64,000 bases of DNA from Flavobacteriales bacterium (GTDB taxonomy: Bacteria > Bacteroidota > Bacteroidia > Flavobacteriales_D > UBA2798), in the NCBI GenBank assembly GCA_019694795.1, contig JAIBBF010000004.1, positions 1 to 64,000 on the forward strand, read 5' to 3'. The notes beneath the pieces are model-generated. The model did no database searches, had not been told where the DNA came from, and was given only the letters and a program-made list of their open reading frames with translations. This document shows, piece by piece, positions 1-64,000 of the stretch. The number at the start of each line of letters is the position of its first letter. The first letter of the stretch is position 1. Position numbers and translations under genes: made by a program.

Positions 1-104
1 GAGTAATTGTCATCATTATAAAACATTATTTCATTTCCGTGTGCTCTGTTGTACAGGTGATAATAATGGTTTTCAAGGATAGGATGTAGTGGTTTTGCAG
101 GCAT
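1..104 (-). CDS. REP-associated tyrosine transposase (Y1/IS200-like), N-terminal 34 codons
   Basis: An open frame starts at ATG 104 on the minus strand and runs off the left edge of the window. Residues 13-20 read HYYHLYNR, followed by G-N-E-I-M-F and D-D-N-Y. This pattern (YHxYNR, then an aromatic-rich segment and a NY pair) is the conserved opening of the RAYT (TnpA-REP) branch of Y1 HUH transposases, which in this phylum are about 180-250 residues long. The HUH histidines and the catalytic tyrosine would lie outside the window, so intactness cannot be judged. A GC-rich hairpin with a GTAG foot lies 68 bp upstream of the start, the arrangement expected for a RAYT and its REP. The family call rests on a short stretch and is an inference. 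Confidence 0.68.
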   Translation of the reverse strand, partial: MPAKPLHPILENHYYHLYNRAHGNEIMFYNDDNY

Positions 105-171
105 GGCTTTTAGGGGTAAAGTGCTTTGGGTTGGTTTGATTGGATTTAGTTTCGTTTAGGGTTTGTAGTTT

Positions 172-217
172 GTAGCGCCAAGCCTCCGAGGCCGTCAGGC
201 CTCGGAGGCTTGGGCGC
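172..217 (+). repeat. REP-like hairpin with 5' GTAG foot
   Basis: A perfect 16-bp inverted repeat (arms 178-193 and 198-213, loop GTCA) is extended by GCG/CGC pairing around one bulged base. It is strikingly GC-rich in AT-rich surroundings and has no T-tract, so it does not look like an intrinsic terminator. The tetranucleotide GTAG sits directly at its 5' foot (172-175), and a second GTAG lies at 165-168. GTAG beside a hairpin is the mark recognised by RAYT enzymes in gammaproteobacteria. Whether copies occur elsewhere in the genome cannot be seen here. Confidence 0.6.
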
Positions 218-291
218 GGTTGGCCTTGGCCGTAAAGCTATTCAAACAAAAGTTTAAACCCTTGTTTTACAATACAATAAAATCGCTGAAA

Positions 292-1983
292 TTAAGATTC
301 GGCCTTTTTACTGAGGACCGTAAATCCCTGAAGAATGATTGAAATGAAAATGACAGAGGCGCATCCAATCAGATTCATCCATAAAAAGGCAATGTTGGAA
401 TTGGTGAAAAGTGCAATCACTACAGCTTCACCCAATAATGCTGCCCAGAATACAGAATTGCCATTGACAAATTTAAAAAAGAAGGCTACGAGAAAAACTC
501 CTAAAACAGTACCATAAAAAAGAGAACCTAAAATATTTACGGCCTCAATTAAACTTCCCATTTGATTGGCAAACATGGAGACTGCAATAGCCAGTACGCC
601 CCAAATAACAGTGGTCCATCTCGAAATTGAAATCCAGTTTTTAGTTTCGCCGGAGGTTTGATTCGCTTTTAAAAAATCGACCACTGTGGTTGACGCCAAT
701 GCATTTAATTCCGAAGCAGTAGAACTCCATGAAGCCGAAAAAATAACCGCAATTAATAATCCGATTAAACCAATAGGTAAATAATTAATGACAAAATTTA
801 GAAATATGTAATTGGTATCGTTTTTATCAGCAGCAGGATCTACAGTTGAAATTATCTCAATGGATTCTTTTCTTAATTCCATCATTTCTGCCTCGGTGGC
901 TAAAATGCCTGATTTTAAGTGCTCAATTTCGGATGGAGCAGTTGATGGTGCAACTAAACGTTGAACATCTTCCGATTTATTTTTATTCAGTTCGTTATAC
1001 TTCGTTTCCAATTCAGAAAACTGCGATGCATATTCCGATTGCATTACTGTTTTTACTGCAGAGGGATTAAAGAAAATGGGACGATGATGAAATTGGTAGA
1101 AAGTAAAAAGTAAAACGCCAATCAGTAAAATGAAAAATTGCATTGGAATTTTTACCATTCCATTTAATAGTAAACCAATCCTGGAAGAGCGAATGCTTTT
1201 ACCTGACAAATACCGTCCAACCTGCGATTGATCGGTTCCGAAATAGGAGAGTGCAAGGAAAAACCCACCGATTACACCGCTCCATAAGTTGTATTTGTCA
1301 TTTAAATTAAAGTCAGTGGTAATGATGTTCATTTTCCCAAGTGTACCTGAAATTTTTAATGCATCAGAAAAAGAAATATCATCAGGCAGCATGCTTACAA
1401 TCATGTATCCGGCGATGAACATTCCAATGATAATCATGGCCATTTGTTGTAATTGTGTATAAGAAACAGCTTTGCTTCCTCCGAATACTGTGTACATAAT
1501 GACAAGTCCACCCATGAATACATTGGTGAGATAAATGTTCCAACCTAATAATGCAGATAATATTACCGATGGAGCATAAATGGTAATTCCGGCTGCAAGT
1601 CCCCGTTGAACAAGAAAAATAAAAGCGGTAAGAATTCTGGTTTTTTTATCGAACCGCGATTCCAGGTATTCATATGCGGTGTACACTTTTAATTTATGAA
1701 AGATGGGAAGAAACGTTGTTGCCACTACAATCATGGCCAATGGCATCCCAAAATAATACTGTACAAAACGCATTCCGTCGGTGTAGGCCTGACCGGGTGC
1801 TGAAAGGAAAGTAATGGCACTCGCTTGTGTAGCCATCAGCGAAAACATCACGTGATACCAGGGGAGCGACTGGTCTCCCAATAAATACGAATCGATGTTT
1901 TTCTGACCTCTGCTTTTATATACACCGAACAAGATAATCGTCATTAGTGTAGAGCAGAGAACAATCCAATCTAAACTACTCAT
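292..1983 (-). CDS. Sodium:solute symporter (SSS family)
   Basis: This 563-residue membrane protein has about 13-14 hydrophobic segments typical of the SSS (SGLT/PutP) fold. The segment ITFLSAPGQAYTDGMRF near residues 57-73 is the characteristic early helix of these sodium-coupled symporters. Residues ~300-392 form an extra hydrophilic, glutamate/lysine-rich stretch between membrane helices, with possible coiled coil, which is longer than a normal loop. Its start codon overlaps the stop of a 38-aa membrane peptide, which itself overlaps the PIG-L deacetylase gene, so the three are probably translated as one unit. The substrate is likely a sugar or amino sugar (sialic acid and N-acetyl sugar carriers belong to this family), inferred from the surrounding glycan genes. 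Confidence 0.88.
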   Translation of the reverse strand: MSSLDWIVLCSTLMTIILFGVYKSRGQKNIDSYLLGDQSLPWYHVMFSLMATQASAITFLSAPGQAYTDGMRFVQYYFGMPLAMIVVATTFLPIFHKLKVYTAYEYLESRFDKKTRILTAFIFLVQRGLAAGITIYAPSVILSALLGWNIYLTNVFMGGLVIMYTVFGGSKAVSYTQLQQMAMIIIGMFIAGYMIVSMLPDDISFSDALKISGTLGKMNIITTDFNLNDKYNLWSGVIGGFFLALSYFGTDQSQVGRYLSGKSIRSSRIGLLLNGMVKIPMQFFILLIGVLLFTFYQFHHRPIFFNPSAVKTVMQSEYASQFSELETKYNELNKNKSEDVQRLVAPSTAPSEIEHLKSGILATEAEMMELRKESIEIISTVDPAADKNDTNYIFLNFVINYLPIGLIGLLIAVIFSASWSSTASELNALASTTVVDFLKANQTSGETKNWISISRWTTVIWGVLAIAVSMFANQMGSLIEAVNILGSLFYGTVLGVFLVAFFFKFVNGNSVFWAALLGEAVVIALFTNSNIAFLWMNLIGCASVIFISIILQGFTVLSKKAES

Positions 1984-2096
1984 GAAAATAATTTAGTGAT
2001 GTAATAATAAATACCGATTTGTATCAATAGCCAAATGAAAACGGTGGCGTAAAACCATGACCAGTTTTTAAATACAGGTGGCTTTTCATTTTCCAT
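1980..2096 (-). CDS. Small single-pass membrane protein coupled to the SSS symporter
   Basis: A 38-codon frame begins MENEKPPVFKNWSWFYATVF and continues as one hydrophobic helix (about residues 14-33) ending ITKLFS. Its start overlaps the last 11 bases of the PIG-L gene, and its TGA overlaps the symporter ATG in an ATGA motif, a strong sign of translational coupling. A short charged N-terminus, a Trp/Tyr-rich interface and one helix would suit an accessory peptide of the transporter. No named family is recognised. The double overlap and the intact frame argue that it is real despite its size. Confidence 0.7.
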   Translation of the reverse strand: MENEKPPVFKNWSWFYATVFIWLLIQIGIYYYITKLFS

Positions 2097-4611
2097 TTTT
2101 TACCTGATTGATAGGTTGTGCTTCTACATTTTCATTTTTGGAAATCAAATTCACAAATAATTTGATGGCTCCGGGTACACCGGCGGGAATTTCCCTGAAG
2201 AAAGATATTCCTGTGTAGATGTATTTTCCTTTTCCATATTGACAATACAAAATGGAGTTTGGATTTGCATCACTACCTGAATCTTTCATTTTTAAAGGTG
2301 TGCTGTAATTATTGTCAACCTCAGTGGGGAAATATAATCCTCTCTCCTGTATCCATCCATCAAAATCGGAATTCGTGATTAAGTTGGGGTATTTTAATAA
2401 AGGATGGTCTTTAAATAAAAATTCAACGGGACTATCTTCTTCCGTGATTCGTTCGCGGGATAATTTAAAAGGGTAAGGACCTAATTCGGTTGTCACCAAT
2501 GGTGAACTGGTATTGTATTGTACTAATAGAATACCACCCTGATTAACATATTCAAACAGTACTTTATTAGCATACCGCAGATTTTTCACGGTGTTAAAAG
2601 CTCTAACTCCGGTTATAACAGCGTCGAACTTTTTATAATCGGTAGTTAGTAAATTATCTTCTTTTAAAAGGGTGACGTGATAACCAAGTTGATTTAGAAC
2701 TTCTGGGATTTTATCACCTGCGCCATCGATATAGGCAATGTTTTGTGTATTTCTTTTTACATCAACAACCGAAATTCCTGCACCAGATGAACTGAACCAA
2801 ACTTGTTCAGGAATATGATCATATTTTATCTGGTGAAATGAAAGATCGAACAGTTTACCTTCTACTTCAGCAACGAGCTTTAAGGTACTTGTGTTGATGT
2901 TTCCCAAATTCTGGGGTAGAATTTCGAACTCAATTATTTTGGTTTCTCCGGCCAAATCAAAATGCACACGCTTGTCTTTTTCTGTTACCTGAATTCCAAC
3001 AGGAGTTTCCAGCGAGATGGTGGCGTCCAGATTGTTTTTAAAACTACGGGCACTGATTTTAATTTTTCGGCTTTGTCCTTGTAAAAAGACATAATTTTCT
3101 TCTTCAAAATTAATGGCTACCGGTGGAGCAATGAACAACGGACGGTACGTTTCTCCAAAGGAAGGATCAATGATTTTATGTTGAATGTTCTTCACAAAAT
3201 CAATTTCCGATTGCTGAAATTTAAAACGAATCAGGTATTCAATTTCATGGTGCCATTCAGGTAAAAACTGTAAAGGGGTGCCGGAGTAAATTGTGTTTCG
3301 TGCAGATTCACTGTTTCGGTACCGGTGAGCATATGGATTGCTGATGGAGATGTTATTGACAGGCAATTTAATGTCGATCGACTTCCATTTGTTTTTTTCC
3401 AGGATGATGGGTTGACTCCAGTTTCCAAATGGAGTTTGTAATTCAGTTAATGAAACCGGGAACTCAGAACGGTTGATGCATTGAATTCGAATGCCAATAC
3501 TATCACCATTGACAGCATAAGCCTGTGTGCTTAACACATCAAAAAACAATCCGGAGCATTCTGAAATAATTTTATCGACTTGCCTCATTTTATAGGCAAT
3601 CAAATTTCGGTTAGCTAAATCGGATGTGCTGTAAACTTTATGCATTTCTGCACGAAGCTTTAACAAATCCGGAATGATTAAGGATGGCTGATAATCGTTG
3701 AATTTTTTTTCAATGGATTTTATTTTGGAAACGAATTTAGCGGTCACTTTATTTTTGCTCCAGTCTGTAATCACTCCATCCATTAAATCGTTTGTAGGGG
3801 CGTCTCCTTTAATGGTTTTAAAATATTCGAATTGTTCGCCTCTTCTGCGCTCGGTACCGAAGGCCTGACTTCTATGCTGCGACCGCGCTTCGGAGGCCGT
3901 TTCTCCATAACTTTTCCCTGTGAGTGGATCATATCCTCCTACATCAATTTTTAATTGGTCCTCCGAAGTCGTGTTTGTACTTCCGAAATTGAATGTGTTC
4001 CATAGAATGCGTTTAGCTTTCCAGGGTTGAACTACGAGTAGCTGATCTTTAAATTGGTTAGGGTCTGCAGCGAGTTCAAATGCTTCTTCTGCTAAAATAG
4101 CACTAGCAGTGTGGTGACCATGTCCTCCTTCACCTGTGGTAGGAAAGCGGCAAATGATGATGTCGGGTCTAAAATACCTGATAACGAAAACTACATCGGC
4201 AAGAATATTTTCTTTTCCCCATTTGCGAAAAGTCTCTTCCGGATTTTTCGAATAGCCGAAGTCAAATGCACGCGTAAAAAATTGTTCAGCACCATCGGTC
4301 CTGCGAGCAGCAAGTAATTCCTGCGTTCGTATAATTCCCAGTTCCTCTCCTTGTTCATTACCAATTAAATTTTGTCCACCATCACCCCGGGTGAGTGACA
4401 AATACCCTACACGGTATTTTTTTTCATTGGTGAGATAGGAAATTAAGCGTGTATTTTCATCGTCCGGATGTGCAGCGATGTACAATACAGATGCCGTTGT
4501 TTTCAATCCTGAAATCTGACTGCGTATAACAGATGCAGGTGTAAATTCAGGTTGTGCACATGCGATTACCGAAAAAACGGCCAATAAGAGGGTAAAAGAA
4601 ATCTTCTTCAT
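2086..4611 (-). CDS. Secreted PIG-L family deacetylase with C-terminal amidotransferase-like domain
   Basis: The protein has 841 residues. The start at 4611 (MKKISFTLLLAVF) is chosen because it begins a clear Sec signal peptide; a start 33 bp upstream would add hydrophilic residues before it. The catalytic PIG-L/LmbE zinc site is visible as AAHPDDE (residues 46-52) and the later GGHGHH (162-167). This family removes the N-acetyl group from GlcNAc-type substrates. After a beta-rich middle region, residues ~640-835 look like a ThuA/class I glutamine-amidotransferase-like alpha/beta fold (IDGAGDKIPEVLNQLGY, then a GGILLVQYN strand). The size and extra domains separate it from the ~230-aa bacillithiol deacetylase BshB. 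Context suggests amino-sugar deacetylation in the periplasm. Confidence 0.85.
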   Translation of the reverse strand: MKKISFTLLLAVFSVIACAQPEFTPASVIRSQISGLKTTASVLYIAAHPDDENTRLISYLTNEKKYRVGYLSLTRGDGGQNLIGNEQGEELGIIRTQELLAARRTDGAEQFFTRAFDFGYSKNPEETFRKWGKENILADVVFVIRYFRPDIIICRFPTTGEGGHGHHTASAILAEEAFELAADPNQFKDQLLVVQPWKAKRILWNTFNFGSTNTTSEDQLKIDVGGYDPLTGKSYGETASEARSQHRSQAFGTERRRGEQFEYFKTIKGDAPTNDLMDGVITDWSKNKVTAKFVSKIKSIEKKFNDYQPSLIIPDLLKLRAEMHKVYSTSDLANRNLIAYKMRQVDKIISECSGLFFDVLSTQAYAVNGDSIGIRIQCINRSEFPVSLTELQTPFGNWSQPIILEKNKWKSIDIKLPVNNISISNPYAHRYRNSESARNTIYSGTPLQFLPEWHHEIEYLIRFKFQQSEIDFVKNIQHKIIDPSFGETYRPLFIAPPVAINFEEENYVFLQGQSRKIKISARSFKNNLDATISLETPVGIQVTEKDKRVHFDLAGETKIIEFEILPQNLGNINTSTLKLVAEVEGKLFDLSFHQIKYDHIPEQVWFSSSGAGISVVDVKRNTQNIAYIDGAGDKIPEVLNQLGYHVTLLKEDNLLTTDYKKFDAVITGVRAFNTVKNLRYANKVLFEYVNQGGILLVQYNTSSPLVTTELGPYPFKLSRERITEEDSPVEFLFKDHPLLKYPNLITNSDFDGWIQERGLYFPTEVDNNYSTPLKMKDSGSDANPNSILYCQYGKGKYIYTGISFFREIPAGVPGAIKLFVNLISKNENVEAQPINQVKNGK

Positions 4612-4626
4612 GGTATTGGATTCGTT

Positions 4627-4634
4627 CAAAAATA
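4627..4634 (-). promoter_or_regulatory. -7 box TATTTTTG for the PIG-L operon
   Basis: This is an exact match to the Bacteroidota -7 element TAnnTTTG, 15 bp upstream of the PIG-L ATG, implying a leader of about 12 nt. A 16-bp perfect palindrome at 4650-4665 covers the expected -33 position. Confidence 0.45.
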
Positions 4635-4649
4635 ACGATTCCAATCCAT

Positions 4650-4665
4650 TATTGTTTAAACAATA
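4650..4665. promoter_or_regulatory. Palindrome TATTGTTTAAACAATA, possible operator
   Basis: A perfect 16-bp inverted repeat is centred about 34 bp upstream of the inferred start of the PIG-L transcript. A repressor bound there would cover the promoter. It is all A/T apart from the central GTTTAAAC context, so chance is a real alternative. Confidence 0.3.
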
Positions 4666-4674
4666 TTCAACTGT

Positions 4675-5643
4675 TTATTCAAAGCGATGCTCTTTTTTAA
4701 ACAAGTCTTCTTTAGAGAGGGACTTAAAATATTCATAAGTGACCTTTAAGCCTTCTGCCCGGTTCACTTTCGGCTCCCATCCGAGAATGGATTTTGCTTT
4801 GGTAATATCCGGTTTGCGTTGTTTTGGATCGTCTTTCGGAAGAGGAAGCGAAATCAATTTTTGATTAGCACCCGTTAATTTTAAAATTTCTTCTCCGAAT
4901 TCGCGAATGGTAATTTCATCCGGATTTCCGATGTTCATGGGTTGAACATAATCACTCATCAATAATCTGTAAATCCCTTCCACCAAATCATCCACATAAC
5001 AGAATGAACGTGTTTGCGAACCATCTCCAAACATCGTTAAATCTTCTCCGCGAAGTGCTTGTCCGATGAATGCAGGCAACACGCGTCCGTCGTTCAATCG
5101 CATGCGTGGTCCATAGGTATTAAAAATACGGATAATTCGAGTTTCCACTCCGTGATAGGTGTGGTAAGCCATCGTCATTGCTTCCATAAAGCGTTTGGCT
5201 TCATCATAAACACCACGTGGACCAACAGGATTCACATTTCCCCAGTATTCTTCGGTTTGCGGATGCACTAAAGGATCTCCATAAACTTCGGAGGTAGAAG
5301 CAACCAGTATTCTGGCTTTTTTTGCTTTGGCAAGTCCCAATAAATTATGTGTTCCCAATGAAGAAACCTTTAGCGTTTGAATTGGGATTTTTAAATAATC
5401 GATCGGAGAAGCAGGAGAAGCAAAGTGGAGAATGTAATCCAGTTCACCCGGAACATGAACAAATTTTGATACATCATGATGATAAAATTCGAAATGCTCA
5501 AGTTTGAATAGATGTTCAATGTTTCTTAAATCACCCGTGATGAGGTTATCCATACCAATCACATGGTATCCCTCTTTAATAAATCTGTCACACAAGTGTG
5601 ATCCCAAAAAGCCCGCAGCTCCGGTAATAAGTACGCGTTTCAT
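4675..5643 (-). CDS. UDP-glucuronate decarboxylase (UDP-xylose synthase) family, extended SDR
   Basis: The start at 5643 gives 322 residues beginning directly with the Rossmann strand [16 protein letters not shown]; upstream in-frame codons encode unrelated sequence. The nucleotide motif G8-x-x-G11-x-x-G14 and the catalytic YDEAK (Y146, K150) are present, as are STSEVYGDP and [10 protein letters not shown], which are typical of UDP-glucuronate decarboxylases. The enzyme would oxidise and decarboxylate UDP-glucuronate to UDP-xylose. Its substrate could come from the Ugd encoded at 18449-19759. It lies upstream of PIG-L on the same strand with a 63-bp gap, and a 7/8 match to the -7 box (5660-5667) gives it its own promoter. 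A related C4-epimerase activity cannot be excluded. Confidence 0.82.
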
Positions 5644-5755
5644 AAATCCTGAATTGGTGTAAAAATAAGCAGAATATAGTTTGATACGCTTAATTTTAAG
5701 AAAAATGCCCGGATGTCGGTTTTGTGTGTATTTTAAGGGCAGAAATAGCTTGTAT

Positions 5756-7186
5756 ATGTCGAGATCTCTCCTTACGCTGATTACGGTGTTTTTTTTCTGG
5801 GGCTTTGTTGCGGCCTCGAATGATATTTTAATTCCGGTGTTCAAAGAACATTTGAATCTCGAACAATGGCAGGCGCAATTGATTTCGTTTGCATTTTATA
5901 TTGCATATACAGTTGGTTCGCTGATTTATTATCTGATTTCTGCTTCCCGAGGCAGGGATATTTTAAATGAAATCGGATATAAAAATGGAATTGCATTAGG
6001 TTTGGTCATATCTGCAGTTGGCACATTGCTCTTTGTTCCGGCAGCAAACAATGGAAGTTTTGCGTTAATGATTTCGGGTTTATTTATTGTTGGACTCGGA
6101 TTCTCTCTACAACAAACTGCTGCCAATCCTCTTGCCATTAATATGGGTGATCCGGCAAAAGGATCACAGCGATTAAGTCTTGCCGGTGGAATTAATAATG
6201 TGGGCACTACCATCGGACCCGTATTGGTAAGTCTGGCTATTTTTGGTTCTGTTTCTTCCGAAAATACAACTGCCAGTATGGAAAGCATTAAAATTCCTTA
6301 TCTCATTCTTGGTGCAGCTTTTATTCTCGTGGCGCTATTGTTTAAATTTTCTTCCATTCCGGATCAACTTGAAAATGATAAATCCGGCATTGAAGAGGCC
6401 AGTGTAATTGATAGCGATTCATCAGCATCACGGTCCGTGTTTTCTTATCCACAATTAAGGATGGGGATGATTGCAATTTTCTTGTACGTGGGTGTAGAAG
6501 TTTCTACTGCCGGAAATTTGTCGGATTATTTGAAACAGGAATTCGGAATGAAAACCAGTGAAGTGGCGCCGTTTATTTCATTGTTCTGGGCCAGTTTAAT
6601 GATTGGGAGATGGACATCAGCTGCAGGGGCATTTGCAGGTGGAAAAGTGAAAATGATTTTAGGGTTTATTCTTCCATATCTGGCTTTCGGATTATTTCTT
6701 TTTGTCAATTTCATTGTGAACCACGATATCCGCCCCTTTTATTATTACGCATTCATTATTGCAGTTGTCATTATTGCAGATTTGTTAAGTCGCGAAAAAC
6801 CTGCGCTTCAACTGCTGATTTTTTCATTACTCGGAATTGCAGCCTTAATGGTTGGCATGTTTAGTACGGGAATGATAAGTATTTACGCTTTCATTAGTGT
6901 AGGATTGTTTTGCAGCACCTTATGGCCTTGCATTTTTACGTTGGCAATTGCAGGTCTTGGTAAAAAAACAAATCAAGGTTCCGGACTGCTCATTATGATG
7001 ATTATGGGTGGCGGATTAATTTCACTGCTACAAGGATATTTATCGGCCGATCATTTATTGGGAATCCGGTTTAGTTATTGGGTTGGAGTGATTTGTTTTG
7101 CTTATCTGGCATTTTATGCCCTCCGTGTGAATAACGTTTTACGCTCGCAGGGAATAACTTACAACAAAGGCCAGGAATCTCATTAA
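5756..7186 (+). CDS. MFS sugar permease, FucP/GlcNAc-transporter type
   Basis: The chosen start (ATG 5756) gives 476 residues beginning [18 protein letters not shown]; the 25 codons upstream in frame are polar and cysteine-rich and unlikely to be translated. About 12 membrane helices are visible. [18 protein letters not shown] near residues 12-29 and the [13 protein letters not shown] stretch near 120 are hallmarks of the L-fucose/glucose/GlcNAc permease group of the major facilitator superfamily. The gene heads a plus-strand run (permease, ROK kinase, hexosaminidase, glycosylasparaginase), so uptake of GlcNAc released by the hexosaminidase is the most economical role. Fucose or mannose remain possible. 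Confidence 0.83.
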
Positions 7187-7244
7187 TCATTTCTTGCACA
7201 CCACGTGATTTCTGGTTACTTTCAGAGCAATTCTAAATCGATAC

Positions 7245-8204
7245 ATGAACAAGCTTGCCGCAGGTGTTGATATTGGAGGAACCAATACCGTTTTTGGTCT
7301 CGTCAATAAACAAGGAGAAATCGTTGAACGATCTTCCTTGCCTACTACTGATTTTCCTATGCCGGAGGATTTGGTTAGTCAAGTAGTTGAGGGCTTAAAA
7401 AAGTTGCTCGCTGCATTTCCAAATCACGAATTGTGCTGTGTTGGAATTGGTGCTCCTAATGGGAATTTTTTTACGGGTAATGTCGAGTTCGCTCCAAATC
7501 TCAATTGGTTTGGCGTAGTTCCGCTTGCTCAAATGTTTACGGATGCACTCGCTGTTCCTGCTTATGTTACCAATGATGCTAATGCAGCCGCAATGGGAGA
7601 AATGTTTTTTGGCGGTGCAAAGGGAATGAAAGATTTTCTTTTTATCACTCTGGGTACCGGACTGGGAAGTGGTATAGTAGTGAACGGACAAATGGTTTAT
7701 GGTCACGATGGCTTTGCGGGTGAACTAGGTCATGTTATTGTAGAAAAAAACGGAAGAAAATGCGGTTGTGGTCGTTATGGTTGTTTAGAAACCTATTGTT
7801 CCGCTACCGGCATATTAAAAACGTACATCGAATTAAAGGTCTCCGGTTTAAATTCCAAAGAAGAGGCTTTTGCACTGGGTGATGAAAAAATTAATGCGCG
7901 GTTAATTTATGAACGTGCCTTAAAGGGAGAAAAAGAAGCCATTAAAGCATTTAGAAAAACAGGAAAAACACTGGGACTTGCCTTGGCCAACAGTGTGGTG
8001 TACACTTCACCTCAGGCCATATTTTTATTTGGCGGATTAGCGCAAGCCGGTGATTTAATTTTTGAACCGACAAGAGAAAGTTTCGAAGAAAATTTATTGA
8101 ATATTTATAAAGGAAAAATCCAATTATTGCCAAGCAGACTGCCCGAAAACGACGCTGCTTTATTAGGTGCCGCATCTCTGGCATGGAAAAATATGCAACA
8201 ATGA
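7245..8204 (+). CDS. ROK family sugar kinase
   Basis: The 319-residue protein opens with the phosphate-binding motif DIGGTNTVFGLV (9-20), carries FAGELGH (157-163), and has the ROK zinc-binding cluster CGCGRYGCLE (173-182). Length and motifs fit a bacterial glucokinase or N-acetylglucosamine/mannose kinase that phosphorylates free sugar at C6. It sits between a sugar permease and a GH20 enzyme, and its stop overlaps the GH20 start (ATGA at 8201-8204). GlcNAc is therefore the likeliest substrate, by context only. Confidence 0.88.
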   Translation: MNKLAAGVDIGGTNTVFGLVNKQGEIVERSSLPTTDFPMPEDLVSQVVEGLKKLLAAFPNHELCCVGIGAPNGNFFTGNVEFAPNLNWFGVVPLAQMFTDALAVPAYVTNDANAAAMGEMFFGGAKGMKDFLFITLGTGLGSGIVVNGQMVYGHDGFAGELGHVIVEKNGRKCGCGRYGCLETYCSATGILKTYIELKVSGLNSKEEAFALGDEKINARLIYERALKGEKEAIKAFRKTGKTLGLALANSVVYTSPQAIFLFGGLAQAGDLIFEPTRESFEENLLNIYKGKIQLLPSRLPENDAALLGAASLAWKNMQQ

Positions 8205-10480
8205 AAAATCTTATTCAGCGATTCTTTTTTTTAGTTATCACATTCTTCACCCTGAATACCATTCAGGCCCGGGAATTAAAAATTATTCCACTGCCTAATT
8301 CAGTCGAATTCGGAGAAGGGGATTGTGTCTTATCTCCATCACTCACCGTGAAGGGAAATGATGCCGCAATGCTTGATCTGTTTGCACAATGGATGAAAAA
8401 ATTCGGTGGAGTTGTAATCAACACACAAATCAATCCTCAAGTAAGCACAGGAGGAAAAGAATTGTATTTAAAGCTGGATCCGCAATGGAATGATTCATCT
8501 TATCAAATCAGTGTTAAACCTGATTTTATTTTGCTACGCTCGGGAAAAGGTGGCATGGTTTCCGGAGTTTCTACCTTAACACAATTATTGCTTGGTTCTT
8601 TTTCGGGGACTTCCGTTCGGGTTCCCATTTGTGAGATTAAGGATCAACCCCGGTTCCAATGGCGTGGAATGCATTTGGATGTTGGCCGTCATTTTTTTCC
8701 GGTTAGTTTTATTAAAAAGTATCTGGATATAATGGCATTCTATAAAATGAATGTTTTCCATTGGCATTTAACCGAAGATCAGGGATGGAGAATTCAGATT
8801 AAAAAATATCCTGCCTTAACTGAAGTTGGAGCCTGGCGTAGTGGTTCTATGGTTGGACATTACAATGATCAGAAGTTTGATAATGAAAAATATGGTGGAT
8901 TTTATACGCAGGAAGAAATTAAGGAGGTGGTTAAATATGCAACGGAGCGAAACATTACAGTAGTTCCGGAAATTGAAATGCCCGGTCATTCACTCGCAGC
9001 TTTAGCAGCATATCCCAATCTTTCTTGCACAGGAGGTCCCTTTAAAGTGGCTAAATCCTGGGGAGTTTTTGAAGATGTGTATTGCGCCAAAGAAGAAACC
9101 TTTTTATTTCTCGAAGATGTCCTTACAGAAGTAGTCGCCCTTTTTCCCGGACAATACATTCACATTGGTGGAGATGAATGTCCGAAAGAACGTTGGAAGA
9201 AATGTGAGAACTGCCAGAAAGTAATCCGCGATAATAATTTAAAGGATGAACATGAATTACAAAGCTATTTTATCCAGCGAATCGAAAAGTTTTTGAACGC
9301 AAAAGGAAAAAAAATAATTGGCTGGGATGAGATTTTAGAAGGCGGACTTGCACCTAATGCTGCCGTAATGAGCTGGAGAGGAACTGAAGGTGGAATTGCA
9401 GCGGCAAAACAAAAACACGCGGTGGTAATGACACCGGGTTCGCATTGTTATTTCGATCACTACCAGGGATCGCCCGCAAGCGAACCTGTAGCTATTGGAG
9501 GATATACTACATTACAAAAAGTATATGCTTACGAACCGGTTCCCGCCGAATTAAAGGAAGGTGAGAAACAATTTATTTTGGGTGCCCAGGGGAATGTCTG
9601 GACAGAATACATGAACGATGAACAACATGTTGAATACATGGTCTTGCCCCGAATGCTGGCACTTGCCGAAGTCCTTTGGCTGAATCCCGCTAAAAAGAAT
9701 GAAAGTGATTTTATTCAACGATTACAACAACAATTATTCTTATTAAATAAAGCTTCTTATCATTATTCAGAGGCAGTATTTAAGGTTGAATTTAAAACGA
9801 GTGCCAATAATGGTGGATTAAAAATTGAATTATCCGGACTCTCCGGTCTCGGTAAAATTCATTATGTAATGAATCCATCACACGGTGGACAAAAATCGCT
9901 AATGGACCAGAAAGATTATTCTGCACCCATAGAAGTGAAATCGAATAGTACAATTACAGCTTGGTTGGAATTGAATGGTCAGACTAAACCAAAAACTACG
10001 CAACGAATTTGGTTTAGTAAAGCATCCGGTAAAACCGTTACGTTTAGAAAAAATCCTTCCGAACATTATTCAGGCAATGGAGGATTTACATTAGTAGATG
10101 GAATAAAAGGAGATCGTCCGAGAGTGAATTCACAATGGTTAGCATGGAGTGGGGAAGATATGGTTGCAACGATTGACCTGGGAGTTGTTGATTCAGTTAA
10201 AAATGTTCAATTGGGGTTTTTAGAGGATAAGAATAATTGGATATGGGCACCTAAATCCGTTGAAGTTTTAGTTTCAACCGATGGTAGAAATTTTAAAAGT
10301 GTATTACGAAGAGAAGTGAAAGGTAAAGATGTTGCCGCGCCTGAAATAATGATGGTTTTTAAACCTGTTAAGGCACGTTTCGTACAAGTAGTAGCAACTA
10401 ATCCCGGTCTTATTCCAGTTGGAAATCCGGGAGCAGGAAAAAACAGTTGGATATTTTTCGATGAAATTTTAGTGAATTGA
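8201..10480 (+). CDS. Beta-N-acetylhexosaminidase, GH20
   Basis: The start at 8201 is preferred because it forms an ATGA overlap with the ROK stop and begins a signal peptide (MKNLIQRFFFLVITFFTL). The product of 759 residues has an N-terminal GH20b domain (~25-145), a GH20 TIM barrel (~150-500) with the catalytic pair HIGGDE (D325, E326), and the motifs GMHLDVGRHFF and FHWHLTEDQGW. A chitobiase-type C-terminal beta domain (~545-600) is followed by a discoidin-like domain (~610-759) that closely resembles the end of the GH92 protein at 14858-17803. It would remove terminal GlcNAc/GalNAc from glycans in the periplasm or at the surface. No type IX sorting tail is seen. Confidence 0.93.
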   Translation: MKNLIQRFFFLVITFFTLNTIQARELKIIPLPNSVEFGEGDCVLSPSLTVKGNDAAMLDLFAQWMKKFGGVVINTQINPQVSTGGKELYLKLDPQWNDSSYQISVKPDFILLRSGKGGMVSGVSTLTQLLLGSFSGTSVRVPICEIKDQPRFQWRGMHLDVGRHFFPVSFIKKYLDIMAFYKMNVFHWHLTEDQGWRIQIKKYPALTEVGAWRSGSMVGHYNDQKFDNEKYGGFYTQEEIKEVVKYATERNITVVPEIEMPGHSLAALAAYPNLSCTGGPFKVAKSWGVFEDVYCAKEETFLFLEDVLTEVVALFPGQYIHIGGDECPKERWKKCENCQKVIRDNNLKDEHELQSYFIQRIEKFLNAKGKKIIGWDEILEGGLAPNAAVMSWRGTEGGIAAAKQKHAVVMTPGSHCYFDHYQGSPASEPVAIGGYTTLQKVYAYEPVPAELKEGEKQFILGAQGNVWTEYMNDEQHVEYMVLPRMLALAEVLWLNPAKKNESDFIQRLQQQLFLLNKASYHYSEAVFKVEFKTSANNGGLKIELSGLSGLGKIHYVMNPSHGGQKSLMDQKDYSAPIEVKSNSTITAWLELNGQTKPKTTQRIWFSKASGKTVTFRKNPSEHYSGNGGFTLVDGIKGDRPRVNSQWLAWSGEDMVATIDLGVVDSVKNVQLGFLEDKNNWIWAPKSVEVLVSTDGRNFKSVLRREVKGKDVAAPEIMMVFKPVKARFVQVVATNPGLIPVGNPGAGKNSWIFFDEILVN

Positions 10481-10487
10481 TTCGACC

Positions 10488-11471
10488 ATGGAAAGAAGGA
10501 AATTTATTAAAGGCGCATCTGCAGTTGTTGCCGCGGGTATTACCGGTGGACTAGACCTCCATTCTTCTGAAATGGATGTAATTGAAAAAAAGAAAGCATT
10601 GAATAAACCCATTGTTCTTTCTACCTGGAAATTCGGAATTCAGGCGAATGAAGAAGCCTGGAAAATTTTAAGCAAAGGAGGGAAATCCATCGATGCGGTA
10701 GAGAAGGGAGTAATGCTGATTGAAAGTGATCCAAATGAACGTTCTGTTGGATATGGAGGTCGACCGGATCGTGATGGTCACGTTACCCTGGATGCTTGTA
10801 TTATGGATGAGAATTCAGGAATAGGAAGCGTGATTTGTCTCGAGCATATTAAAAATCCAATTTCTGTTGCACGAATGGTGATGGAAAAAACACCTCATGT
10901 TATTTTAGCTGGAGAAGGAGCTTTACAGTTTGCATTAAGTCAGGGATTCAAAAAAGAAAATTTACTTACACCCGAATCAGAAGCTGAATGGAAAAATTGG
11001 CTGAAGACATCGAAATATGAGCCGATTGTCAATATTGAAAATCATGATACCATTGGCATGATTGCTTTGGATGAACATGGGAATTTATCCGGTGCTTGTA
11101 CTACTTCAGGAATGGCTTTTAAAATGCATGGCCGGGTGGGAGATTCTCCCATCATTGGAGCAGGATTATTTGTAGATAATGAAGTTGGAGCAGCAACAGC
11201 AACCGGACACGGAGAAGAGGTGGTGCGCATTGCAGGTTGTCATTTGATAGTAGAATTAATGCGGCAGGGATTATCTCCTGAGAAAGCATGTAAAACAGCA
11301 GTAGAACGCGTTTATAAAAAACAAAAACACCGTATCAAAGAAATTCAGGTTGGATTTATTGCCATTAATAAATCGGGTGAATTTGGTTCCTACTGCGTAC
11401 AGGGAGGATTTAATTATGCGGTGTACGACAAAAACGGGAATCGACTGATTGATGCTGCAAGTATAGTTTGA
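10488..11471 (+). CDS. N4-(beta-N-acetylglucosaminyl)-L-asparaginase (glycosylasparaginase)
   Basis: This 327-residue Ntn-hydrolase has the autocleavage site HDTIGM with the nucleophile at T188, followed by GNLSGACTTSGMAFK and GAGLFVDNEVGAATATGHGE, as in flavobacterial glycosylasparaginases. The N-terminus ERRKFIKGASAVVAAG has the twin-arginine pattern, so Tat export of the folded precursor is likely. The enzyme cuts the GlcNAc-Asn bond and so removes the last sugar of an N-glycan. It starts 7 bp after the GH20 gene. Its stop abuts, with no spacer, the stop of the convergent GH2 gene. Confidence 0.93.
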   Translation: MERRKFIKGASAVVAAGITGGLDLHSSEMDVIEKKKALNKPIVLSTWKFGIQANEEAWKILSKGGKSIDAVEKGVMLIESDPNERSVGYGGRPDRDGHVTLDACIMDENSGIGSVICLEHIKNPISVARMVMEKTPHVILAGEGALQFALSQGFKKENLLTPESEAEWKNWLKTSKYEPIVNIENHDTIGMIALDEHGNLSGACTTSGMAFKMHGRVGDSPIIGAGLFVDNEVGAATATGHGEEVVRIAGCHLIVELMRQGLSPEKACKTAVERVYKKQKHRIKEIQVGFIAINKSGEFGSYCVQGGFNYAVYDKNGNRLIDAASIV

Positions 11472-14045
11472 TTACTTCATTAAATAATCATTCAGGCATT
11501 GGTAGCTGAAATCCGGGACATTACTTTCATTTTTTATTTCGTCCCAATAGATTTCTGTTTCAATTCCAGGAAGCAGAAACATAAAATTTTCCGATTTGCT
11601 GTTTGAACCAGAACGGAAAAATCCGTCGACCAATACATTGCTTTTTACCAAATAAACAATGCTCCCTTTTTTGGTTTTCTTCTTCTCAATATGGAGATCA
11701 GGTTTTTTAAACTTAAAATCGCCAGGCTTGCAGAAATAATTGAGGTCTGAGAAAATTCTTTTTTCGTTGCTGTATATCTCAGTAATGAAAACGGTATTGA
11801 GCTTGTCTTGTTCTGAAAGTTGATAATTGCCTTTAAATATTATTTTGTTTTTTCCCAATGCCGGAGTTTCATTTTCATTGATTAAAACCGTATCGGACCG
11901 CAGCCATCCTTTTTCCTGATGATATAATGCGCATACAACTTTTAATGGTTGCTTACTGCTGGTGTGGTGGGATAAGGATACATAAATGGAATCCGGTTTA
12001 ATTTCCGGGATTGCAACGATGTTCTGAGTCCAGTTTTTTGTGGTGTACCAAGCCGGTTTAGCTTTTATGGTTGGATATTCCAACAGACTCCAGCTGCAAA
12101 CCGGTGCAGCATCATTCAATTGCCACATTAAAGCTCCGCCACATTTTTCAGGATGATTTCGGTAGGATATCCAGGCTTTTTTAGCAGCGTAACTTTGTGT
12201 GTATTGCGAAAAATAAATCCACTCATTTAAATCAGTTGGAGTTTTTAAAACCGATTCAATATATTTTTCCAACAATGAAATTCCTTTATAGGAAATAAGG
12301 GTTGGCTTTAATTGTTCTTTAACAGAATTTTCTTCCTGAAGAATGAGCTTAAGATTTTCAATGGAAGGAAAAGAGGGTAGTCCAAATTCGCTGACAAATC
12401 GTGGGATAAAATTCGCATAATCGGATATGGGTTTTTCACCATGCCAAACAGCCCAATAGTGATTATTTCCGGAGTTGGATTCCTCCGCTTTACCCCAGTT
12501 GGAAATGGGACTACTGCTGATATAGGGTGTTGAAGGATCTTTTTGCTTTAGTATTCCAGGAATTATCTGATGGAATAATAAATCGTATTCCTTTAGTAAT
12601 TCTTGTTCCTGTTCATTTGTATAGTGATATTTCTCTTTCCAACCCCAGTTTTTGGAGGCAATTTCAATTTCATTATTTCCGCACCAAAGAGCCAGACAAG
12701 TATGATTTGAAATGCGGTCGATTTGCTGATGGAGTTCTGTTTTTATGGAAGGAATGATGGTACTGTCTAAGGGATAAAAAGTTCCTGCAAACATAAAATC
12801 CTCCCACAATAAAATGCCTTGTGCGTCTAAAAATTCAAGGAAATCATTGTTGGGGTAATGACCACCACCCCAAATGCGGACCATATTAATTTCTGAATTT
12901 TCCAGGTATTCCATCCATTGATGTACGTCCGAAACCGATTGGTCGGGTGAGCCAACGAGATTAACCCCCTTACAAAACACAGGTTCTCCATTTACATTGA
13001 AATAAAAAGATTGTCCAATACGATCTTTTTCCTGTATGAGGGATATCGTTTTAAAGGCTTTTTCCATTGATATGGAAATCGTTTCATCGCTGTTTGGATT
13101 TTGAATGATGATCTCGAAATAATAGAAACAATTTCCGGAACCGGTAGTACTGGAATACTGAGTTGTTCCTTTAGGATACCACAAAACAGGATTCTTAATT
13201 TCGAACGGAAAATGAAGTTGGTTAATTCCATTTTTTAAATGAATAATAGTATCCCCTCCTTCATCCGGCATTAGATAATCGCTCAAATTGAAAACCAAAT
13301 TCTGGTCCAGGTAACTTTCAATTTCTAAATGGAATTGTCCTTTTATTAAGGTGGACTCAATAGATTCAGTGGTTAATTTGTATGTATTAACTTTATATGA
13401 ATCATAAAAATCAATTCTCGGTAAGCTTGTAAATCCAATTTGCGGAAATGGAGGGGTAAAATCCCAACCGAAATTTTGTTGAGGGTATCTTATAAATGGC
13501 GCATATTTTTCAGAGGAAGCTTGATTGTCGGCAGGATACGTGACCTTTTTTGTTTTACTTTTGCTAATAGCATTTGGTGTAAAGGGAACGTATAAAAAAC
13601 TGAGTTTGTTTTTCCCGGAACGCAGCATTTTTTTAATATCAAAGGAATAGCTGACAAATGTGTTTTCTGTTTGTCCTAATTTTTTTCCATTTAATGATAC
13701 GCTGCAAAATCCGCTATTGTCGGTGATGATTAATTGCGGGTGTTGTTTGGATAATACGTTTTTGGGAAGTTCGAATTCACAATACAATTCCCAGGAATTG
13801 TTCGTGATTAACCGATAAAACTCATTGGAAAAAATACTTTGTTTGTTGGATGCAGATTGCAGGGCCTGGTAAATTTCTTTAACCAACTGATCCGGTTTCG
13901 AAATGACAATAGTTGATTTAAGTGCCTTCGATTTTAAATGCCATTTGGAAATAAGTTCCATGCTATTGCCATGAACAGATACAGAGGCATGGACGTTAAA
14001 AGTCTGAACAAGCAATGCAAGAAATAGTATGAAGTATTTTTTCAT
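11472..14045 (-). CDS. Beta-mannosidase, GH2 family
   Basis: An 857-residue exported protein (MKKYFILFLALLVQTF signal). A jelly-roll sugar-binding domain (~30-200) and an immunoglobulin-like domain precede a TIM barrel with WCGNNE (acid/base E459) and FVSEFG (nucleophile E553), both characteristic of clan GH-A beta-mannosidases; INMVRIWGGGHY near 386-397 is also typical. It would release the single beta-linked mannose at the core of N-glycans. Its start overlaps the stop of cutC (ATGA), so the two are co-transcribed. Confidence 0.9.
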   Translation of the reverse strand: MKKYFILFLALLVQTFNVHASVSVHGNSMELISKWHLKSKALKSTIVISKPDQLVKEIYQALQSASNKQSIFSNEFYRLITNNSWELYCEFELPKNVLSKQHPQLIITDNSGFCSVSLNGKKLGQTENTFVSYSFDIKKMLRSGKNKLSFLYVPFTPNAISKSKTKKVTYPADNQASSEKYAPFIRYPQQNFGWDFTPPFPQIGFTSLPRIDFYDSYKVNTYKLTTESIESTLIKGQFHLEIESYLDQNLVFNLSDYLMPDEGGDTIIHLKNGINQLHFPFEIKNPVLWYPKGTTQYSSTTGSGNCFYYFEIIIQNPNSDETISISMEKAFKTISLIQEKDRIGQSFYFNVNGEPVFCKGVNLVGSPDQSVSDVHQWMEYLENSEINMVRIWGGGHYPNNDFLEFLDAQGILLWEDFMFAGTFYPLDSTIIPSIKTELHQQIDRISNHTCLALWCGNNEIEIASKNWGWKEKYHYTNEQEQELLKEYDLLFHQIIPGILKQKDPSTPYISSSPISNWGKAEESNSGNNHYWAVWHGEKPISDYANFIPRFVSEFGLPSFPSIENLKLILQEENSVKEQLKPTLISYKGISLLEKYIESVLKTPTDLNEWIYFSQYTQSYAAKKAWISYRNHPEKCGGALMWQLNDAAPVCSWSLLEYPTIKAKPAWYTTKNWTQNIVAIPEIKPDSIYVSLSHHTSSKQPLKVVCALYHQEKGWLRSDTVLINENETPALGKNKIIFKGNYQLSEQDKLNTVFITEIYSNEKRIFSDLNYFCKPGDFKFKKPDLHIEKKKTKKGSIVYLVKSNVLVDGFFRSGSNSKSENFMFLLPGIETEIYWDEIKNESNVPDFSYQCLNDYLMK

Positions 14046-14779
14046 GCCTGAAGTAGATGAATCATTTTTCGGATTTCGGAGGGACTGGATTCAACGAGAA
14101 CAAATTCATCTTGTTCCTGCGTTTTTCCCATGGAGATATCCGGATTTTTGTATTTCATTTTGGAATAACTGCTGGATGATGCTGAACTGTGAAATTCGTG
14201 AATTCCCGTTTGCATAAGCCATTGAATGTTTTCAGAATGAACTCCACTTCCAGCCATTATACTTATTCTTCCGTCTGATTGTTGATGAAGTTTTTTAATG
14301 ATTTCTCTTCCTTCAAAAGCCGTGTTTTTACCTCCGGAACTTAATACTCTTTTAATTCCAATGGAAATAAGTTCCTCCAATGCAACAAATAAATCTGAAC
14401 TCATGTCGAACGCCCGGTGAACCGTTACATCCATGGTTCCTGCAACATGGATCAATTCACGCATTCGATCCAGATCAAAATGACCTTGTTCATTCAAAAT
14501 GCCAAATACCACACCTTTTACTCCTTCTTCGCGACAAATCTCTATGTCGTTTTTCATAACCTGAAATTCCGATTCTGAATAAAGAAAATCTCCGCCCCGG
14601 GGACGAATAATTGGATATACTTCAATTTTTTCATGAAGTGCAGAACGGAGGAGTCCCAACGAGGGTGTAGTTCCGCCTTCTTTGCGTCCACTGCATAATT
14701 CCACCCTGTGCGCACCTGATTCCGCCGCAATCTTCACTGACTCCAGTGAATAGCAACATATTTCCAATATCTTATTCAT
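14042..14779 (-). CDS. cutC: CutC family protein
   Basis: The 245-residue protein matches CutC throughout: N-terminal EICCYSLESVKIAAESGAHR, then ELCSGRKEGGTTPSLG, IIRPRGGDFLYSE, VTVHRAFDM, RVLSSGGKNTAFEG and MAGSGVH. The family has a TIM-barrel fold and was named for copper homeostasis in E. coli, but that role is disputed. In Bacteroidota it is often found with glycoside hydrolases, as here upstream of a GH2 beta-mannosidase with overlapping codons, which argues for a link to sugar metabolism. The fold call is firm; the function is open. Confidence 0.9.
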   Translation of the reverse strand: MNKILEICCYSLESVKIAAESGAHRVELCSGRKEGGTTPSLGLLRSALHEKIEVYPIIRPRGGDFLYSESEFQVMKNDIEICREEGVKGVVFGILNEQGHFDLDRMRELIHVAGTMDVTVHRAFDMSSDLFVALEELISIGIKRVLSSGGKNTAFEGREIIKKLHQQSDGRISIMAGSGVHSENIQWLMQTGIHEFHSSASSSSYSKMKYKNPDISMGKTQEQDEFVLVESSPSEIRKMIHLLQA

Positions 14780-14833
14780 TGCTCTAAAATAGAGATTTTG
14801 CTTTTTAAGGCATGATTTATGCCCCGCTTTAAT

Positions 14834-14841
14834 TATATTTG
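14834..14841 (+). promoter_or_regulatory. -7 box TATATTTG for the GH92 gene
   Basis: This exact TAnnTTTG match lies 16 bp upstream of the TTG start of the GH92 gene, implying a leader of about 13 nt. No TTTG is seen at the usual -33 distance. Confidence 0.4.
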
Positions 14842-14857
14842 GTTAAAATAACTTGCC

Positions 14858-17803
14858 TTGAAATTAACATATCTAAACCGATTTTGCTGTGTGATAGCAT
14901 TTTTTCTGTTCATACTGAATGGAAATGCACAGGATAAAATTGTAAAAAGTGTAAATCCATTTATTGGTACAGGTGGACATGGCCACACATTTCCCGGTGC
15001 TACGATGCCATTTGGAATGGTGCAATTAAGTCCCGATACACGCATTGACGGAAGTTGGGATGGTTGTAGCGGGTATCATTATTCCGATTCTTTAATCTAT
15101 GGATTTTCACATACCCACTTAAGTGGAACCGGTGTATCGGACTACGGTGATTTAGCATTTCTTCCACTTGCGGATTTCACAATGGCGGAAGGTGAATTAC
15201 ACTATGAAAAATTTGCCAAATCGTTTTCACATAGTGATGAAGTCGCAGAGCCGGGATATTATCGGGTAAAAACAAAAGATCAAATCATTTCTGAATTTAC
15301 CGTAACTGAACGAAGCGGATTTCATAAATATACATTTCCGAAAAAATCCAGACCGCATCTCCTTATTCAGGTAGATCACCGGGATCAGACGCTGGAATCG
15401 AAACTGGAAATGGTGGATGATCATACCATTATCGGATTTCGCAGAAGTTCGGCCTGGGCAAAAGATCAGCATGTTTATTTTTATATTCAGTTTTCCGAAA
15501 AGTGTAAGCTTGTAAAAACGCAAGCATCATTTCAATCAGGATCAAAACATGATGCTTCCTGGGTTTTGTTTTTTCCGGAGATGAAAAAGAAAAAAACGCT
15601 ATTGGTAAAAATTGGTTGGTCGCAAGTTGAAGTGGGCGGAGCAAAAAATAATTTGTTGACCGAAAATCCTAACTGGAATTTTGAAGAAGTGCGTGCACAG
15701 GCTTCCGAAAGCTGGAATAAGGAATTGTCGAAAATTACCGTTAAAGGCGGAAGTGCCGATTTACGCACAGTTTTTTATACGGCTTTATATCACACCATGG
15801 TGCAACCTAATATTGCCAGTGATGCAGACGGAAAATACCGTGGCATGGATGGAAAAATTCACACGGCAGAAGGTTTTACTTATTATACTGTTTTTTCATT
15901 GTGGGACACCTTTCGTGCGGCACATCCGCTGTATGCCATTATCGATCGTAAACGCAGTACTGATTTTATTAAAACCTTTTTACAGCATTATCGGGAAGGC
16001 GGACGATTACCGGTGTGGGAATTGTCGTCGAACGAAACGGACTGCATGATTGGTTATCACTCCGTGAGTGTAATCACCGATGCCTATATGAAAGGATTGT
16101 CGGATTTTGACGTGGAGTACGCATTTAAGGCCATGGTCGCCAGTTCTTCTTATCCGAAATTTGGTATGCCTGCTTATAGTGAACAATTTTATCTGAATGT
16201 AGATGATGAGCATGAGTCGGTTTCTAAAACGCTGGAATATGCTTATGATGATTGGTGCATTGCCACCATGGCAAAAAAATTAGGTAAAGGAAAATTTGAA
16301 GACTTATACATGCGAAGAGCACAGTCGTGGAAAAATCTTTATGACGCCAAATCCGGATTTATGCGTGCACGTAAAAATGGAGCATGGATTGTTCCCTTTG
16401 ATCCGAGTGAAGTCAACAACTATTACACCGAGGCAAATTCCTGGCAGTATTCATTTTTTGTACCACAGGATATTTCAGGCATGATAAAATTCAGTGGTGG
16501 TGCAGAACAGTTTGAACAGCGACTGGATCAGTTATTTTCTGCAAGTTCTTCCACAACGGGAAGAGATCAGGCGGATATTACCGGTTTAATTGGACAATAT
16601 GCACACGGAAATGAGCCGAGTCACCATATGGCATTTTTGTACAACTACATTGGTAAACCATCTAAAACACAAAAAATCATTTTACGCATTCTGCAGGAGT
16701 TTTATTCGAATCAACCCGATGGTTTAATCGGGAATGAAGATTGCGGACAAATGAGTGCCTGGTTTGTATTTAATGCCATGGGATTTTATCCCGTGAGTCC
16801 CGGTATTCCTTTTTATCAGGTAGGTACACCTTTATTCGAGGAGGTTTCCATTCACCATGAGGATGGTATTGTGTTTACCATTAAAGCAGAAGGCTTATCC
16901 GATAAAAATCGATTTGTGACTTCCGTAAATAACACGGGGAATTTTAAATTATCACATGCTGATATTACACTTGGGAAGACCATCGTATTTAAAATGGGGA
17001 ACGAAACTGAATTGGAAAAAACAGATCAATTAGCATCGGACTACCTTTCAAAAGCAAAAAACACGGATGATTTTTTGAAATTTCGTTTTGTAACGGCTCC
17101 GGTTTTTTCCAGTGGAAAAGAAACATTTCGCGATTCAATGAAGGTAGAAATTCTACCGTTGAATCCGGATTATAAAATTTATTATACTACCGATGGATCC
17201 TTACCAACGCATTATTCAACGAAATATTCAGGTCCTTTTACCATTCATAAATCAAGTACAATAAAAGCGATTTGTTCTTTCAATGATGAATTAAACAGTT
17301 CATGTGCCACTGCGAATTATTTAAAAATTGATCATCATTGGCGTGTTGAAATAAAAGGAAAATACAATAGTCAATATTCAGCCGGTGGTCCCGAAGCATT
17401 GGTAGACGGACTGCGTGGCGATTTAAATTGGAGAAAAGGGAGATGGCAGGGATATCAGGGACAAGATTTTGATGTGATTGTGGATTTTAAAAATGATTTA
17501 ACTATTCAACAACTTGCTGTTTCCTTTTTAGAAGACACGAGAAGTTGGATTTGGCTACCCAATTATGTGGAAGCTGAATATTCGAAAGACGGTGAACATT
17601 GGGTGAAATTTGGAAGATCAGAAAATGAATCCGTTTCACAACAAGATGTTGAGCGTTTAAAAGAATTCAGAATTCAAACGGAAAATCCGGTTAACTGCAG
17701 ATTCATTAAACTTCATGCGCAAAATTTCGGGAAACTTCCCGACTGGCATCCGGGAAGAGGTGGTGATGCTTTTATTTTCTTAGATGAGATACTAGTGAAA
17801 TAA
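14858..17803 (+). CDS. Alpha-1,2-mannosidase-like glycosidase, GH92
   Basis: The product has 981 residues and starts at TTG 14858: the first codon encodes the beginning of a good signal peptide (KLTYLNRFCCVIAFFLFIL), an in-frame stop lies 6 bp upstream, and no ATG occurs before the mature sequence. GH92 motifs are plentiful: VNPFIGTGGHGHTFPGATMP (32-51), FSHTHLSGTG (83-92), SLWDTFRAAHPLY (~349) and GNEPSHH (~588). GH92 enzymes are calcium-dependent exo-alpha-mannosidases acting on N-glycans. Residues ~765-815 form a chitobiase-type beta domain and ~830-981 a discoidin-like domain shared with the GH20 protein. A terminator-like hairpin follows the stop. Confidence 0.92.
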   Translation: MKLTYLNRFCCVIAFFLFILNGNAQDKIVKSVNPFIGTGGHGHTFPGATMPFGMVQLSPDTRIDGSWDGCSGYHYSDSLIYGFSHTHLSGTGVSDYGDLAFLPLADFTMAEGELHYEKFAKSFSHSDEVAEPGYYRVKTKDQIISEFTVTERSGFHKYTFPKKSRPHLLIQVDHRDQTLESKLEMVDDHTIIGFRRSSAWAKDQHVYFYIQFSEKCKLVKTQASFQSGSKHDASWVLFFPEMKKKKTLLVKIGWSQVEVGGAKNNLLTENPNWNFEEVRAQASESWNKELSKITVKGGSADLRTVFYTALYHTMVQPNIASDADGKYRGMDGKIHTAEGFTYYTVFSLWDTFRAAHPLYAIIDRKRSTDFIKTFLQHYREGGRLPVWELSSNETDCMIGYHSVSVITDAYMKGLSDFDVEYAFKAMVASSSYPKFGMPAYSEQFYLNVDDEHESVSKTLEYAYDDWCIATMAKKLGKGKFEDLYMRRAQSWKNLYDAKSGFMRARKNGAWIVPFDPSEVNNYYTEANSWQYSFFVPQDISGMIKFSGGAEQFEQRLDQLFSASSSTTGRDQADITGLIGQYAHGNEPSHHMAFLYNYIGKPSKTQKIILRILQEFYSNQPDGLIGNEDCGQMSAWFVFNAMGFYPVSPGIPFYQVGTPLFEEVSIHHEDGIVFTIKAEGLSDKNRFVTSVNNTGNFKLSHADITLGKTIVFKMGNETELEKTDQLASDYLSKAKNTDDFLKFRFVTAPVFSSGKETFRDSMKVEILPLNPDYKIYYTTDGSLPTHYSTKYSGPFTIHKSSTIKAICSFNDELNSSCATANYLKIDHHWRVEIKGKYNSQYSAGGPEALVDGLRGDLNWRKGRWQGYQGQDFDVIVDFKNDLTIQQLAVSFLEDTRSWIWLPNYVEAEYSKDGEHWVKFGRSENESVSQQDVERLKEFRIQTENPVNCRFIKLHAQNFGKLPDWHPGRGGDAFIFLDEILVK

Positions 17804-17804
17804 A

Positions 17805-17827
17805 AAGGATTCCCTTTGGGAACCCTT
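17805..17827 (+). terminator. Terminator-like hairpin after the GH92 gene
   Basis: AAGGATTCCC and GGGAACCCTT pair as a 10-bp stem with one mismatch around a TTT loop. It starts 2 bp after the GH92 stop and is followed by ATTCTTTT. Confidence 0.65.
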
Positions 17828-17900
17828 ATTCTTTTCGGTTTGTTCAGATTTGAGAGGGAGGATAAACAGTGAACAACACCTTTTTTTCATGATCTAAAAT

Positions 17901-18029
17901 TTAGAGGAATAAGAATAAATAACAGATGCACCAAATTACTGTGCTCACTGCAGCAATGGTAAACAGGTGCGGTGAAGTGAAGTTGACATCTCTTTTCATT
18001 TTTCCATGGATTGCTGTTTTAATGTTCAT
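17901..18029 (-). CDS. Possible 42-aa single-pass membrane peptide
   Basis: This minus-strand frame reads MNIKTAIHGKMKRDVNFTSP, then a hydrophobic segment (FTIAAVSTVIWCICYLFLFL) and a stop. A basic N-terminus followed by one helix is plausible for a small membrane protein. No promoter box or family is recognised, and chance is a serious alternative. A short hairpin with a T-run lies upstream at 18082-18099, so it would need its own promoter. Confidence 0.33.
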   Translation of the reverse strand: MNIKTAIHGKMKRDVNFTSPHLFTIAAVSTVIWCICYLFLFL

Positions 18030-18081
18030 ATTTGCAGGTAGTGTTATTTCGTTTATTATTTATTAAAGGAAGAATAGAAAA

Positions 18082-18099
18082 GCCCTGCCGAAGCAGGGC
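18082..18099 (-). terminator. Intrinsic terminator, minus direction
   Basis: A perfect 7-bp stem (GCCCTGC/GCAGGGC) closes on a four-base loop (TTCG on the minus strand) and is followed in the minus direction by TTTTCTATTC. No gene is seen directly upstream of it, which is why an untranslated RNA at 18100-18400 is worth considering. Confidence 0.6.
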
Positions 18100-18407
18100 C
18101 TCTCCCGAACCAAAAAAAGCACTGTTCATCGCGAGGAAATCTTATTAAAAACCTGCTTGAAAATGTTGATCAGTTGGATTGAATAAGTTTCAGTTTTAAT
18201 ATTCTTTCAACCAAAAACACCTTGAACCAGTGGTGAAGCAAAGAACTGATTACCTAATTTCAATTCCCGTGCTCAATTTGTAATGATTTCATTTCTAATG
18301 GTGTTTTAGAATTGGATAGGTCAATTTTGGTTCAAAGCGGGATAATTTTTCCCAATTCAGGAATGGACTCGCCCCGAAGGAGTGCTAAAAAATGCTACAT
18401 CAAAAAA

Positions 18408-18430
18408 AAGCCATCCGTTGTGGATGGCTT
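18408..18430 (-). terminator. Intrinsic terminator of ugd
   Basis: A 9-bp perfect stem (AAGCCATCC/GGATGGCTT) with a 5-nt loop lies 19 bp beyond the ugd stop, followed by a run of T residues on the minus strand (18402-18409). Confidence 0.85.
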
Positions 18431-18448
18431 ATCATTTTATAATAAATA

Positions 18449-19759
18449 TCAGGGATGAACGGTTTCTCTTCCGATACTTTCATAGTAGTATCCCAGTTTT
18501 TTCATTTGCGTTAAATCATAAAGATTTCTTCCGTCGAAAATTATTTTTGATTTTAAGGAGTTGCCGATTTTATTAAAATCAGGATTTCTGAATTCCGACC
18601 ATTCAGTAGCAATCAATAAGGCATCTGCACCTTGTACCGCTTCGTATTCGTCTGTACAGAATTCGACATTAGTTCCGAATATTTTTTTCACATTTTCCAT
18701 CGCCTCCGGATCAAATGCTTTCACTTTTGCACCTGCTGCAAGTAAATCGGTGATCATATATAAAGAAGGAGCTTCACGAATGTCATCGGTATCCGGTTTA
18801 AATGCCAGTCCCCACAATGCAAATGTTTTTCCGGAAAGATCTTTAAAATGAGCTTTCACTTTATCAGTTAAACGGATTTTCTGACGTTCATTAACATCCA
18901 TTACCGCTTTAATAATTTTAAACTCGTAGCCGGCTTCCTTCCCGGATTTCGCTAATGCCTGAACATCTTTAGGGAAACAACTTCCTCCATATCCGATTCC
19001 CGGAAACAAAAAGCGTTTTCCGATGCGTGAGTCAGATCCGATACCAATACGAACCATATCCACATCTGCACCAACCATTTCACAGAAATTGGCAATTTCA
19101 TTCATGAAGGTGATTTTCGTTGCAAGAAATGAATTTGCTGCATACTTGGTTAATTCAGCAGATTTCTCATCCATAAAAATGATGGGATTTCCGGAACGTA
19201 CAAATGGTTTATAGAGTTCTTCCATCAAATTTTTTGCGCGGGCAGAACTTGTTCCTACAACTACACGATCAGGTTTTAAAAAATCATCTACTGCAAATCC
19301 CTCACGTAAAAATTCAGGATTGGAAACAATATCAAAATCCACCATCGCATGTTTTACTACGGCTTCTTTTACTTTTTCTGCTGTACCAACGGGAACTGTA
19401 CTTTTATCTACAATCACTTTATAATCCTTGATCATTTTCCCCAGTTGATCAGCAACACCAAGTACATAGGATAAGTCTGCAGATCCATCTTCACCCGGAG
19501 GGGTGGGAAGGGCGAGGAAAATAATTTGTGCAGGATGAATCGCTTCTTCCAGATTTGTAGTGAATTTTAAACGACCGGCTTTAATGTTGCGCTCAAATAA
19601 TACATCGAGGTGTGGTTCGTAAATGGGGACAACTCCATTGCGCATTTTTTCCACTTTGTCTTTGTCGATGTCAACACAAATCACATCGTTTCCGGTTTCA
19701 GCAAAACAGGTTCCTGTAACTAATCCTACATATCCTGTTCCTACTACTGCAATTTTCAT
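18449..19759 (-). CDS. ugd: UDP-glucose 6-dehydrogenase
   Basis: The 436-residue protein begins with the NAD motif MKIAVVGTGYVGLVTG and contains the catalytic cysteine in GIGYGGSCFPKD (C261), K205 in ELTKYAANSF, and the C-terminal GLAFKPDTDDIREAPS. These define a typical UDP-glucose dehydrogenase, which oxidises UDP-glucose to UDP-glucuronate in two NAD-dependent steps. It lies 26 bp after an aminotransferase gene on the same strand and ends in a clear terminator. Its product feeds the UDP-xylose synthase-like enzyme at 4675-5643 or further UDP-sugar acids for surface polysaccharide. Confidence 0.95.
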   Translation of the reverse strand: MKIAVVGTGYVGLVTGTCFAETGNDVICVDIDKDKVEKMRNGVVPIYEPHLDVLFERNIKAGRLKFTTNLEEAIHPAQIIFLALPTPPGEDGSADLSYVLGVADQLGKMIKDYKVIVDKSTVPVGTAEKVKEAVVKHAMVDFDIVSNPEFLREGFAVDDFLKPDRVVVGTSSARAKNLMEELYKPFVRSGNPIIFMDEKSAELTKYAANSFLATKITFMNEIANFCEMVGADVDMVRIGIGSDSRIGKRFLFPGIGYGGSCFPKDVQALAKSGKEAGYEFKIIKAVMDVNERQKIRLTDKVKAHFKDLSGKTFALWGLAFKPDTDDIREAPSLYMITDLLAAGAKVKAFDPEAMENVKKIFGTNVEFCTDEYEAVQGADALLIATEWSEFRNPDFNKIGNSLKSKIIFDGRNLYDLTQMKKLGYYYESIGRETVHP

Positions 19760-19785
19760 ATTCTGATTTTTAGTGTATCAATTTT

Positions 19786-20916
19786 TTAACCGATAAATTC
19801 CAATACCGATGTGGTAATGAGTTTTAATTGTTCTTCGTCCAGTTCCGTATGCATCGGTAGCGAAATAACACAATTACACAATTGTTCTGTGATTGGAAAA
19901 TCTCCTTTTTTATAGCGGGGATCGGTATAGGCTTTTTGCATATGTAACGCAATTGGATAATAAATCATCGCTGGAACACCTTTTGAACTTAAGTGTTCTC
20001 TTAATGCATTACGGTCAACGCCTTCTCCTAATTGCAAAGTGTATTGGTGAAATACATGCGTTGAATTTTTCGCTCTTGCGGGAGTTTTAATTTTAGCATT
20101 TCCCGAAAACGCCTTGTCGTAATAGGATGCTGCCTTATTTCTCGCTTGCGCATATTCATCGAGGCGACGTAATTTTATGCGGAGAATCGCTGCCTGAATG
20201 CTATCCAGTCTCGAATTTACGCCAATAGAATCGTGAACGTATTGTACGCTTTGACCATGATTGGCAATCATTCTGATTTTTGCAGCCAGATCGTCGTCAT
20301 TGGTAAAAATCGCTCCTCCATCGCCAAAACAGCCGAGGTTTTTCGAGGGGAAAAAGGATGTGCATCCGATGGTTCCAATGGTACCTGCTTTTTTTCTGCT
20401 ACCGTTTGCAGAAATATATTCAGCTCCTATTGCTTGTGCAGTGTCTTCCACTACATATAAATTATTTTCCTGAGCAATCTTCATAATGGCATCCATGTCG
20501 GAACATTGTCCGAATAAATGCACTGGAACAATCGCTTTTGTTTTTGGTGTAATGGCTTTTTTTACTGCTTCCGGATCAATTTGAAATGTTTCAGGATTCA
20601 CATCCACCAAAACCGGTGTAAGGCGTAATAAAGCGATGACTTCTGCAGTGGCAACATAGGTGAATGAGGCAGTGATCACTTCATCTCCGGGTTGCAGACC
20701 AAGCGCCATCATGGCAATTTGTAAGGCGTCGGTTCCATTAGCGCAGGGTATGACATGTTTTACCTGCAGGTATTGCTCCAGTTCCTTTTGAAATTCTTTG
20801 ACTTCCGGACCATTGATATAGGCCGAAGAGCGAATCACATTCAGCACGGCATTGTCGATTTCATTCTGAACCTTTTCGTATTGCGAAATTAGGTCCACCA
20901 TCTGTATCTTTTTCAT
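19786..20916 (-). CDS. DegT/DnrJ/EryC1/StrS family sugar aminotransferase
   Basis: The 376-residue PLP enzyme starts MKKIQMVDLISQYEKVQNEI, has ANGTDALQIAMMALG (59-73), VEDTAQAIGA (~156) and the PLP lysine in SFFPSKNLGCFGDGGA (K192). This family transaminates keto-sugars on nucleotide carriers. The profile resembles WbpE/WlbC-like enzymes that make UDP-2-acetamido-3-amino-glucuronate, and co-transcription with ugd fits a UDP-hexuronate route. The dehydrogenase and acetyltransferase of that route are not in the window, so the substrate is uncertain. Confidence 0.88.
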   Translation of the reverse strand: MKKIQMVDLISQYEKVQNEIDNAVLNVIRSSAYINGPEVKEFQKELEQYLQVKHVIPCANGTDALQIAMMALGLQPGDEVITASFTYVATAEVIALLRLTPVLVDVNPETFQIDPEAVKKAITPKTKAIVPVHLFGQCSDMDAIMKIAQENNLYVVEDTAQAIGAEYISANGSRKKAGTIGTIGCTSFFPSKNLGCFGDGGAIFTNDDDLAAKIRMIANHGQSVQYVHDSIGVNSRLDSIQAAILRIKLRRLDEYAQARNKAASYYDKAFSGNAKIKTPARAKNSTHVFHQYTLQLGEGVDRNALREHLSSKGVPAMIYYPIALHMQKAYTDPRYKKGDFPITEQLCNCVISLPMHTELDEEQLKLITTSVLEFIG

Positions 20917-20920
20917 GAAG

Positions 20921-20928
20921 CAAAATTA
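20921..20928 (-). promoter_or_regulatory. -7 box TAATTTTG, near-leaderless start of the aminotransferase-ugd operon
   Basis: This exact TAnnTTTG match lies only 4 bp from the aminotransferase ATG. With the usual spacing, transcription would begin at or beside the A of the start codon. Confidence 0.45.
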
Positions 20929-21032
20929 GCGTTGCGAATATAGCTAAAAATGAAACGAAAGCGCTGATTTCGAATTGGTCTCTGCCTAAAGATTTTTCAT
21001 CGCAAAACATACCAAAAGGCGTGATTTTCCGT

Positions 21033-21040
21033 TACTTTTG
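21033..21040 (+). promoter_or_regulatory. -7 box TACTTTTG, near-leaderless start
   Basis: This exact TAnnTTTG match lies 4 bp before ATG 21045, mirroring the divergent aminotransferase promoter. It supports the ATG at 21045 over a GTG at 21021 that would place the box inside the gene. Confidence 0.45.
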
Positions 21041-21044
21041 CCTT

Positions 21045-21797
21045 ATGCGCAGGATCTTATTCATTGTCTTTAGCTTTTTCGGGACTCAGTCGCTTATGGC
21101 TCAGGCCAGTATAAAGGATTCCTCGATTTTCTTAACGGAAATCAAGGTCAGCTTTGCAGCGCAGTCACCATTCGGTGATATGGCAGATCGTTTTGGACTG
21201 AATTCCAACATTGGTTTGGAGGTAATGCTTAAATCGGTATCCGGATTCACGTTTAGTGCACAGGGTAGTTTTTTATTTAGCAATAAACTCAAAGAAACAA
21301 GTATCCTCGATCCACTGCGTGATGCGGACGGCAACATCGTTGATCTCAATGGCGATTTTGCGAATGTGCTCACCATGGAGCGTGGTTATACCGTAACAGG
21401 AAAAATCGGGTATTTGTGGAATGTATTGGGACCCAATCCCAATTCCGGATTTTTGTTTCAGTTAGGTGGAGGAATTTTGCAGCATAAAATCAGAATTGAA
21501 GCCAACCGGAATTATTTACCGCAATTACAGGGAGATTATATCAAGGGTTACGACCGGCTTACCAATGGATTCACATTTCAGCAATTTATCGGTTACCAAT
21601 ATCTGAGTAATCGCCGGTTGATTAATTTTTATTTTGGCGTGGAAGCATTTGAAGCTTTAACCCGCAATAGAAGGGTATGGAATTTCGATCAGGTGGCGGC
21701 AGATAATTCATTGCGGACAGATATTTTATTAGGACTTCGTGCAGGGTGGATATTACCCTTATATCCTCGTCCCCCCAAAGCCATTTATTTCGATTAA
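21045..21797 (+). CDS. Outer-membrane beta-barrel-like protein, uncharacterised
   Basis: The start at 21045 gives 250 residues beginning with a signal peptide (MRRILFIVFSFFGTQSLMAQ). The mature part alternates polar and aromatic residues (GLEVMLKSVSGFTFSAQGSF, YTVTGKIGYLWN, GFLFQLGGGILQHKI) as in small outer-membrane barrels, and ends near YPRPPKAIYFD. It precedes waaA with an 11-bp gap; the same pairing with a Kdo transferase is familiar in Bacteroidota. No enzymatic motif is seen. Confidence 0.75.
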   Translation: MRRILFIVFSFFGTQSLMAQASIKDSSIFLTEIKVSFAAQSPFGDMADRFGLNSNIGLEVMLKSVSGFTFSAQGSFLFSNKLKETSILDPLRDADGNIVDLNGDFANVLTMERGYTVTGKIGYLWNVLGPNPNSGFLFQLGGGILQHKIRIEANRNYLPQLQGDYIKGYDRLTNGFTFQQFIGYQYLSNRRLINFYFGVEAFEALTRNRRVWNFDQVAADNSLRTDILLGLRAGWILPLYPRPPKAIYFD

Positions 21798-21808
21798 GAC
21801 AGGTTGCA

Positions 21809-23020
21809 ATGAAAATTCTTTACCTGCTTAGCATTTATTTTTACCGGCTCATCATACGAATTTTGTCCCCATTCCACAGCAAGGCGGCATTGTGGATTCA
21901 TGGTCGCAAATCCTGGCGTGGACGATTAGAAAAAATTCCTTTTTCGGAACACCGCATTTTATTTCATTGCGCATCACTGGGTGAATTTGAAATGATTCGT
22001 CCCATTATTGAGTGGATGAAAATCAACAAACCGGATTATCAGATTTTGATTAGTTTTTTCTCTCCATCGGGTTATGAAGTCAGAAAACACTATGATAAAG
22101 CAGATGCTGTTTTTTATCTTCCTTCGGATACACCCAAAAATGCAAAGGATTTTGCCCGGATTTTAAGACCCGAAATGGTTGTTTTTGCTAAATATGAATT
22201 CTGGCATTTTCATTTAAATGCATTAAAAGCTTCCGGTGCAAAATTATTCGCGGTATCGGCAGTTTTCAGAACGAATCATCGTTTTTTTAAGTGGTATGGT
22301 TCGATGTTTAGAAACGACCTTAGATTATTTGATTCTATTTTTGTTCAGGATACTCCATCACAGCATTTATTGAAATCGATCGGAATCGAATCGGTGCTTG
22401 CAGGCGACACTCGTTTTGATCGCGTTTATGCCAATGCCGAAACATCGAAACCAATTGTTCCCATTGAAAACTGGATTAATCACCGTCGCGTTATTGTTGC
22501 GGGAAGTTCCTGGCCCCAGGAGGAACAACGAATGGTGGAAGCAATGAAACAAATCGATAATGAAAACCTGTGCTGGATTATTGTTCCGCATGATGTTTCA
22601 GAAGCGCACATTTCCGAATTGCAGGCTTCCATTCCGGTAAGCAGTGTACGTTTTACCCGATGGAAAAATGAAAACACCGCGGTGATGATTATTGATAATG
22701 TGGGAATGTTAATGTCGGTATACCGTTACGCACATTTGGCCATTGTAGGCGGAGGATTCAGCGGGAAACTGCATAATATTCTGGAACCAGCCGCATTTGG
22801 TATTCCGGTTTTATTTGGACCCAAACACGATCGTTTTCGCGAAGCGGATGAAATGATTAAGGCCGGAGCGGCATACGAGTTTGATGGAGATTTGAAGGAG
22901 CAATTAAGTCGTTTTATTTCCGATGAAACCTTATTGGAGCAAAGCGGAAGAGCGGCTAAGGAATTTGTTATGCAGCATTTGGGTGCAACAGATCGGGTAG
23001 TGAATGGAATTTTCGGTTAA
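21809..23020 (+). CDS. waaA: 3-deoxy-D-manno-octulosonic acid (Kdo) transferase
   Basis: ATG 21809 starts the 403-residue protein with a membrane anchor (MKILYLLSIYFYRLIIRILS); codons upstream belong to the frame overlapping the previous gene. GT30 features are present: FHCASLGEFEM with the catalytic glutamate E59, FAKYEFWHFHLNAL, AGDTRFDRV, IVGGGFSGKLHNILEPAAFG and FGPKHDRFREADEM. The enzyme adds Kdo to lipid A at the inner membrane. The next gene, hldD, makes the heptose of the inner core, so this is an LPS-core operon. Confidence 0.94.
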   Translation: MKILYLLSIYFYRLIIRILSPFHSKAALWIHGRKSWRGRLEKIPFSEHRILFHCASLGEFEMIRPIIEWMKINKPDYQILISFFSPSGYEVRKHYDKADAVFYLPSDTPKNAKDFARILRPEMVVFAKYEFWHFHLNALKASGAKLFAVSAVFRTNHRFFKWYGSMFRNDLRLFDSIFVQDTPSQHLLKSIGIESVLAGDTRFDRVYANAETSKPIVPIENWINHRRVIVAGSSWPQEEQRMVEAMKQIDNENLCWIIVPHDVSEAHISELQASIPVSSVRFTRWKNENTAVMIIDNVGMLMSVYRYAHLAIVGGGFSGKLHNILEPAAFGIPVLFGPKHDRFREADEMIKAGAAYEFDGDLKEQLSRFISDETLLEQSGRAAKEFVMQHLGATDRVVNGIFG

Positions 23021-23048
23021 TTTTGAGTTGCATTAAAAAGAAATAAAA

Positions 23049-24014
23049 ATGATTGTTGTAACGGGAGCTGCCGGATTTATTGGTTCGGTTTTAATCGGGA
23101 AATTAAATGCTGAGGGCTACAAAGATGTTGTGGCAGTGGATGATTTTTCGAATGAAGAAAAAAATAAAAACCTGGCAGGTAAATCCATTTCTTCCAGCGT
23201 TCATCGTCAGGATTTTTTCTCCTGGATCGATGAGCATCACCGGGAGATTGAATTTATTTTTCACATTGGAGCCCGCACCGATACAACGGAATTCAACAAA
23301 GCAATTTTCGATGAATTGAATGTGAATTATTCAAAGTCGGTATGGAATAAATGTGTTGAATACGGAATTGCATTAGTCTACGCTTCTTCGGCCGCTACTT
23401 ACGGATTAGGTGAATATGGTTATAAGGATGAGCATGATTTGTGTTTTAAATTAAAACCATTAAATCCGTATGGTGATTCAAAAAATGATTTTGATAAGTG
23501 GGCATTGCTGCAAGAGAAAAAACCATATTTCTGGGCGGGACTCAAATTTTTTAATGTGTACGGACCCAATGAATTTCATAAGGGAAGAATGGCTTCTGTA
23601 ATTTTTCATTCGTTCAAGCAAATTTCCGCCAGTGGTAAAATGAAATTATTCCGTTCGCATAATCCTGAATTTAAAGATGGCGAACAATTGCGCGATTTTA
23701 TTTATGTAAAAGATCTGGTAAATGTTTGTTTGTTTTTGATGCATCATCGCAAGGATAGTGGAATTTATAACTTAGGTTCCGGTAAAGCACGCACATTTTT
23801 GGATCTTACAAAAAACACATTCAGAGCAATGGGACGCGAACCGCAAATAGAATTTGTAGATACTCCGGCTGATATTCGCGATAAATACCAATACTTCACC
23901 GAAGCAGATATGTCCAAATTAAAATCAATTGGATATTCAACCCCGTTTCAATCCTTGGAAGAAGGTGTAGAAGATTACGTGAAAAATTATTTACTGACGG
24001 GTAATTATTATTAA
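23049..24014 (+). CDS. hldD: ADP-L-glycero-D-manno-heptose 6-epimerase
   Basis: The 321-residue extended SDR begins MIVVTGAAGFIGS (5-13 nucleotide motif) and has YASSAATYG, the YGDSK catalytic motif (Y141, K145) and FNVYGPNEFHKGRMASV, which is specific to RfaD/HldD. It inverts C6 of ADP-heptose for the LPS inner core. The gene follows waaA by 28 bp. Its TAA and the TAA of the convergent gene share the bases TTAA at 24011-24014. Confidence 0.94.
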   Translation: MIVVTGAAGFIGSVLIGKLNAEGYKDVVAVDDFSNEEKNKNLAGKSISSSVHRQDFFSWIDEHHREIEFIFHIGARTDTTEFNKAIFDELNVNYSKSVWNKCVEYGIALVYASSAATYGLGEYGYKDEHDLCFKLKPLNPYGDSKNDFDKWALLQEKKPYFWAGLKFFNVYGPNEFHKGRMASVIFHSFKQISASGKMKLFRSHNPEFKDGEQLRDFIYVKDLVNVCLFLMHHRKDSGIYNLGSGKARTFLDLTKNTFRAMGREPQIEFVDTPADIRDKYQYFTEADMSKLKSIGYSTPFQSLEEGVEDYVKNYLLTGNYY

Positions 24015-24943
24015 GAATTAATTCCCTGATTGCCCTGCACTCCTCCTGAATGATAAACAACAATGGTGGAGCCTGCTTTAAATTTTCCTTCCTGAATCAT
24101 TTGAATCAGGCCGTACATCATCTTGGCGGTGTAAACAAAATCCAGTTGTATTCCTGTTTCCATCAAAAAGGAATTCATAAAAGCTAATAACTCTTTATTA
24201 TAACGGGCAAATCCTCCGAAATGAAAACGTGTTTCCAGTTGAACCTGTTGCATGATATCACTTGCCCATTCTTTGTCCATTAAGGTCCATGCTAATTTTT
24301 TTTCAATCTCATCCCTTAAATATTCGCCGCCCTTTACAGCCGGAAAGCCAATGATGGTTTGATGATCCTTCAACGCCATGCTGAGTCCGGTTATAGTGGT
24401 CCCGGAACCAACAGCAACACAGAAATAATCGAAATCCATTTCTATTTCCTGAATGATTTCTCCGCAACCGTTAATGCCATAATAATTTGCTCCTCCTTCC
24501 GGAAAGATATATATATCTCCAAAGCGATCATGCAGCGATTCCAAATAATACATTTCCTCTTTCAAGTCATAATCACTTCGTGAAACGGGAACAATGTTCA
24601 TTCCGTTTTGAATGGCATGATGTAATGTAGGATTGTTTAAATCCGCTTCCTCTCCTCGAATGATTCCTATCGATGGAATTCCTGCTAAATCGCAGGCTTT
24701 TGCGGTGGCCGCGATGTGATTGCTGAATGGTCCGCCAAACGTCAGGATTTTTTCTTTTTTCAATACCTGTGCCTGGGCGAGATTGTATTTAAGTTTTCTA
24801 AACTTATTTCCTGCTATTTCCGGATGAATTAAATCATCCCGTTTTATAAATACACGGATATTTGTATTTTTCAACACAGAAAGATTTAACGCCGTTAAAG
24901 GCGTAGGCAATTGAAGAGATGCGTAAAGTCGATCTGTTTGCAT
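24011..24943 (-). CDS. PLP-dependent D-cysteine desulfhydrase / ACC deaminase family
   Basis: The start at 24943 (MQTDRLYASLQLPTPLTALN) gives 310 residues. The family signature FIKRDDLIHPEIAGNKFRKL carries the PLP lysine in AGNKFRKL (K47), followed by LTFGGPFSNHIAATAKAC and FPEGGANYYGINGCGEI. Members act as D-cysteine desulfhydrases or, less often, 1-aminocyclopropane-1-carboxylate deaminases; the sequence does not decide between them. The gene is divergent from an alpha/beta hydrolase with 16 bp between starts and overlaps hldD by 4 bp at its end. Confidence 0.87.
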   Translation of the reverse strand: MQTDRLYASLQLPTPLTALNLSVLKNTNIRVFIKRDDLIHPEIAGNKFRKLKYNLAQAQVLKKEKILTFGGPFSNHIAATAKACDLAGIPSIGIIRGEEADLNNPTLHHAIQNGMNIVPVSRSDYDLKEEMYYLESLHDRFGDIYIFPEGGANYYGINGCGEIIQEIEMDFDYFCVAVGSGTTITGLSMALKDHQTIIGFPAVKGGEYLRDEIEKKLAWTLMDKEWASDIMQQVQLETRFHFGGFARYNKELLAFMNSFLMETGIQLDFVYTAKMMYGLIQMIQEGKFKAGSTIVVYHSGGVQGNQGINS

Positions 24944-24946
24944 ATT

Positions 24947-24954
24947 CAAAAATA
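24947..24954 (-). promoter_or_regulatory. -7 box TATTTTTG, near-leaderless start of the PLP desulfhydrase gene
   Basis: This exact TAnnTTTG match lies 3 bp before the ATG at 24943. The upstream promoter region would lie inside the divergent alpha/beta hydrolase gene. Confidence 0.45.
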
Positions 24955-24959
24955 ACACA

Positions 24960-25976
24960 ATGAAATACATTCCCCGTTTACTCCGCAGAATTTTTTATGT
25001 TCTGTTTTGGGCAGTTTGGTTATTGGTGTTATTACCCTATTTTTTTCCGCTGCATTTTCCATTGCAGAATTTCAACCAGCTTCCATTTAAAGAAAGTCGC
25101 TATTTGAATTACCATCACACACAAGTGCATTATCGGATTTTCCCTGCTAAGGCGGATACAACGTTGAGCCCTGTTTTTCTTATCCATGGATTTTCCGGAT
25201 CAACAGCAAGCTGGCGGTATGTCATTCCGGAATTAAACCAATCGGGCAGATCGGTTGTCGCCATCGATTTACCACCGTTTGGATATTCCGATAAACGCGT
25301 TTCTGCCAATCTTGCTGATTCGGCATGGGTGAATATGATAAGGGATGTAATGGATACATCACAACGTGAATTGAATTTAAAGGAGAACCAGAAGTGGATT
25401 ATTGCAGGGCATAGCATGGGGGGAATGGTTATTGGTGCATTCGCTTCGGCCTATCCGGAAAAGGTGAAAGGAATGATCTATGTGGATGGGACTTCACCTG
25501 AAAGCGACGGAATAAAAAATAATTCCATGCTGCTTACCAGTGCATATCTCAGGTTAGGATTTCTTCATCGCTGGGCCGATGTGATGATGGAAAAAGTGAT
25601 TTTCTCTGAAAAGCGTTTTAACGAATTATTATCCTCGGCTTATCTCCGGGAAGTGAGTGAAGAAGAAGTAAAAATATATATGGATCCTTTTCATTTTAGA
25701 GGAAGTGCTTCGGCGGTATTGCGGTTTGCATCACAAAGTGGATATGCAAAAGTGGATTGGAAGATATTGGAAACAATTCCCAAATGTTTGGTATGGGGAA
25801 GGGAAGATCAGTGGATTCCCGTTTCAGGTGCTGAAAAATTTTTAAACGATCACCTGGGTATTATTGGGAGGTTTATAGAGGGGGCAGGACATTGTCCGAT
25901 GGAAACCCATCCTGAACAATTCAATCAAATGCTTCTGAATGATTTTATTCCCATTCTTGATCCGGCGGGGGATTGA
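24960..25976 (+). CDS. Alpha/beta hydrolase with N-terminal membrane anchor
   Basis: The 338-residue protein has a basic N-terminus and one membrane segment (~11-30), then an alpha/beta hydrolase fold. The oxyanion region is FLIHGFSGSTASW, the nucleophile elbow GHSMGG (S152), the acid probably D283 in GREDQWIP, and the base H311 in GAGHCPMETHPE. All three catalytic residues are present, so it should be active. The substrate (ester, lactone or similar) cannot be inferred, and the anchor suggests action at the inner membrane. Confidence 0.85.
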   Translation: MKYIPRLLRRIFYVLFWAVWLLVLLPYFFPLHFPLQNFNQLPFKESRYLNYHHTQVHYRIFPAKADTTLSPVFLIHGFSGSTASWRYVIPELNQSGRSVVAIDLPPFGYSDKRVSANLADSAWVNMIRDVMDTSQRELNLKENQKWIIAGHSMGGMVIGAFASAYPEKVKGMIYVDGTSPESDGIKNNSMLLTSAYLRLGFLHRWADVMMEKVIFSEKRFNELLSSAYLREVSEEEVKIYMDPFHFRGSASAVLRFASQSGYAKVDWKILETIPKCLVWGREDQWIPVSGAEKFLNDHLGIIGRFIEGAGHCPMETHPEQFNQMLLNDFIPILDPAGD

Positions 25977-26015
25977 TTTTTTTACGATATTGTATTTCTA
26001 ATCCAAAACCAGAAT

Positions 26016-27089
26016 ATGAGAATTCTATTTTTCATCCTGTTTGTCGTAAGTACTCAAATCGGATTTTCACAGTCCAACAAAGAAAAAGCGAAACTAAAAG
26101 CGCAAGATGCAATTCGCTTGGTAGATAATGGACAGTTTGCCCTTGGGATTAAAATGCTGGAAGAAGCCATGAAGCTGGATCCGGATAATATCGATTATCC
26201 CTATGAAATAGCCTATGCCAAATATGCTTCCAAAGATTATGAAGGAGCGGTAAAAATATTGGAAAAGGTAAAAAAGAAAAAAGATGCTACGGACCAGTTT
26301 TACCAGTTACTTGGAAATTCATACGATATGCTCGGGAAAAGTGATAAAGCACTTAAAACCTATGCCGATGGTATGAAACGATTTCCAAAATCAGGGAAAT
26401 TGTATTTGGAAACCGGAATCGTATATCTTAATCGCGAAGATTATGATAATGCCATTAAATCATTTGAAGATGGAGTAAAAACCGATCCGACCTATTCTTC
26501 AAACTATTATTGGTTAGCCAGAATGTTTCTGAATTCATCTGAAGAAGTATGGGGAATGATTTACGGGGAATTGTTTATAAATCTCGAACGCAATACTAAG
26601 CGGACAACCGATATTTCCAAATTGCTCTATAAAACCTATTTAGATAAAATTAAAATTGAAAACGATACTACCTATAAAATCGGATTTGGATCAAATATTA
26701 CCATCAACATGGATCAACTAAAAGATCCAGACAATTTTAAATTGCCATTTCCAATGATGGTATATTCTCCTGTTATGTCCCTTGCCGTAGTTGGTGAAAA
26801 ATCCATCGATATTCATTCTTTAGATCGCATCAGAAAACGATTCAATGAACTTTTTTATGAAATGGGACATGATAAAAATTATCCCAATGTGCTTTTCGAT
26901 TATCAACGCGAAATGATACAGGCGGGTCATATGGAAGCGTATAATCATTGGTTATTACTAGCTGGAGATGAAGCCGGTTTTACAGAATGGAAAGATGCCA
27001 ATCAGGCCAAATGGGGTAAATTTGTTGAGTGGTATAACAATAATAGTATTCCCATTAATGAGGACTACTACTTTTTGCGCAATAAATAA
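26016..27089 (+). CDS. Exported tetratricopeptide-repeat protein
   Basis: A 357-residue protein with a signal peptide (MRILFFILFVVSTQIGFSQ). Residues ~25-175 carry about four TPR units, for example GQFALGIKMLEEAMKLDPDN and EDYDNAIKSFEDGVKTDPTY. The C-terminal half has no recognised domain and ends in a Tyr/Trp-rich stretch (KWGKFVEWYNNN). TPRs mediate protein contacts, so a periplasmic scaffold role is likely. No partner is evident from the neighbours. Confidence 0.82.
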   Translation: MRILFFILFVVSTQIGFSQSNKEKAKLKAQDAIRLVDNGQFALGIKMLEEAMKLDPDNIDYPYEIAYAKYASKDYEGAVKILEKVKKKKDATDQFYQLLGNSYDMLGKSDKALKTYADGMKRFPKSGKLYLETGIVYLNREDYDNAIKSFEDGVKTDPTYSSNYYWLARMFLNSSEEVWGMIYGELFINLERNTKRTTDISKLLYKTYLDKIKIENDTTYKIGFGSNITINMDQLKDPDNFKLPFPMMVYSPVMSLAVVGEKSIDIHSLDRIRKRFNELFYEMGHDKNYPNVLFDYQREMIQAGHMEAYNHWLLLAGDEAGFTEWKDANQAKWGKFVEWYNNNSIPINEDYYFLRNK

Positions 27090-27124
27090 TTTTCTACCTC
27101 TATCTTAATTCTACACCCAGCATC

Positions 27125-28339
27125 ATGCGCCCGGTATTTTTTATTTTTTTAACGGTATTAATCGACAGTATTGGTATTGGAATTATTTTTCCGGTATCTG
27201 CTACCATAGTTTCAGAAGTTACCGGGCAACCCATCGAAAATGCTGCCACAGAAGGCGGAATGCTGATGTTTACCTATGCCCTGATGCAATTTATTTTTGC
27301 ACCGGTGTTAGGCGGACTCAGCGATCGTTATGGTCGACGTCCCGTTTTATTGTTATCCTTGTTTGGGTTAGGACTCGATTATTTAATTCTGTTTTATGCA
27401 CCTACCTATACCTGGTTAATTATCGGACGATTAATTGCCGGTATGTGCGGAGGTAGTTTTACAACTGCATTTGCCTATATAGCAGATATCACTCCCGCCG
27501 AAAAAAGAGCGCAATCTTTCGGAATTATGGGAGCAGCTTTTGGATTAGGGTTTATTATCGGACCATTTATTGGTGGATTATTTTCCGACATTTCATCGCG
27601 TGCACCGTTTATGGCCGCAGCAGTTTTATCGCTTTTAAATTTTCTGTACGGATTATTTATTTTACCTGAATCCCTTGTAAAAGAAAACCGAAGATCATTC
27701 GATATTAAACGTGCAAATCCATTTGGTGCATTTGTACATTTAAATAAAATGAAGTCAGTTCGTGTTTTGGTTTTGGTCATGTTTATGTTGTACCTGGCCG
27801 GACAAGTGATGCCTGTAATCTGGACCTTCTACACAAAATATTTATTTACCTGGACCGATAAACAAGTAGGGTATTCCCTCGCTTTTGTTGGATTAATGGT
27901 GGCAATTGTACAAGGAGGATTAATCCGGATAGCCCAGCAGAAATTGGGACAAATTCCGTCGGTATTAATTGGTTTCATTTTGTATTTCTCCGGCTTAATG
28001 CTCTTTGCGTTTGCCAATCAGGAATGGATGATGTACGCATTTACTGCGGTGTATGCGTTAGGGGGAATTGGTCCGCCAACCATCCAAAGTTTAATCAGTT
28101 CGCAAATTCCCGCCAATGAGCAAGGAGAAATTCAGGGAGTACTCACAAGCTTAACTTCATTGGCAACCATATTATCACCCTTGCTGATGTCGGGATTATT
28201 CACCGCTTTCACAGGTAAAGATGCTATTTATGAATTCCCCGGAGTTTCATTCTTTGCTTCAGCAATTATTATTTTGTTGGCCGGATTGATTTTTTTATCA
28301 CAAATCGGAAGAATCAAGTCTTCTTCGCCCTCAAAATAA
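27125..28339 (+). CDS. MFS transporter, TetA-like drug:H+ antiporter family
   Basis: This 404-residue, 12-helix protein begins MRPVFFIFLTVLIDSIGIGI. Motif A is GGLSDRYGRRPVLLLSLFG (~62-80), and the helix 4-5 region has IAGMCGGSFTTAFAYIADIT and GFIIGPFIGGL, all typical of the TetA/Bcr group (TCR/Tet family). Membership does not establish tetracycline resistance, and a general efflux role is safer. There is a 35-bp gap to the TPR gene and no shared function is apparent. Confidence 0.88.
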   Translation: MRPVFFIFLTVLIDSIGIGIIFPVSATIVSEVTGQPIENAATEGGMLMFTYALMQFIFAPVLGGLSDRYGRRPVLLLSLFGLGLDYLILFYAPTYTWLIIGRLIAGMCGGSFTTAFAYIADITPAEKRAQSFGIMGAAFGLGFIIGPFIGGLFSDISSRAPFMAAAVLSLLNFLYGLFILPESLVKENRRSFDIKRANPFGAFVHLNKMKSVRVLVLVMFMLYLAGQVMPVIWTFYTKYLFTWTDKQVGYSLAFVGLMVAIVQGGLIRIAQQKLGQIPSVLIGFILYFSGLMLFAFANQEWMMYAFTAVYALGGIGPPTIQSLISSQIPANEQGEIQGVLTSLTSLATILSPLLMSGLFTAFTGKDAIYEFPGVSFFASAIIILLAGLIFLSQIGRIKSSSPSK

Positions 28340-28400
28340 TATTTTGCAATAATTCATGGATTGCCGTATAATATTCGGTTTCTATTCCTGTTTAACCTAT

Positions 28401-28408
28401 TATCTTTG
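28401..28408 (+). promoter_or_regulatory. -7 box TATCTTTG with long structured leader
   Basis: This exact TAnnTTTG match lies 120 bp before ATG 28529, implying a leader near 117 nt, far longer than the 0-18 nt seen for other boxes in the window. The leader is rich in inverted repeats. Confidence 0.4.
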
Positions 28409-28419
28409 TTTTTGAAACA

Positions 28420-28528
28420 ATAGAAGATTTGGTTCGTTATAAGAGCAAATATCTTCTATGAATTGACCCTTACGCTTTGTTTTACTGTTTTATCAGTAGG
28501 TATTGTTTCATGAAAAACTAAAGCGGGT
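28420..28528 (+). promoter_or_regulatory. Structured 5' leader, candidate cis-regulatory RNA
   Basis: Three nested or successive stems are visible: ATAGAAGAT (28420-28428) with ATCTTCTAT (28451-28459); CGCTTT (28473-28478) with AAAGCG (28520-28525), extended by ACC (28466-28468) with GGT (28526-28528); and TACTG (28483-28487) with CAGTA (28494-28498) inside it. The long stem ends at the base before the start codon and would bury the ribosome site. It resembles no riboswitch class I recognise. Confidence 0.4.
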
Positions 28529-30145
28529 ATGATTCGTTTCCTGATTTTTTGTTTGGTTTTGCCTTTATCAGCATTTGCTGTAAAAAAGGAATCCGGTTTA
28601 ATGCTATATGCGGGCGATCCGGTTACGGAAGTATTTACGTTACACCGTGAAAGCGTTTCGCAACTTTATGTTTTGCGATTACATGAAAGTGGTGCGGCAG
28701 AATTAAATAAATATACCGCCGGGAAAAGCCCAAAATTTAAACAAGTAAATGGGACTTATTCCAAGCGTAAACGCTCCATTCGTTTTTCCTGGAAGAATAA
28801 TACCGAGTCGCGGTTGTTTCCTGCAAAATTTTATATCGGTAAACGCGGACTCTATTCCGATTTATATTCTGCCATTACAGATAAAGATCCTATGGTGATT
28901 AAAAATGAGGATTTCTCCTATAGAAAACCGGTTTTTATTCATCCTGAAAATGGAAAATTAATAGCTGATAAGGATTTTGTAAAAAGTTTAAATGCGAGAG
29001 ATCTTTCTCTGGTCCTGACGGATGGGTTGGAAAGTGATGCAGAAAAGATCAGAGAGATTTCTCGCTTTATGGTAAATCAATTTCAATTTGCGGAGAGTGG
29101 GGGGCAGTCTCAATTTAAACTGGCTTTAAATCAAAACGATCCTAAATTGAATAGTGAAGGATTTGCAACAAGTTTAGTGGAGATGGGAACAGCTGCAGGT
29201 CTGGATGTGCGCAAGCGTGAATCGGAAATTTCCTATTCATTGGCCGAAATGTTGTGTGGAATAAAACATGTGCATTATTTTAATTCTGTAGTGGTTGATG
29301 GCGAAGAAAAAATTTTGGATCTCGCCTTTATCCGGAAGAGTGGAACGGATCTGAATTCGGTTTTTTATCTGAAAGATCCTTCTGTGGTGGAGAATCTCTT
29401 ATTTCAGCAAGAGGTAAATAACCTACAGGTTGTTCCTGTTATTCAGTCCGCAGACCCTGCCTTTTCCAGAACAACGTTGAATCGTGCTGTTTTGAATGGA
29501 GATTCAAAAATACACTTTGCACCAATGGGGGAAGTTCGCGATGGATCTGAAATTTCGGTTTATTGGATGGATTTGTCGGCCATGGATATTGCAATTGGTA
29601 ATGAGAAAGCCATAAAAGTCAATTCAAAACCAAAAGCATTTTTTACTTCTGCCATTACCGAAACACAGGAAATCGAAATTCCGCTCGATGGGAAAACGAA
29701 TGGAGTGATGCTGGTTGAGTCGGAAGGAATACAATGGCATTATTTGGTGTTGAATGGCGATAAAAAAGATTTTTATTCGTTCCACTTCAATCGCGGATCA
29801 GGAATGAATCTGGTAAAAAATGCACGCGCTCTGGTTTCCGGAATTTTATTGGGAGATCTTGCTTTGGTCAACCAGTTTATTGCTAATACCACGCATAGCA
29901 AACCCTACGTAATTACAAAACCGGCCATGGAAGAATTGAAAAATTCATTAAAAGGTTGGGAAGGAGAAATTGAAGGAATAGAACGTGTCGACCATCAACC
30001 GGATTTAATTCCCGAAGGCGAAGATCATGTTTATCGTGTGAAATTAAGAGGCGAGGTCGATTTGATTTATGCGGGTGACGGAGAATCGGGTTATAGTTTA
30101 TTATCCATTCGTTCACCGATTATTAAATCTGATAAAAAGAAATAA
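28529..30145 (+). CDS. Exported protein with degenerate transglutaminase-like fold
   Basis: This 538-residue protein of unknown function has a signal peptide (MIRFLIFCLVLPLSAFA). Residues ~165-270 follow the transglutaminase-core pattern: SDAEKIREISRFMVNQFQF, then GFATSLVEMGTAAGLDVRK (211-229), then HYFNSVVVDGEEKILDLAF (249-267), where H249 and D264 match the family His and Asp. The nucleophile position after G211 is Phe/Ala instead of Cys, so catalysis is unlikely. No repeats or sorting tail are seen in the C-terminal half. The fold call is by pattern only. Confidence 0.65.
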   Translation: MIRFLIFCLVLPLSAFAVKKESGLMLYAGDPVTEVFTLHRESVSQLYVLRLHESGAAELNKYTAGKSPKFKQVNGTYSKRKRSIRFSWKNNTESRLFPAKFYIGKRGLYSDLYSAITDKDPMVIKNEDFSYRKPVFIHPENGKLIADKDFVKSLNARDLSLVLTDGLESDAEKIREISRFMVNQFQFAESGGQSQFKLALNQNDPKLNSEGFATSLVEMGTAAGLDVRKRESEISYSLAEMLCGIKHVHYFNSVVVDGEEKILDLAFIRKSGTDLNSVFYLKDPSVVENLLFQQEVNNLQVVPVIQSADPAFSRTTLNRAVLNGDSKIHFAPMGEVRDGSEISVYWMDLSAMDIAIGNEKAIKVNSKPKAFFTSAITETQEIEIPLDGKTNGVMLVESEGIQWHYLVLNGDKKDFYSFHFNRGSGMNLVKNARALVSGILLGDLALVNQFIANTTHSKPYVITKPAMEELKNSLKGWEGEIEGIERVDHQPDLIPEGEDHVYRVKLRGEVDLIYAGDGESGYSLLSIRSPIIKSDKKK

Positions 30146-30149
30146 AGAT

Positions 30150-30228
30150 AACAAGCAACAGGAGGGGAGATCCGCGAGCGACCGGTTTTTGGAGGAGGTA
30201 GTCCGGTCCTATGCGGGTCTCTCTTGTT
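30150..30228. repeat. Long imperfect inverted repeat at the recX 3' end
   Basis: Stems AACAAG (30150-30155)/CTTGTT (30223-30228), GAGATCCGC (30167-30175)/GCGGGTCTC (30213-30221, one mismatch) and GACCGG (30180-30185)/CCGGTC (30203-30208) stack into one hairpin. It spans the intergenic region and the last codons of recX, between convergent genes. It may terminate transcription from both sides, although it lacks clear T-tracts. Confidence 0.5.
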
Positions 30229-30712
30229 CTGTAATTAACTTCACGGCATACCAGCATAAATCGCTTTCATAGCCTCTGCTCATTAACCAGGCAACGACTT
30301 TTTTCTGACGGATGTAGATTTGTTCGCCTTTAACAGATTTCCATCGCTTTCTGCTTAATTCCAAAAGCGTTTTTTCGTATTCCTCTCCATCAATTTGCTG
30401 AATCGCTTTTTTGGTGCAGTATTCCGATATTTTTTTTGATTTGAGTCCCAGCAGAATTTTATTTTTCCCCCACTTTTTAATTCTGAATTTTCCGCTGACA
30501 AATGCCTCTGCAAAGCGTTCTTCGTTTAAATAGTTTTCATTGATTAATTGCGAAATGATTTGCTCAACATCTTGTTGATGCAGTCCATAATCGTATAATT
30601 TATCGCGGGTTTCCTGGTGACACCTTTCCTGGTAGGCGCAGTAATTCCTGATTCGGATAGCTGCTTGTTCGGGCGTGAGTCTGATTTTTTTCCGACCTTC
30701 TTCTTCGAACAT
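30209..30712 (-). CDS. recX: Regulatory protein RecX
   Basis: The 167-residue basic helical protein fits RecX: three-helix repeats including RIRNYCAYQERCHQETRDKL, INENYLNEERFAEAFVSGKF and KWGKNKILLGLKSK. RecX binds RecA filaments and limits recombinase activity. It lies 4 bp after an ABC ATPase gene at the end of the lipid A gene block. The last three codons lie inside a long hairpin. Confidence 0.9.
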   Translation of the reverse strand: MFEEEGRKKIRLTPEQAAIRIRNYCAYQERCHQETRDKLYDYGLHQQDVEQIISQLINENYLNEERFAEAFVSGKFRIKKWGKNKILLGLKSKKISEYCTKKAIQQIDGEEYEKTLLELSRKRWKSVKGEQIYIRQKKVVAWLMSRGYESDLCWYAVKLITEQERPA

Positions 30713-30716
30713 GGAA

Positions 30717-31349
30717 TCAGGAAATTTTTCTTTTATAATTTTCGATGTTCATGATTTCATCACACAAGAACATTTCATCATCATCGCTATTGCTCGATAC
30801 AAAAATTAATCGCTTTCCACTGTGTTCACGAAGCAGATTCTTATACCATTCCTTGGCATTGCGGTCCAGATTTGTGCAAGGCTCATCCAATAATAAAAGT
30901 GGAGTGTCGGCTAAAATGGCCAATGCTAGCTTAACACGTTGACGCATCCCCGATGAATAATTTTTTAGTGCTTTATTTTTGATGTTGCTTAATTCCAGAA
31001 GCTCGATAAATGATTTTTTATCTATTCCCTTTTTCATGGGCTTTAAGCTACTCTGGAAAGCAAAGAGTTCTTCTGCCGTGTATTCATCGTATAATTCCAG
31101 GAAGGGAGAAGCGAAGGAGAGTTGCTTAAAAATGTTTTCGGATGGGATAATGGTGTTTTCCGATTCGTAAATGATTTTTCCTTCTGAGGGAATTAAAAAT
31201 CCGGAAATAAGTTGTACAAAAGTTGATTTTCCGGATCCGTTTCCGCCAATGATTCCATAACATTTTTCATGTTGGAATGTCGTATCAACATTTCTGAAAA
31301 TCCATTCTTTGTTGAATCTTCTTCCTATGTTTTCGAGTTGGATAGTCAA
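30717..31349 (-). CDS. Stand-alone ABC transporter ATP-binding protein
   Basis: The 210-residue ATPase has Walker A GGNGSGKST (35-43), signature YSSGMRQRVKLALA and Walker B PLLLLDEP, but no H-loop histidine in the usual place: the late strand reads LIFVSSNSDDDEMF, with Ser/Asn where a switch histidine is expected. It sits between lpxA (17 bp away) and recX (4 bp) on the same strand with no permease gene nearby. A role in envelope lipid handling is suggested by position only. Confidence 0.87.
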   Translation of the reverse strand: MTIQLENIGRRFNKEWIFRNVDTTFQHEKCYGIIGGNGSGKSTFVQLISGFLIPSEGKIIYESENTIIPSENIFKQLSFASPFLELYDEYTAEELFAFQSSLKPMKKGIDKKSFIELLELSNIKNKALKNYSSGMRQRVKLALAILADTPLLLLDEPCTNLDRNAKEWYKNLLREHSGKRLIFVSSNSDDDEMFLCDEIMNIENYKRKIS

Positions 31350-31365
31350 AATTCAGGGATTGCAA

Positions 31366-32142
31366 TCAGGAAATTCCGCGCATAATTCCTTTTGTTGATG
31401 CCTTGATGAAATCAACAATCTGGTCTTTTTCCGGAGAGGCGGGTAATTCAAATTCCACAATTTTCAATGCCGAAGAAACATTGCTGTTCTGAACGTAAAT
31501 CACACGGTATATATCTTCAATCAATGCAATCTGTGCATCAGAAAATCCTCTGCGGCGGAGTCCAACCGAATTTACACCAATGAAACTGATAGGTTCGCGT
31601 GCAGCTTTTACAAATGGAGGAACGTTTTTTCTCACCATAGTGCCACCTCCGATAAATGAATGAGCGCCTATGTGGATGAATTGTTGCACGGCAGCCATTC
31701 CTTCGATGATCGCGTAGTCGTCAACGGTAACGTGACCACTTAATCCGACACTGTTGGCAATAATGACGTGATTTCCTACGATGCAATCATGGGCCACATG
31801 AACGTAGGCCATCAATAAGCAATTCGATCCCACCACTGTTTTCATTTTGTCTTTCGTACCACGGTGGATGGTAACGTATTCGCGAATTACGGTGTTGTCG
31901 CCCACTTCGGTAGTGGTGTATTCGCCGGCGTATTTTAAATCTTGTGAGTCGGGACCAATAATCGCTCCCGGAAATATTTTCACGTTATTACCGATTCGCG
32001 ATGCGGGGAAAATGACTACGTTCGGACCAATCCAGCAATTTTCTCCAATGATAACATCATCGTAAATGGTTGCAAATGGTTCTACAACGGTTCCCTTTCC
32101 GATTTTTGCGTTGGGATGAATATTGGGTCCTGGAGTACTCAT
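31366..32142 (-). CDS. lpxA: Acyl-ACP--UDP-N-acetylglucosamine O-acyltransferase
   Basis: The 258-residue left-handed beta-helix protein shows hexapeptide repeats from residue ~8 (HPNAKIGKGTVVEPFATI) and the catalytic histidine in MAYVHVAHDCIVG (H118). GGGTMVRKNVPPFVKAAREP marks the end of the helix domain, followed by the helical C-terminus. It performs the first step of lipid A synthesis, 3-O-acylation of UDP-GlcNAc in the cytoplasm. Its ATG overlaps the lpxC-fabZ stop by 4 bp. Confidence 0.96.
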   Translation of the reverse strand: MSTPGPNIHPNAKIGKGTVVEPFATIYDDVIIGENCWIGPNVVIFPASRIGNNVKIFPGAIIGPDSQDLKYAGEYTTTEVGDNTVIREYVTIHRGTKDKMKTVVGSNCLLMAYVHVAHDCIVGNHVIIANSVGLSGHVTVDDYAIIEGMAAVQQFIHIGAHSFIGGGTMVRKNVPPFVKAAREPISFIGVNSVGLRRRGFSDAQIALIEDIYRVIYVQNSNVSSALKIVEFELPASPEKDQIVDFIKASTKGIMRGIS

Positions 32143-33548
32143 AGATTTTTTTCTTTCACGATCTGAGCCATCATTTCTGCTTCACTGGCAACTTGTCCGT
32201 TTACATACGCAGTTCCCTGCATGTGCACAATTCCCCGGCGTATTGGGGTTAATAATTTTAAATCAAATACCACCGAATCTCCCGGAATTACTTTGCGTTT
32301 GAATTTTACGCTGTCGATTTTCATGAAATAGGTCAACCAGTTTTCCGGATCGGGTACGGTGCTCAATGCAAATATTCCTCCACACTGGGCCATTGCTTCA
32401 ACTTGCAAAACACCCGGCATTACCGGATTTCCGGGGAAGTGTCCCTGAAAATAAGGTTCGTTTAACGTGACGTTTTTTACACCAACAATTCCGTCTTCCG
32501 ACATCGACATGATTTTATCTACCAATAAAAACGGATAACGATGTGGCAGCATTTTGCTGATGTGGTTGATATCGAATAAAGGTTCTTTGGTTAAATCGAA
32601 ATGCTTCACGATGCCCGATTTTTTTTCGGCACGCATGATGTCTTTAATGATTTTTCCGAATGAAACATTACCACTGTGTCCTGGACGAGCAGCGAGAATG
32701 TGTCCTTTAATCGGCTTTCCTACCAATGCAAGATCGCCAACGATATCCAGTAATTTATGTCGCGCCGGTTCGTTTTGGAATTTCATTTTGGTGTTGTTTA
32801 ATACACCGATTCCTTTAATCTGAACCTGTAAATCTTCTTTGCCGAGTAATTGAGCTAGTTCTTTTAATTCTTTATCACTTACCTCTTCGCGTTCTACCAG
32901 TACGATGGCATTATCCGGATCACCACCTTTAATCAATCCTCTTCTTGCAAGCTGTTCTAATTCGCCAAGAAAAACAAAAGTGCGGCAGGAGGCAATTTGT
33001 TCTTTGAATTCGGCAATGTTGTACATGGTGGCATGTTGCGTACCAAGCACTGGTGAATTATAATCGACCATTACCGTTAAACGAAAATCATCGGCAGGCA
33101 CAGCTAACATTTCAATACCTTTTTCAAGATCTTCCCAGGGTAAATTTTCTTTGAATTCGAAATAATCGCGCTCTGCGTTTTGCTCCTGGTATCCCACCGA
33201 TTCAATAGCGTCGACAAAGGGACGAGAGGATCCGTCCATAATCGGAATTTCAGGTCCGTCGATTTGGATTAGTGCGTTATCGACTTGCATTCCGTATAGT
33301 GCAGCCAGTAAATGTTCGGTGGTGTGAACACGCACTCCGTTTTGTTCAAGTGTTGTTCCCCGTTCGGTTGAAATCACCAAATCAGCATCTGCTTTGATGA
33401 TGGGTTTTCCATCTACATCGATGCGCTGAAATTTATATCCGTGATTTTCTGCAGCGGGCAAAATAGTAACATTCACTTTTGCACCAGTGTGAAGTCCGAT
33501 TCCACTAAGCGATACCGAAGATTTAAGGGTGCGCTGTAATTCTTTCAT
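32139..33548 (-). CDS. lpxC-fabZ: LpxC-FabZ fusion: UDP-3-O-acyl-GlcNAc deacetylase / 3-hydroxyacyl-ACP dehydratase
   Basis: The 469-residue protein joins two enzymes, a fusion characteristic of Bacteroidota. Residues 1-~310 are LpxC with zinc ligands H79 ([12 protein letters not shown]), H264 and D268 ([12 protein letters not shown]) and the catalytic H291. Residues ~320-469 are FabZ with [15 protein letters not shown]370 in [13 protein letters not shown] and E384 in QVEAMAQ. LpxC commits UDP-GlcNAc to lipid A, while FabZ draws 3-hydroxyacyl-ACP into fatty acid elongation, so the fusion couples the two pathways at equal dose. The gene overlaps lpxD and lpxA by 4 bp on each side. Confidence 0.97.
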
Positions 33549-34597
33549 TGATTGGGGTCTTGTTTGAGTGCTTTTAATTCCTTGGCTAAATTACTGATTT
33601 GTTCTTTCAATTGAGGGAGCGAACGGAAAAGGACATAGGACCGTTTATAGTCGCCAATGGAGAATGCCGGTGAGCCCTGTACGATGGAGTCCGGTGTGTC
33701 GATGTTCTGTCCGATCCCCGACTGCGCCGCGATTTTTACACCGTCGGCGATTTTGAGGTGACCAATAATTCCGACTTGTCCGCCGACCATCATATTTTTC
33801 CCCAGTTTGGTGCTTCCAGCAACACCGGTTTGAGCAGCGATCACTGTATTTTCACCAATATCCACATTGTGCGCTATCTGAATGAGATTATCAATTTTAA
33901 CACCCTTGCGGATGTAGGTAGATCCCAATGTAGCACGGTCGATGGAAACATTCGATCCGATTTCTACCAGATCTTCCACCACAACATTCCCGATTTGCGG
34001 AACTTTTGCATAGTTGTTTTCACTGTTGGGTGCAAATCCAAATCCATCGGCTCCAATAACGGTCGAAGCGTGGACCGTAACCTGATTTCCGATTTTGCAA
34101 TCGTGATAAATTTTTACTCCCGCGTAAATGGTGGTGTTATCACCAATGGTGACATTATCTCCCAGCCAACATTGCGGATAAATTTTAGTTCCTTTTCCGA
34201 TTTTTACATTCTTACCCACATACGCAAATGCTCCAATGTAAACATCTTCACCAAGGGTGGCCGTTGGATCGATAAAAGAAGGTTGTTCAATCCCTTTTTT
34301 ATCACCACGCACCTGATTGTAAACTTCAAGCAGTTTTGCAAAACAGGAATAGGGCTCATCTACGCGAATGAGGGTTAACTGCGAAGGCAATTCCTTCTCT
34401 GCGGTAAAATCGCGCGCTACAATGGCGATGCTTGCACCGGTGGTATAAATGTAATCGGTGTATTTCGGATTGGCCAGGAAGGTAAGGGTCCCGGGTTGGC
34501 CCTCCTCAATCTTGGAAAGATTGCTGACAGCCGCTGAGGGATCACCATCGATGGTTCCGTTTAGAATTCCTGCAATTTGCTGGGCGGTAAACTCCAT
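33545..34597 (-). CDS. lpxD: UDP-3-O-acylglucosamine N-acyltransferase
   Basis: The 350-residue protein has the N-terminal uridine-binding domain (~1-100, TLTFLANPKYTDYIY) and a hexapeptide beta-helix (~107-315) with the catalytic histidine in IQIAHNVDIG (H243) and the GADGFGFAP motif. It adds the N-linked acyl chain to lipid A precursor. It is the first gene of the lpxD-lpxC/fabZ-lpxA run. An 11-bp arm of an inverted repeat directly abuts its start codon. A second LpxD-like protein is encoded at 57650-58582. Confidence 0.95.
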   Translation of the reverse strand: MEFTAQQIAGILNGTIDGDPSAAVSNLSKIEEGQPGTLTFLANPKYTDYIYTTGASIAIVARDFTAEKELPSQLTLIRVDEPYSCFAKLLEVYNQVRGDKKGIEQPSFIDPTATLGEDVYIGAFAYVGKNVKIGKGTKIYPQCWLGDNVTIGDNTTIYAGVKIYHDCKIGNQVTVHASTVIGADGFGFAPNSENNYAKVPQIGNVVVEDLVEIGSNVSIDRATLGSTYIRKGVKIDNLIQIAHNVDIGENTVIAAQTGVAGSTKLGKNMMVGGQVGIIGHLKIADGVKIAAQSGIGQNIDTPDSIVQGSPAFSIGDYKRSYVLFRSLPQLKEQISNLAKELKALKQDPNQ

Positions 34598-34673
34598 ACT
34601 ATCGTCTTGAAAATGAGCATTAACCGAAAAATGATCGGCAACAGGAAGTAAAAATAGAAATTAAGACGATAGT
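34598..34673 (-). promoter_or_regulatory. 11-bp inverted repeat in the lpxD leader
   Basis: ACTATCGTCTT (34598-34608, touching the lpxD start codon) and AAGACGATAGT (34663-34673) are perfect complements 54 bp apart. A smaller CCGA/TCGG stem (34624-34638) lies in the loop. In the mRNA this would seal the ribosome-binding region of lpxD. Confidence 0.4.
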
Positions 34674-34708
34674 TTACCTCAGGATTAACCCTTTTTTTCC
34701 TTTAAAAA

Positions 34709-37027
34709 TCAGGGAATCCACTGACTGAAATTTTTCCAATAGGCTTCCCTTCCCCAGCATGAGCTGTAAAGTGACTGTGCAAAGGCTGAATTTTCGTGAT
34801 GTTTTCGGATCACATTTACCCACTTCGATTTTTGATAATAAAAAGAATCTTCTGTTTCGCCACCTCTGTGATAGTGCTGAAAATACCACTTGTTTTTTTC
34901 GCAGCGCGCCAGCATAAACGCAGCAAATGCTTTTTCTTCTTTTTGTGGACTCAGCAAATAGTATAATTGAAAAAGCGAATCAGCTTCGCGGCAGGTGTAA
35001 TAGTTGATGCCAAAGGAATTGTTTTCCATTAATTCATAATTCGACCAGCTCATTTTATTCATTATCCATGAATTTCCATAATAGGTGGTGTTAAAAGCAT
35101 AGGCTGCTTTTCGTTTTAATGCTCTAAGAATTTTTGTACTGTCGGTCGAATGCATATCCTTTTCAATACGCAATAATTCGCGGGCGATTTTTGGTTTGCT
35201 GAGCGGATGTTTCAAATTTCTTGAACGATGCATGTCGCCCGGAACTACCCGAAAGGGATCGGAGGCTAAATAATAGCTGTAGTTTTCGTTTTTCCAATAA
35301 GGTTTTGGTATTTCTTTCCAGGTATTAAGGGCCGATTGGTATTTGCCATAGCGCATCATCAGGCTTCCCGTATAATCGAGCATGATCATTCGTTCAACCG
35401 GATTTCTTCTCACTTCTTCCAATAGAAAATTTAATCCTTTGTCGCTCGTATTCTTCGATTGCAATAACAATAACATGTTTTTGGCAGTTTCTTCAGTGCC
35501 TTCTGCCATTAAATATCTTTTTCCATAATCACCCCATGCAGGTGTCCATTCCGAAATCGGATAATAAAGTGAAAAATTGCATAACCTGTTAAGTGTTAAT
35601 GCAGCATGCGCTTTCATTCCCTTGTGGTGAAATATGTAAAACTGCCAGGCCAGAATACGGTCTTTTATAAATGAACTCTGACCTAATTCCAAATGATGAT
35701 TGATATAATCAATAATCATCACTGCTTTATTTAAACCCTCATTTGCACCGGCGTTTTTCGTTAGCGAGTTGGTCATCCACAAAGTAATTTGCATTTGCAA
35801 AAACAACGGATTATCGCTGTTGTTGGAATAGAATTGATTTTCTTCGAAGGTAAATTCTGTTTTTCCTGCTAAAGCTTCAGTGTGAATTAAGGCGAGTTTC
35901 CAGTAATCGGAAGAATTTTTTCGTTGAATTTTAATCAGCAGATTCAAAAATTGAGTTAATTCTTCACGAATTAATTTCTTCTCAAGTTCAGGATCTCCTT
36001 TTTTCTCTACGTAGTAGTAATTAGTCCGACTTTCCGATCCGAAGGAAGGGAAACCTGAAATTTTTTCCGTGAAAATCAAGTCCTCATATTTCGCAATTTC
36101 TCTGTAAAACAAAAACTCCGTCATGGGTGAGTGAATATCAAATGCGGCAATTTGTACCAGTAAATCGGTGCACAGGCGCGGACTTTTTGCTGCCATTAAA
36201 CATCGGATATTAAATTTATCTACTGGATTGATGGTTTTTTGTAATAATTCCGAGAGTTCTTCCTGCGAAGATTTTTCTAATACAGCAATTCGTTTGTCGG
36301 CAGAATGCACAAATACTTCACTGAAAAGCAGATGAGCTTCTTCGGTTTTTCCAAGTGATAAATAATGACAAGCGCTATAATATTTAGCCCAATAATCGAT
36401 AATACTTGTTGCCGTTTTTCCTTTAAAAAAATGCTCATAAATCATAATGGTTTTTTCAGGGTTGCCCATGTAAAAGGCTTCTTTTATGACCAGAAATGCA
36501 TAGCGTTTTTTTAGATTCTCATCCGGCATAGCGTCCATCTGTACAATCCGCGGTAAATTTCCATTCGCTTCAAAATCATCTCGAATATCTTCTTCCCAGG
36601 GATCCATGTAAATGGAATAAATTACCTCGGTCGACTTCGCTGCGCGGAAATATTCAAGGTATTCGGGTCGTTGATTTAACCACTTTAAAAATGTATTGTC
36701 AGAATAACGTTGGTTGAATTCCGATTCCCGGTCGAAGGCAGAGGGATCACTCTGGTATATGATAAAATCGATGTCTTTTTTTTCAGCTCCTGATAATTTT
36801 TGCCACTCCTCAATATTCAGATTTCTGTCGTGTTCAATACCGAACGAGTTGCTCCGGTCCTGATAATATTCCGAAGTAAAACTTAGTCCGTAAAACTCTT
36901 TGTGGTAGGCATTAAACGGACTAAATAATCCAAACCGGTATTCTTCCAGCGTAGGCCACCATCCGCATGCCTGAACAAGGGAATGGAATAATACAAAATT
37001 ACTGAATAAAAAGATTTTGAATTTCAT
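34709..37027 (-). CDS. Large exported helical protein of unknown function
   Basis: The 772-residue protein has a signal peptide ending near QACGWWP; the mature N-terminus has a CGWWPTLEEYRFGLFSPFN stretch rich in aromatics. The rest is mainly helical and TPR-like, with repeated YxxACxYLxLGKTEEAHLLF-type segments and an SSCWGREAYWKNF end. No named family is recognised. It overlaps the upstream lipoprotein gene by 29 bp, so the two form an operon and probably work together in the periplasm. Confidence 0.75.
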   Translation of the reverse strand: MKFKIFLFSNFVLFHSLVQACGWWPTLEEYRFGLFSPFNAYHKEFYGLSFTSEYYQDRSNSFGIEHDRNLNIEEWQKLSGAEKKDIDFIIYQSDPSAFDRESEFNQRYSDNTFLKWLNQRPEYLEYFRAAKSTEVIYSIYMDPWEEDIRDDFEANGNLPRIVQMDAMPDENLKKRYAFLVIKEAFYMGNPEKTIMIYEHFFKGKTATSIIDYWAKYYSACHYLSLGKTEEAHLLFSEVFVHSADKRIAVLEKSSQEELSELLQKTINPVDKFNIRCLMAAKSPRLCTDLLVQIAAFDIHSPMTEFLFYREIAKYEDLIFTEKISGFPSFGSESRTNYYYVEKKGDPELEKKLIREELTQFLNLLIKIQRKNSSDYWKLALIHTEALAGKTEFTFEENQFYSNNSDNPLFLQMQITLWMTNSLTKNAGANEGLNKAVMIIDYINHHLELGQSSFIKDRILAWQFYIFHHKGMKAHAALTLNRLCNFSLYYPISEWTPAWGDYGKRYLMAEGTEETAKNMLLLLQSKNTSDKGLNFLLEEVRRNPVERMIMLDYTGSLMMRYGKYQSALNTWKEIPKPYWKNENYSYYLASDPFRVVPGDMHRSRNLKHPLSKPKIARELLRIEKDMHSTDSTKILRALKRKAAYAFNTTYYGNSWIMNKMSWSNYELMENNSFGINYYTCREADSLFQLYYLLSPQKEEKAFAAFMLARCEKNKWYFQHYHRGGETEDSFYYQKSKWVNVIRKHHENSAFAQSLYSSCWGREAYWKNFSQWIP

Positions 37028-38024
37028 GGAAATAGTGACTTGAATAATTTTTATAATTCATGGCTTGTAAATCGAAAAAAATCACCTGCGATTCCGGAAA
37101 TTGCTTAGCGAGTTCAGCCGCAGCTTTTTTTAAGGTAGAAGGATTTACCGTTTCATAGCGAATGGTATTCCCAATTCTGTATTCGGGAATATGTTCATTG
37201 CCAAAATTGTTTTCAATTTTGTATTCGTTGGTATTAATTGGAACCAGGTTGCCATTGTTGATCATTTTCTCCATTTCTTCACCGCGGATTAATCCGAAAA
37301 ATTCTTCCTGATCATATTCTACACCCTGACTATAGATCGGCAAGGCGATGTCGAGTGGAATGGGATATTCCTCATTGGTATTCAAATACAAACTCCCTTC
37401 TTCGTGATCGAGAATATGATTTTTGGTTCCGGATTTTCGCAGATCACTCATGTTGTAATACATCAGCACGCCTTTATCTACTGGAGGAATTCCGGATTTT
37501 TCGGGGTATTTATATTGGTAAAGGCGTATGGTGGAGCTGAGCTTTAGTCCGGGATTGAGTTTCCGTATTTCTTTTAGAAAATAGAAATATTTATCACGGG
37601 TTGAGTTGTTCCAGTCGCAATCGAATTGCAATTCACGCAGTGGACTTTGTGATTGCCGATGATGCATTCGGATGATTTTTGCATAGGTTTTTTCTGCGTA
37701 TTCGCCCATCTTTTCCGCTTGCGTATTGTCAAGGGCATTGTTGTCGATATAAACAACCGGTACAATTTCGAGCGTGGAAGGGAATTTTTGAGATTGCCGT
37801 AAGCGTCCCGTCGGTTCCAGTTCCCGCCAGTAATAGGAGCTGTTGTCCAAATCGAAAAAGCGCACATAGAGTTTTTCTACCTGATTTTCTGCCAGCAGGA
37901 TGGAGTCCTGTTCACTAAATTCAAAATTGGTTTTCCAATAATAAAAAGAGGGATGAATCTCACTTGTTTTTCCCTTGCAGGAATACAACATCAGAGAAAT
38001 CAAAATCAGGCAGCTGTATTTCAT
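36999..38024 (-). CDS. Lipoprotein of unknown function, possible TIM-barrel fold
   Basis: The 341-residue protein has a lipobox (LMLYSC, lipidated C16). Its middle has LRELQFDCDWNNSTRDKYFY, then LSSTIRLYQYKY, then VLMYYNMSDL, an order of strand ends (acidic, aromatic, aromatic) reminiscent of glycoside-hydrolase-like TIM barrels such as GH18 or DUF3142 proteins. This is pattern reading, not a firm family call. The gene is divergent from 38115 and precedes the 772-aa gene with overlap. Confidence 0.7.
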   Translation of the reverse strand: MKYSCLILISLMLYSCKGKTSEIHPSFYYWKTNFEFSEQDSILLAENQVEKLYVRFFDLDNSSYYWRELEPTGRLRQSQKFPSTLEIVPVVYIDNNALDNTQAEKMGEYAEKTYAKIIRMHHRQSQSPLRELQFDCDWNNSTRDKYFYFLKEIRKLNPGLKLSSTIRLYQYKYPEKSGIPPVDKGVLMYYNMSDLRKSGTKNHILDHEEGSLYLNTNEEYPIPLDIALPIYSQGVEYDQEEFFGLIRGEEMEKMINNGNLVPINTNEYKIENNFGNEHIPEYRIGNTIRYETVNPSTLKKAAAELAKQFPESQVIFFDLQAMNYKNYSSHYFHEIQNLFIQ

Positions 38025-38114
38025 GGACTAAAAATAATTCCGGCATTTAAAGGGGAGTTCTCCATTTGATTAAACGCAGTCATTCATCTAGTTTTCGTAA
38101 AGTAACCGTAGGGT

Positions 38115-38633
38115 ATGCATTTACGTAGAAGGAGTATGACCTCTTTTTCCGTTTTTACCGAAAAACAATATTTCCGCCAGTGGTGGATTATTGGATTAAT
38201 GACTTTTATCAACGCCTTATTCGCTTATGGAGCAGTATCCCAATTGATTTTTGATGTCCCTTTTGGAAATCATCCGATGAATGATACGGGACTCCTGGTT
38301 TTACTTATTTTCCTGGGTATTTTTAATTATTTCTTTTTTACGATGCGACTGGAAACAAAGGTAGATGCCGAAGGAATTTCTGTGAAGTACTTTCCTTTAT
38401 TGATCAAACCTCGTTTCTATAGCTGGAAGGAAATAAAAACGATTGAAATAAGGCAATATCGTCCCCTTGCCGAATACGGAGGCTGGGGATTGAGGGGATG
38501 GCGAAAAAATCAGGCTTTAAATGTGAGTGGAAATATCGGAATCCAGCTTGTGTTTATAAATGAGCATAAGCTTTTAATCGGTACTCAAAAACCGGATGAA
38601 CTCAGGGACGTTTTAATGGCGCTGAAAAAATAA
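38115..38633 (+). CDS. Small two-helix membrane protein with PH-like cytoplasmic domain
   Basis: The 172-residue protein has two membrane helices (~24-45 and ~60-78), then a beta-rich segment starting METKVDAEGISVKYFPLL with YSWKEIKTIEIRQYRPLAEY and ending in KPDELRDVLMALKK. That layout resembles bacterial PH-like membrane proteins. ATG 38115 is used; ATG 38136 is equally possible. The stop abuts the convergent HD gene with no spacer. The function is unknown. Confidence 0.72.
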   Translation: MHLRRRSMTSFSVFTEKQYFRQWWIIGLMTFINALFAYGAVSQLIFDVPFGNHPMNDTGLLVLLIFLGIFNYFFFTMRLETKVDAEGISVKYFPLLIKPRFYSWKEIKTIEIRQYRPLAEYGGWGLRGWRKNQALNVSGNIGIQLVFINEHKLLIGTQKPDELRDVLMALKK

Positions 38634-39857
38634 TCAGCGTACTACCGCCAATACATGTTTTTTAACCGGCTTGGCCAGGGCAGAAATATTGAGGTTGTCC
38701 GAAGATTCAGCAATATCGTTCAGTTGACCATTTTTAAACAGCAGGTAAATTTTATCGCTTTTGGGGTTGTAGGCGTTGTTGGTTATTGAGGACGAAACAA
38801 CAAAATATCCGGCTTCCTGTTCACTAAAGTGAAATCGTTTCATCACCAGTGATTTTTGTTCCTGAATTTGCTCCTTACTAATGCTTGTTTTTTCCAACCG
38901 AATTCTGAATAATTTCCGATTGATAAAATCTGTACAGAGTTTTTTCAGAATACGGTCGTCGCAATGCATCCAGGCTTTAATAGCGCTCATGATGTCATAA
39001 TCATCCAAACTGGCAAAGGTATCCAGCAAGTTTTGATCCATGTCGAAATCGATACGGTTAAAGCGGTTATAGAGGAAGGTTTCCAGTGCAGGTGAGCACC
39101 AGAGTTTTTTCTTTTTCATCGCCAGTTCTTTGGCGCGTTTAAGAATATTAATCAACATTAATTCCGCCGCCACAACGGTTTTATGCAGATAAACCTGCCA
39201 GTACATAAGGCGACGAGCAACGATAAATTTCTCAATGGAATAAATACCTTTTTCTTCCACCACAAGTTGATCTTTGTGTACGTCGAGCATTTTTATGATC
39301 CGTTCACTTCCAACCACTCCCTCTGAAACTCCGGTATAAAAACTATCGCGGTTTAAGTAATCGAGACGATCCATATCCAATTGCGAACTCACCAATTGGT
39401 GCAGGAATTTCTTTTTATAGGTGTTGTTGAATATTTTAATGGTAAGGTCCAGTTTGCCTTTGAATTCCACATTCAATCGTTCCATGAAGAGCAGTGATAT
39501 TTCTTCATGATGTACTTCTTCTACAATGGTGTTTTCTAAAGCATGGGAGAATGGACCATGTCCTATATCATGCAATAAAATAGCTGCGGTTACCGCTTCT
39601 GCTTCTTCGTCGCTAATGCTGTTTCCCTTGGAACGTAAAGTTTCAATAGCCTGGGTCATGAGATGCATGGCACCCATTGCGTGGTGAAAACGGGTATGCA
39701 GTGCACCGGGATAAACCATGTGCGACATTCCCAATTGTTTTATCCGGCGCAAGCGCTGAAAGTAGGGGTGATCGATGATGTCCAGACACAAATCGTAAGG
39801 AATGGTAACAAAACCATAAACGGGATCGTTGAATATTTTTTTCTTGTTATGTGCCAT
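38634..39857 (-). CDS. HD domain phosphohydrolase, dGTPase-like
   Basis: ATG 39857 gives 407 residues (MAHNKKKIFNDPVYGFVTIP). The metal-binding HD set is complete: HTRFHH (54-59), HDIGHGPFSH (96-105) and QLDMDRLDYLNRDSFYTG further on. The family includes SAMHD1-like and dGTP triphosphohydrolases, and Bacteroidota members are common beside lpx and porX genes. Nucleotide or nucleotide-sugar phosphate hydrolysis is likely, but the substrate is undefined. A -7 box at 39873-39880 lies 15 bp upstream. Confidence 0.9.
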   Translation of the reverse strand: MAHNKKKIFNDPVYGFVTIPYDLCLDIIDHPYFQRLRRIKQLGMSHMVYPGALHTRFHHAMGAMHLMTQAIETLRSKGNSISDEEAEAVTAAILLHDIGHGPFSHALENTIVEEVHHEEISLLFMERLNVEFKGKLDLTIKIFNNTYKKKFLHQLVSSQLDMDRLDYLNRDSFYTGVSEGVVGSERIIKMLDVHKDQLVVEEKGIYSIEKFIVARRLMYWQVYLHKTVVAAELMLINILKRAKELAMKKKKLWCSPALETFLYNRFNRIDFDMDQNLLDTFASLDDYDIMSAIKAWMHCDDRILKKLCTDFINRKLFRIRLEKTSISKEQIQEQKSLVMKRFHFSEQEAGYFVVSSSITNNAYNPKSDKIYLLFKNGQLNDIAESSDNLNISALAKPVKKHVLAVVR

Positions 39858-39872
39858 AGCAAAAGGGAAAAT

Positions 39873-39880
39873 CAAATATA
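39873..39880 (-). promoter_or_regulatory. -7 box TATATTTG for the HD gene
   Basis: This exact TAnnTTTG match is 15 bp upstream of ATG 39857, implying a leader near 12 nt. It supports the start at 39857 over the in-frame ATG at 39875, which would lie upstream of the RNA start. Confidence 0.45.
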
Positions 39881-39955
39881 TACAGAATCACTCAACAATA
39901 AATCATCCGGAGATGCGTATTTGATAGTATATTTACCAATCGTAATCGGATAAAA

Positions 39956-41506
39956 ATGGAAAAGGTCGAAATTTTATGGGCTGATGATGAAATTGACATG
40001 TTAAAGCCACATGTGATGTTTCTGGAACAAAAGGGCTATGCCGTCACTACGGTGAACAATGGGGCAGAGGCGGTGGAACAATCGCGCAAAAAGAATTTCG
40101 ATATTATTTTCCTTGATGAAAACATGCCGGGTTTAACAGGATTGGAAACCCTTGAGCGAATTAAAGCGCTTCATCCGAATGTTCCCGTGGTAATGATCAC
40201 CAAAAGTGAGGAGGAGTCCATTATGGAAAGTGCCATTGGTGGAAAAATATCCGATTACCTCATTAAACCGGTCAACCCGAATCAGATTTTATTATCCATC
40301 AAGAAAAATCTCGATTCGAAGCGTTTGGTGACAGAAAAAACCAGCATGAATTATCAGCAGGAGTTTCGCAATATCGGAATAGAATTGGGGAACCTGAAAT
40401 CGGTGGATGAATGGAAAAGTATGTTTCGTCGTTTGGTGTATTGGGATCTTGAATTAGAAAAGGTAAGTGACCCCGGTTTACATCAGATTCTTCAAATGCA
40501 AAAAGTGGAAGCCAATAATTTGTTTTCACGTTTTGTGGCCGATCGCTATTTCGAATGGGTGAACGGGAAATCTTCCGATGTACCGTTAATGTCGCACAAC
40601 CTGCTCAAGAAAAAATGTTTGTCCGACATCGAAAAAGAACCCGTATTCTTAATTGTTATTGATAATCTTCGTTTCGATCAGTGGAAAGCGATTCGTCCCT
40701 TTTTAATGGAGTTTTTCACCGAATCGGAAGAGGATTTGTATTTCTCTATTCTTCCAACGGCTACCCAATATGCACGTAATGCATTGTTCGCGGGATTAAT
40801 GCCTTCTGAAATCCAGAAAAAATATCCGAGTATGTGGATGAACGATGATGATGAGGGTGGAAAAAATAATTTCGAAAAGGAATTTCTGGAAGGACAATTA
40901 AAAATGCTGGGGAAAAACGTTAAGTTTTCCTATAATAAAATCACTAACCTGAATGCAGGGAAAAAAGTGGTGGACCAATTCAATAATTTATTGGGGAATC
41001 AGCTCAATGTGGTGGTGTACAATTTCGTCGATATGCTTTCGCATGCAAGAACGGATATGGAAGTCATTCGTGAACTCGCCGATAACGAAATTTCCTATCG
41101 CTCCATTACCAGAAGCTGGTTCGAGCATTCTCCATTGTTCGAACTGATGCGAAAAATAGGGGAGAAAAAAATTAAAATGGTTATTACCACCGATCACGGT
41201 ACGGTGCATGTACAGGAACCGAGCAAAATTGTTGGCGACCGCAACACGAATACCAACCTCCGTTATAAACAAGGCAAGAATTTAAATTATAATTCGAAAG
41301 ACGTATTCGAAGTAAAAAATCCGGCGGATGCATTTTTGCCAAAACTGAATGTAAGTACCACTTATGTTTTCGCTAAAGAGTATAAGTTTTTCGTTTACCC
41401 GAATAACTACAATCACTTTGTGAATTTTTATCAGGGAACTTTCCAGCATGGCGGAATTTCATTGGAGGAAATGATAATCCCGTGTATTACATTGATTCCC
41501 AAATAG
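39956..41506 (+). CDS. porX: PorX, type IX secretion response regulator with PglZ domain
   Basis: The 516-residue protein joins a receiver domain (1-~120; acidic pocket WADDE, phospho-acceptor D54 in IIFLDENMPG, K104) to a C-terminal PglZ/alkaline-phosphatase-like domain with VIDNLRFDQWK, SILPTATQYARNALFAG and TTDHGTVHVQEPSK. This architecture defines PorX, which works with the kinase PorY and an ECF sigma factor to control type IX secretion; its PglZ domain has been reported to cleave oligoadenylate. A near-match -7 box (39928-39935, TATATTTA) lies 20 bp upstream. The gene downstream is a type IX cargo protein. Confidence 0.95.
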   Translation: MEKVEILWADDEIDMLKPHVMFLEQKGYAVTTVNNGAEAVEQSRKKNFDIIFLDENMPGLTGLETLERIKALHPNVPVVMITKSEEESIMESAIGGKISDYLIKPVNPNQILLSIKKNLDSKRLVTEKTSMNYQQEFRNIGIELGNLKSVDEWKSMFRRLVYWDLELEKVSDPGLHQILQMQKVEANNLFSRFVADRYFEWVNGKSSDVPLMSHNLLKKKCLSDIEKEPVFLIVIDNLRFDQWKAIRPFLMEFFTESEEDLYFSILPTATQYARNALFAGLMPSEIQKKYPSMWMNDDDEGGKNNFEKEFLEGQLKMLGKNVKFSYNKITNLNAGKKVVDQFNNLLGNQLNVVVYNFVDMLSHARTDMEVIRELADNEISYRSITRSWFEHSPLFELMRKIGEKKIKMVITTDHGTVHVQEPSKIVGDRNTNTNLRYKQGKNLNYNSKDVFEVKNPADAFLPKLNVSTTYVFAKEYKFFVYPNNYNHFVNFYQGTFQHGGISLEEMIIPCITLIPK

Positions 41507-41566
41507 TTTTAGGGTTTGCATGGCTTGGTATTATGGATTAATTTAGCCTGACTATTTTTATCCCTA

Positions 41567-43408
41567 ATGAAGTCGGTAGTTTTATTCTTTGCAGTTACGT
41601 TTTGCTCGCCATTGTTAGTTGCGCAAACGGGTCCCGGTGGTATCGGGAATACCAGCAGCAATGCACTCTGGTTGCGTGCGGATGCCGGAACCAGTACCAC
41701 CACCAATGCAGCAGCAGTTAGTTCCTGGGGCGATGGTTCCGGGAACGCGAATGATGTATCTCAATCCACCGCTGCACAACAACCCACTTACCGGACCAAT
41801 ATCATGAATGGTTATCCTTCCATTCTGTTTGATAATAACAGCACCTCAGGCCAAAACGATTTTTTCTCCGGAGCCGATAACAGTACACTTGATAATACCA
41901 ACGGGCTAACCATATTTACAGTTACTCGTCCGAATAGCAATTCCGGTAATGCGCGAAGCATTGTGGCAAAACGGACAAACGTTGGCGTGAATCAGGCCTA
42001 CATGTTTTTCTATTATACCGGTAATTATATGTGGACCGATATTATCAGTAATGATAATCGCTTTTCCACTAATCCAACAGCCTTTACTTCCGGAAATAAT
42101 TATTTGCACACGTTGTTGTACGACGGAACATTATCGGCACCCAATCGTTCGAAAGTCTATTTAGCTTCTTCCTTATTAGTTACCGCAACAGAATCCGGAT
42201 CTACCATTCCCGATTATGCATCACCGCTAATTGTAGGAGCAACACACGTGGGTGATAATCGTGCATTCGACGGATACATATCTGAGATCATTATTTTTCG
42301 TGTGGCGCTTACCGAAACACAACGAATCATTGTAGATAATTACTTGTCGGCAAAATACAATATCGCTCTATCAGCAAATGATTATTACAGCATGGATACA
42401 CCGGCTAATGGTAATTATGATCATGAAGTGGCGGGAATAGGCAGAAGATTACCTACTGAATATGTCGACGATGCACAGGGAACATCCTTCGTGCGCATTT
42501 CGAATCCTTCGGCATTGAGCAATAATGAGTATTTATTATGGGGACATGATAATGGTTCTATCGTAAATAACAATACCAGTGATGTAGACGGCACCATCAT
42601 TCAATCGCGTTTAAACCGGATTTGGAGAGTGGATGAAACAGGTGATGTAGGAACTGTTACGCTTGCCTTTGATGTATCTACTTTTACTTCGGTGGTAGGT
42701 ACTGACTTGCGTTTGTTGATCGACCGTGACGGAGATGGTTTTTTTGATAATGATATCACTCCACAAACGGGATCATTTTCCTCTGGTGTTGTAACATTCA
42801 CCAATGTCGATTTTCAAGCGGGCGATCGTTTTACATTGGGTTCGGTTAATGCATTGCAAACTCCATTGCCTGTGGAAATGCTTTATTTCGATGTGGAACG
42901 TGAGAAAGAGTTTGTTCGTTTAAACTGGACCACTGCCTCCGAAACAAATAATGATTTTTTTGAGTTGCAAAAAAGTACTGATGCACAGCATTGGGAAGTT
43001 TTTGGACAAGTACCGGGATCCGGTCATTCCAATATCGTTCGCAATTATACATCACTGGATGTTCATCCTGCAGAAGGAATAAATTATTACCGTTTACGTC
43101 AGCAAGATTTCAATGGCGCATCTGAATTTTCACAGGTTCGTGCCATTCAATTTGAAAACGATACACAAGATGGCCTGCTTCTATATCCCAATCCGGGATC
43201 CGGCAATGTCACATTATGTGGCACCAATAATTCGGAAATCTCGGGAAGTTTAAATGTGTATACGGTAGATGGAAAATTAATTTATTCTACCAGTGCTAAC
43301 AGAATAAACAAACTGGATATTACCATTTCCGAATGGGAATCCGGAACTTACCTTTTTATCTTTAGTCAGGATCAAAAGTCAAGTCAATTCCTCTTCATCA
43401 AAGAATAA
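41567..43408 (+). CDS. Secreted protein with type IX (type A) sorting domain
   Basis: The 613-residue protein has a signal peptide (MKSVVLFFAVTFCSPLLVAQ). Its N-terminal ~250 residues match the LamG/concanavalin-like pattern of Bacteroidota surface proteins (NALWLRADAGTSTTTN, ISEIIIFRVALTETQR). A beta-rich region follows (NDYYSMDTPANGNYDHEVAG), then VEMLYFDVEREKEFVRLNWT. The end (~537-613, LLLYPNPGSG ... GTYLF ... FLFIKE) is the type A sorting tail for export by the type IX system. A calcium-like DRDGDGFFDND loop occurs near 385. No catalytic motif is seen, so binding or structural roles are likely. Confidence 0.87.
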   Translation: MKSVVLFFAVTFCSPLLVAQTGPGGIGNTSSNALWLRADAGTSTTTNAAAVSSWGDGSGNANDVSQSTAAQQPTYRTNIMNGYPSILFDNNSTSGQNDFFSGADNSTLDNTNGLTIFTVTRPNSNSGNARSIVAKRTNVGVNQAYMFFYYTGNYMWTDIISNDNRFSTNPTAFTSGNNYLHTLLYDGTLSAPNRSKVYLASSLLVTATESGSTIPDYASPLIVGATHVGDNRAFDGYISEIIIFRVALTETQRIIVDNYLSAKYNIALSANDYYSMDTPANGNYDHEVAGIGRRLPTEYVDDAQGTSFVRISNPSALSNNEYLLWGHDNGSIVNNNTSDVDGTIIQSRLNRIWRVDETGDVGTVTLAFDVSTFTSVVGTDLRLLIDRDGDGFFDNDITPQTGSFSSGVVTFTNVDFQAGDRFTLGSVNALQTPLPVEMLYFDVEREKEFVRLNWTTASETNNDFFELQKSTDAQHWEVFGQVPGSGHSNIVRNYTSLDVHPAEGINYYRLRQQDFNGASEFSQVRAIQFENDTQDGLLLYPNPGSGNVTLCGTNNSEISGSLNVYTVDGKLIYSTSANRINKLDITISEWESGTYLFIFSQDQKSSQFLFIKE

Positions 43409-45043
43409 TTACTTAATGAGGCAGGGGATGAGTTTACCGGTGCTTCCATTGGTATAAGGAATTCCCGCCATCATACAAACAGTTGGAGCAATATCAGTGA
43501 TCATTACCGACTCCATATGATCTCTCACTGCAATTTCCGAACCGTACCATAGGAGAGGAACATGGGTATCATAGGAATAAGGAGAACCATGCGTTGTTCC
43601 TTTCGGACCGTAATCTGCCCATGCCGGAAGCATATTGATGATCACATCTCCACTTCTTAATTCGTTAAAACCACATTGAATTAAACGTTTTATGCCAATG
43701 GTGTATTCCGTATAAAGCAGATTGTGCCGTGTTAATACATTGGCCACTCCGGGAATGGTTCTTAAAAATTCGGCGGCTTTAATTTCTATGGCTTCGCGTT
43801 CAATTTTATTTTTTTTCAGAAGTTCCAGATTAAAAAATACTTGTCCGTTGGCAATTGCTTTAACAAAGCGTTCCGATGGATCATTCAATGGAAATTCTTC
43901 CAGTAAATAATTATTTAATTCATTGGTCAGATTATTCAATGTTAAATATCCGGAAGGAATCTTATTATCTTTTAAATGATTCGGAACATCCACGGCTGCG
44001 TGATCGGCTGTGAGGAATAAAATAAAATTATCTTTTCCGATATTTTTTTCCAGATAACTGAGTATTTCAGCAATCTCCAGATCGAGACGCAAATAACAGT
44101 CTTCGGTTTCAATGCTTTTTGGTCCGAAATAATGTCCGATATAATCAGGAGAAGAAAAGCTGACACATAATAAATCGGTGACATCATCCTTGCCCAATTG
44201 TTCTCCTTCTATAGCGGCAAACATCATTTCTTTGGTGATTGTATTTCCAAATGGAGTTGTTTTAATGATGCCTTTATTTCCATTATAGGCTTTTAAAATT
44301 TCAGGTAGTTGATGAGGGAATACAGGTTTGGTTTCGCCATTTAAAATGCTTTCGTAATTGTTATCGTCGGGCAAACTTTCTATGTATTGCTCAATGGGAA
44401 GCAGGGTGGTCCAATTTTGAGACAAAAAATAATCGGTTCTCTTTTTATTATTGTAATCGCTCAGCCATTTTGGTAAGTCGTTTCTATAATAAGTACTGGT
44501 AATAAAATTTCCTGTTTCATCATCAAACCAATAAGCCGCATCAGCAGCATGTCCGGCCGGCAGAATAGCTCCGCGGTCTTTTAATGCAATTCCGATTACT
44601 TTCGATTTGCCTAAACTCGAAATTTTTAATTCATCGCCTATGGTGCTGCTTAGCATTCTGCGGGGCGACATTTGTCCGGCATTATTTTGGGTTCCAACTG
44701 AACTTACACTTTTATCTTCCGCACAATACACCATTCCGCCTTCATTCCTGTCGAACCAGTCATTGGCAATAATCCCATGAACTGCAGGTGTAGTTCCGGT
44801 ATAAATTGAGGCATGTCCCGGTCCGGTATAGGTTGGAACGTAATTGTAATTGGTGTTTTTACAATTGGTGCCTTTGTTCATGAGTTTGACAAATCCATTG
44901 GCTGAATATTTCGATTGAAAGCGTTCAAGGTAGTCGTATCGCATTTGGTCTACCACAATTCCAACGATCAGTTTCGGTTGCTTTTTTTGTGCAAATGAAA
45001 ATCCGCATAAAAGGGAAAGAAGAACAGAAAAATAAATTCTCAT
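43409..45043 (-). CDS. PafA-like alkaline phosphatase
   Basis: The 544-residue exported enzyme (MRIYFSVLLSLLCGFSFAQ) has the nucleophile T73 in YTGPGHASIYTGT, N94 in ANDWFD, K155 and R157 in LKDRGAILP, and the metal ligands in TADHAAVDVPNHL and GTTHGSPYSYD. The Thr-Asn-Lys-Arg set is that of the phosphate-irrepressible monoesterase PafA of flavobacteria, as opposed to the diesterase members of the superfamily. It would release phosphate from sugar phosphates and other organic esters in the periplasm. Its stop abuts the convergent type IX cargo gene. Confidence 0.9.
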   Translation of the reverse strand: MRIYFSVLLSLLCGFSFAQKKQPKLIVGIVVDQMRYDYLERFQSKYSANGFVKLMNKGTNCKNTNYNYVPTYTGPGHASIYTGTTPAVHGIIANDWFDRNEGGMVYCAEDKSVSSVGTQNNAGQMSPRRMLSSTIGDELKISSLGKSKVIGIALKDRGAILPAGHAADAAYWFDDETGNFITSTYYRNDLPKWLSDYNNKKRTDYFLSQNWTTLLPIEQYIESLPDDNNYESILNGETKPVFPHQLPEILKAYNGNKGIIKTTPFGNTITKEMMFAAIEGEQLGKDDVTDLLCVSFSSPDYIGHYFGPKSIETEDCYLRLDLEIAEILSYLEKNIGKDNFILFLTADHAAVDVPNHLKDNKIPSGYLTLNNLTNELNNYLLEEFPLNDPSERFVKAIANGQVFFNLELLKKNKIEREAIEIKAAEFLRTIPGVANVLTRHNLLYTEYTIGIKRLIQCGFNELRSGDVIINMLPAWADYGPKGTTHGSPYSYDTHVPLLWYGSEIAVRDHMESVMITDIAPTVCMMAGIPYTNGSTGKLIPCLIK

Positions 45044-45108
45044 GGCGATTAATTGTATGGTGCAAATATCGTTAATTATTTGCTGGGGAGTGTTTTCTGA
45101 CTGTTAAA

Positions 45109-45789
45109 TCAGTTTTTGTTTTTAAGCTCGGCTCTTCGCTTTAGCAAGTTTTTGATAATTCCTCTTCTGATAAGAATTTCTGCCAGAATAAGATTGGGCA
45201 CCCAGCTCATCCAGGAAACAATGATGTATTTATCTACGGGTTTCCAGCCAAAATGATAATGATTGATTACCAATAAATACAAACGAAGGGTAATGGCAGA
45301 AAAGGTGAGTGCATAGCTGCGGAGTAAAAATTCGCCATGCGCGAGGTAATCTTTTTTTATCACATAGTACCAGGCCATAGCCGTGAATATGATCCATAGG
45401 GGAGTGAGCATCATGAAACTCATTTGTGCGGGTGGACCTCCATTGGCATGAATTCCCATTACAAATCCACCCGGACCACTAAAAAAAAGGAGTACGATGA
45501 TATAGATGTATCCCATCACTTTATGTGTACCGGGAAAGCGTGATAAAATAGTGGATGAAAACTGAGTTGCACCTGCGATTAATACCAATACACTGGTGAA
45601 AACATGAATATAGAAACCTGTTCTCCAATAGGAAATATGGTAAACATTCAATTTAGTTTTTAGAAATGGAATATCCGCATTTCGTTCCATGGAGAAATAT
45701 GGAAGCGAAATCATAAACATTATCACACTAAATGTAATAATGGCAAGAATGATTACTGTTTTTGTCCCTATGCGAAGGTAATTTCTCAC
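45109..45789 (-). CDS. DUF2306-like membrane protein
   Basis: The 226-residue protein has about six membrane helices, with HVFTSVLVLIAGATQF, RFPGTHKVMGYIYII and GEFLLRSYALTFSAITLR, the His/Arg pattern of DUF2306 proteins. Conserved histidines in membrane helices are reminiscent of haem-binding cytochrome b-type folds, but that is speculation. Its start overlaps the upstream lipoprotein gene (ATGA), so the two are translated together. Confidence 0.8.
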   Translation of the reverse strand: MRNYLRIGTKTVIILAIITFSVIMFMISLPYFSMERNADIPFLKTKLNVYHISYWRTGFYIHVFTSVLVLIAGATQFSSTILSRFPGTHKVMGYIYIIVLLFFSGPGGFVMGIHANGGPPAQMSFMMLTPLWIIFTAMAWYYVIKKDYLAHGEFLLRSYALTFSAITLRLYLLVINHYHFGWKPVDKYIIVSWMSWVPNLILAEILIRRGIIKNLLKRRAELKNKN

Positions 45790-46556
45790 CAGTAACCGTA
45801 TGGGTAAAATTCTGCAACACTTCCATCTTTCACCATTTCCATTCCCATATCTTCATCCATCGTAATTTTCAAATGGAATTGCGATTTTTTCAGGCGTTTG
45901 TGTTTGCTGAATTCTACGGTTATGGATCCATCCTCTTCCTGAATATAGCTGCCGGTTAAGTCAACAATTTCATATTCCGGATCATGATTCTCCATGTAGT
46001 AGGAACCGTGAAATGTAACCGTTGAGTTCGCTTTGATGCTTAATGTTCCGTTAATTTCTTCGAGGTGACCCGACCAGTCGCCTTTAAATCCTTCATTGAT
46101 CGGTCGCTTCTCTGTGCGCTTAAGGGTAAACTCTTTAATACTGGCTTTATCCGGATTGTTCGGAATCCATTTTCCACTCAATGAAAAATCAGTTGTGTCG
46201 ATGTCGAATTCAAATTTACCATCGAATTCATCATTCCCTGGTTCATTGAGCATAAAGTGATAGAGATTCCCTTTTTGCTCAATGCTCCCTTTGATGTTTC
46301 GCTTGTTACCACGAACAATATTAAATCCTGAAGCATTTTTACCCTGCGCATAATTGATTTGTAATATCAGGGTCGATTTACCAAAATCCCCAATATACAT
46401 TCCGGTTAAACGCTCTGTATCGAAATAAGCCTTTTTTACATTTTCTTTTTTTTCTCCTTGGTTTGAGTCCGTTTCCGGATTATCGTTATTTCCTCCGCAG
46501 GAAAAAAGTAGGGAGAGGAGAACAGCAGGTAGAATAATATTCAGATTCTTTTTCAT
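45786..46556 (-). CDS. Lipoprotein of unknown function
   Basis: A 256-residue protein with a lipobox (LLFSC, lipidated C20) and an acidic, Asn-rich linker (GGNNDNPETDSNQGEKKENV). The rest is beta-rich with two related halves (MYIGDFGKSTLILQINYAQG and FKGDWSGHLEEINGTLSIKA), possibly a small lipocalin- or calycin-like barrel. No family is recognised. Overlap with the DUF2306-like gene suggests a shared envelope role. Confidence 0.72.
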   Translation of the reverse strand: MKKNLNIILPAVLLSLLFSCGGNNDNPETDSNQGEKKENVKKAYFDTERLTGMYIGDFGKSTLILQINYAQGKNASGFNIVRGNKRNIKGSIEQKGNLYHFMLNEPGNDEFDGKFEFDIDTTDFSLSGKWIPNNPDKASIKEFTLKRTEKRPINEGFKGDWSGHLEEINGTLSIKANSTVTFHGSYYMENHDPEYEIVDLTGSYIQEEDGSITVEFSKHKRLKKSQFHLKITMDEDMGMEMVKDGSVAEFYPYGYW

Positions 46557-46600
46557 AGTCGTTTACTGGTTCTTAAAAATAGTAAAAAGAGCCAAAAAGA

Positions 46601-46627
46601 AAAAGCCCCGCACTTGCGGGGCTTTTT
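46601..46627 (-). terminator. Intrinsic terminator of the OmpA gene
   Basis: AAAAGCCCCGC and GCGGGGCTTTT form a perfect 11-bp stem with a 4-nt loop, followed by T residues on the minus strand, 20 bp after the stop of the OmpA gene. Confidence 0.9.
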
Positions 46628-46646
46628 AAGTGTATGAAGTGATTTA

Positions 46647-49193
46647 TTATTCGACAATAGTCATTTCTACGCGACGGTTTTTCTGACGTCCCTCTTCGGT
46701 GTCGTTTGGTGCAATCGGACGGTCCGGACCAAAATACTTCACATCGAAACGTGTGGCTTGAACTCCTTTTGAAACGAGGTATTTCTTCACCGCTTCTGCA
46801 CGTTTCTTGGAAAGGTTGAGGTTTTTCTCGCGATTACCAACGTTGTCGGTATGACCTTCAATTTTCAATTTCCAACCCGGATATTTTTTCATCAGTGCTG
46901 CAAGCTCTTCTAACGATGGAAGCGATTCAGCTTTAATGATGTCTTTACCGGTAGCAAACTCCAGATTATCGAAGGCTTTTTTCACAACGGCAGCTTCTTC
47001 TGCAGTTAATTCAACCGGAGCAGCTTCCTGCGGGAACATAAAGTACTGACCCTTTTTATTGGCCACTTTACCACGGAGATTCGGACCTGTAATGTAAACT
47101 TCAGTAATCGTATCAACTGCAGTTCCCAATAAGCGGAATTTATAGGTTTTCTTATCGATGTCCTTCGTGAAATTGAATTTACCATCTTCCACATTTACTT
47201 CTTCCAACATGGCATTGGCAGAATTCAACATTTGAAGTTTTTTCTCCGGACAACCAAAGTTTCTGATCGGACCAGGAATCGCAACACATTTGTCGTCGAT
47301 ATCGCGTACACCATCACCATCGGTGTCGGGACAACCATTAAATTCAGTTAAACCTGGAGTGGTCGGACAATCATCTTTCGGATCAGGAATTCCATCACCA
47401 TCGGTGTCAGGACAACCTTTGAATGCAAGAACCCCAGGAACCTCAGGACACTCATCTTCTTTATCGATGATTTTATCTCCGTCTTTATCCGGACATCCAT
47501 TAAACTCGAGTGTACCTGCATCATCCGGACAGTTGTCTTTGCTATCGATGATTTTGTCGCCATCTCTATCCGGACATCCGTTGAATTCTGGTAATCCCGG
47601 TTCATCCGGACATGCATCTTTCGAATCTTGAATATGGTCACCATCACGGTCTGCACAACCAGCGAATTCCCATACACCTTTTTCACCTTCACATTTATCT
47701 TTTTTATCAGATACTTTATCTCCGTCTTTATCTTTTGGTTTTCCGTACGGAATAGGAATTTTCATCACCACGTGAAAGTCTGCTCCATAGGTATCTTTTT
47801 TACCATTTCCGTCTCCTTTGATGTATTGCATAATCGGAGCAAGGTTGGTAGTTCCAAACGTTAATGGTCCGAGACGTAAACCGGTACCAATTGCAAAATT
47901 CCCCATCATGTTATAACTCACCGGAACAAAAACACCGAACCAGCGATGATCGTAACGCGGAGTAATACTGAATGTGGTAATGTCGTGAACTTTGTTTTCG
48001 TTTTTCTTGAATTGGAATGCGAAATAAGTGGTGTGATTGATGTAGAAATCTTTCCAGATGTTATAATCGATTTGAGCAGAAATGGCTGTTGGAAGATTCA
48101 TTGTAAATGTTTCTTTGCCATCAGATAATTGTCCAAACCGGTTAATCAAAGTATCATCGAATGATTGCACGGGAGGCAAGGAATCGAATTTCATTGCGCT
48201 AACATTCCACAGATTTGAGTTCGTTTGGAAGTCGTTCGACAATGTTCCTTTTTTGTATTTAATACCACCGAGGTCGATGATCGACAAACCGGCTCTCAAT
48301 TTGTATTTATTCAGGTCTCTTCTTCCTAAATTGGTTTCTCCATCCATGTCGTATTTGTATTCGGCATGATTTGGTCTCCATTCGTAAACAGCACCTAAAT
48401 CCAATCCAACAGAAAAATTCGATACCCATTTGTATTTTACTTTTTCTTGTTCAAATTCGAAATTGGTAGAGTGACCGTATCCAACTCTTCCGTTGCTGGT
48501 GATTTGAATGGTGTCTGAATTTAATGCCTGAAATGTTACATTATCCATGTACATATAAGCAGCACCTAATCCTTGCAATAATTTTACTCTACCTGCCACT
48601 TTCAGGAAATGTTCACCGTTATCGATGACTACTCTTCCGTAAGTAACACCATATTCTGCCCAACTCATCGCTTGTAAGGATAAATTATTGCTTGAGTGGA
48701 GTAAATTCCATAGAGAAGGATAATCAAGTCCGTTGTACGATAAACGCGCAAGTTCTTTACTTACTCCATCAATGTTCATCATTGTTCTGACTCTCCACGT
48801 AAATGCCAAAGCAGATTTTCTGTTGAGTTGAAACATGAAAGAGGGAAGCTGTATTTGCGTGCTGAAATAAACTGCTTTCGGAATATCGGTATAACGCTCG
48901 TTGAGATAATTTTGCTGAAATGCAGTGTCATTAAAATTGACCATATCAGGTTTAAACAGCGTTCCGTTATTGAGCAATGCTCCCGGTTTTAAACCGATGT
49001 AATTGTTGTAAGCAGATACATTGAATCCAAATAGAGAAACATCAGTTTTTAATCGGTTATCAATCACCGAGGCGGGCTGAAGATCTAAACCGGAAACACC
49101 GGCATAATTGGAGTTAGAAAATCCCAAAAAATCCTGTGCAATGGAAATCCCGGAACTCCCTAAAATCAATGCAAGGGCAAGTAATTTTTTCAT
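46647..49193 (-). CDS. OmpA family protein with DUF5723-like barrel and thrombospondin type-3 repeats
   Basis: The 848-residue protein has a signal peptide (MKKLLALALILGSSGISIAQ) and an N-terminal barrel-like region (~20-480, DFLGFSNSNYAGVSGLDLQP). Six TSP3 repeats of exactly 27 residues follow (488-649; DxDGDxxxDxxDxC ... FxGCP, calcium-binding), then a linker and a C-terminal OmpA domain (~735-848) with IEGHTDNVGNREKNLNLSKK and the NRRVE end that grips peptidoglycan. It should tie the outer membrane to the cell wall, with the TSP3 region as a calcium-stiffened stalk. A strong terminator follows. Confidence 0.93.
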   Translation of the reverse strand: MKKLLALALILGSSGISIAQDFLGFSNSNYAGVSGLDLQPASVIDNRLKTDVSLFGFNVSAYNNYIGLKPGALLNNGTLFKPDMVNFNDTAFQQNYLNERYTDIPKAVYFSTQIQLPSFMFQLNRKSALAFTWRVRTMMNIDGVSKELARLSYNGLDYPSLWNLLHSSNNLSLQAMSWAEYGVTYGRVVIDNGEHFLKVAGRVKLLQGLGAAYMYMDNVTFQALNSDTIQITSNGRVGYGHSTNFEFEQEKVKYKWVSNFSVGLDLGAVYEWRPNHAEYKYDMDGETNLGRRDLNKYKLRAGLSIIDLGGIKYKKGTLSNDFQTNSNLWNVSAMKFDSLPPVQSFDDTLINRFGQLSDGKETFTMNLPTAISAQIDYNIWKDFYINHTTYFAFQFKKNENKVHDITTFSITPRYDHRWFGVFVPVSYNMMGNFAIGTGLRLGPLTFGTTNLAPIMQYIKGDGNGKKDTYGADFHVVMKIPIPYGKPKDKDGDKVSDKKDKCEGEKGVWEFAGCADRDGDHIQDSKDACPDEPGLPEFNGCPDRDGDKIIDSKDNCPDDAGTLEFNGCPDKDGDKIIDKEDECPEVPGVLAFKGCPDTDGDGIPDPKDDCPTTPGLTEFNGCPDTDGDGVRDIDDKCVAIPGPIRNFGCPEKKLQMLNSANAMLEEVNVEDGKFNFTKDIDKKTYKFRLLGTAVDTITEVYITGPNLRGKVANKKGQYFMFPQEAAPVELTAEEAAVVKKAFDNLEFATGKDIIKAESLPSLEELAALMKKYPGWKLKIEGHTDNVGNREKNLNLSKKRAEAVKKYLVSKGVQATRFDVKYFGPDRPIAPNDTEEGRQKNRRVEMTIVE
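47247..47732 (-). repeat. Six in-frame 81-bp TSP3 repeats
   Basis: The coding sequence repeats every 27 codons, with each unit ending in GCP or GCA. Repeats are similar but not identical at DNA level, so this is an old protein repeat, not a recent slippage tract. Confidence 0.9.
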
Positions 49194-49306
49194 AATCGCG
49201 TATTAGAGATGGAGCCAAAATAACAATAATCCTTCATTCACAAGGTGAAATTCCTTTGAACAGGAGTTATTTTTGGATTAAATCCTCAATAAAACAGTTG
49301 AATCTC

Positions 49307-52042
49307 TCAATTGAAAGAATAGCAAATTATCCTTCTGGAACCAGTTCCGGTTACAATTTCAAAGTTACCGTCGTTGTTAATGTCGCTCACTATGAACGAA
49401 GTAGTTCCTTTGAGTGGGAATTTAGGATGCATGGTTCCGTCGCCCATCAGCAAATAAATTTCACCGATTGCTTTCGAAATTAATCCCGTTCTCACCGAAC
49501 CGTCGGGCATTTTAAAACTCATCAGTAACGGGTTCACTTCATCGGCAAATGAATAACGGCCCAATACTTTTCCATTCCATTCTACAAATTCTACTTTGTT
49601 GGAATCGAGCAGAATAATGTCTTCTTTTCCGTCTTCATTCAGGTCTTCGATGCGGAATAAGTGTTTTGGACTCCTCGCTGTACTTTTTGCTGTGTCTGCA
49701 TTACCATTGAAGTACCTTCTGTAAATTTTTCCGGTCGAATCCGAATAAATGATACTCGTGCTTTCAATGGTAGAACCCTGACGAATCAATACTTGATTTT
49801 GAGAGAGATTTTCAAGGTCGAAATTTAAATTGTAACGCGTTTTCCCTTTGCGGTCAACAATATGTATGTCGCCGTGTATATCCGTAATAAAGAGATAATC
49901 TTTGTTTTCGCAGCGGAAAAATGCAGGTGCCTGGCGAATGGTGGATTGGGTTCCTTCAAATTCCCATCCGGTAATTATTTTTCCTTCCTTGTCCACATTC
50001 ACAATCTTATTTCCAAGCGGAATAAGAATGCGGTAATTTTGATTGGATTCATAATCGAAAACGCCGATTTCTCCGCTTACGTCGCCATTAAGCCGAACAG
50101 GGAATCCGCTCATGTAATTGCCTTTTAAATCGATAAGGTGGAGTTGATTACTGGTACAGAATAGTAATTGTAATTTTCCATTACCGAAAAAGTCAATCTG
50201 ACGAATATCTCCTCTGATTTTTTCTTCCAATGCTTTTTTCCAAAGGACTTCCCCTTTACTTGAAATCAGATAAATCGTGTAATTGTCGTCCTGAACAAAT
50301 AAATCTTTTTGTCCACTCATGTGATCGCGAACCGGTACGGGACTACTGCTAACCGTTGTATCCAATGCAAGTTCCCATAATGATTTGGAATCCTGTTTAC
50401 CGCCGGGATTAAATTTTAAAAACACATTGTTGTAAAACAAATGGTGATTGGCATTGCTTAACTGCCAGGCAAAGGCATCGAATTTTTTCATTAATCCTTC
50501 TTGTTCTGAAAAGGACAAGGCATGTTTCGGAGAAAGAATTGAACTTAAAATTTTTCCAATTCGTGAAGGATTTGCATATACAGTAATGTTGGCTTTATCA
50601 GATAAATTTTCTGATACAAAATTGTAATAAGTGATGTTTTTGGCCAGACTTTTTTCTGTAGAAATATCTTTCAGGTAACGTTGAATGGCCGGTAATGAAT
50701 TGGCAAAAATCATGTAGTCTTCCACCCGCATGTACCAGGGACGATCAATGCCGGAAAATACATCACCAAGCAACATGGAAAATAAATCATCCGCATTCAA
50801 TCTCCGCACTTCCATTCCTCCGTCCAATTGTGCCTTATTATTGCTGCTGTCGAGTTTAATACTTAATTCATTTAACTCTTCGAGCGGATCAGAAATCTCA
50901 TTGATTTTTATAGCTAAAAATAAATCGCCCTGCAAGGAGTCGTTGTTATCCGTTCCATCCGAAAACAACACAATTTCATTCCCTACCCAGGAGAGAAGCT
51001 GACGTTTTAAATTCACATCGAAGTCGGAATTAAACTGATTAATTTCTTTTTGATGTTGATTTAAAGTGCCTTTAATTTTCAATCGGTTTTCGATGGCGGT
51101 ATAAAAACTTTCTCCATCGTTAATTCCTAACCAAAGAAATCCCGCAGTGTTTTCGGGAAGTATTTTGGAGGATTGAAAATCTTGTGCTTGTTGATGCTCG
51201 AAGAGGGAGAGAAATCCGCCACTGGAATCGGCAAAGGTGAAACCATTAAGTGAAAATGTAGAAGAACTGAAATTGAGATCCAGCGCTGAGAATTTTCCAT
51301 AAGGTTGTAGTTCCTGCCAGGAATTTTTTAAATCCGACGCCAGCCAGGAATTTACCAGCGAGGAGAAATTCTGATGGTGAATATAAAAATTGGCTTTGGC
51401 GGTTAAGTCGGATGTTTCTGCCACATTTTTCCAGCCATCTTCCATTTGAATTTTTTTACCGCTTTCAAGATGAGCCACTACTTCCTCAATCAAAGATCCG
51501 GAAGAAGCGATGCTGATAAAATCATCCTTTAACAAGAGGTGTAAAACTTCATTTCCGATTTTTATTTTCCGAATGGATTCTGCCTGAAATTTCCGCTCTT
51601 CTGTTACACTTTTTGTTCCTGTACACTGATCAATCAAATTCAGAATTTCTTCGTCGGACTTATTCCCTTTTCGGAGCGAAATTAAATAATCAGCTCCGGC
51701 GTTACCTGCGGGATGCAGCGAAATGATCAGTGATTTATCGGCAATCCATGAAGCAAATTCAGGATTATTTAAAAACAGTGAATCAATTTTTTTTCCGGTA
51801 CTATGAATTTTTGTGAAAGGTTGAACTGCACGTAAATCATCCCACATTAAATTTCCTTCAACCAGCGATTTCCATAGTTCAAGCGGATGTTCACTCTGAA
51901 TAATTACTGCAGCAGAGCAGGGCACAGCGTCCATCGGATCCGCCTTAGGGTGCGAAATCCGGTTAAATAAGCGGAAACCCAGCCATATCGTAACAATGGC
52001 GAGTAAGGATAAAAGTATGCTGTTTACTATTTTTCTGTTCAT
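49307..52042 (-). CDS. Membrane-anchored protein with C-terminal beta-propeller
   Basis: A 911-residue protein with one N-terminal membrane segment (MNRKIVNSILLSLLAIVTIW). The first ~550 residues look like the DUF3352-type fold (SAAVIIQSEHPLELWKSL, then GFLWLGINDGESFYTAIENRL). From ~585 there are repeated strands of propeller type, including VQDDNYTIYLISSKGEVLWK, GYHL-like blades, ITDIHGDIHIVDRKGK and FRIEDLNEDGKEDIILLDSN, the last being an FG-GAP/VCBS-style metal loop. It lies alone between the OmpA gene and rnhB. A sensing or assembly role at the cell surface is a guess. Confidence 0.72.
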   Translation of the reverse strand: MNRKIVNSILLSLLAIVTIWLGFRLFNRISHPKADPMDAVPCSAAVIIQSEHPLELWKSLVEGNLMWDDLRAVQPFTKIHSTGKKIDSLFLNNPEFASWIADKSLIISLHPAGNAGADYLISLRKGNKSDEEILNLIDQCTGTKSVTEERKFQAESIRKIKIGNEVLHLLLKDDFISIASSGSLIEEVVAHLESGKKIQMEDGWKNVAETSDLTAKANFYIHHQNFSSLVNSWLASDLKNSWQELQPYGKFSALDLNFSSSTFSLNGFTFADSSGGFLSLFEHQQAQDFQSSKILPENTAGFLWLGINDGESFYTAIENRLKIKGTLNQHQKEINQFNSDFDVNLKRQLLSWVGNEIVLFSDGTDNNDSLQGDLFLAIKINEISDPLEELNELSIKLDSSNNKAQLDGGMEVRRLNADDLFSMLLGDVFSGIDRPWYMRVEDYMIFANSLPAIQRYLKDISTEKSLAKNITYYNFVSENLSDKANITVYANPSRIGKILSSILSPKHALSFSEQEGLMKKFDAFAWQLSNANHHLFYNNVFLKFNPGGKQDSKSLWELALDTTVSSSPVPVRDHMSGQKDLFVQDDNYTIYLISSKGEVLWKKALEEKIRGDIRQIDFFGNGKLQLLFCTSNQLHLIDLKGNYMSGFPVRLNGDVSGEIGVFDYESNQNYRILIPLGNKIVNVDKEGKIITGWEFEGTQSTIRQAPAFFRCENKDYLFITDIHGDIHIVDRKGKTRYNLNFDLENLSQNQVLIRQGSTIESTSIIYSDSTGKIYRRYFNGNADTAKSTARSPKHLFRIEDLNEDGKEDIILLDSNKVEFVEWNGKVLGRYSFADEVNPLLMSFKMPDGSVRTGLISKAIGEIYLLMGDGTMHPKFPLKGTTSFIVSDINNDGNFEIVTGTGSRRIICYSFN

Positions 52043-52058
52043 GAGAATAGGGGATGAT

Positions 52059-52066
52059 CAAAAATA
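52059..52066 (-). promoter_or_regulatory. -7 box TATTTTTG for the beta-propeller protein gene
   Basis: This exact TAnnTTTG match is 16 bp upstream of ATG 52042, implying a leader near 13 nt. Confidence 0.45.
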
Positions 52067-52134
52067 AAAGGCTATTCCCAATGGAATGGACGGAAAAGAA
52101 ACGGAGTATAAACAAAATGATGTTAGCAGGAGAC

Positions 52135-52734
52135 TTAAATATCGAGACTCAACTGCGGTGGTAATAAGGTGAAGCTTTTCCGGTGATGTATGCATGAGCC
52201 GAAACGCTCAATGGCTTTGCGGTGACTCGCCGTTGGGTATCCTTTATTTTGATTCCAGTGGTACAGCGGAAATTCTTCATGCAATTTTTCCATTAGCATA
52301 TCCCGTTCTGTTTTAGCCAGAATGGAAGCGGCAGCAATGGATAAATATTTGGCATCTCCTCCAATAATGCAATGATGCTCAATTCCCGGATAGGGCGTAA
52401 ATCGGTTTCCGTCGATCAGTAATAATTCAGGCTTTTGTTTTAATTGGTCAATGGCCTTGTGCATGGCCAGAAAAGAAGCTTTGAGAATATTAATCTGGTC
52501 GATTTCTTTCGGACTACAACTCCCAATGGCCCATGCCGTGGCTTTTTCCATGATTTCCCAACGAAGTTCCAGTCTGATTTTTTCATTCAGCTGTTTGGAG
52601 TCGTTCAATAATTTATGCTTGAATCCAGGAGGTAAAATCACAGCAGCAGCAACCACTGGTCCCGCAAGGCATCCTCTTCCTGCCTCGTCGCAACCTGCTT
52701 CAATTCGATCGTTGGTATAGTTCGATTTAAGCAT
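52135..52734 (-). CDS. rnhB: Ribonuclease HII
   Basis: The 199-residue enzyme has the RNase H-fold acidic residues in [13 protein letters not shown] (D16, E17), LLIDGN (D108) and [14 protein letters not shown] (D127), and the family motif [12 protein letters not shown]. It removes ribonucleotides and RNA from DNA duplexes. It overlaps the upstream GT4 gene by 8 bp, so it is carried on a surface-polysaccharide transcript, an accident of packing and not evidence of shared function. Confidence 0.96.
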
Positions 52735-53854
52735 GTAACACCTGTTCTATACTGTTCCACAATCCTTTTGCTGACGCATCCCAGGAATATTTTTTACTCT
52801 GTTCAAGTCCGCGGTCAATCAGCCTTCTTCTTAATTCGGAATCGGTCGACATCCGTATCATCGCTTCTGTAATGGCTTCAACCGAAAAGGGATCGCAATA
52901 CAGTGCGGCATCTCCTCCGATTTCGGGTAAACAACTCGTGTTGGCGGCGATAACCGGAACACCACATTTCATACTTTCTGCCAATGGTAATCCGAAGCCT
53001 TCGAATACGCTGACAAAAACCATCGATCGCGCTGCCTGTAATGCACAATTTAAATCCTTTACAGGGAGATGTCCCGTAAAATGCACTTTGTCCTGATGCT
53101 TCATCTGGCTGAATGCTTCCGAAATTTCTTTGTTCCAAAAATATTTTTCTCCAACAATCACCAGGTGTTCTTCTCCTTTTTCGCTGCTGCAAAAGGCATC
53201 AAATGCCTTAAACAAACGGGCCAGATTTTTGCGTGGGTGAAGTGCTCCGATAAAAATAAAATAGGGGGCACCTCCGGTGATGGTATTTCGATAGCGGATA
53301 ATTTCCGTTTCCGGAATGGCAGTTAGTGCTTCATTGATTCCATTGTACACCACATCAATTTTATCGGGAGCAATGTGATATTGTTCAATGATGTCCTTTT
53401 TCGAAAATTCACTCACCGTTACAATCCGCTTCGCCTTTCGTGCAAAACGGGGGAAATAGTGACGATAATACTTCCTCACCAGAAAACTCAGGTCCTTCGG
53501 ATAATGCTCAAAATTGAGATCATGGATTACAGCTAGAGAAGGAACATGGCTTCGTAGGGACAGATATCCGTCGGGAGAAACAAATACATCCGCTTTATAT
53601 TTCTTCAACGCAGAAGCTACCGACCATTCGAACCACCAATAGAAAAGGAAAGGGTGACGAGCAGGCGGACCAATCACCACCGGTGTGATGTTATCGGAAA
53701 AGATGAATTTTTTATCGTAGGCCCGGTCGAAAAGAAAAATAAACTCATGTTCCGGATGTGCAGTAGTGATTCTTCGCAGTGTTTCATAGGAATACCAGCC
53801 AAAACCCTCCATTTTTCCGGGGAGCAAAAAGCGGGCGTTAACTGCGATTCTCAT
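52727..53854 (-). CDS. GT4 family glycosyltransferase
   Basis: The 375-residue protein has the GT-B fold: N-terminal [20 protein letters not shown], the linker [13 protein letters not shown], then [20 protein letters not shown] and the retaining-enzyme E-x7-E motif in [16 protein letters not shown]. It resembles WcaI/WbaZ-like mannosyl- or glucosyltransferases of O-antigen and exopolysaccharide pathways. The Wzz-like and O-antigen ligase-like genes start 100 bp away on the other strand, which supports a role in surface polysaccharide. Donor and acceptor are unknown. Confidence 0.9.
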
Positions 53855-53927
53855 TGGTGCGAAGATAAAGGAAATGATGGATTTAATATCAATTCCGCTT
53901 TAAGGCAATAAAAACCGCCTTTTTCCG

Positions 53928-53935
53928 TATTTTTG
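53928..53935 (+). promoter_or_regulatory. -7 box TATTTTTG for the wzz-like operon
   Basis: This exact TAnnTTTG match lies 21 bp before ATG 53957, implying a leader near 18 nt. Confidence 0.45.
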
Positions 53936-53956
53936 GCGCCTTAAATGCTATAACTA

Positions 53957-54976
53957 ATGGATTCCTCTACCCCTAAAAGTAATTTTAGCTCTGATTCTTT
54001 GCTTATTCTGATCTGGAACTGGAGATGGAAAATTGCTATCGTTTGTGCTGCTACTGTTGTTGTTTCTTCGGTGGTTGCGCTGATGATCCGCGAAAAGTAT
54101 AAATCCACCGCAGTGATCTTCCCGGCTAAATCCAATTCGGTGGTTACCGGTAAAATGTTAAACCCATCACAGGGTGTGCTTCAGTTTGGGGAAGAAGAGG
54201 AAGCAGAACAAATGCTTCAAATTTTAAATTCAGCCGAAATCCGCAACCGGATCATTACGAAGTACGATCTCATGAAGCATTATGATATCGATACAAGTTC
54301 CAAATACAAATACACAACACTGATCAAGGAATATGAAGAAAATGTAAAATGTTCGCGTACGCGTTACGGATCGGTTACCATTGATGTGCTCGATTATGAC
54401 CCTGATACTGCTGCTCTAATTGCAAATGATATTGCCAGTTTGCTGGATTCTGCCAAAAATAAAATGCTTCACGAACGTGGTGGCGAGGCTTTTCGCATTA
54501 TTGAGAAAGAATATCTGGCTTTAAAAGCAGATGTGGACCAACTCAATGATACCCTTACCAAATTAGGTGAAATGGGTGTTATCGGAAGTTCTGCGGGTGT
54601 TGCGGCATTGTATGAAGGACAAGCCAACGCTATCCAGTCGCGCAACGAAACAGCTGTGCGCAAAATGGAAGAACAAATTAACCTGAATAAAAAATACGGC
54701 GCTGCTTATTCGTCCTTCCTCGAACAACGGGAATTGAAAAATATGCGTCTCGATGAAATGGAAGGGACGTATCTCCAGGCGCGGACCGATGCATTTGCTA
54801 CCATTTCTCACCACTTTGAATCGGAACCCGCTGCACCGGCAGAAAAAAAATCGTATCCCATTCGCTGGTTGATTGTTTTCATTTCTACGGTTTCATCGTT
54901 TTTCTTCATGGTGTTTTTTATAATCGCTATGGAGAAGCTGAAAGAAATTCGAGTGCAGGCAGCTGCGCGTAAGTGA
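53957..54976 (+). CDS. Wzz-like polysaccharide chain-length / export protein
   Basis: The 339-residue protein has two membrane helices near its ends (~25-48 and ~303-328), a periplasmic region starting REKYKSTAVIFPAKSNSV, and a long helical coiled segment (~180-275). This is the Wzz/GumC polysaccharide co-polymerase layout. There is no C-terminal tyrosine-kinase domain; it ends KLKEIRVQAAARK. It sets the length or aids export of a surface polysaccharide, probably with the ligase-like protein that starts 7 bp later. Confidence 0.87.
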   Translation: MDSSTPKSNFSSDSLLILIWNWRWKIAIVCAATVVVSSVVALMIREKYKSTAVIFPAKSNSVVTGKMLNPSQGVLQFGEEEEAEQMLQILNSAEIRNRIITKYDLMKHYDIDTSSKYKYTTLIKEYEENVKCSRTRYGSVTIDVLDYDPDTAALIANDIASLLDSAKNKMLHERGGEAFRIIEKEYLALKADVDQLNDTLTKLGEMGVIGSSAGVAALYEGQANAIQSRNETAVRKMEEQINLNKKYGAAYSSFLEQRELKNMRLDEMEGTYLQARTDAFATISHHFESEPAAPAEKKSYPIRWLIVFISTVSSFFFMVFFIIAMEKLKEIRVQAAARK

Positions 54977-54982
54977 TTTATT

Positions 54983-56428
54983 TTGACGCTCCGTCTCCAG
55001 AATATATTGTTTTTTTCACTGAGTGCATTGTTCGTAGCAGCGCACCTGGTAATGACATATTCCGGTTTTCCATTTCTGGCTTTTCTTCCTTTTGGATTAC
55101 TCGTTGCATTGCTGGCATTGTATCGCCTCGATGTTATTCTTGGAATGGTGGTGGCGTTTACACCGCTTTCAATAAATATCAATGAATTTGATATTGTCGA
55201 TTTCGGACTTTACCTTCCAACCGAACCCTTGTTGTTTGGTGTTTTGATTTTGTTCGTCAGTAAACAAATTTTAGACGGTGGTTATCCTTTAAAACTTCTC
55301 ACGCATCCCGTTTCGTTAATTGTTATTATTCATTTATGCTGGTTGTTTATTACGGCGGTCACCAGTGAAGATATCCTGGTCTCCATGAAATTTTTACTCA
55401 TGCGACTTTGGTTTGTTGTGCCTTTGTTCTTTTTTGGATTAACCATTTTGTCTGATGAATCCACCATTAAAAAAATGTTGTGGTTATATATGATTTCATT
55501 GGTTGTTGTTGTGCTGTACACATTGGTCAATCACGCCATGCATGGTTTCGAAGAAAAACCCGCACACTGGGTGATGTCGCCATTTTACAAAGACCATACT
55601 TCCTATGGTGCATTAGTGGCCATGTATATTCCTGTAGCTGTCGGATTGTATTTTAATAAAAGTTACACGCCAATATTCCGCTCCATTATTTTGTTTTTGG
55701 CCTTAATACTTTTAGTTGGAGTTATTTTTAGTTACACCCGTGCCGCATGGGTGAGTTTAATCGGAGCCTTAGGATTATACTTTGTATTGTTGTTTAAAAT
55801 TCGCTTTTCTACCATTGTGTTTACCATGGTTCTTGGTGCATTTGTATTTTTTGCGTTTTACGATCAAATCATGATGGATCTCGAACGTAACAAGGTGGAA
55901 TCGTCGGATAGCATCGCTGAACACGCAACTTCCATTTCAAATATTTCTTCCGATGCATCCAATCTCGAACGGATAAACCGATGGAACTGCGCGATTCGTA
56001 TGTGGCAGGAACGTCCGGTTTTTGGTTGGGGACCTGGCACCTATCAGTTTTATTATGCCTCCTTTCAGCATTCTTCCGAGCTCACCATTATCTCTACCAA
56101 TTTTGGTGATTTAGGAAATGCACACAGCGAATATTTGGGTCCACTCGCGGAACAGGGATTTCTGGGAATGATCATTATGGTGGCATTTGTATTGGCCATT
56201 TTATTGACCGGAATTAATTTATATCAGCAGCTTCCCGAAGGAGAAACACGATTGCTGGTAGTGGTGATGTTACTCGGTTTAGTGACATATTTCATTCACG
56301 GAATTCTAAATAATTACCTCGATACCGATAAAGCATCCGTTCCGGTTTGGGGATTTAGTGCTGCCATTGTGGCGGTTGACATGAAACGGAGATTGCAGGG
56401 GAAATTAATTGATCCGGATCGACAATAA
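54983..56428 (+). CDS. O-antigen ligase / polymerase family membrane protein
   Basis: The 481-residue protein has about 11-12 membrane helices. TTG at 54983 is the most likely start: an in-frame stop lies at 54974-54976 and the first ATG (residue 23) falls inside the first helix. The Wzy/WaaL signature is FSYTRAAWVSLIGALGLYF and the large periplasmic loop ERINRWNCAIRMWQERPVFG, with GWGPGTYQFYY and GNAHSEYLGPLAEQGFLGM carrying the conserved Arg and His. It joins or polymerises surface glycan at the periplasmic face. Its last 24 bp overlap the convergent PP2C gene. Confidence 0.88.
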   Translation: MTLRLQNILFFSLSALFVAAHLVMTYSGFPFLAFLPFGLLVALLALYRLDVILGMVVAFTPLSININEFDIVDFGLYLPTEPLLFGVLILFVSKQILDGGYPLKLLTHPVSLIVIIHLCWLFITAVTSEDILVSMKFLLMRLWFVVPLFFFGLTILSDESTIKKMLWLYMISLVVVVLYTLVNHAMHGFEEKPAHWVMSPFYKDHTSYGALVAMYIPVAVGLYFNKSYTPIFRSIILFLALILLVGVIFSYTRAAWVSLIGALGLYFVLLFKIRFSTIVFTMVLGAFVFFAFYDQIMMDLERNKVESSDSIAEHATSISNISSDASNLERINRWNCAIRMWQERPVFGWGPGTYQFYYASFQHSSELTIISTNFGDLGNAHSEYLGPLAEQGFLGMIIMVAFVLAILLTGINLYQQLPEGETRLLVVVMLLGLVTYFIHGILNNYLDTDKASVPVWGFSAAIVAVDMKRRLQGKLIDPDRQ

Positions 56429-57646
56429 AGCAGTGTCGTCGGTAAATCCGCTTTTACCTCTGTAGCGGTCCACCTCATTATAAATATCCTCATTTAACTG
56501 CGCCACTTTTTGATGTGAACCATGTTTCTGAATCACTTTAGAAAAACGTTCCATTGAAAAAGCTTCGCCTTGTTCGTTTTCAATTTCAACTAATCCATCC
56601 GTATAACAAACAATAACCGATTTTGGCGTAATGAAAATTTCTTCATCCTCAATTTTCGGGAGATGATCAATCATACCTAAACCGGGACAACCCGCATTGA
56701 GGTATTTAATGTTTTTTCCGTCGAATAAAACAGGGGGATTATGTCCCGCATTGATGTATTTCAATTTGCGGCTGATCTGGTTATAGCGACCAATAAAAAA
56801 CGTAATAAATTTTTCGCCTTTTGCACTGCGAACAACACTCGTGTTTAATTCTTCAATCAGTCGGTTTAAAGGGAAATCGGTGTATTTAATAATGGCGCGG
56901 AAATTGGCCTGGAAATTCGACATCAGCAAAGCAGCGCCAACACCTTTACCCGAAACATCGGCCATGCAAAACACGAATTCATCTTCATTTAATTTTATAA
57001 AATCATAATAATCGCCACCCACGGCCTGATGTGCGAAATATTTTGCTGATACATCCACAAAGTGATTGTGCGGTAAATCATCCGGCAATAGCATGGATTG
57101 CATTTGCGATGCCAATTCTAATTCCTTACGGATACGTGCCTGTTGAATGGCTTCTTTGGCCATGCGTTTGTTTTCGATGGCTACCACAATAATATTGGTC
57201 AGCGTTTGAACGAAAGGCATGTGCTTGATGGTAGGCGAAATTTTCAGTTCATCTTCATTCAAATCGCCAATCAGCAGATAGGCAAGTGGATTTGATTTAT
57301 GAAAAACCGGAATTACCACATCAAAGGTATTGAGCGATTTTTTCGAAGAAGATTCAATTACGGTGATGTCTTTAATCTTCATCAGATCTTTGGTGACATC
57401 AATATCCTTTACCGATCCCTTTACGCCGTATTTCAACATCAGTTTCCATTCGCCATCCAACGTAAACAACATGGCTTTTTGAATTCCGAGTTGTTCGCGC
57501 AATACGTAATTGTAAATCGCCAGTAAATTTTCTACTGAACTGTTCGAATTAATGGCAGCAGTAATTTCAAGCAATTGACTTAGCTTGAAATCTTTCATAT
57601 TTAATTTTTCCTGAAGCTTATTCAGCTTTAAACTGCCATCGCTCAT
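56405..57646 (-). CDS. PP2C-type (SpoIIE/RsbU-like) serine phosphatase with GAF-like sensor
   Basis: The 413-residue protein has a short coiled N-terminus, a GAF-like region (~20-165) and a C-terminal PPM/SpoIIE phosphatase with metal motifs VGGDYYDFIKL, CMADVSGKG, CYTDGLVEIENEQGEAF and GFTDDTALLSI. RsbU-like enzymes dephosphorylate anti-sigma antagonist proteins in partner-switching cascades. No STAS or RsbW-type gene is nearby. The gene lies 3 bp after the lpxD-like gene, so co-transcription is likely, and its end overlaps the ligase-like gene by 24 bp. Confidence 0.9.
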   Translation of the reverse strand: MSDGSLKLNKLQEKLNMKDFKLSQLLEITAAINSNSSVENLLAIYNYVLREQLGIQKAMLFTLDGEWKLMLKYGVKGSVKDIDVTKDLMKIKDITVIESSSKKSLNTFDVVIPVFHKSNPLAYLLIGDLNEDELKISPTIKHMPFVQTLTNIIVVAIENKRMAKEAIQQARIRKELELASQMQSMLLPDDLPHNHFVDVSAKYFAHQAVGGDYYDFIKLNEDEFVFCMADVSGKGVGAALLMSNFQANFRAIIKYTDFPLNRLIEELNTSVVRSAKGEKFITFFIGRYNQISRKLKYINAGHNPPVLFDGKNIKYLNAGCPGLGMIDHLPKIEDEEIFITPKSVIVCYTDGLVEIENEQGEAFSMERFSKVIQKHGSHQKVAQLNEDIYNEVDRYRGKSGFTDDTALLSIRIN

Positions 57647-57649
57647 GAT

Positions 57650-58582
57650 TTATCCTTTCAGTTTTCCGATAACATCGGGGAGTTGACGTAATGCTGCTAA
57701 TTCGCGGTATTTCGACCGGTGTTCACTCGCCGGACTACCAAAATAAGTTTTACCTGCTTCGGCATTGGACATTAATCCGGATTGTCCCAATACAACTGCA
57801 CCTTCACCAATGGTGATGCCGGAAGGAACACCAACTTGTCCCCACAGCGTTACATTATTTTCAACGATCACACAACCTGCAATTCCCACCTGAGCGGCGA
57901 ATAAACATTTTTTTCCAACAACGGTATCGTGACCAATATGTACGTGGTTATCAATTTTACTTCCTTCGCCAATAACCGTATCGCCGGTAACTCCCGAATC
58001 GATGGTGCTGGCTGCTCCGATTTCAACATCGTCTTCAATTACAACTCTGCCACAGGTATGCATTTTATCGAAACCACTTGCACGTTTTTTGTAATAGAAA
58101 GCATGTGCTCCAATTACGGCATTGGCATGAATAATTACATTTTTACCAATCACTGCATTATCATAAATAACAACTCCCGGGTAAATTACCGTGTTTTCTC
58201 CAATGGAAACATTATGTCCAATAGTAACATTCGGATAAATAATAGCCGATTCTGCAATGGAGGAATCGTGACATATTTCGAGATGTTGCGTAGTGGAGGG
58301 CGAATAATGTCGCGTAATGGTATTGAAATCACGAAAGGGATCATCGGATACTAACAGCGCTTTACCTGCGGGACAATCCACATCTTTATTGATGATTATT
58401 GTGGTGGCAGCAGACTGAAGTGCTTTATCGTAATATTTCGGATGATCTACAAAAACGATATCACCGGGAACGACTTTATGAATTTCGTTGATACCGGTAA
58501 TAGAATGATTTTCATCTCCGATGAAACGAGCATTAATTAAAGCTGCAATTTCTTTAAGGGTGGTGCCTGGTTCTATGCGCAT
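57650..58582 (-). CDS. Second LpxD-like N-acyltransferase
   Basis: The 310-residue hexapeptide protein is a paralogue of LpxD: an N-terminal domain (1-~98, GDIVFVDHPKYYDKALQSAA) and beta-helix (~105-285) with the catalytic-position histidine in HVHIGHDTVVG (H218), IGAHAFYYKKR where LpxD has IGADGFGF, and GCVIVENNVTLWGQVGV. It lacks the helical C-terminus of the lpxD at 33545-34597. It probably acylates an amino sugar, perhaps in another glycolipid or polysaccharide. It sits with a PP2C gene, not in the lpx block. Confidence 0.85.
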   Translation of the reverse strand: MRIEPGTTLKEIAALINARFIGDENHSITGINEIHKVVPGDIVFVDHPKYYDKALQSAATTIIINKDVDCPAGKALLVSDDPFRDFNTITRHYSPSTTQHLEICHDSSIAESAIIYPNVTIGHNVSIGENTVIYPGVVIYDNAVIGKNVIIHANAVIGAHAFYYKKRASGFDKMHTCGRVVIEDDVEIGAASTIDSGVTGDTVIGEGSKIDNHVHIGHDTVVGKKCLFAAQVGIAGCVIVENNVTLWGQVGVPSGITIGEGAVVLGQSGLMSNAEAGKTYFGSPASEHRSKYRELAALRQLPDVIGKLKG

Positions 58583-58660
58583 AGCCGTAAAATTGGGCTA
58601 ATTTAACATAAATACACCACAGGGTGAAAGGATAATGAAGGAAAGGAAGGTTAAAAATGT

Positions 58661-59395
58661 TTAACGATCCCTCGAAAATTCTGTAGGTACATCGAAACAG
58701 ATACCGGCACAAAAGCGGGGAAGTTCCTGATAGGGGAATTGCGTGCTTGGCTTAATCATATCGGAAATGCGGTATTGACAAAAAAGCAACATATGCCTGA
58801 AGCCCAGTCGAACTGTAGCACCATAATTCCATTTGTTGAGGTAGGGGAGGTCGCGATAATACGATTTTACCATCGATCCCCCTAATTGAGCATCAATCTT
58901 GTCTTTGGTCATATGCCGAGCAAAAAGCTGGTATTCCACATAGCCTGCCAAATCGATATAGCGACCCAATTGATTTCCTCTTTTCTTTTTCAGATTAAAA
59001 CGGGTGTAGATTAAAAAATTAGCATCCACTTTTAAAAGTCGTTCACTTTTGTGATGTGAAATTCCTCCGAACGTTTTTTCATCATTTTGTTTGATGCTGT
59101 AGCTTTTAAAATTCAGGTTGAAATCATGTCCCATGGCAAATAGCGGACTAAACTGATGTTTGTGTCGCGCTCCTGTTTCGTAGTAAAATGATTTTGCCCA
59201 ATTAACGGCAGAACCGGTAGAATCGGGAGCTCCAAATAATAATCCGAAGGAAGTAAATGTGGCGTTGTAGTATTTTTTATTGGGACCATATTCCTGTTCT
59301 TCGAAATCATTTTCCACATCCTGCTTTATAATCACATTTTGTGATTGAGCTGCATGAATGAAAAATAGAAATGCTATGGAAATAATTTTTTTCAT
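58661..59395 (-). CDS. Outer-membrane beta-barrel-like protein, uncharacterised
   Basis: The 244-residue protein has a signal peptide (MKKIISIAFLFFIHAAQSQN), and its mature part alternates aromatic and polar residues (DLAGYVEYQLFARHM, YGATVRLGFRHMLLFCQYRI) as in small barrels. It starts 2 bp after the stop of the subtilase gene on the same strand, so co-expression is likely. No family name is recognised. Confidence 0.75.
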   Translation of the reverse strand: MKKIISIAFLFFIHAAQSQNVIIKQDVENDFEEQEYGPNKKYYNATFTSFGLLFGAPDSTGSAVNWAKSFYYETGARHKHQFSPLFAMGHDFNLNFKSYSIKQNDEKTFGGISHHKSERLLKVDANFLIYTRFNLKKKRGNQLGRYIDLAGYVEYQLFARHMTKDKIDAQLGGSMVKSYYRDLPYLNKWNYGATVRLGFRHMLLFCQYRISDMIKPSTQFPYQELPRFCAGICFDVPTEFSRDR

Positions 59396-59397
59396 AA

Positions 59398-61080
59398 TCA
59401 GAAATTAATGGTTCTCATTTGTCCTTTATACCAAATGCGCACAATTTCGCCCTTATCGAAATCGGCTTTATAAAGCGTAAGCGGATTCATCTGATGCACC
59501 GAAATAACATAATAGGTTTTCAGATAGCCTTCTGTGTTTTGCACGGAATAAAATAAATAATCAGGGAATTTCGGATAGCAATATGCGCCTGAGGATGATG
59601 TTTCGCGATCGTCGATATGAAATTCCTTCCATTCGTCTTCCTGATTTTTTTTGCTGTTATTCTCGCCGTAAGGATAATAGTAATGAAGAAGTGGTTCTGC
59701 AAGTGTAAAGCTGGAACTGTCGATGATAACTTCAAATTTCAAATCGCTGCTCTGAATGTGGAATCGTTCAATTTCTAACTGTTCGGTGCTGTCGGTAAAA
59801 TAATCAGCCTGAGGAACGCCATATCCGTGGGCATAATCGTAATAGGGGTAGAGATCGGCACTTTGTTCTATTTGCGATATGATTTCCATGTTTTTTGTTC
59901 CCGGATTCATTTGTAAAACACAAGCAGCAAATCCTGCCACCAAAGGGGATGCAAATGAAGTTCCTGTTTCTTCCATTAAACCACCATCCGAATCGCACAT
60001 GGTATATCCATAGGCTGAAACATTCGGTTTAATTCGTTTGTCAGTAGAGGGTCCGTATGAACTCCAGGTAGCGTGTAGTCCGGTCCAGGGATTAATTGCG
60101 CCAACAGTAAGAACTGAATCTGCATCACCCGGTGATGCAACTATTTTCCATGCGCCGTCGCCTTCATTTCCTGCTGAGCTCACAACAATAATTCCTTTAC
60201 GTGCAGCGATGGTGGCGGCTCTTGAAATTAATCCGGCTTTTCCGTTCATGTCGGCACGGAAATATCTGCTGGAGGTATAGCCTAAAGACGAATTAATCAC
60301 CTGCGCTCCGTGTTGATCGGCCCACTCAATAGCGTGCAGCCAATTCTCTTCTTCGCGGAGTTTGTCTGACCAGGTCTTTTCGGTGCGGGCCAATAAAAAT
60401 TCTGCCTCAGTTGCGAGACCGATAGGAATGGTGTCGGCCATCCCCGCAATGCAACTGGTTACCATCGTACCATGGTAGTGACCATGATAAACATCTTTTG
60501 TTTTTTTTACGAAATCATATGTTTCAACAATTTTGTTTTTGCGGAATAAATGATCGAGTCCATCCGTTTCTTTCATTCCCGAAAATCCTGCATCAATTAC
60601 ACAAATGCGAATTCCCTTTCCATCTATTCCGGCTTTTTTAAACGCTTCTGCATTCATGCGGGTTGTTTGTGCGCGAAGAAGATTGATTTCGCCGGGACTC
60701 AAATCCGACAAATCCAATGAGGTGGTGAATTGATCCAATTCTTCCACTTCCTCAACGGCAAGTACAAAGGGAAACTGTTTTATTTGTTCTATGCGTTCTG
60801 CGCTACTACTTACATAAAGCATATTGAACCATCTGCTCGCATAACCGGTAGAATCGCACAGGGAAGAAACCTGGGTAATGTAGCAGGGGTTGACAGGTAA
60901 ATCAGAATAGCAATAAGGAGAAATACCGTGAATGGCTCTTCGCTGAAGTGCTTTTTCATCGAAGAATGAAATCGGATTAAAACCGGTGGAATCTTTATCG
61001 GAAAAATAAACGCGATATCGGTTTTGAGAAAAACCCTGCAACTGGAGCAATAGCAGGATTGCACTGAATAATTTCTTCAT
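59398..61080 (-). CDS. Subtilisin-family (S8) serine protease
   Basis: The 560-residue exported protease (MKKLFSAILLLLQLQGFSQN) has the catalytic triad D163 (CVIDAGFSG), H203 (HYHGTMVTSCIAG) and S375 (ETGTSFASPLVAG), with the oxyanion N305 in SSAGNEGDG. Residues 20-145 are a propeptide-like region; ~440-560 form a C-terminal beta domain. No type IX sorting tail is visible, so periplasmic or outer-membrane location is likely. A -7 box (TATGTTTG) lies 16 bp upstream. Confidence 0.93.
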   Translation of the reverse strand: MKKLFSAILLLLQLQGFSQNRYRVYFSDKDSTGFNPISFFDEKALQRRAIHGISPYCYSDLPVNPCYITQVSSLCDSTGYASRWFNMLYVSSSAERIEQIKQFPFVLAVEEVEELDQFTTSLDLSDLSPGEINLLRAQTTRMNAEAFKKAGIDGKGIRICVIDAGFSGMKETDGLDHLFRKNKIVETYDFVKKTKDVYHGHYHGTMVTSCIAGMADTIPIGLATEAEFLLARTEKTWSDKLREEENWLHAIEWADQHGAQVINSSLGYTSSRYFRADMNGKAGLISRAATIAARKGIIVVSSAGNEGDGAWKIVASPGDADSVLTVGAINPWTGLHATWSSYGPSTDKRIKPNVSAYGYTMCDSDGGLMEETGTSFASPLVAGFAACVLQMNPGTKNMEIISQIEQSADLYPYYDYAHGYGVPQADYFTDSTEQLEIERFHIQSSDLKFEVIIDSSSFTLAEPLLHYYYPYGENNSKKNQEDEWKEFHIDDRETSSSGAYCYPKFPDYLFYSVQNTEGYLKTYYVISVHQMNPLTLYKADFDKGEIVRIWYKGQMRTINF

Positions 61081-61096
61081 AGCTGTTTGGATAAAG

Positions 61097-61104
61097 CAAA
61101 CATA
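61097..61104 (-). promoter_or_regulatory. -7 box TATGTTTG for the subtilase gene
   Basis: This exact TAnnTTTG match is 16 bp upstream of ATG 61080, giving the protease operon its own promoter just beyond the terminator of the two-component genes. Confidence 0.45.
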
Positions 61105-61127
61105 CGAAAGGAGCCTTAAAATAAAAA

Positions 61128-61148
61128 GGGATCCCGATGTGAGATCCC
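61128..61148 (-). terminator. Terminator of the two-component operon
   Basis: GGGATC and GATCCC pair across a 9-nt loop, followed on the minus strand by TTTTTATTTT, 20 bp after the stop of the response regulator gene. Confidence 0.65.
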
Positions 61149-61168
61149 ATTTCCATATGATATAAGCT

Positions 61169-62230
61169 TTAATTTTTCATTTTTATCAGCTTTTCACGGT
61201 TAACGATGGTAATTCTGCTGCCTTTGCTTTCAATGAGTTTTTCTTCTTTAAAATCCGAAAGAGTTCTGATTACGGTTTCAGAGGTCGTACCAACAATATT
61301 GGCAAGGTCATCCCTGGCAATAGCCATACTGAAATTTTCGTCTTTCTCCTTGTTCGAATAATGTTGTTCCAGCATGAGTAATGCTTCCGCAACACGTTTG
61401 CGAACAGAATTATAGGCCAGCTTAATGAGTCGTTCTTCTTTTTCACGGATGTTATCTGAAAGCATATGAATGAATTTCGCTGCTACTTCGCGGTTGGAAT
61501 TTAAAAGAGCAAAGAAATCTTCTTTTGGAATAACACAAATTTCAGCATCCTCCAATGCAACGGCCGAATCATTATAGGGTTCGTCCTCCAACAATGAGAG
61601 GTAACCGAAAAAATCACCTTCATTATAAAGACCCGTAATGAATTCCTTTCCGTCTTCATTATTACGTGAAGCTTTTACTTTTCCTTTAGCAATAAAATAA
61701 ATGCTGTTCGGATAAGCTCCTTCGCTGTAAATGGTTTCTTTTTTCTTGAACGATTTTATTTTACGGTTCTCCGATAATTTTTTTAAATCATCGAGACTTC
61801 TTGCTTCGGTATAGAATTTATCCAGACCCGGAATATCGCGCGAGAATGCATCTTTCAAACGTTCCGATTTTGTAAGGCGGGTTTCAACGGCCGTCAACAA
61901 TTCCATATCATCAAATGGCTTGGTCAGATAATCATCTGCTCCCATACTCATCCCTTTGCGGTAATCTGATTTTTCTGCTTTGGCGGTAAGAAAAATAAAA
62001 GGAATAGAAGCTGTTTGCGTTTCCTTACCCAGCATGTGCAGCACACCATATCCATCCAGTTCAGGCATCATGATGTCGCAAATGATTAAATCGGGCGATT
62101 CGGATTGAGCCAGTTTAACACCTTCTTTTCCATTTGGAGCGGTGAGCACATTATACTTTGCCAGTTCCAGAATCTCAGCTGTATTTTCCCGCATTTCCGG
62201 ATTGTCCTCAATAAGAAGTATTTTTTTCAT
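61169..62230 (-). CDS. Response regulator fused to a Crp/Fnr module
   Basis: The 353-residue protein has a receiver domain (1-~120, acidic pocket IEDNPEMRE, phospho-acceptor D52 in IICDIMMPELDG, K103 region DDYLTKPF), a cyclic-nucleotide-binding beta-roll (~150-245, IYSEGAYPNSIYFIAKGKVK and GDFFGYLSLL) and a Crp-type winged helix (~275-345, RDDLANIVGTTSETVIRTLS). Phosphorylation would control a Crp/Fnr DNA-binding unit. No cysteine cluster for an FNR iron-sulfur centre is seen. It starts 4 bp after the kinase gene. Two TGAC-N4-GTCA palindromes upstream of the operon fit its DNA-binding class. Confidence 0.93.
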   Translation of the reverse strand: MKKILLIEDNPEMRENTAEILELAKYNVLTAPNGKEGVKLAQSESPDLIICDIMMPELDGYGVLHMLGKETQTASIPFIFLTAKAEKSDYRKGMSMGADDYLTKPFDDMELLTAVETRLTKSERLKDAFSRDIPGLDKFYTEARSLDDLKKLSENRKIKSFKKKETIYSEGAYPNSIYFIAKGKVKASRNNEDGKEFITGLYNEGDFFGYLSLLEDEPYNDSAVALEDAEICVIPKEDFFALLNSNREVAAKFIHMLSDNIREKEERLIKLAYNSVRKRVAEALLMLEQHYSNKEKDENFSMAIARDDLANIVGTTSETVIRTLSDFKEEKLIESKGSRITIVNREKLIKMKN

Positions 62231-62234
62231 GCTG

Positions 62235-63500
62235 TTATTGGGTTAATGGTAGTTCAATATAAAAAATAGTTCCTTTGTCCGCTTCGCTCTCAAATCGAAT
62301 CGTTCCTTCCATTAATTCGATGTATTTTTTTACAATGTTCAGCCCCAGTCCCGTACCCTGAATGTTGGTTGCATTTTGAGCTCTGAAAAAACGCGTAAAT
62401 AAATGCGGCTGGTCCTCTTTCGGAATTCCGATACCCTGATCTTTAACGCTTATCAGGATGGTTTTCGCTTTTATTTCGGAGTTGACAACAATTAATGCGT
62501 TTTCCGGCGAGTATTTAATGGCGTTCGAAACGAGGTTGATTAAAACATTACGAAACAATTGCTGGTCGAGAATAATTTCCGTGTATTCTTCTTCGTGATC
62601 GAAGCGGATGCTTTGACCCGTTTTTAAAATTGCTTTTAATTCATCGATGGTTTTTCCAATGAAAGGTTCCAATGGAAATTGCACCGGGTTATTGCGGATG
62701 ATTCCTTCTTCCAGTTTATCCAGCGATAAAAAGTCATTGAGAATTTCAGTCAGATTAGTCACCGCCGAACGAATCCGGTCCACATGTTTATTCCTCTTTT
62801 CACTATCCTCCGGAGCCTCATAACGTGCAATCAGCGAAGCCGAAGATAAAATAGTTCCCAGCGGTGTTCTGAATTCATGCGATGCAGTGGTAACGAACCG
62901 CGATTTTAGAGTGTTGAGTTCTTTTTCTTTTTCAAGCGCTTTCATCACTTCTTTTTTCGATTCTGCCAAATCTTTAAATGCCTGGGCAAGTTCTTCGGTT
63001 CTTTCCTGAACTTTCGTTTCCAATTCAGCATTTAATTTCGATAAAGCCTCCGAGGTTTGCATGAGTCGTTCCGAAGCCATTTTTAACAGTGCTTCTCGCT
63101 GTTTGCGCTCGGTAATATCAATAATAAAGCACATTACAAAATTACCTTCAACTGTGCTGAAATGACTTAAACTGATTTCCACCGGGAATTCAACACCTTC
63201 TTTGGTGATGGCGAATAGATCCAATCCTTTCCCCATCGACTGGGAATGCGGCGCTTTGGTGTAGCCCTCGCGTTGACCAACATGTTTGGCATGAAAGCGC
63301 GTGGGGATTAATTTCTCGATATTTTGATGAAGTAATTCATTCCCGGTATAGCCAAACAATTGCTGAGCCTTGGGGTTTAGCATTACAATCTCGCCTCTAT
63401 CACTCACAACCACAATGCCTTCCGTTGCATTCAGGAACAATGCGTCCAGCATTTCAATATCCTTTTCCATTAGGCTTCTGCGAGATTTTGGTGTTTTCAT
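62235..63500 (-). CDS. PAS-domain sensor histidine kinase
   Basis: ATG 63500 gives 421 residues (MKTPKSRRSLMEKDIEMLDA); an ATG at 63470 is an alternative, favoured if the -7 box at 63503-63510 is used, while a start at 63560 would run through a likely operator. A PAS domain (~14-130, EGIVVVSDRGEIVMLNPKAQ) is followed by a coiled linker (~145-198), the H-box ASHEFRTPLG (H208), and N/G boxes NLVSNAIKYS, DQGIGIP and GTGLGLNIVKKY. The PAS RFHAKHVGQREGY segment resembles FixL-type PAS, but haem binding cannot be decided. It pairs with the Crp/Fnr-fused regulator downstream. Confidence 0.92.
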   Translation of the reverse strand: MKTPKSRRSLMEKDIEMLDALFLNATEGIVVVSDRGEIVMLNPKAQQLFGYTGNELLHQNIEKLIPTRFHAKHVGQREGYTKAPHSQSMGKGLDLFAITKEGVEFPVEISLSHFSTVEGNFVMCFIIDITERKQREALLKMASERLMQTSEALSKLNAELETKVQERTEELAQAFKDLAESKKEVMKALEKEKELNTLKSRFVTTASHEFRTPLGTILSSASLIARYEAPEDSEKRNKHVDRIRSAVTNLTEILNDFLSLDKLEEGIIRNNPVQFPLEPFIGKTIDELKAILKTGQSIRFDHEEEYTEIILDQQLFRNVLINLVSNAIKYSPENALIVVNSEIKAKTILISVKDQGIGIPKEDQPHLFTRFFRAQNATNIQGTGLGLNIVKKYIELMEGTIRFESEADKGTIFYIELPLTQ

Positions 63501-63502
63501 GA

Positions 63503-63510
63503 CAAATATA
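63503..63510 (-). promoter_or_regulatory. -7 box TATATTTG for the kinase operon
   Basis: This exact TAnnTTTG match lies 2 bp before ATG 63500. RNA would begin inside that codon, so either the box is unused or translation starts at ATG 63470. Confidence 0.35.
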
Positions 63511-63553
63511 ATACCGTGCGCGACAAAATATTGAATCGGGTGATTAAAAAATA

Positions 63554-63588
63554 TGACCAAGGTCAGTCTTTTTGTTTGACCACTGTCA
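63554..63588. promoter_or_regulatory. Tandem Crp/Fnr-type sites TGACCAAGGTCA and TGACCACTGTCA
   Basis: Two palindromes of the form TGAC-N4-GTCA (63554-63565 and 63577-63588) share 10 of 12 bases and are spaced 23 bp start to start, about two helical turns. Read as TGA-N6-TCA they have the geometry of Crp, Fnr and FixK boxes. They lie between the kinase/regulator operon and the divergent coiled-coil gene. The second is centred near -41.5 from the expected start of the rightward transcript. Confidence 0.6.
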
Positions 63589-63660
63589 TTCTCATCTTCT
63601 TACGACTTAGCGTTATTTGTAGTGTAAATACATCGAAATACTGACCAAAAAACCTGAATT

Positions 63661-64000
63661 ATGGAAAAGATGAAAACAGAAAAAGCGTATACCCTGCATG
63701 TGGAGCATTCTCAATGGCTCGAAAACTTGAAATTTTATGATGATGAAATCGGAATACTCCGTTCCAGAATCACCGAGGTGGCAGCAAAAAATACTTCACA
63801 GGAAGTAATGAAAGAAATTGAGCATTTTCAAAATCAGTTGATCATTCAGAAAAATGAAATTGACGAGTTGCGTCATGCGATTAAAGACCATGAAAACTAC
63901 ATCGAAAATGCCGTAGCTCAAAATCCGGCTGCTGATCATAAATACGTGAACGATCATGTCGTTGAACGCGATCGTATGGATAGCTTTGAGAAACTGTTTA
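63661..64000 (+). CDS. Coiled-coil protein of unknown function, 3' end outside the window
   Basis: An open frame starts at ATG 63661 and runs off the right edge after 113 codons. It reads MEKMKTEKAYTLHVEHSQWL and continues as charged heptad-like helices (FYDDEIGILRSRITEV, IIQKNEIDELRHAIKDHE), so a long soluble coiled coil is expected. The frame is clean and the codon use matches the neighbours. A second ATG at 63670 is possible. It lies downstream of two Crp/Fnr-type sites and a partial -7 box (TTTG at 63616-63619), so it may be a target of the adjacent regulator. No family is recognised. Confidence 0.78.
   Translation, partial: MEKMKTEKAYTLHVEHSQWLENLKFYDDEIGILRSRITEVAAKNTSQEVMKEIEHFQNQLIIQKNEIDELRHAIKDHENYIENAVAQNPAADHKYVNDHVVERDRMDSFEKLF

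Follow-up and report, generated by a model that had tools for sequence, protein, structure and literature searches.

A receiver–Crp/Fnr fusion, its partner kinase and a tandem operator: a probable low-oxygen-type circuit in Bacteroidia

What does a sensor kinase control when its partner is a response-regulator receiver joined directly to a Crp/Fnr module, and through which DNA sites? The question is raised by a locus at the right-hand end of the window, the whole stretch of 64,000 nucleotides that was analysed from a Flavobacteriales bacterium (positions 1 to 64,000 of contig JAIBBF010000004.1, here C4). The original prediction had recognised a PAS kinase paired with such a fusion protein, which we call RR-CRP, and between them and a divergent coiled-coil gene two TGAC-N4-GTCA palindromes 23 bp apart. 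Pfam bears out the pair (PAS-HisKA-HATPase in the kinase; receiver, cNMP_binding and HTH_Crp_2 in RR-CRP), and both palindromes were found. In our judgement, kinase and RR-CRP probably form a two-component system that carries a low-oxygen-type cue, via tandem sites, to the cbb3 oxidase and to stress genes, a reading that is drawn from sequence. The features of the locus are these.

61169..62230, minus strand: RR-CRP (353 aa); receiver 4-116, cNMP_binding 159-246, HTH_Crp 278-350 (Pfam)
62235..63500, minus strand: sensor kinase, PAS-HisKA-HATPase (Pfam domains); ATG at 63500
63524..63530, minus strand: putative -7 box TATTTTG of the kinase–RR-CRP promoter; end of its TTTG 35.5 bp from the centre of palindrome 1
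63554-63565: palindrome 1, TGACCAAGGTCA; proximal to the kinase operon, distal to the coiled-coil gene
63577-63588: palindrome 2, TGACCACTGTCA; proximal to the coiled-coil gene, distal to the kinase operon
63612..63619, plus strand: putative -7 region GTTATTTG of the rightward promoter; TTTG at 63616-63619, its end exactly 36.5 bp from palindrome 2
63661..64000, continuing on C4 to 64047, plus strand: coiled-coil gene, 128 aa; predicted three-helix bundle

The first codon of the kinase reading frame is a TTG at 63560, within palindrome 1; the start is likely the ATG at 63500 instead. Followed rightward, as had been proposed, the coiled-coil frame is completed beyond the window's edge. An additional half-site, TGACCA, lies at 63642-63647 between the coiled-coil promoter and its ATG. 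Elsewhere in the window, a SpoIIE-type (PP2C) phosphatase gene (56405-57646, minus strand) adjoins an LpxD-like gene.

How might RR-CRP be controlled? Residues E8, D9, D52 and K104 are invariant in 23 orthologs; the acidic pocket, phospho-Asp and Lys mark its N-terminal part as a predicted response-regulator receiver. The protein has just two cysteines, C51 in the receiver and one in the cNMP domain, and inspection of its sequence finds no FNR-type N-terminal Cys cluster for a 4Fe-4S centre. Like CRP/CAP it has the cNMP_binding fold, HTH_Crp and a class II site position; unlike CRP/CAP, it has Tyr210 and Asp221 in place of the cAMP contacts, which we take to be E72 and R82 in CRP numbering. 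Control by cAMP or by an Fe-S cluster was rejected because the required residues are missing. In the Pfam assignment the output is cNMP_binding plus HTH_Crp_2, and a FixJ-type LuxR (GerE) HTH is absent. Nor is RR-CRP a stand-alone, receiver-free protein of the FixK kind, given the receiver at 4-116, although it shares with FixK the lack of an Fe-S Cys cluster and a predicted class II site before the cbb3 operon. Among the 60 best solved chains listed, not one spans both halves of the fusion. The structure model is confident within the domains but not in the linker (125-146) or in how the parts are arranged overall (pTM 0.51).

Of 150 genomes sampled from the order, 63 encode RR-CRP. Sampling across the phylum (198 genomes) places it in 32 of the 49 from class Bacteroidia and in none of the other 149 or so. 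Scanning GTDB genomes returned at least 585 relatives; nearly all of the best 80 bear Bacteroidota labels (Dyadobacter, Pontibacter, Chitinophaga, Reichenbachiella and others), and the two with proteobacterial labels, on contigs under 5 kb, are probably misbinned. These 80 and 40 loci from a genome sample gave 120 orthologous loci, whose neighbours include a kinase match (115 loci), usp (56), ccoNO (40), fixI (32), hemN (15) and the coiled-coil gene (9).

Are the palindromes an operator? Rarity says little: TGAC-N4-GTCA occurs twice in the window against 0.62 expected, and 11 of 100 shuffles reach two. Genome-wide it is found at 13 places, against 31 for the reversed control; with no enrichment, and with many of the matches being coding noise, the scan for single palindromes was rejected as evidence. 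Their significance comes instead from context and from overwhelming conservation among relatives. When all 256 four-base half-sites with spacers of 0-12 were ranked de novo over 107 kinase upstream regions, TGAC-N4-GTCA came first (22 regions versus 0.1 expected) and TGAT-N4-ATCA second (26 versus 1.05); exact TGAY-N4-RTCA is present in 60 of the 107 regions against 2.0 expected. Of the ordered pairs of neighbouring sites in these regions, 53 have a spacing of 22 bp and seven one of 23 bp. Gene by gene, exact TGAY-N4-RTCA stands upstream of ccoNO at 29 of 31 loci, DoxX at 10 of 12, hemN at 10 of 16, the coiled-coil gene at 5 of 10, usp at 43 of 92 and the kinase at 59 of 120, with no more than two expected in each case. 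The negative controls were the sulfite-exporter gene (1/34) and three internal genes of the cco operon: ccoP (0/19), ccoH (0/35) and ccoG (2/33). With the loci grouped at 75% RR-CRP identity (83 groups), the spacing is 22 bp in 64 group-gene combinations and 23 bp in five, and no other spacing from 13 to 45 exceeds six. A search for the exact 22-bp tandem matched 47 of 150 genomes; the reversed-pattern control was positive in one. We conclude that the spacing of the twin site is strictly conserved, 22 bp being the commoner and 23 bp the rarer, and that the operator appears to be the tandem pair, not the single palindrome. The sites before the kinase at about half of the loci support the autoregulation that the original prediction had proposed, and those before the coiled-coil gene support its proposed control.

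What else might be controlled? On C4, to the right of the coiled-coil gene, lie hemN (leftward), a truncated globin, a cupin, a small membrane protein and a sulfite-exporter-like protein, followed by ccoH, ccoG, ccoP, ccoNO, ccoS, the CcoI/FixI copper ATPase, DoxX and Usp; we take these names to be correct on the basis of similarity and general knowledge. A complete cbb3 oxidase cluster thus follows shortly beyond the window's right edge. The ccoS-NO promoter, 9.5 kb from the window palindromes, bears the same kind of tandem site (TGACAACTATCA-N10-TGACCACAGTCA, with TTTG at 36.5), and together with hemN and the globin this strengthens the proposed link to oxygen respiration.

The motif TGACCAnnGTCA occurs five times in the 3.45 Mb genome: twice in the window, once in the ccoS-NO promoter, once before a second Usp gene (C77) and once within a gene. 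Pattern searches of this genome, with up to two mismatches, found the 35.5-36.5 geometry at ccoS-NO, usp, a ModE-like gene, an FAD oxidoreductase, a cytochrome c/nar gene and a 68-aa DUF2892-like gene; some other tandem candidates are inside coding sequence or have no promoter geometry. Further sites near stress or respiration genes, which the circuit as first proposed called for, are thus found before ccoS-NO, two Usp genes and the cytochrome c/nar cluster. At C5:92.3 kb a cytochrome c gene has a degenerate tandem site upstream, with TTTG at 36.5. Two other sets of matches were noted. TGACTTCGGTCA is present three times within 0.6 kb (C103:1672, 1876 and 2275) in a repeated element, and these copies are probably unrelated to the RR-CRP regulator. 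At C39:23979 (L013), where another Crp-family gene ends, TTGACTTAAGTCAA and then TTGATCAAAGTCAA also stand upstream of a TonB-receptor-like gene; they possibly belong to a different Crp/Fnr protein.

Where do the sites lie relative to the promoters? Flavobacterium psychrophilum promoters carry TAnnTTTG at -12 to -5 (PMC9723704). At the orthologous loci the distance from the end of TTTG to the nearest exact site peaks at 36.5 and 58.5 bp; the latter is 36.5 + 22 and belongs to cases in which the proximal copy has degenerated. Given this promoter position of TAnnTTTG, the proximal site is therefore centred at -41.5 and the distal site near -63.5. The rightward promoter had been predicted to have its site near -41.5, and its TTTG stands exactly at the family-wide peak. 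The position of -62 that had been assigned to the leftward promoter did not hold. It assumes a TTTG at 63506-63503 and was rejected, as +1 would fall within the ATG and as the proximal site of relatives is typically some 60-65 bp from the ATG. The TATTTTG at 63530-63524 gives about -41 instead, with a leader of some 19 nt before the ATG at 63500, and the leftward promoter is probably also one with its site there. From this fit, a single pair of sites would serve both divergent genes.

Which protein reads these sites, and to what effect? Crp/Fnr proteins are capable of repression and the proximal site borders the -33 region, so RR-CRP might act as a repressor at these promoters, or its -41 site might block RNA polymerase. 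We consider this very unlikely: at the cbb3, usp, hemN and DoxX promoters the centre is fixed at -41.5, the class II activator position, and a repressor site need not hold such a phase. A different reading assigns the tandem operators mainly to an FNR-type iron-sulfur regulator, with RR-CRP acting elsewhere or as a modulator and the cbb3 linkage reflecting shared FNR regulation. FNR resembles RR-CRP in its operator half-sites and in its oxidase and hemN targets, and differs in having the N-terminal Cys cluster where RR-CRP is controlled through a receiver. FNR-type proteins, with an N-terminal CxxC and a recognition helix nearly the same as that of RR-CRP, adjoin tandem sites and usp and fill the same niche in sister lineages: in families f2, f4 and f5, all 11 genomes with a close FNR-type relative (the matches that define this group), and without RR-CRP, have exact tandem sites, often next to the FNR-type gene. 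Operator conservation alone therefore names no binder. Other f9 genomes have more distant FNR-type proteins and mostly lack exact tandem sites. The genome studied here also encodes a CxxC protein of this type (about C5:75917-76661, or L239:3918-4661), in a nitrate reductase/alternative complex III-like cluster beside a second HemN-like gene, and it may bind the same sites as RR-CRP. Yet exact tandem sites are present in 31 of 63 genomes with RR-CRP (about half of these genomes having none) against 5 of 76 with neither regulator (p about 1e-8), an association that is also significant within families f10 and f9. In f10 an FNR query finds only RR-CRP, and tandem sites occur in 13 of 25 genomes with it versus 1 of 16 without; the binder there is thus likely RR-CRP. 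Three genomes (G004, G012, G032) combine RR-CRP and tandem sites with no FNR-type match, and about half of the loci have sites before the kinase/RR-CRP genes themselves. An operator owned mainly by FNR-type proteins is on this evidence unlikely, and RR-CRP remains the preferred binder. As a separate observation, genomes with an FNR-type protein and without RR-CRP (G005, G016, G023, G029, G040 and G045 in f4; G003 and G014 in f2; G006 and G017 in f5) bear 22-bp tandem operators with usp or CBS-domain genes among the neighbours of the sites.

What signal might the kinase sense? The solved structures nearest to the window PAS domain include FixL and DosP, the best match being another kinase PAS (10jx). 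The proximal haem His of FixL, H200, aligns with His73 of the window kinase and is His in 97% of aligned orthologs. As proof of haem, His73 was rejected as non-diagnostic: other PAS domains that the same profile finds often have His too, in a background set that is small and, since the family's own profile was used to collect it, biased. The distal Arg of FixL, R220, is Leu93 in the window PAS and Arg in about 32% of orthologs, and canonical FixL haem-PAS motifs, distal Arg included, are found at 12 of 120 loci. The absence of this Arg would suit a kinase that, with circuit and operators unchanged, senses NO, general stress, a small ligand or the respiratory chain's redox state; so would the prominence of Usp genes as the most frequent neighbours (56/120) and the variation among partner kinases, some of which have PAS, some FixL-type PAS and some a receiver instead. 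We regard such a non-oxygen signal as a real possibility, though less probable than oxygen, since both the nearby cbb3 oxidase, hemN and globin genes and the FixL-type kinases that partner RR-CRP in several lineages speak for oxygen, and cbb3 genes of F. psychrophilum are strongly up when oxygen is limited (PMC9723704). At one locus (L122) a FixL-type kinase (HD..Y ... IIGIGR) lies directly upstream of RR-CRP, with cco genes, hemN and globin in the locus; at another (L153), which has a 22-bp operator, a tandem FixL-PAS kinase with the same haem-PAS motifs precedes RR-CRP. The partner kinase of the Pontibacter/Rufibacter group carries a receiver where others carry PAS, and genes for a FixL-type kinase and a single-domain regulator come before it, a row that suggests a phosphorelay; the FixL-type PAS at a Rufibacter RR-CRP locus matches FixL at E = 4e-34. 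Rows of this type were seen in L104, L107, L109, L111, L114, L118, L119, L121 and L126. Gene context, then, suggests a haem/oxygen signal.

What role might be played by the divergent coiled-coil protein? Seven residues (H13, W19, E29, E54, H72, E78 and H99) are invariant in ten relatives, and 22-bp tandem operators accompany the gene in three relatives. Structure prediction gives a confident three-helix bundle (pLDDT 88.9); Foldseek returned no match at E <= 0.001, and VIA-align rows, with Z up to 12.5, are generic helical bundles, from which a function cannot be derived. A search of viral contigs for the gene found nothing. At L065:2022-3272 (minus strand) a Usp domain is joined to a helical domain that weakly resembles the protein (E = 0.006). 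There is a hint here that the coiled-coil protein and Usp act together, and a metal- or stress-related role is our guess.

Taken in order, the proposed circuit would run as follows. The kinase would sense a signal in the cytoplasm, most likely a fall in oxygen or a redox/NO cue linked to it, and would phosphorylate the receiver of RR-CRP. The phosphorylated protein would then bind the two TGAY-N4-RTCA palindromes, 22-23 bp from centre to centre, as neighbouring Crp-type dimers and activate from the proximal site, about 41 bp upstream of the start. Besides its own operon and the divergent coiled-coil gene, it would target the cbb3 oxidase operon, Usp, hemN, DoxX and others; the two divergent promoters in the window would share a single pair of sites.

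How does this compare with the rhizobial FixL-FixJ-FixK system, which controls fixNOQP? Sensor kinase, receiver step, Crp/Fnr module, cbb3 target and class II geometry are alike, and some kinases next to RR-CRP bear FixL haem-PAS motifs. Unlike that cascade, RR-CRP joins receiver and Crp/Fnr module, with no LuxR HTH and no separate FixK step, and its system has the 22-23 bp tandem operator and a Bacteroidota -7 promoter. The two-protein version of the Fix logic first proposed for the locus is thus backed by domains, conserved operators, cbb3 linkage and FixL-type partner kinases. A variant of the rhizobial cascade, hFixL-FxkR-FixK, has been described (PMC7888657); word matching in the open-access literature, where absence is weak evidence, found no description of a receiver-Crp fusion with cbb3 control.

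Does the circuit extend to the whole class? The odds seem to us evenly balanced that RR-CRP is a class-wide low-oxygen master regulator of Bacteroidia, working as adjacent dimers on one fixed cis-code (22-23 bp spacing, proximal site at -41.5) with an exchangeable sensor: a plain PAS, a FixL haem-PAS, a receiver-containing kinase accompanied by a separate one of FixL type or, among sister lineages, a CxxC FNR-type protein. Oxygen sensing and the induction of high-affinity oxidases are little described in Bacteroidia, which are abundant in soils, waters and animals. The outcome here is a specific regulator, an exact operator of fixed spacing and position and a short list of targets, testable in the cultured relatives Dyadobacter, Pontibacter and Chitinophaga. 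One regulatory DNA code appears to have been kept while the sensor was swapped.
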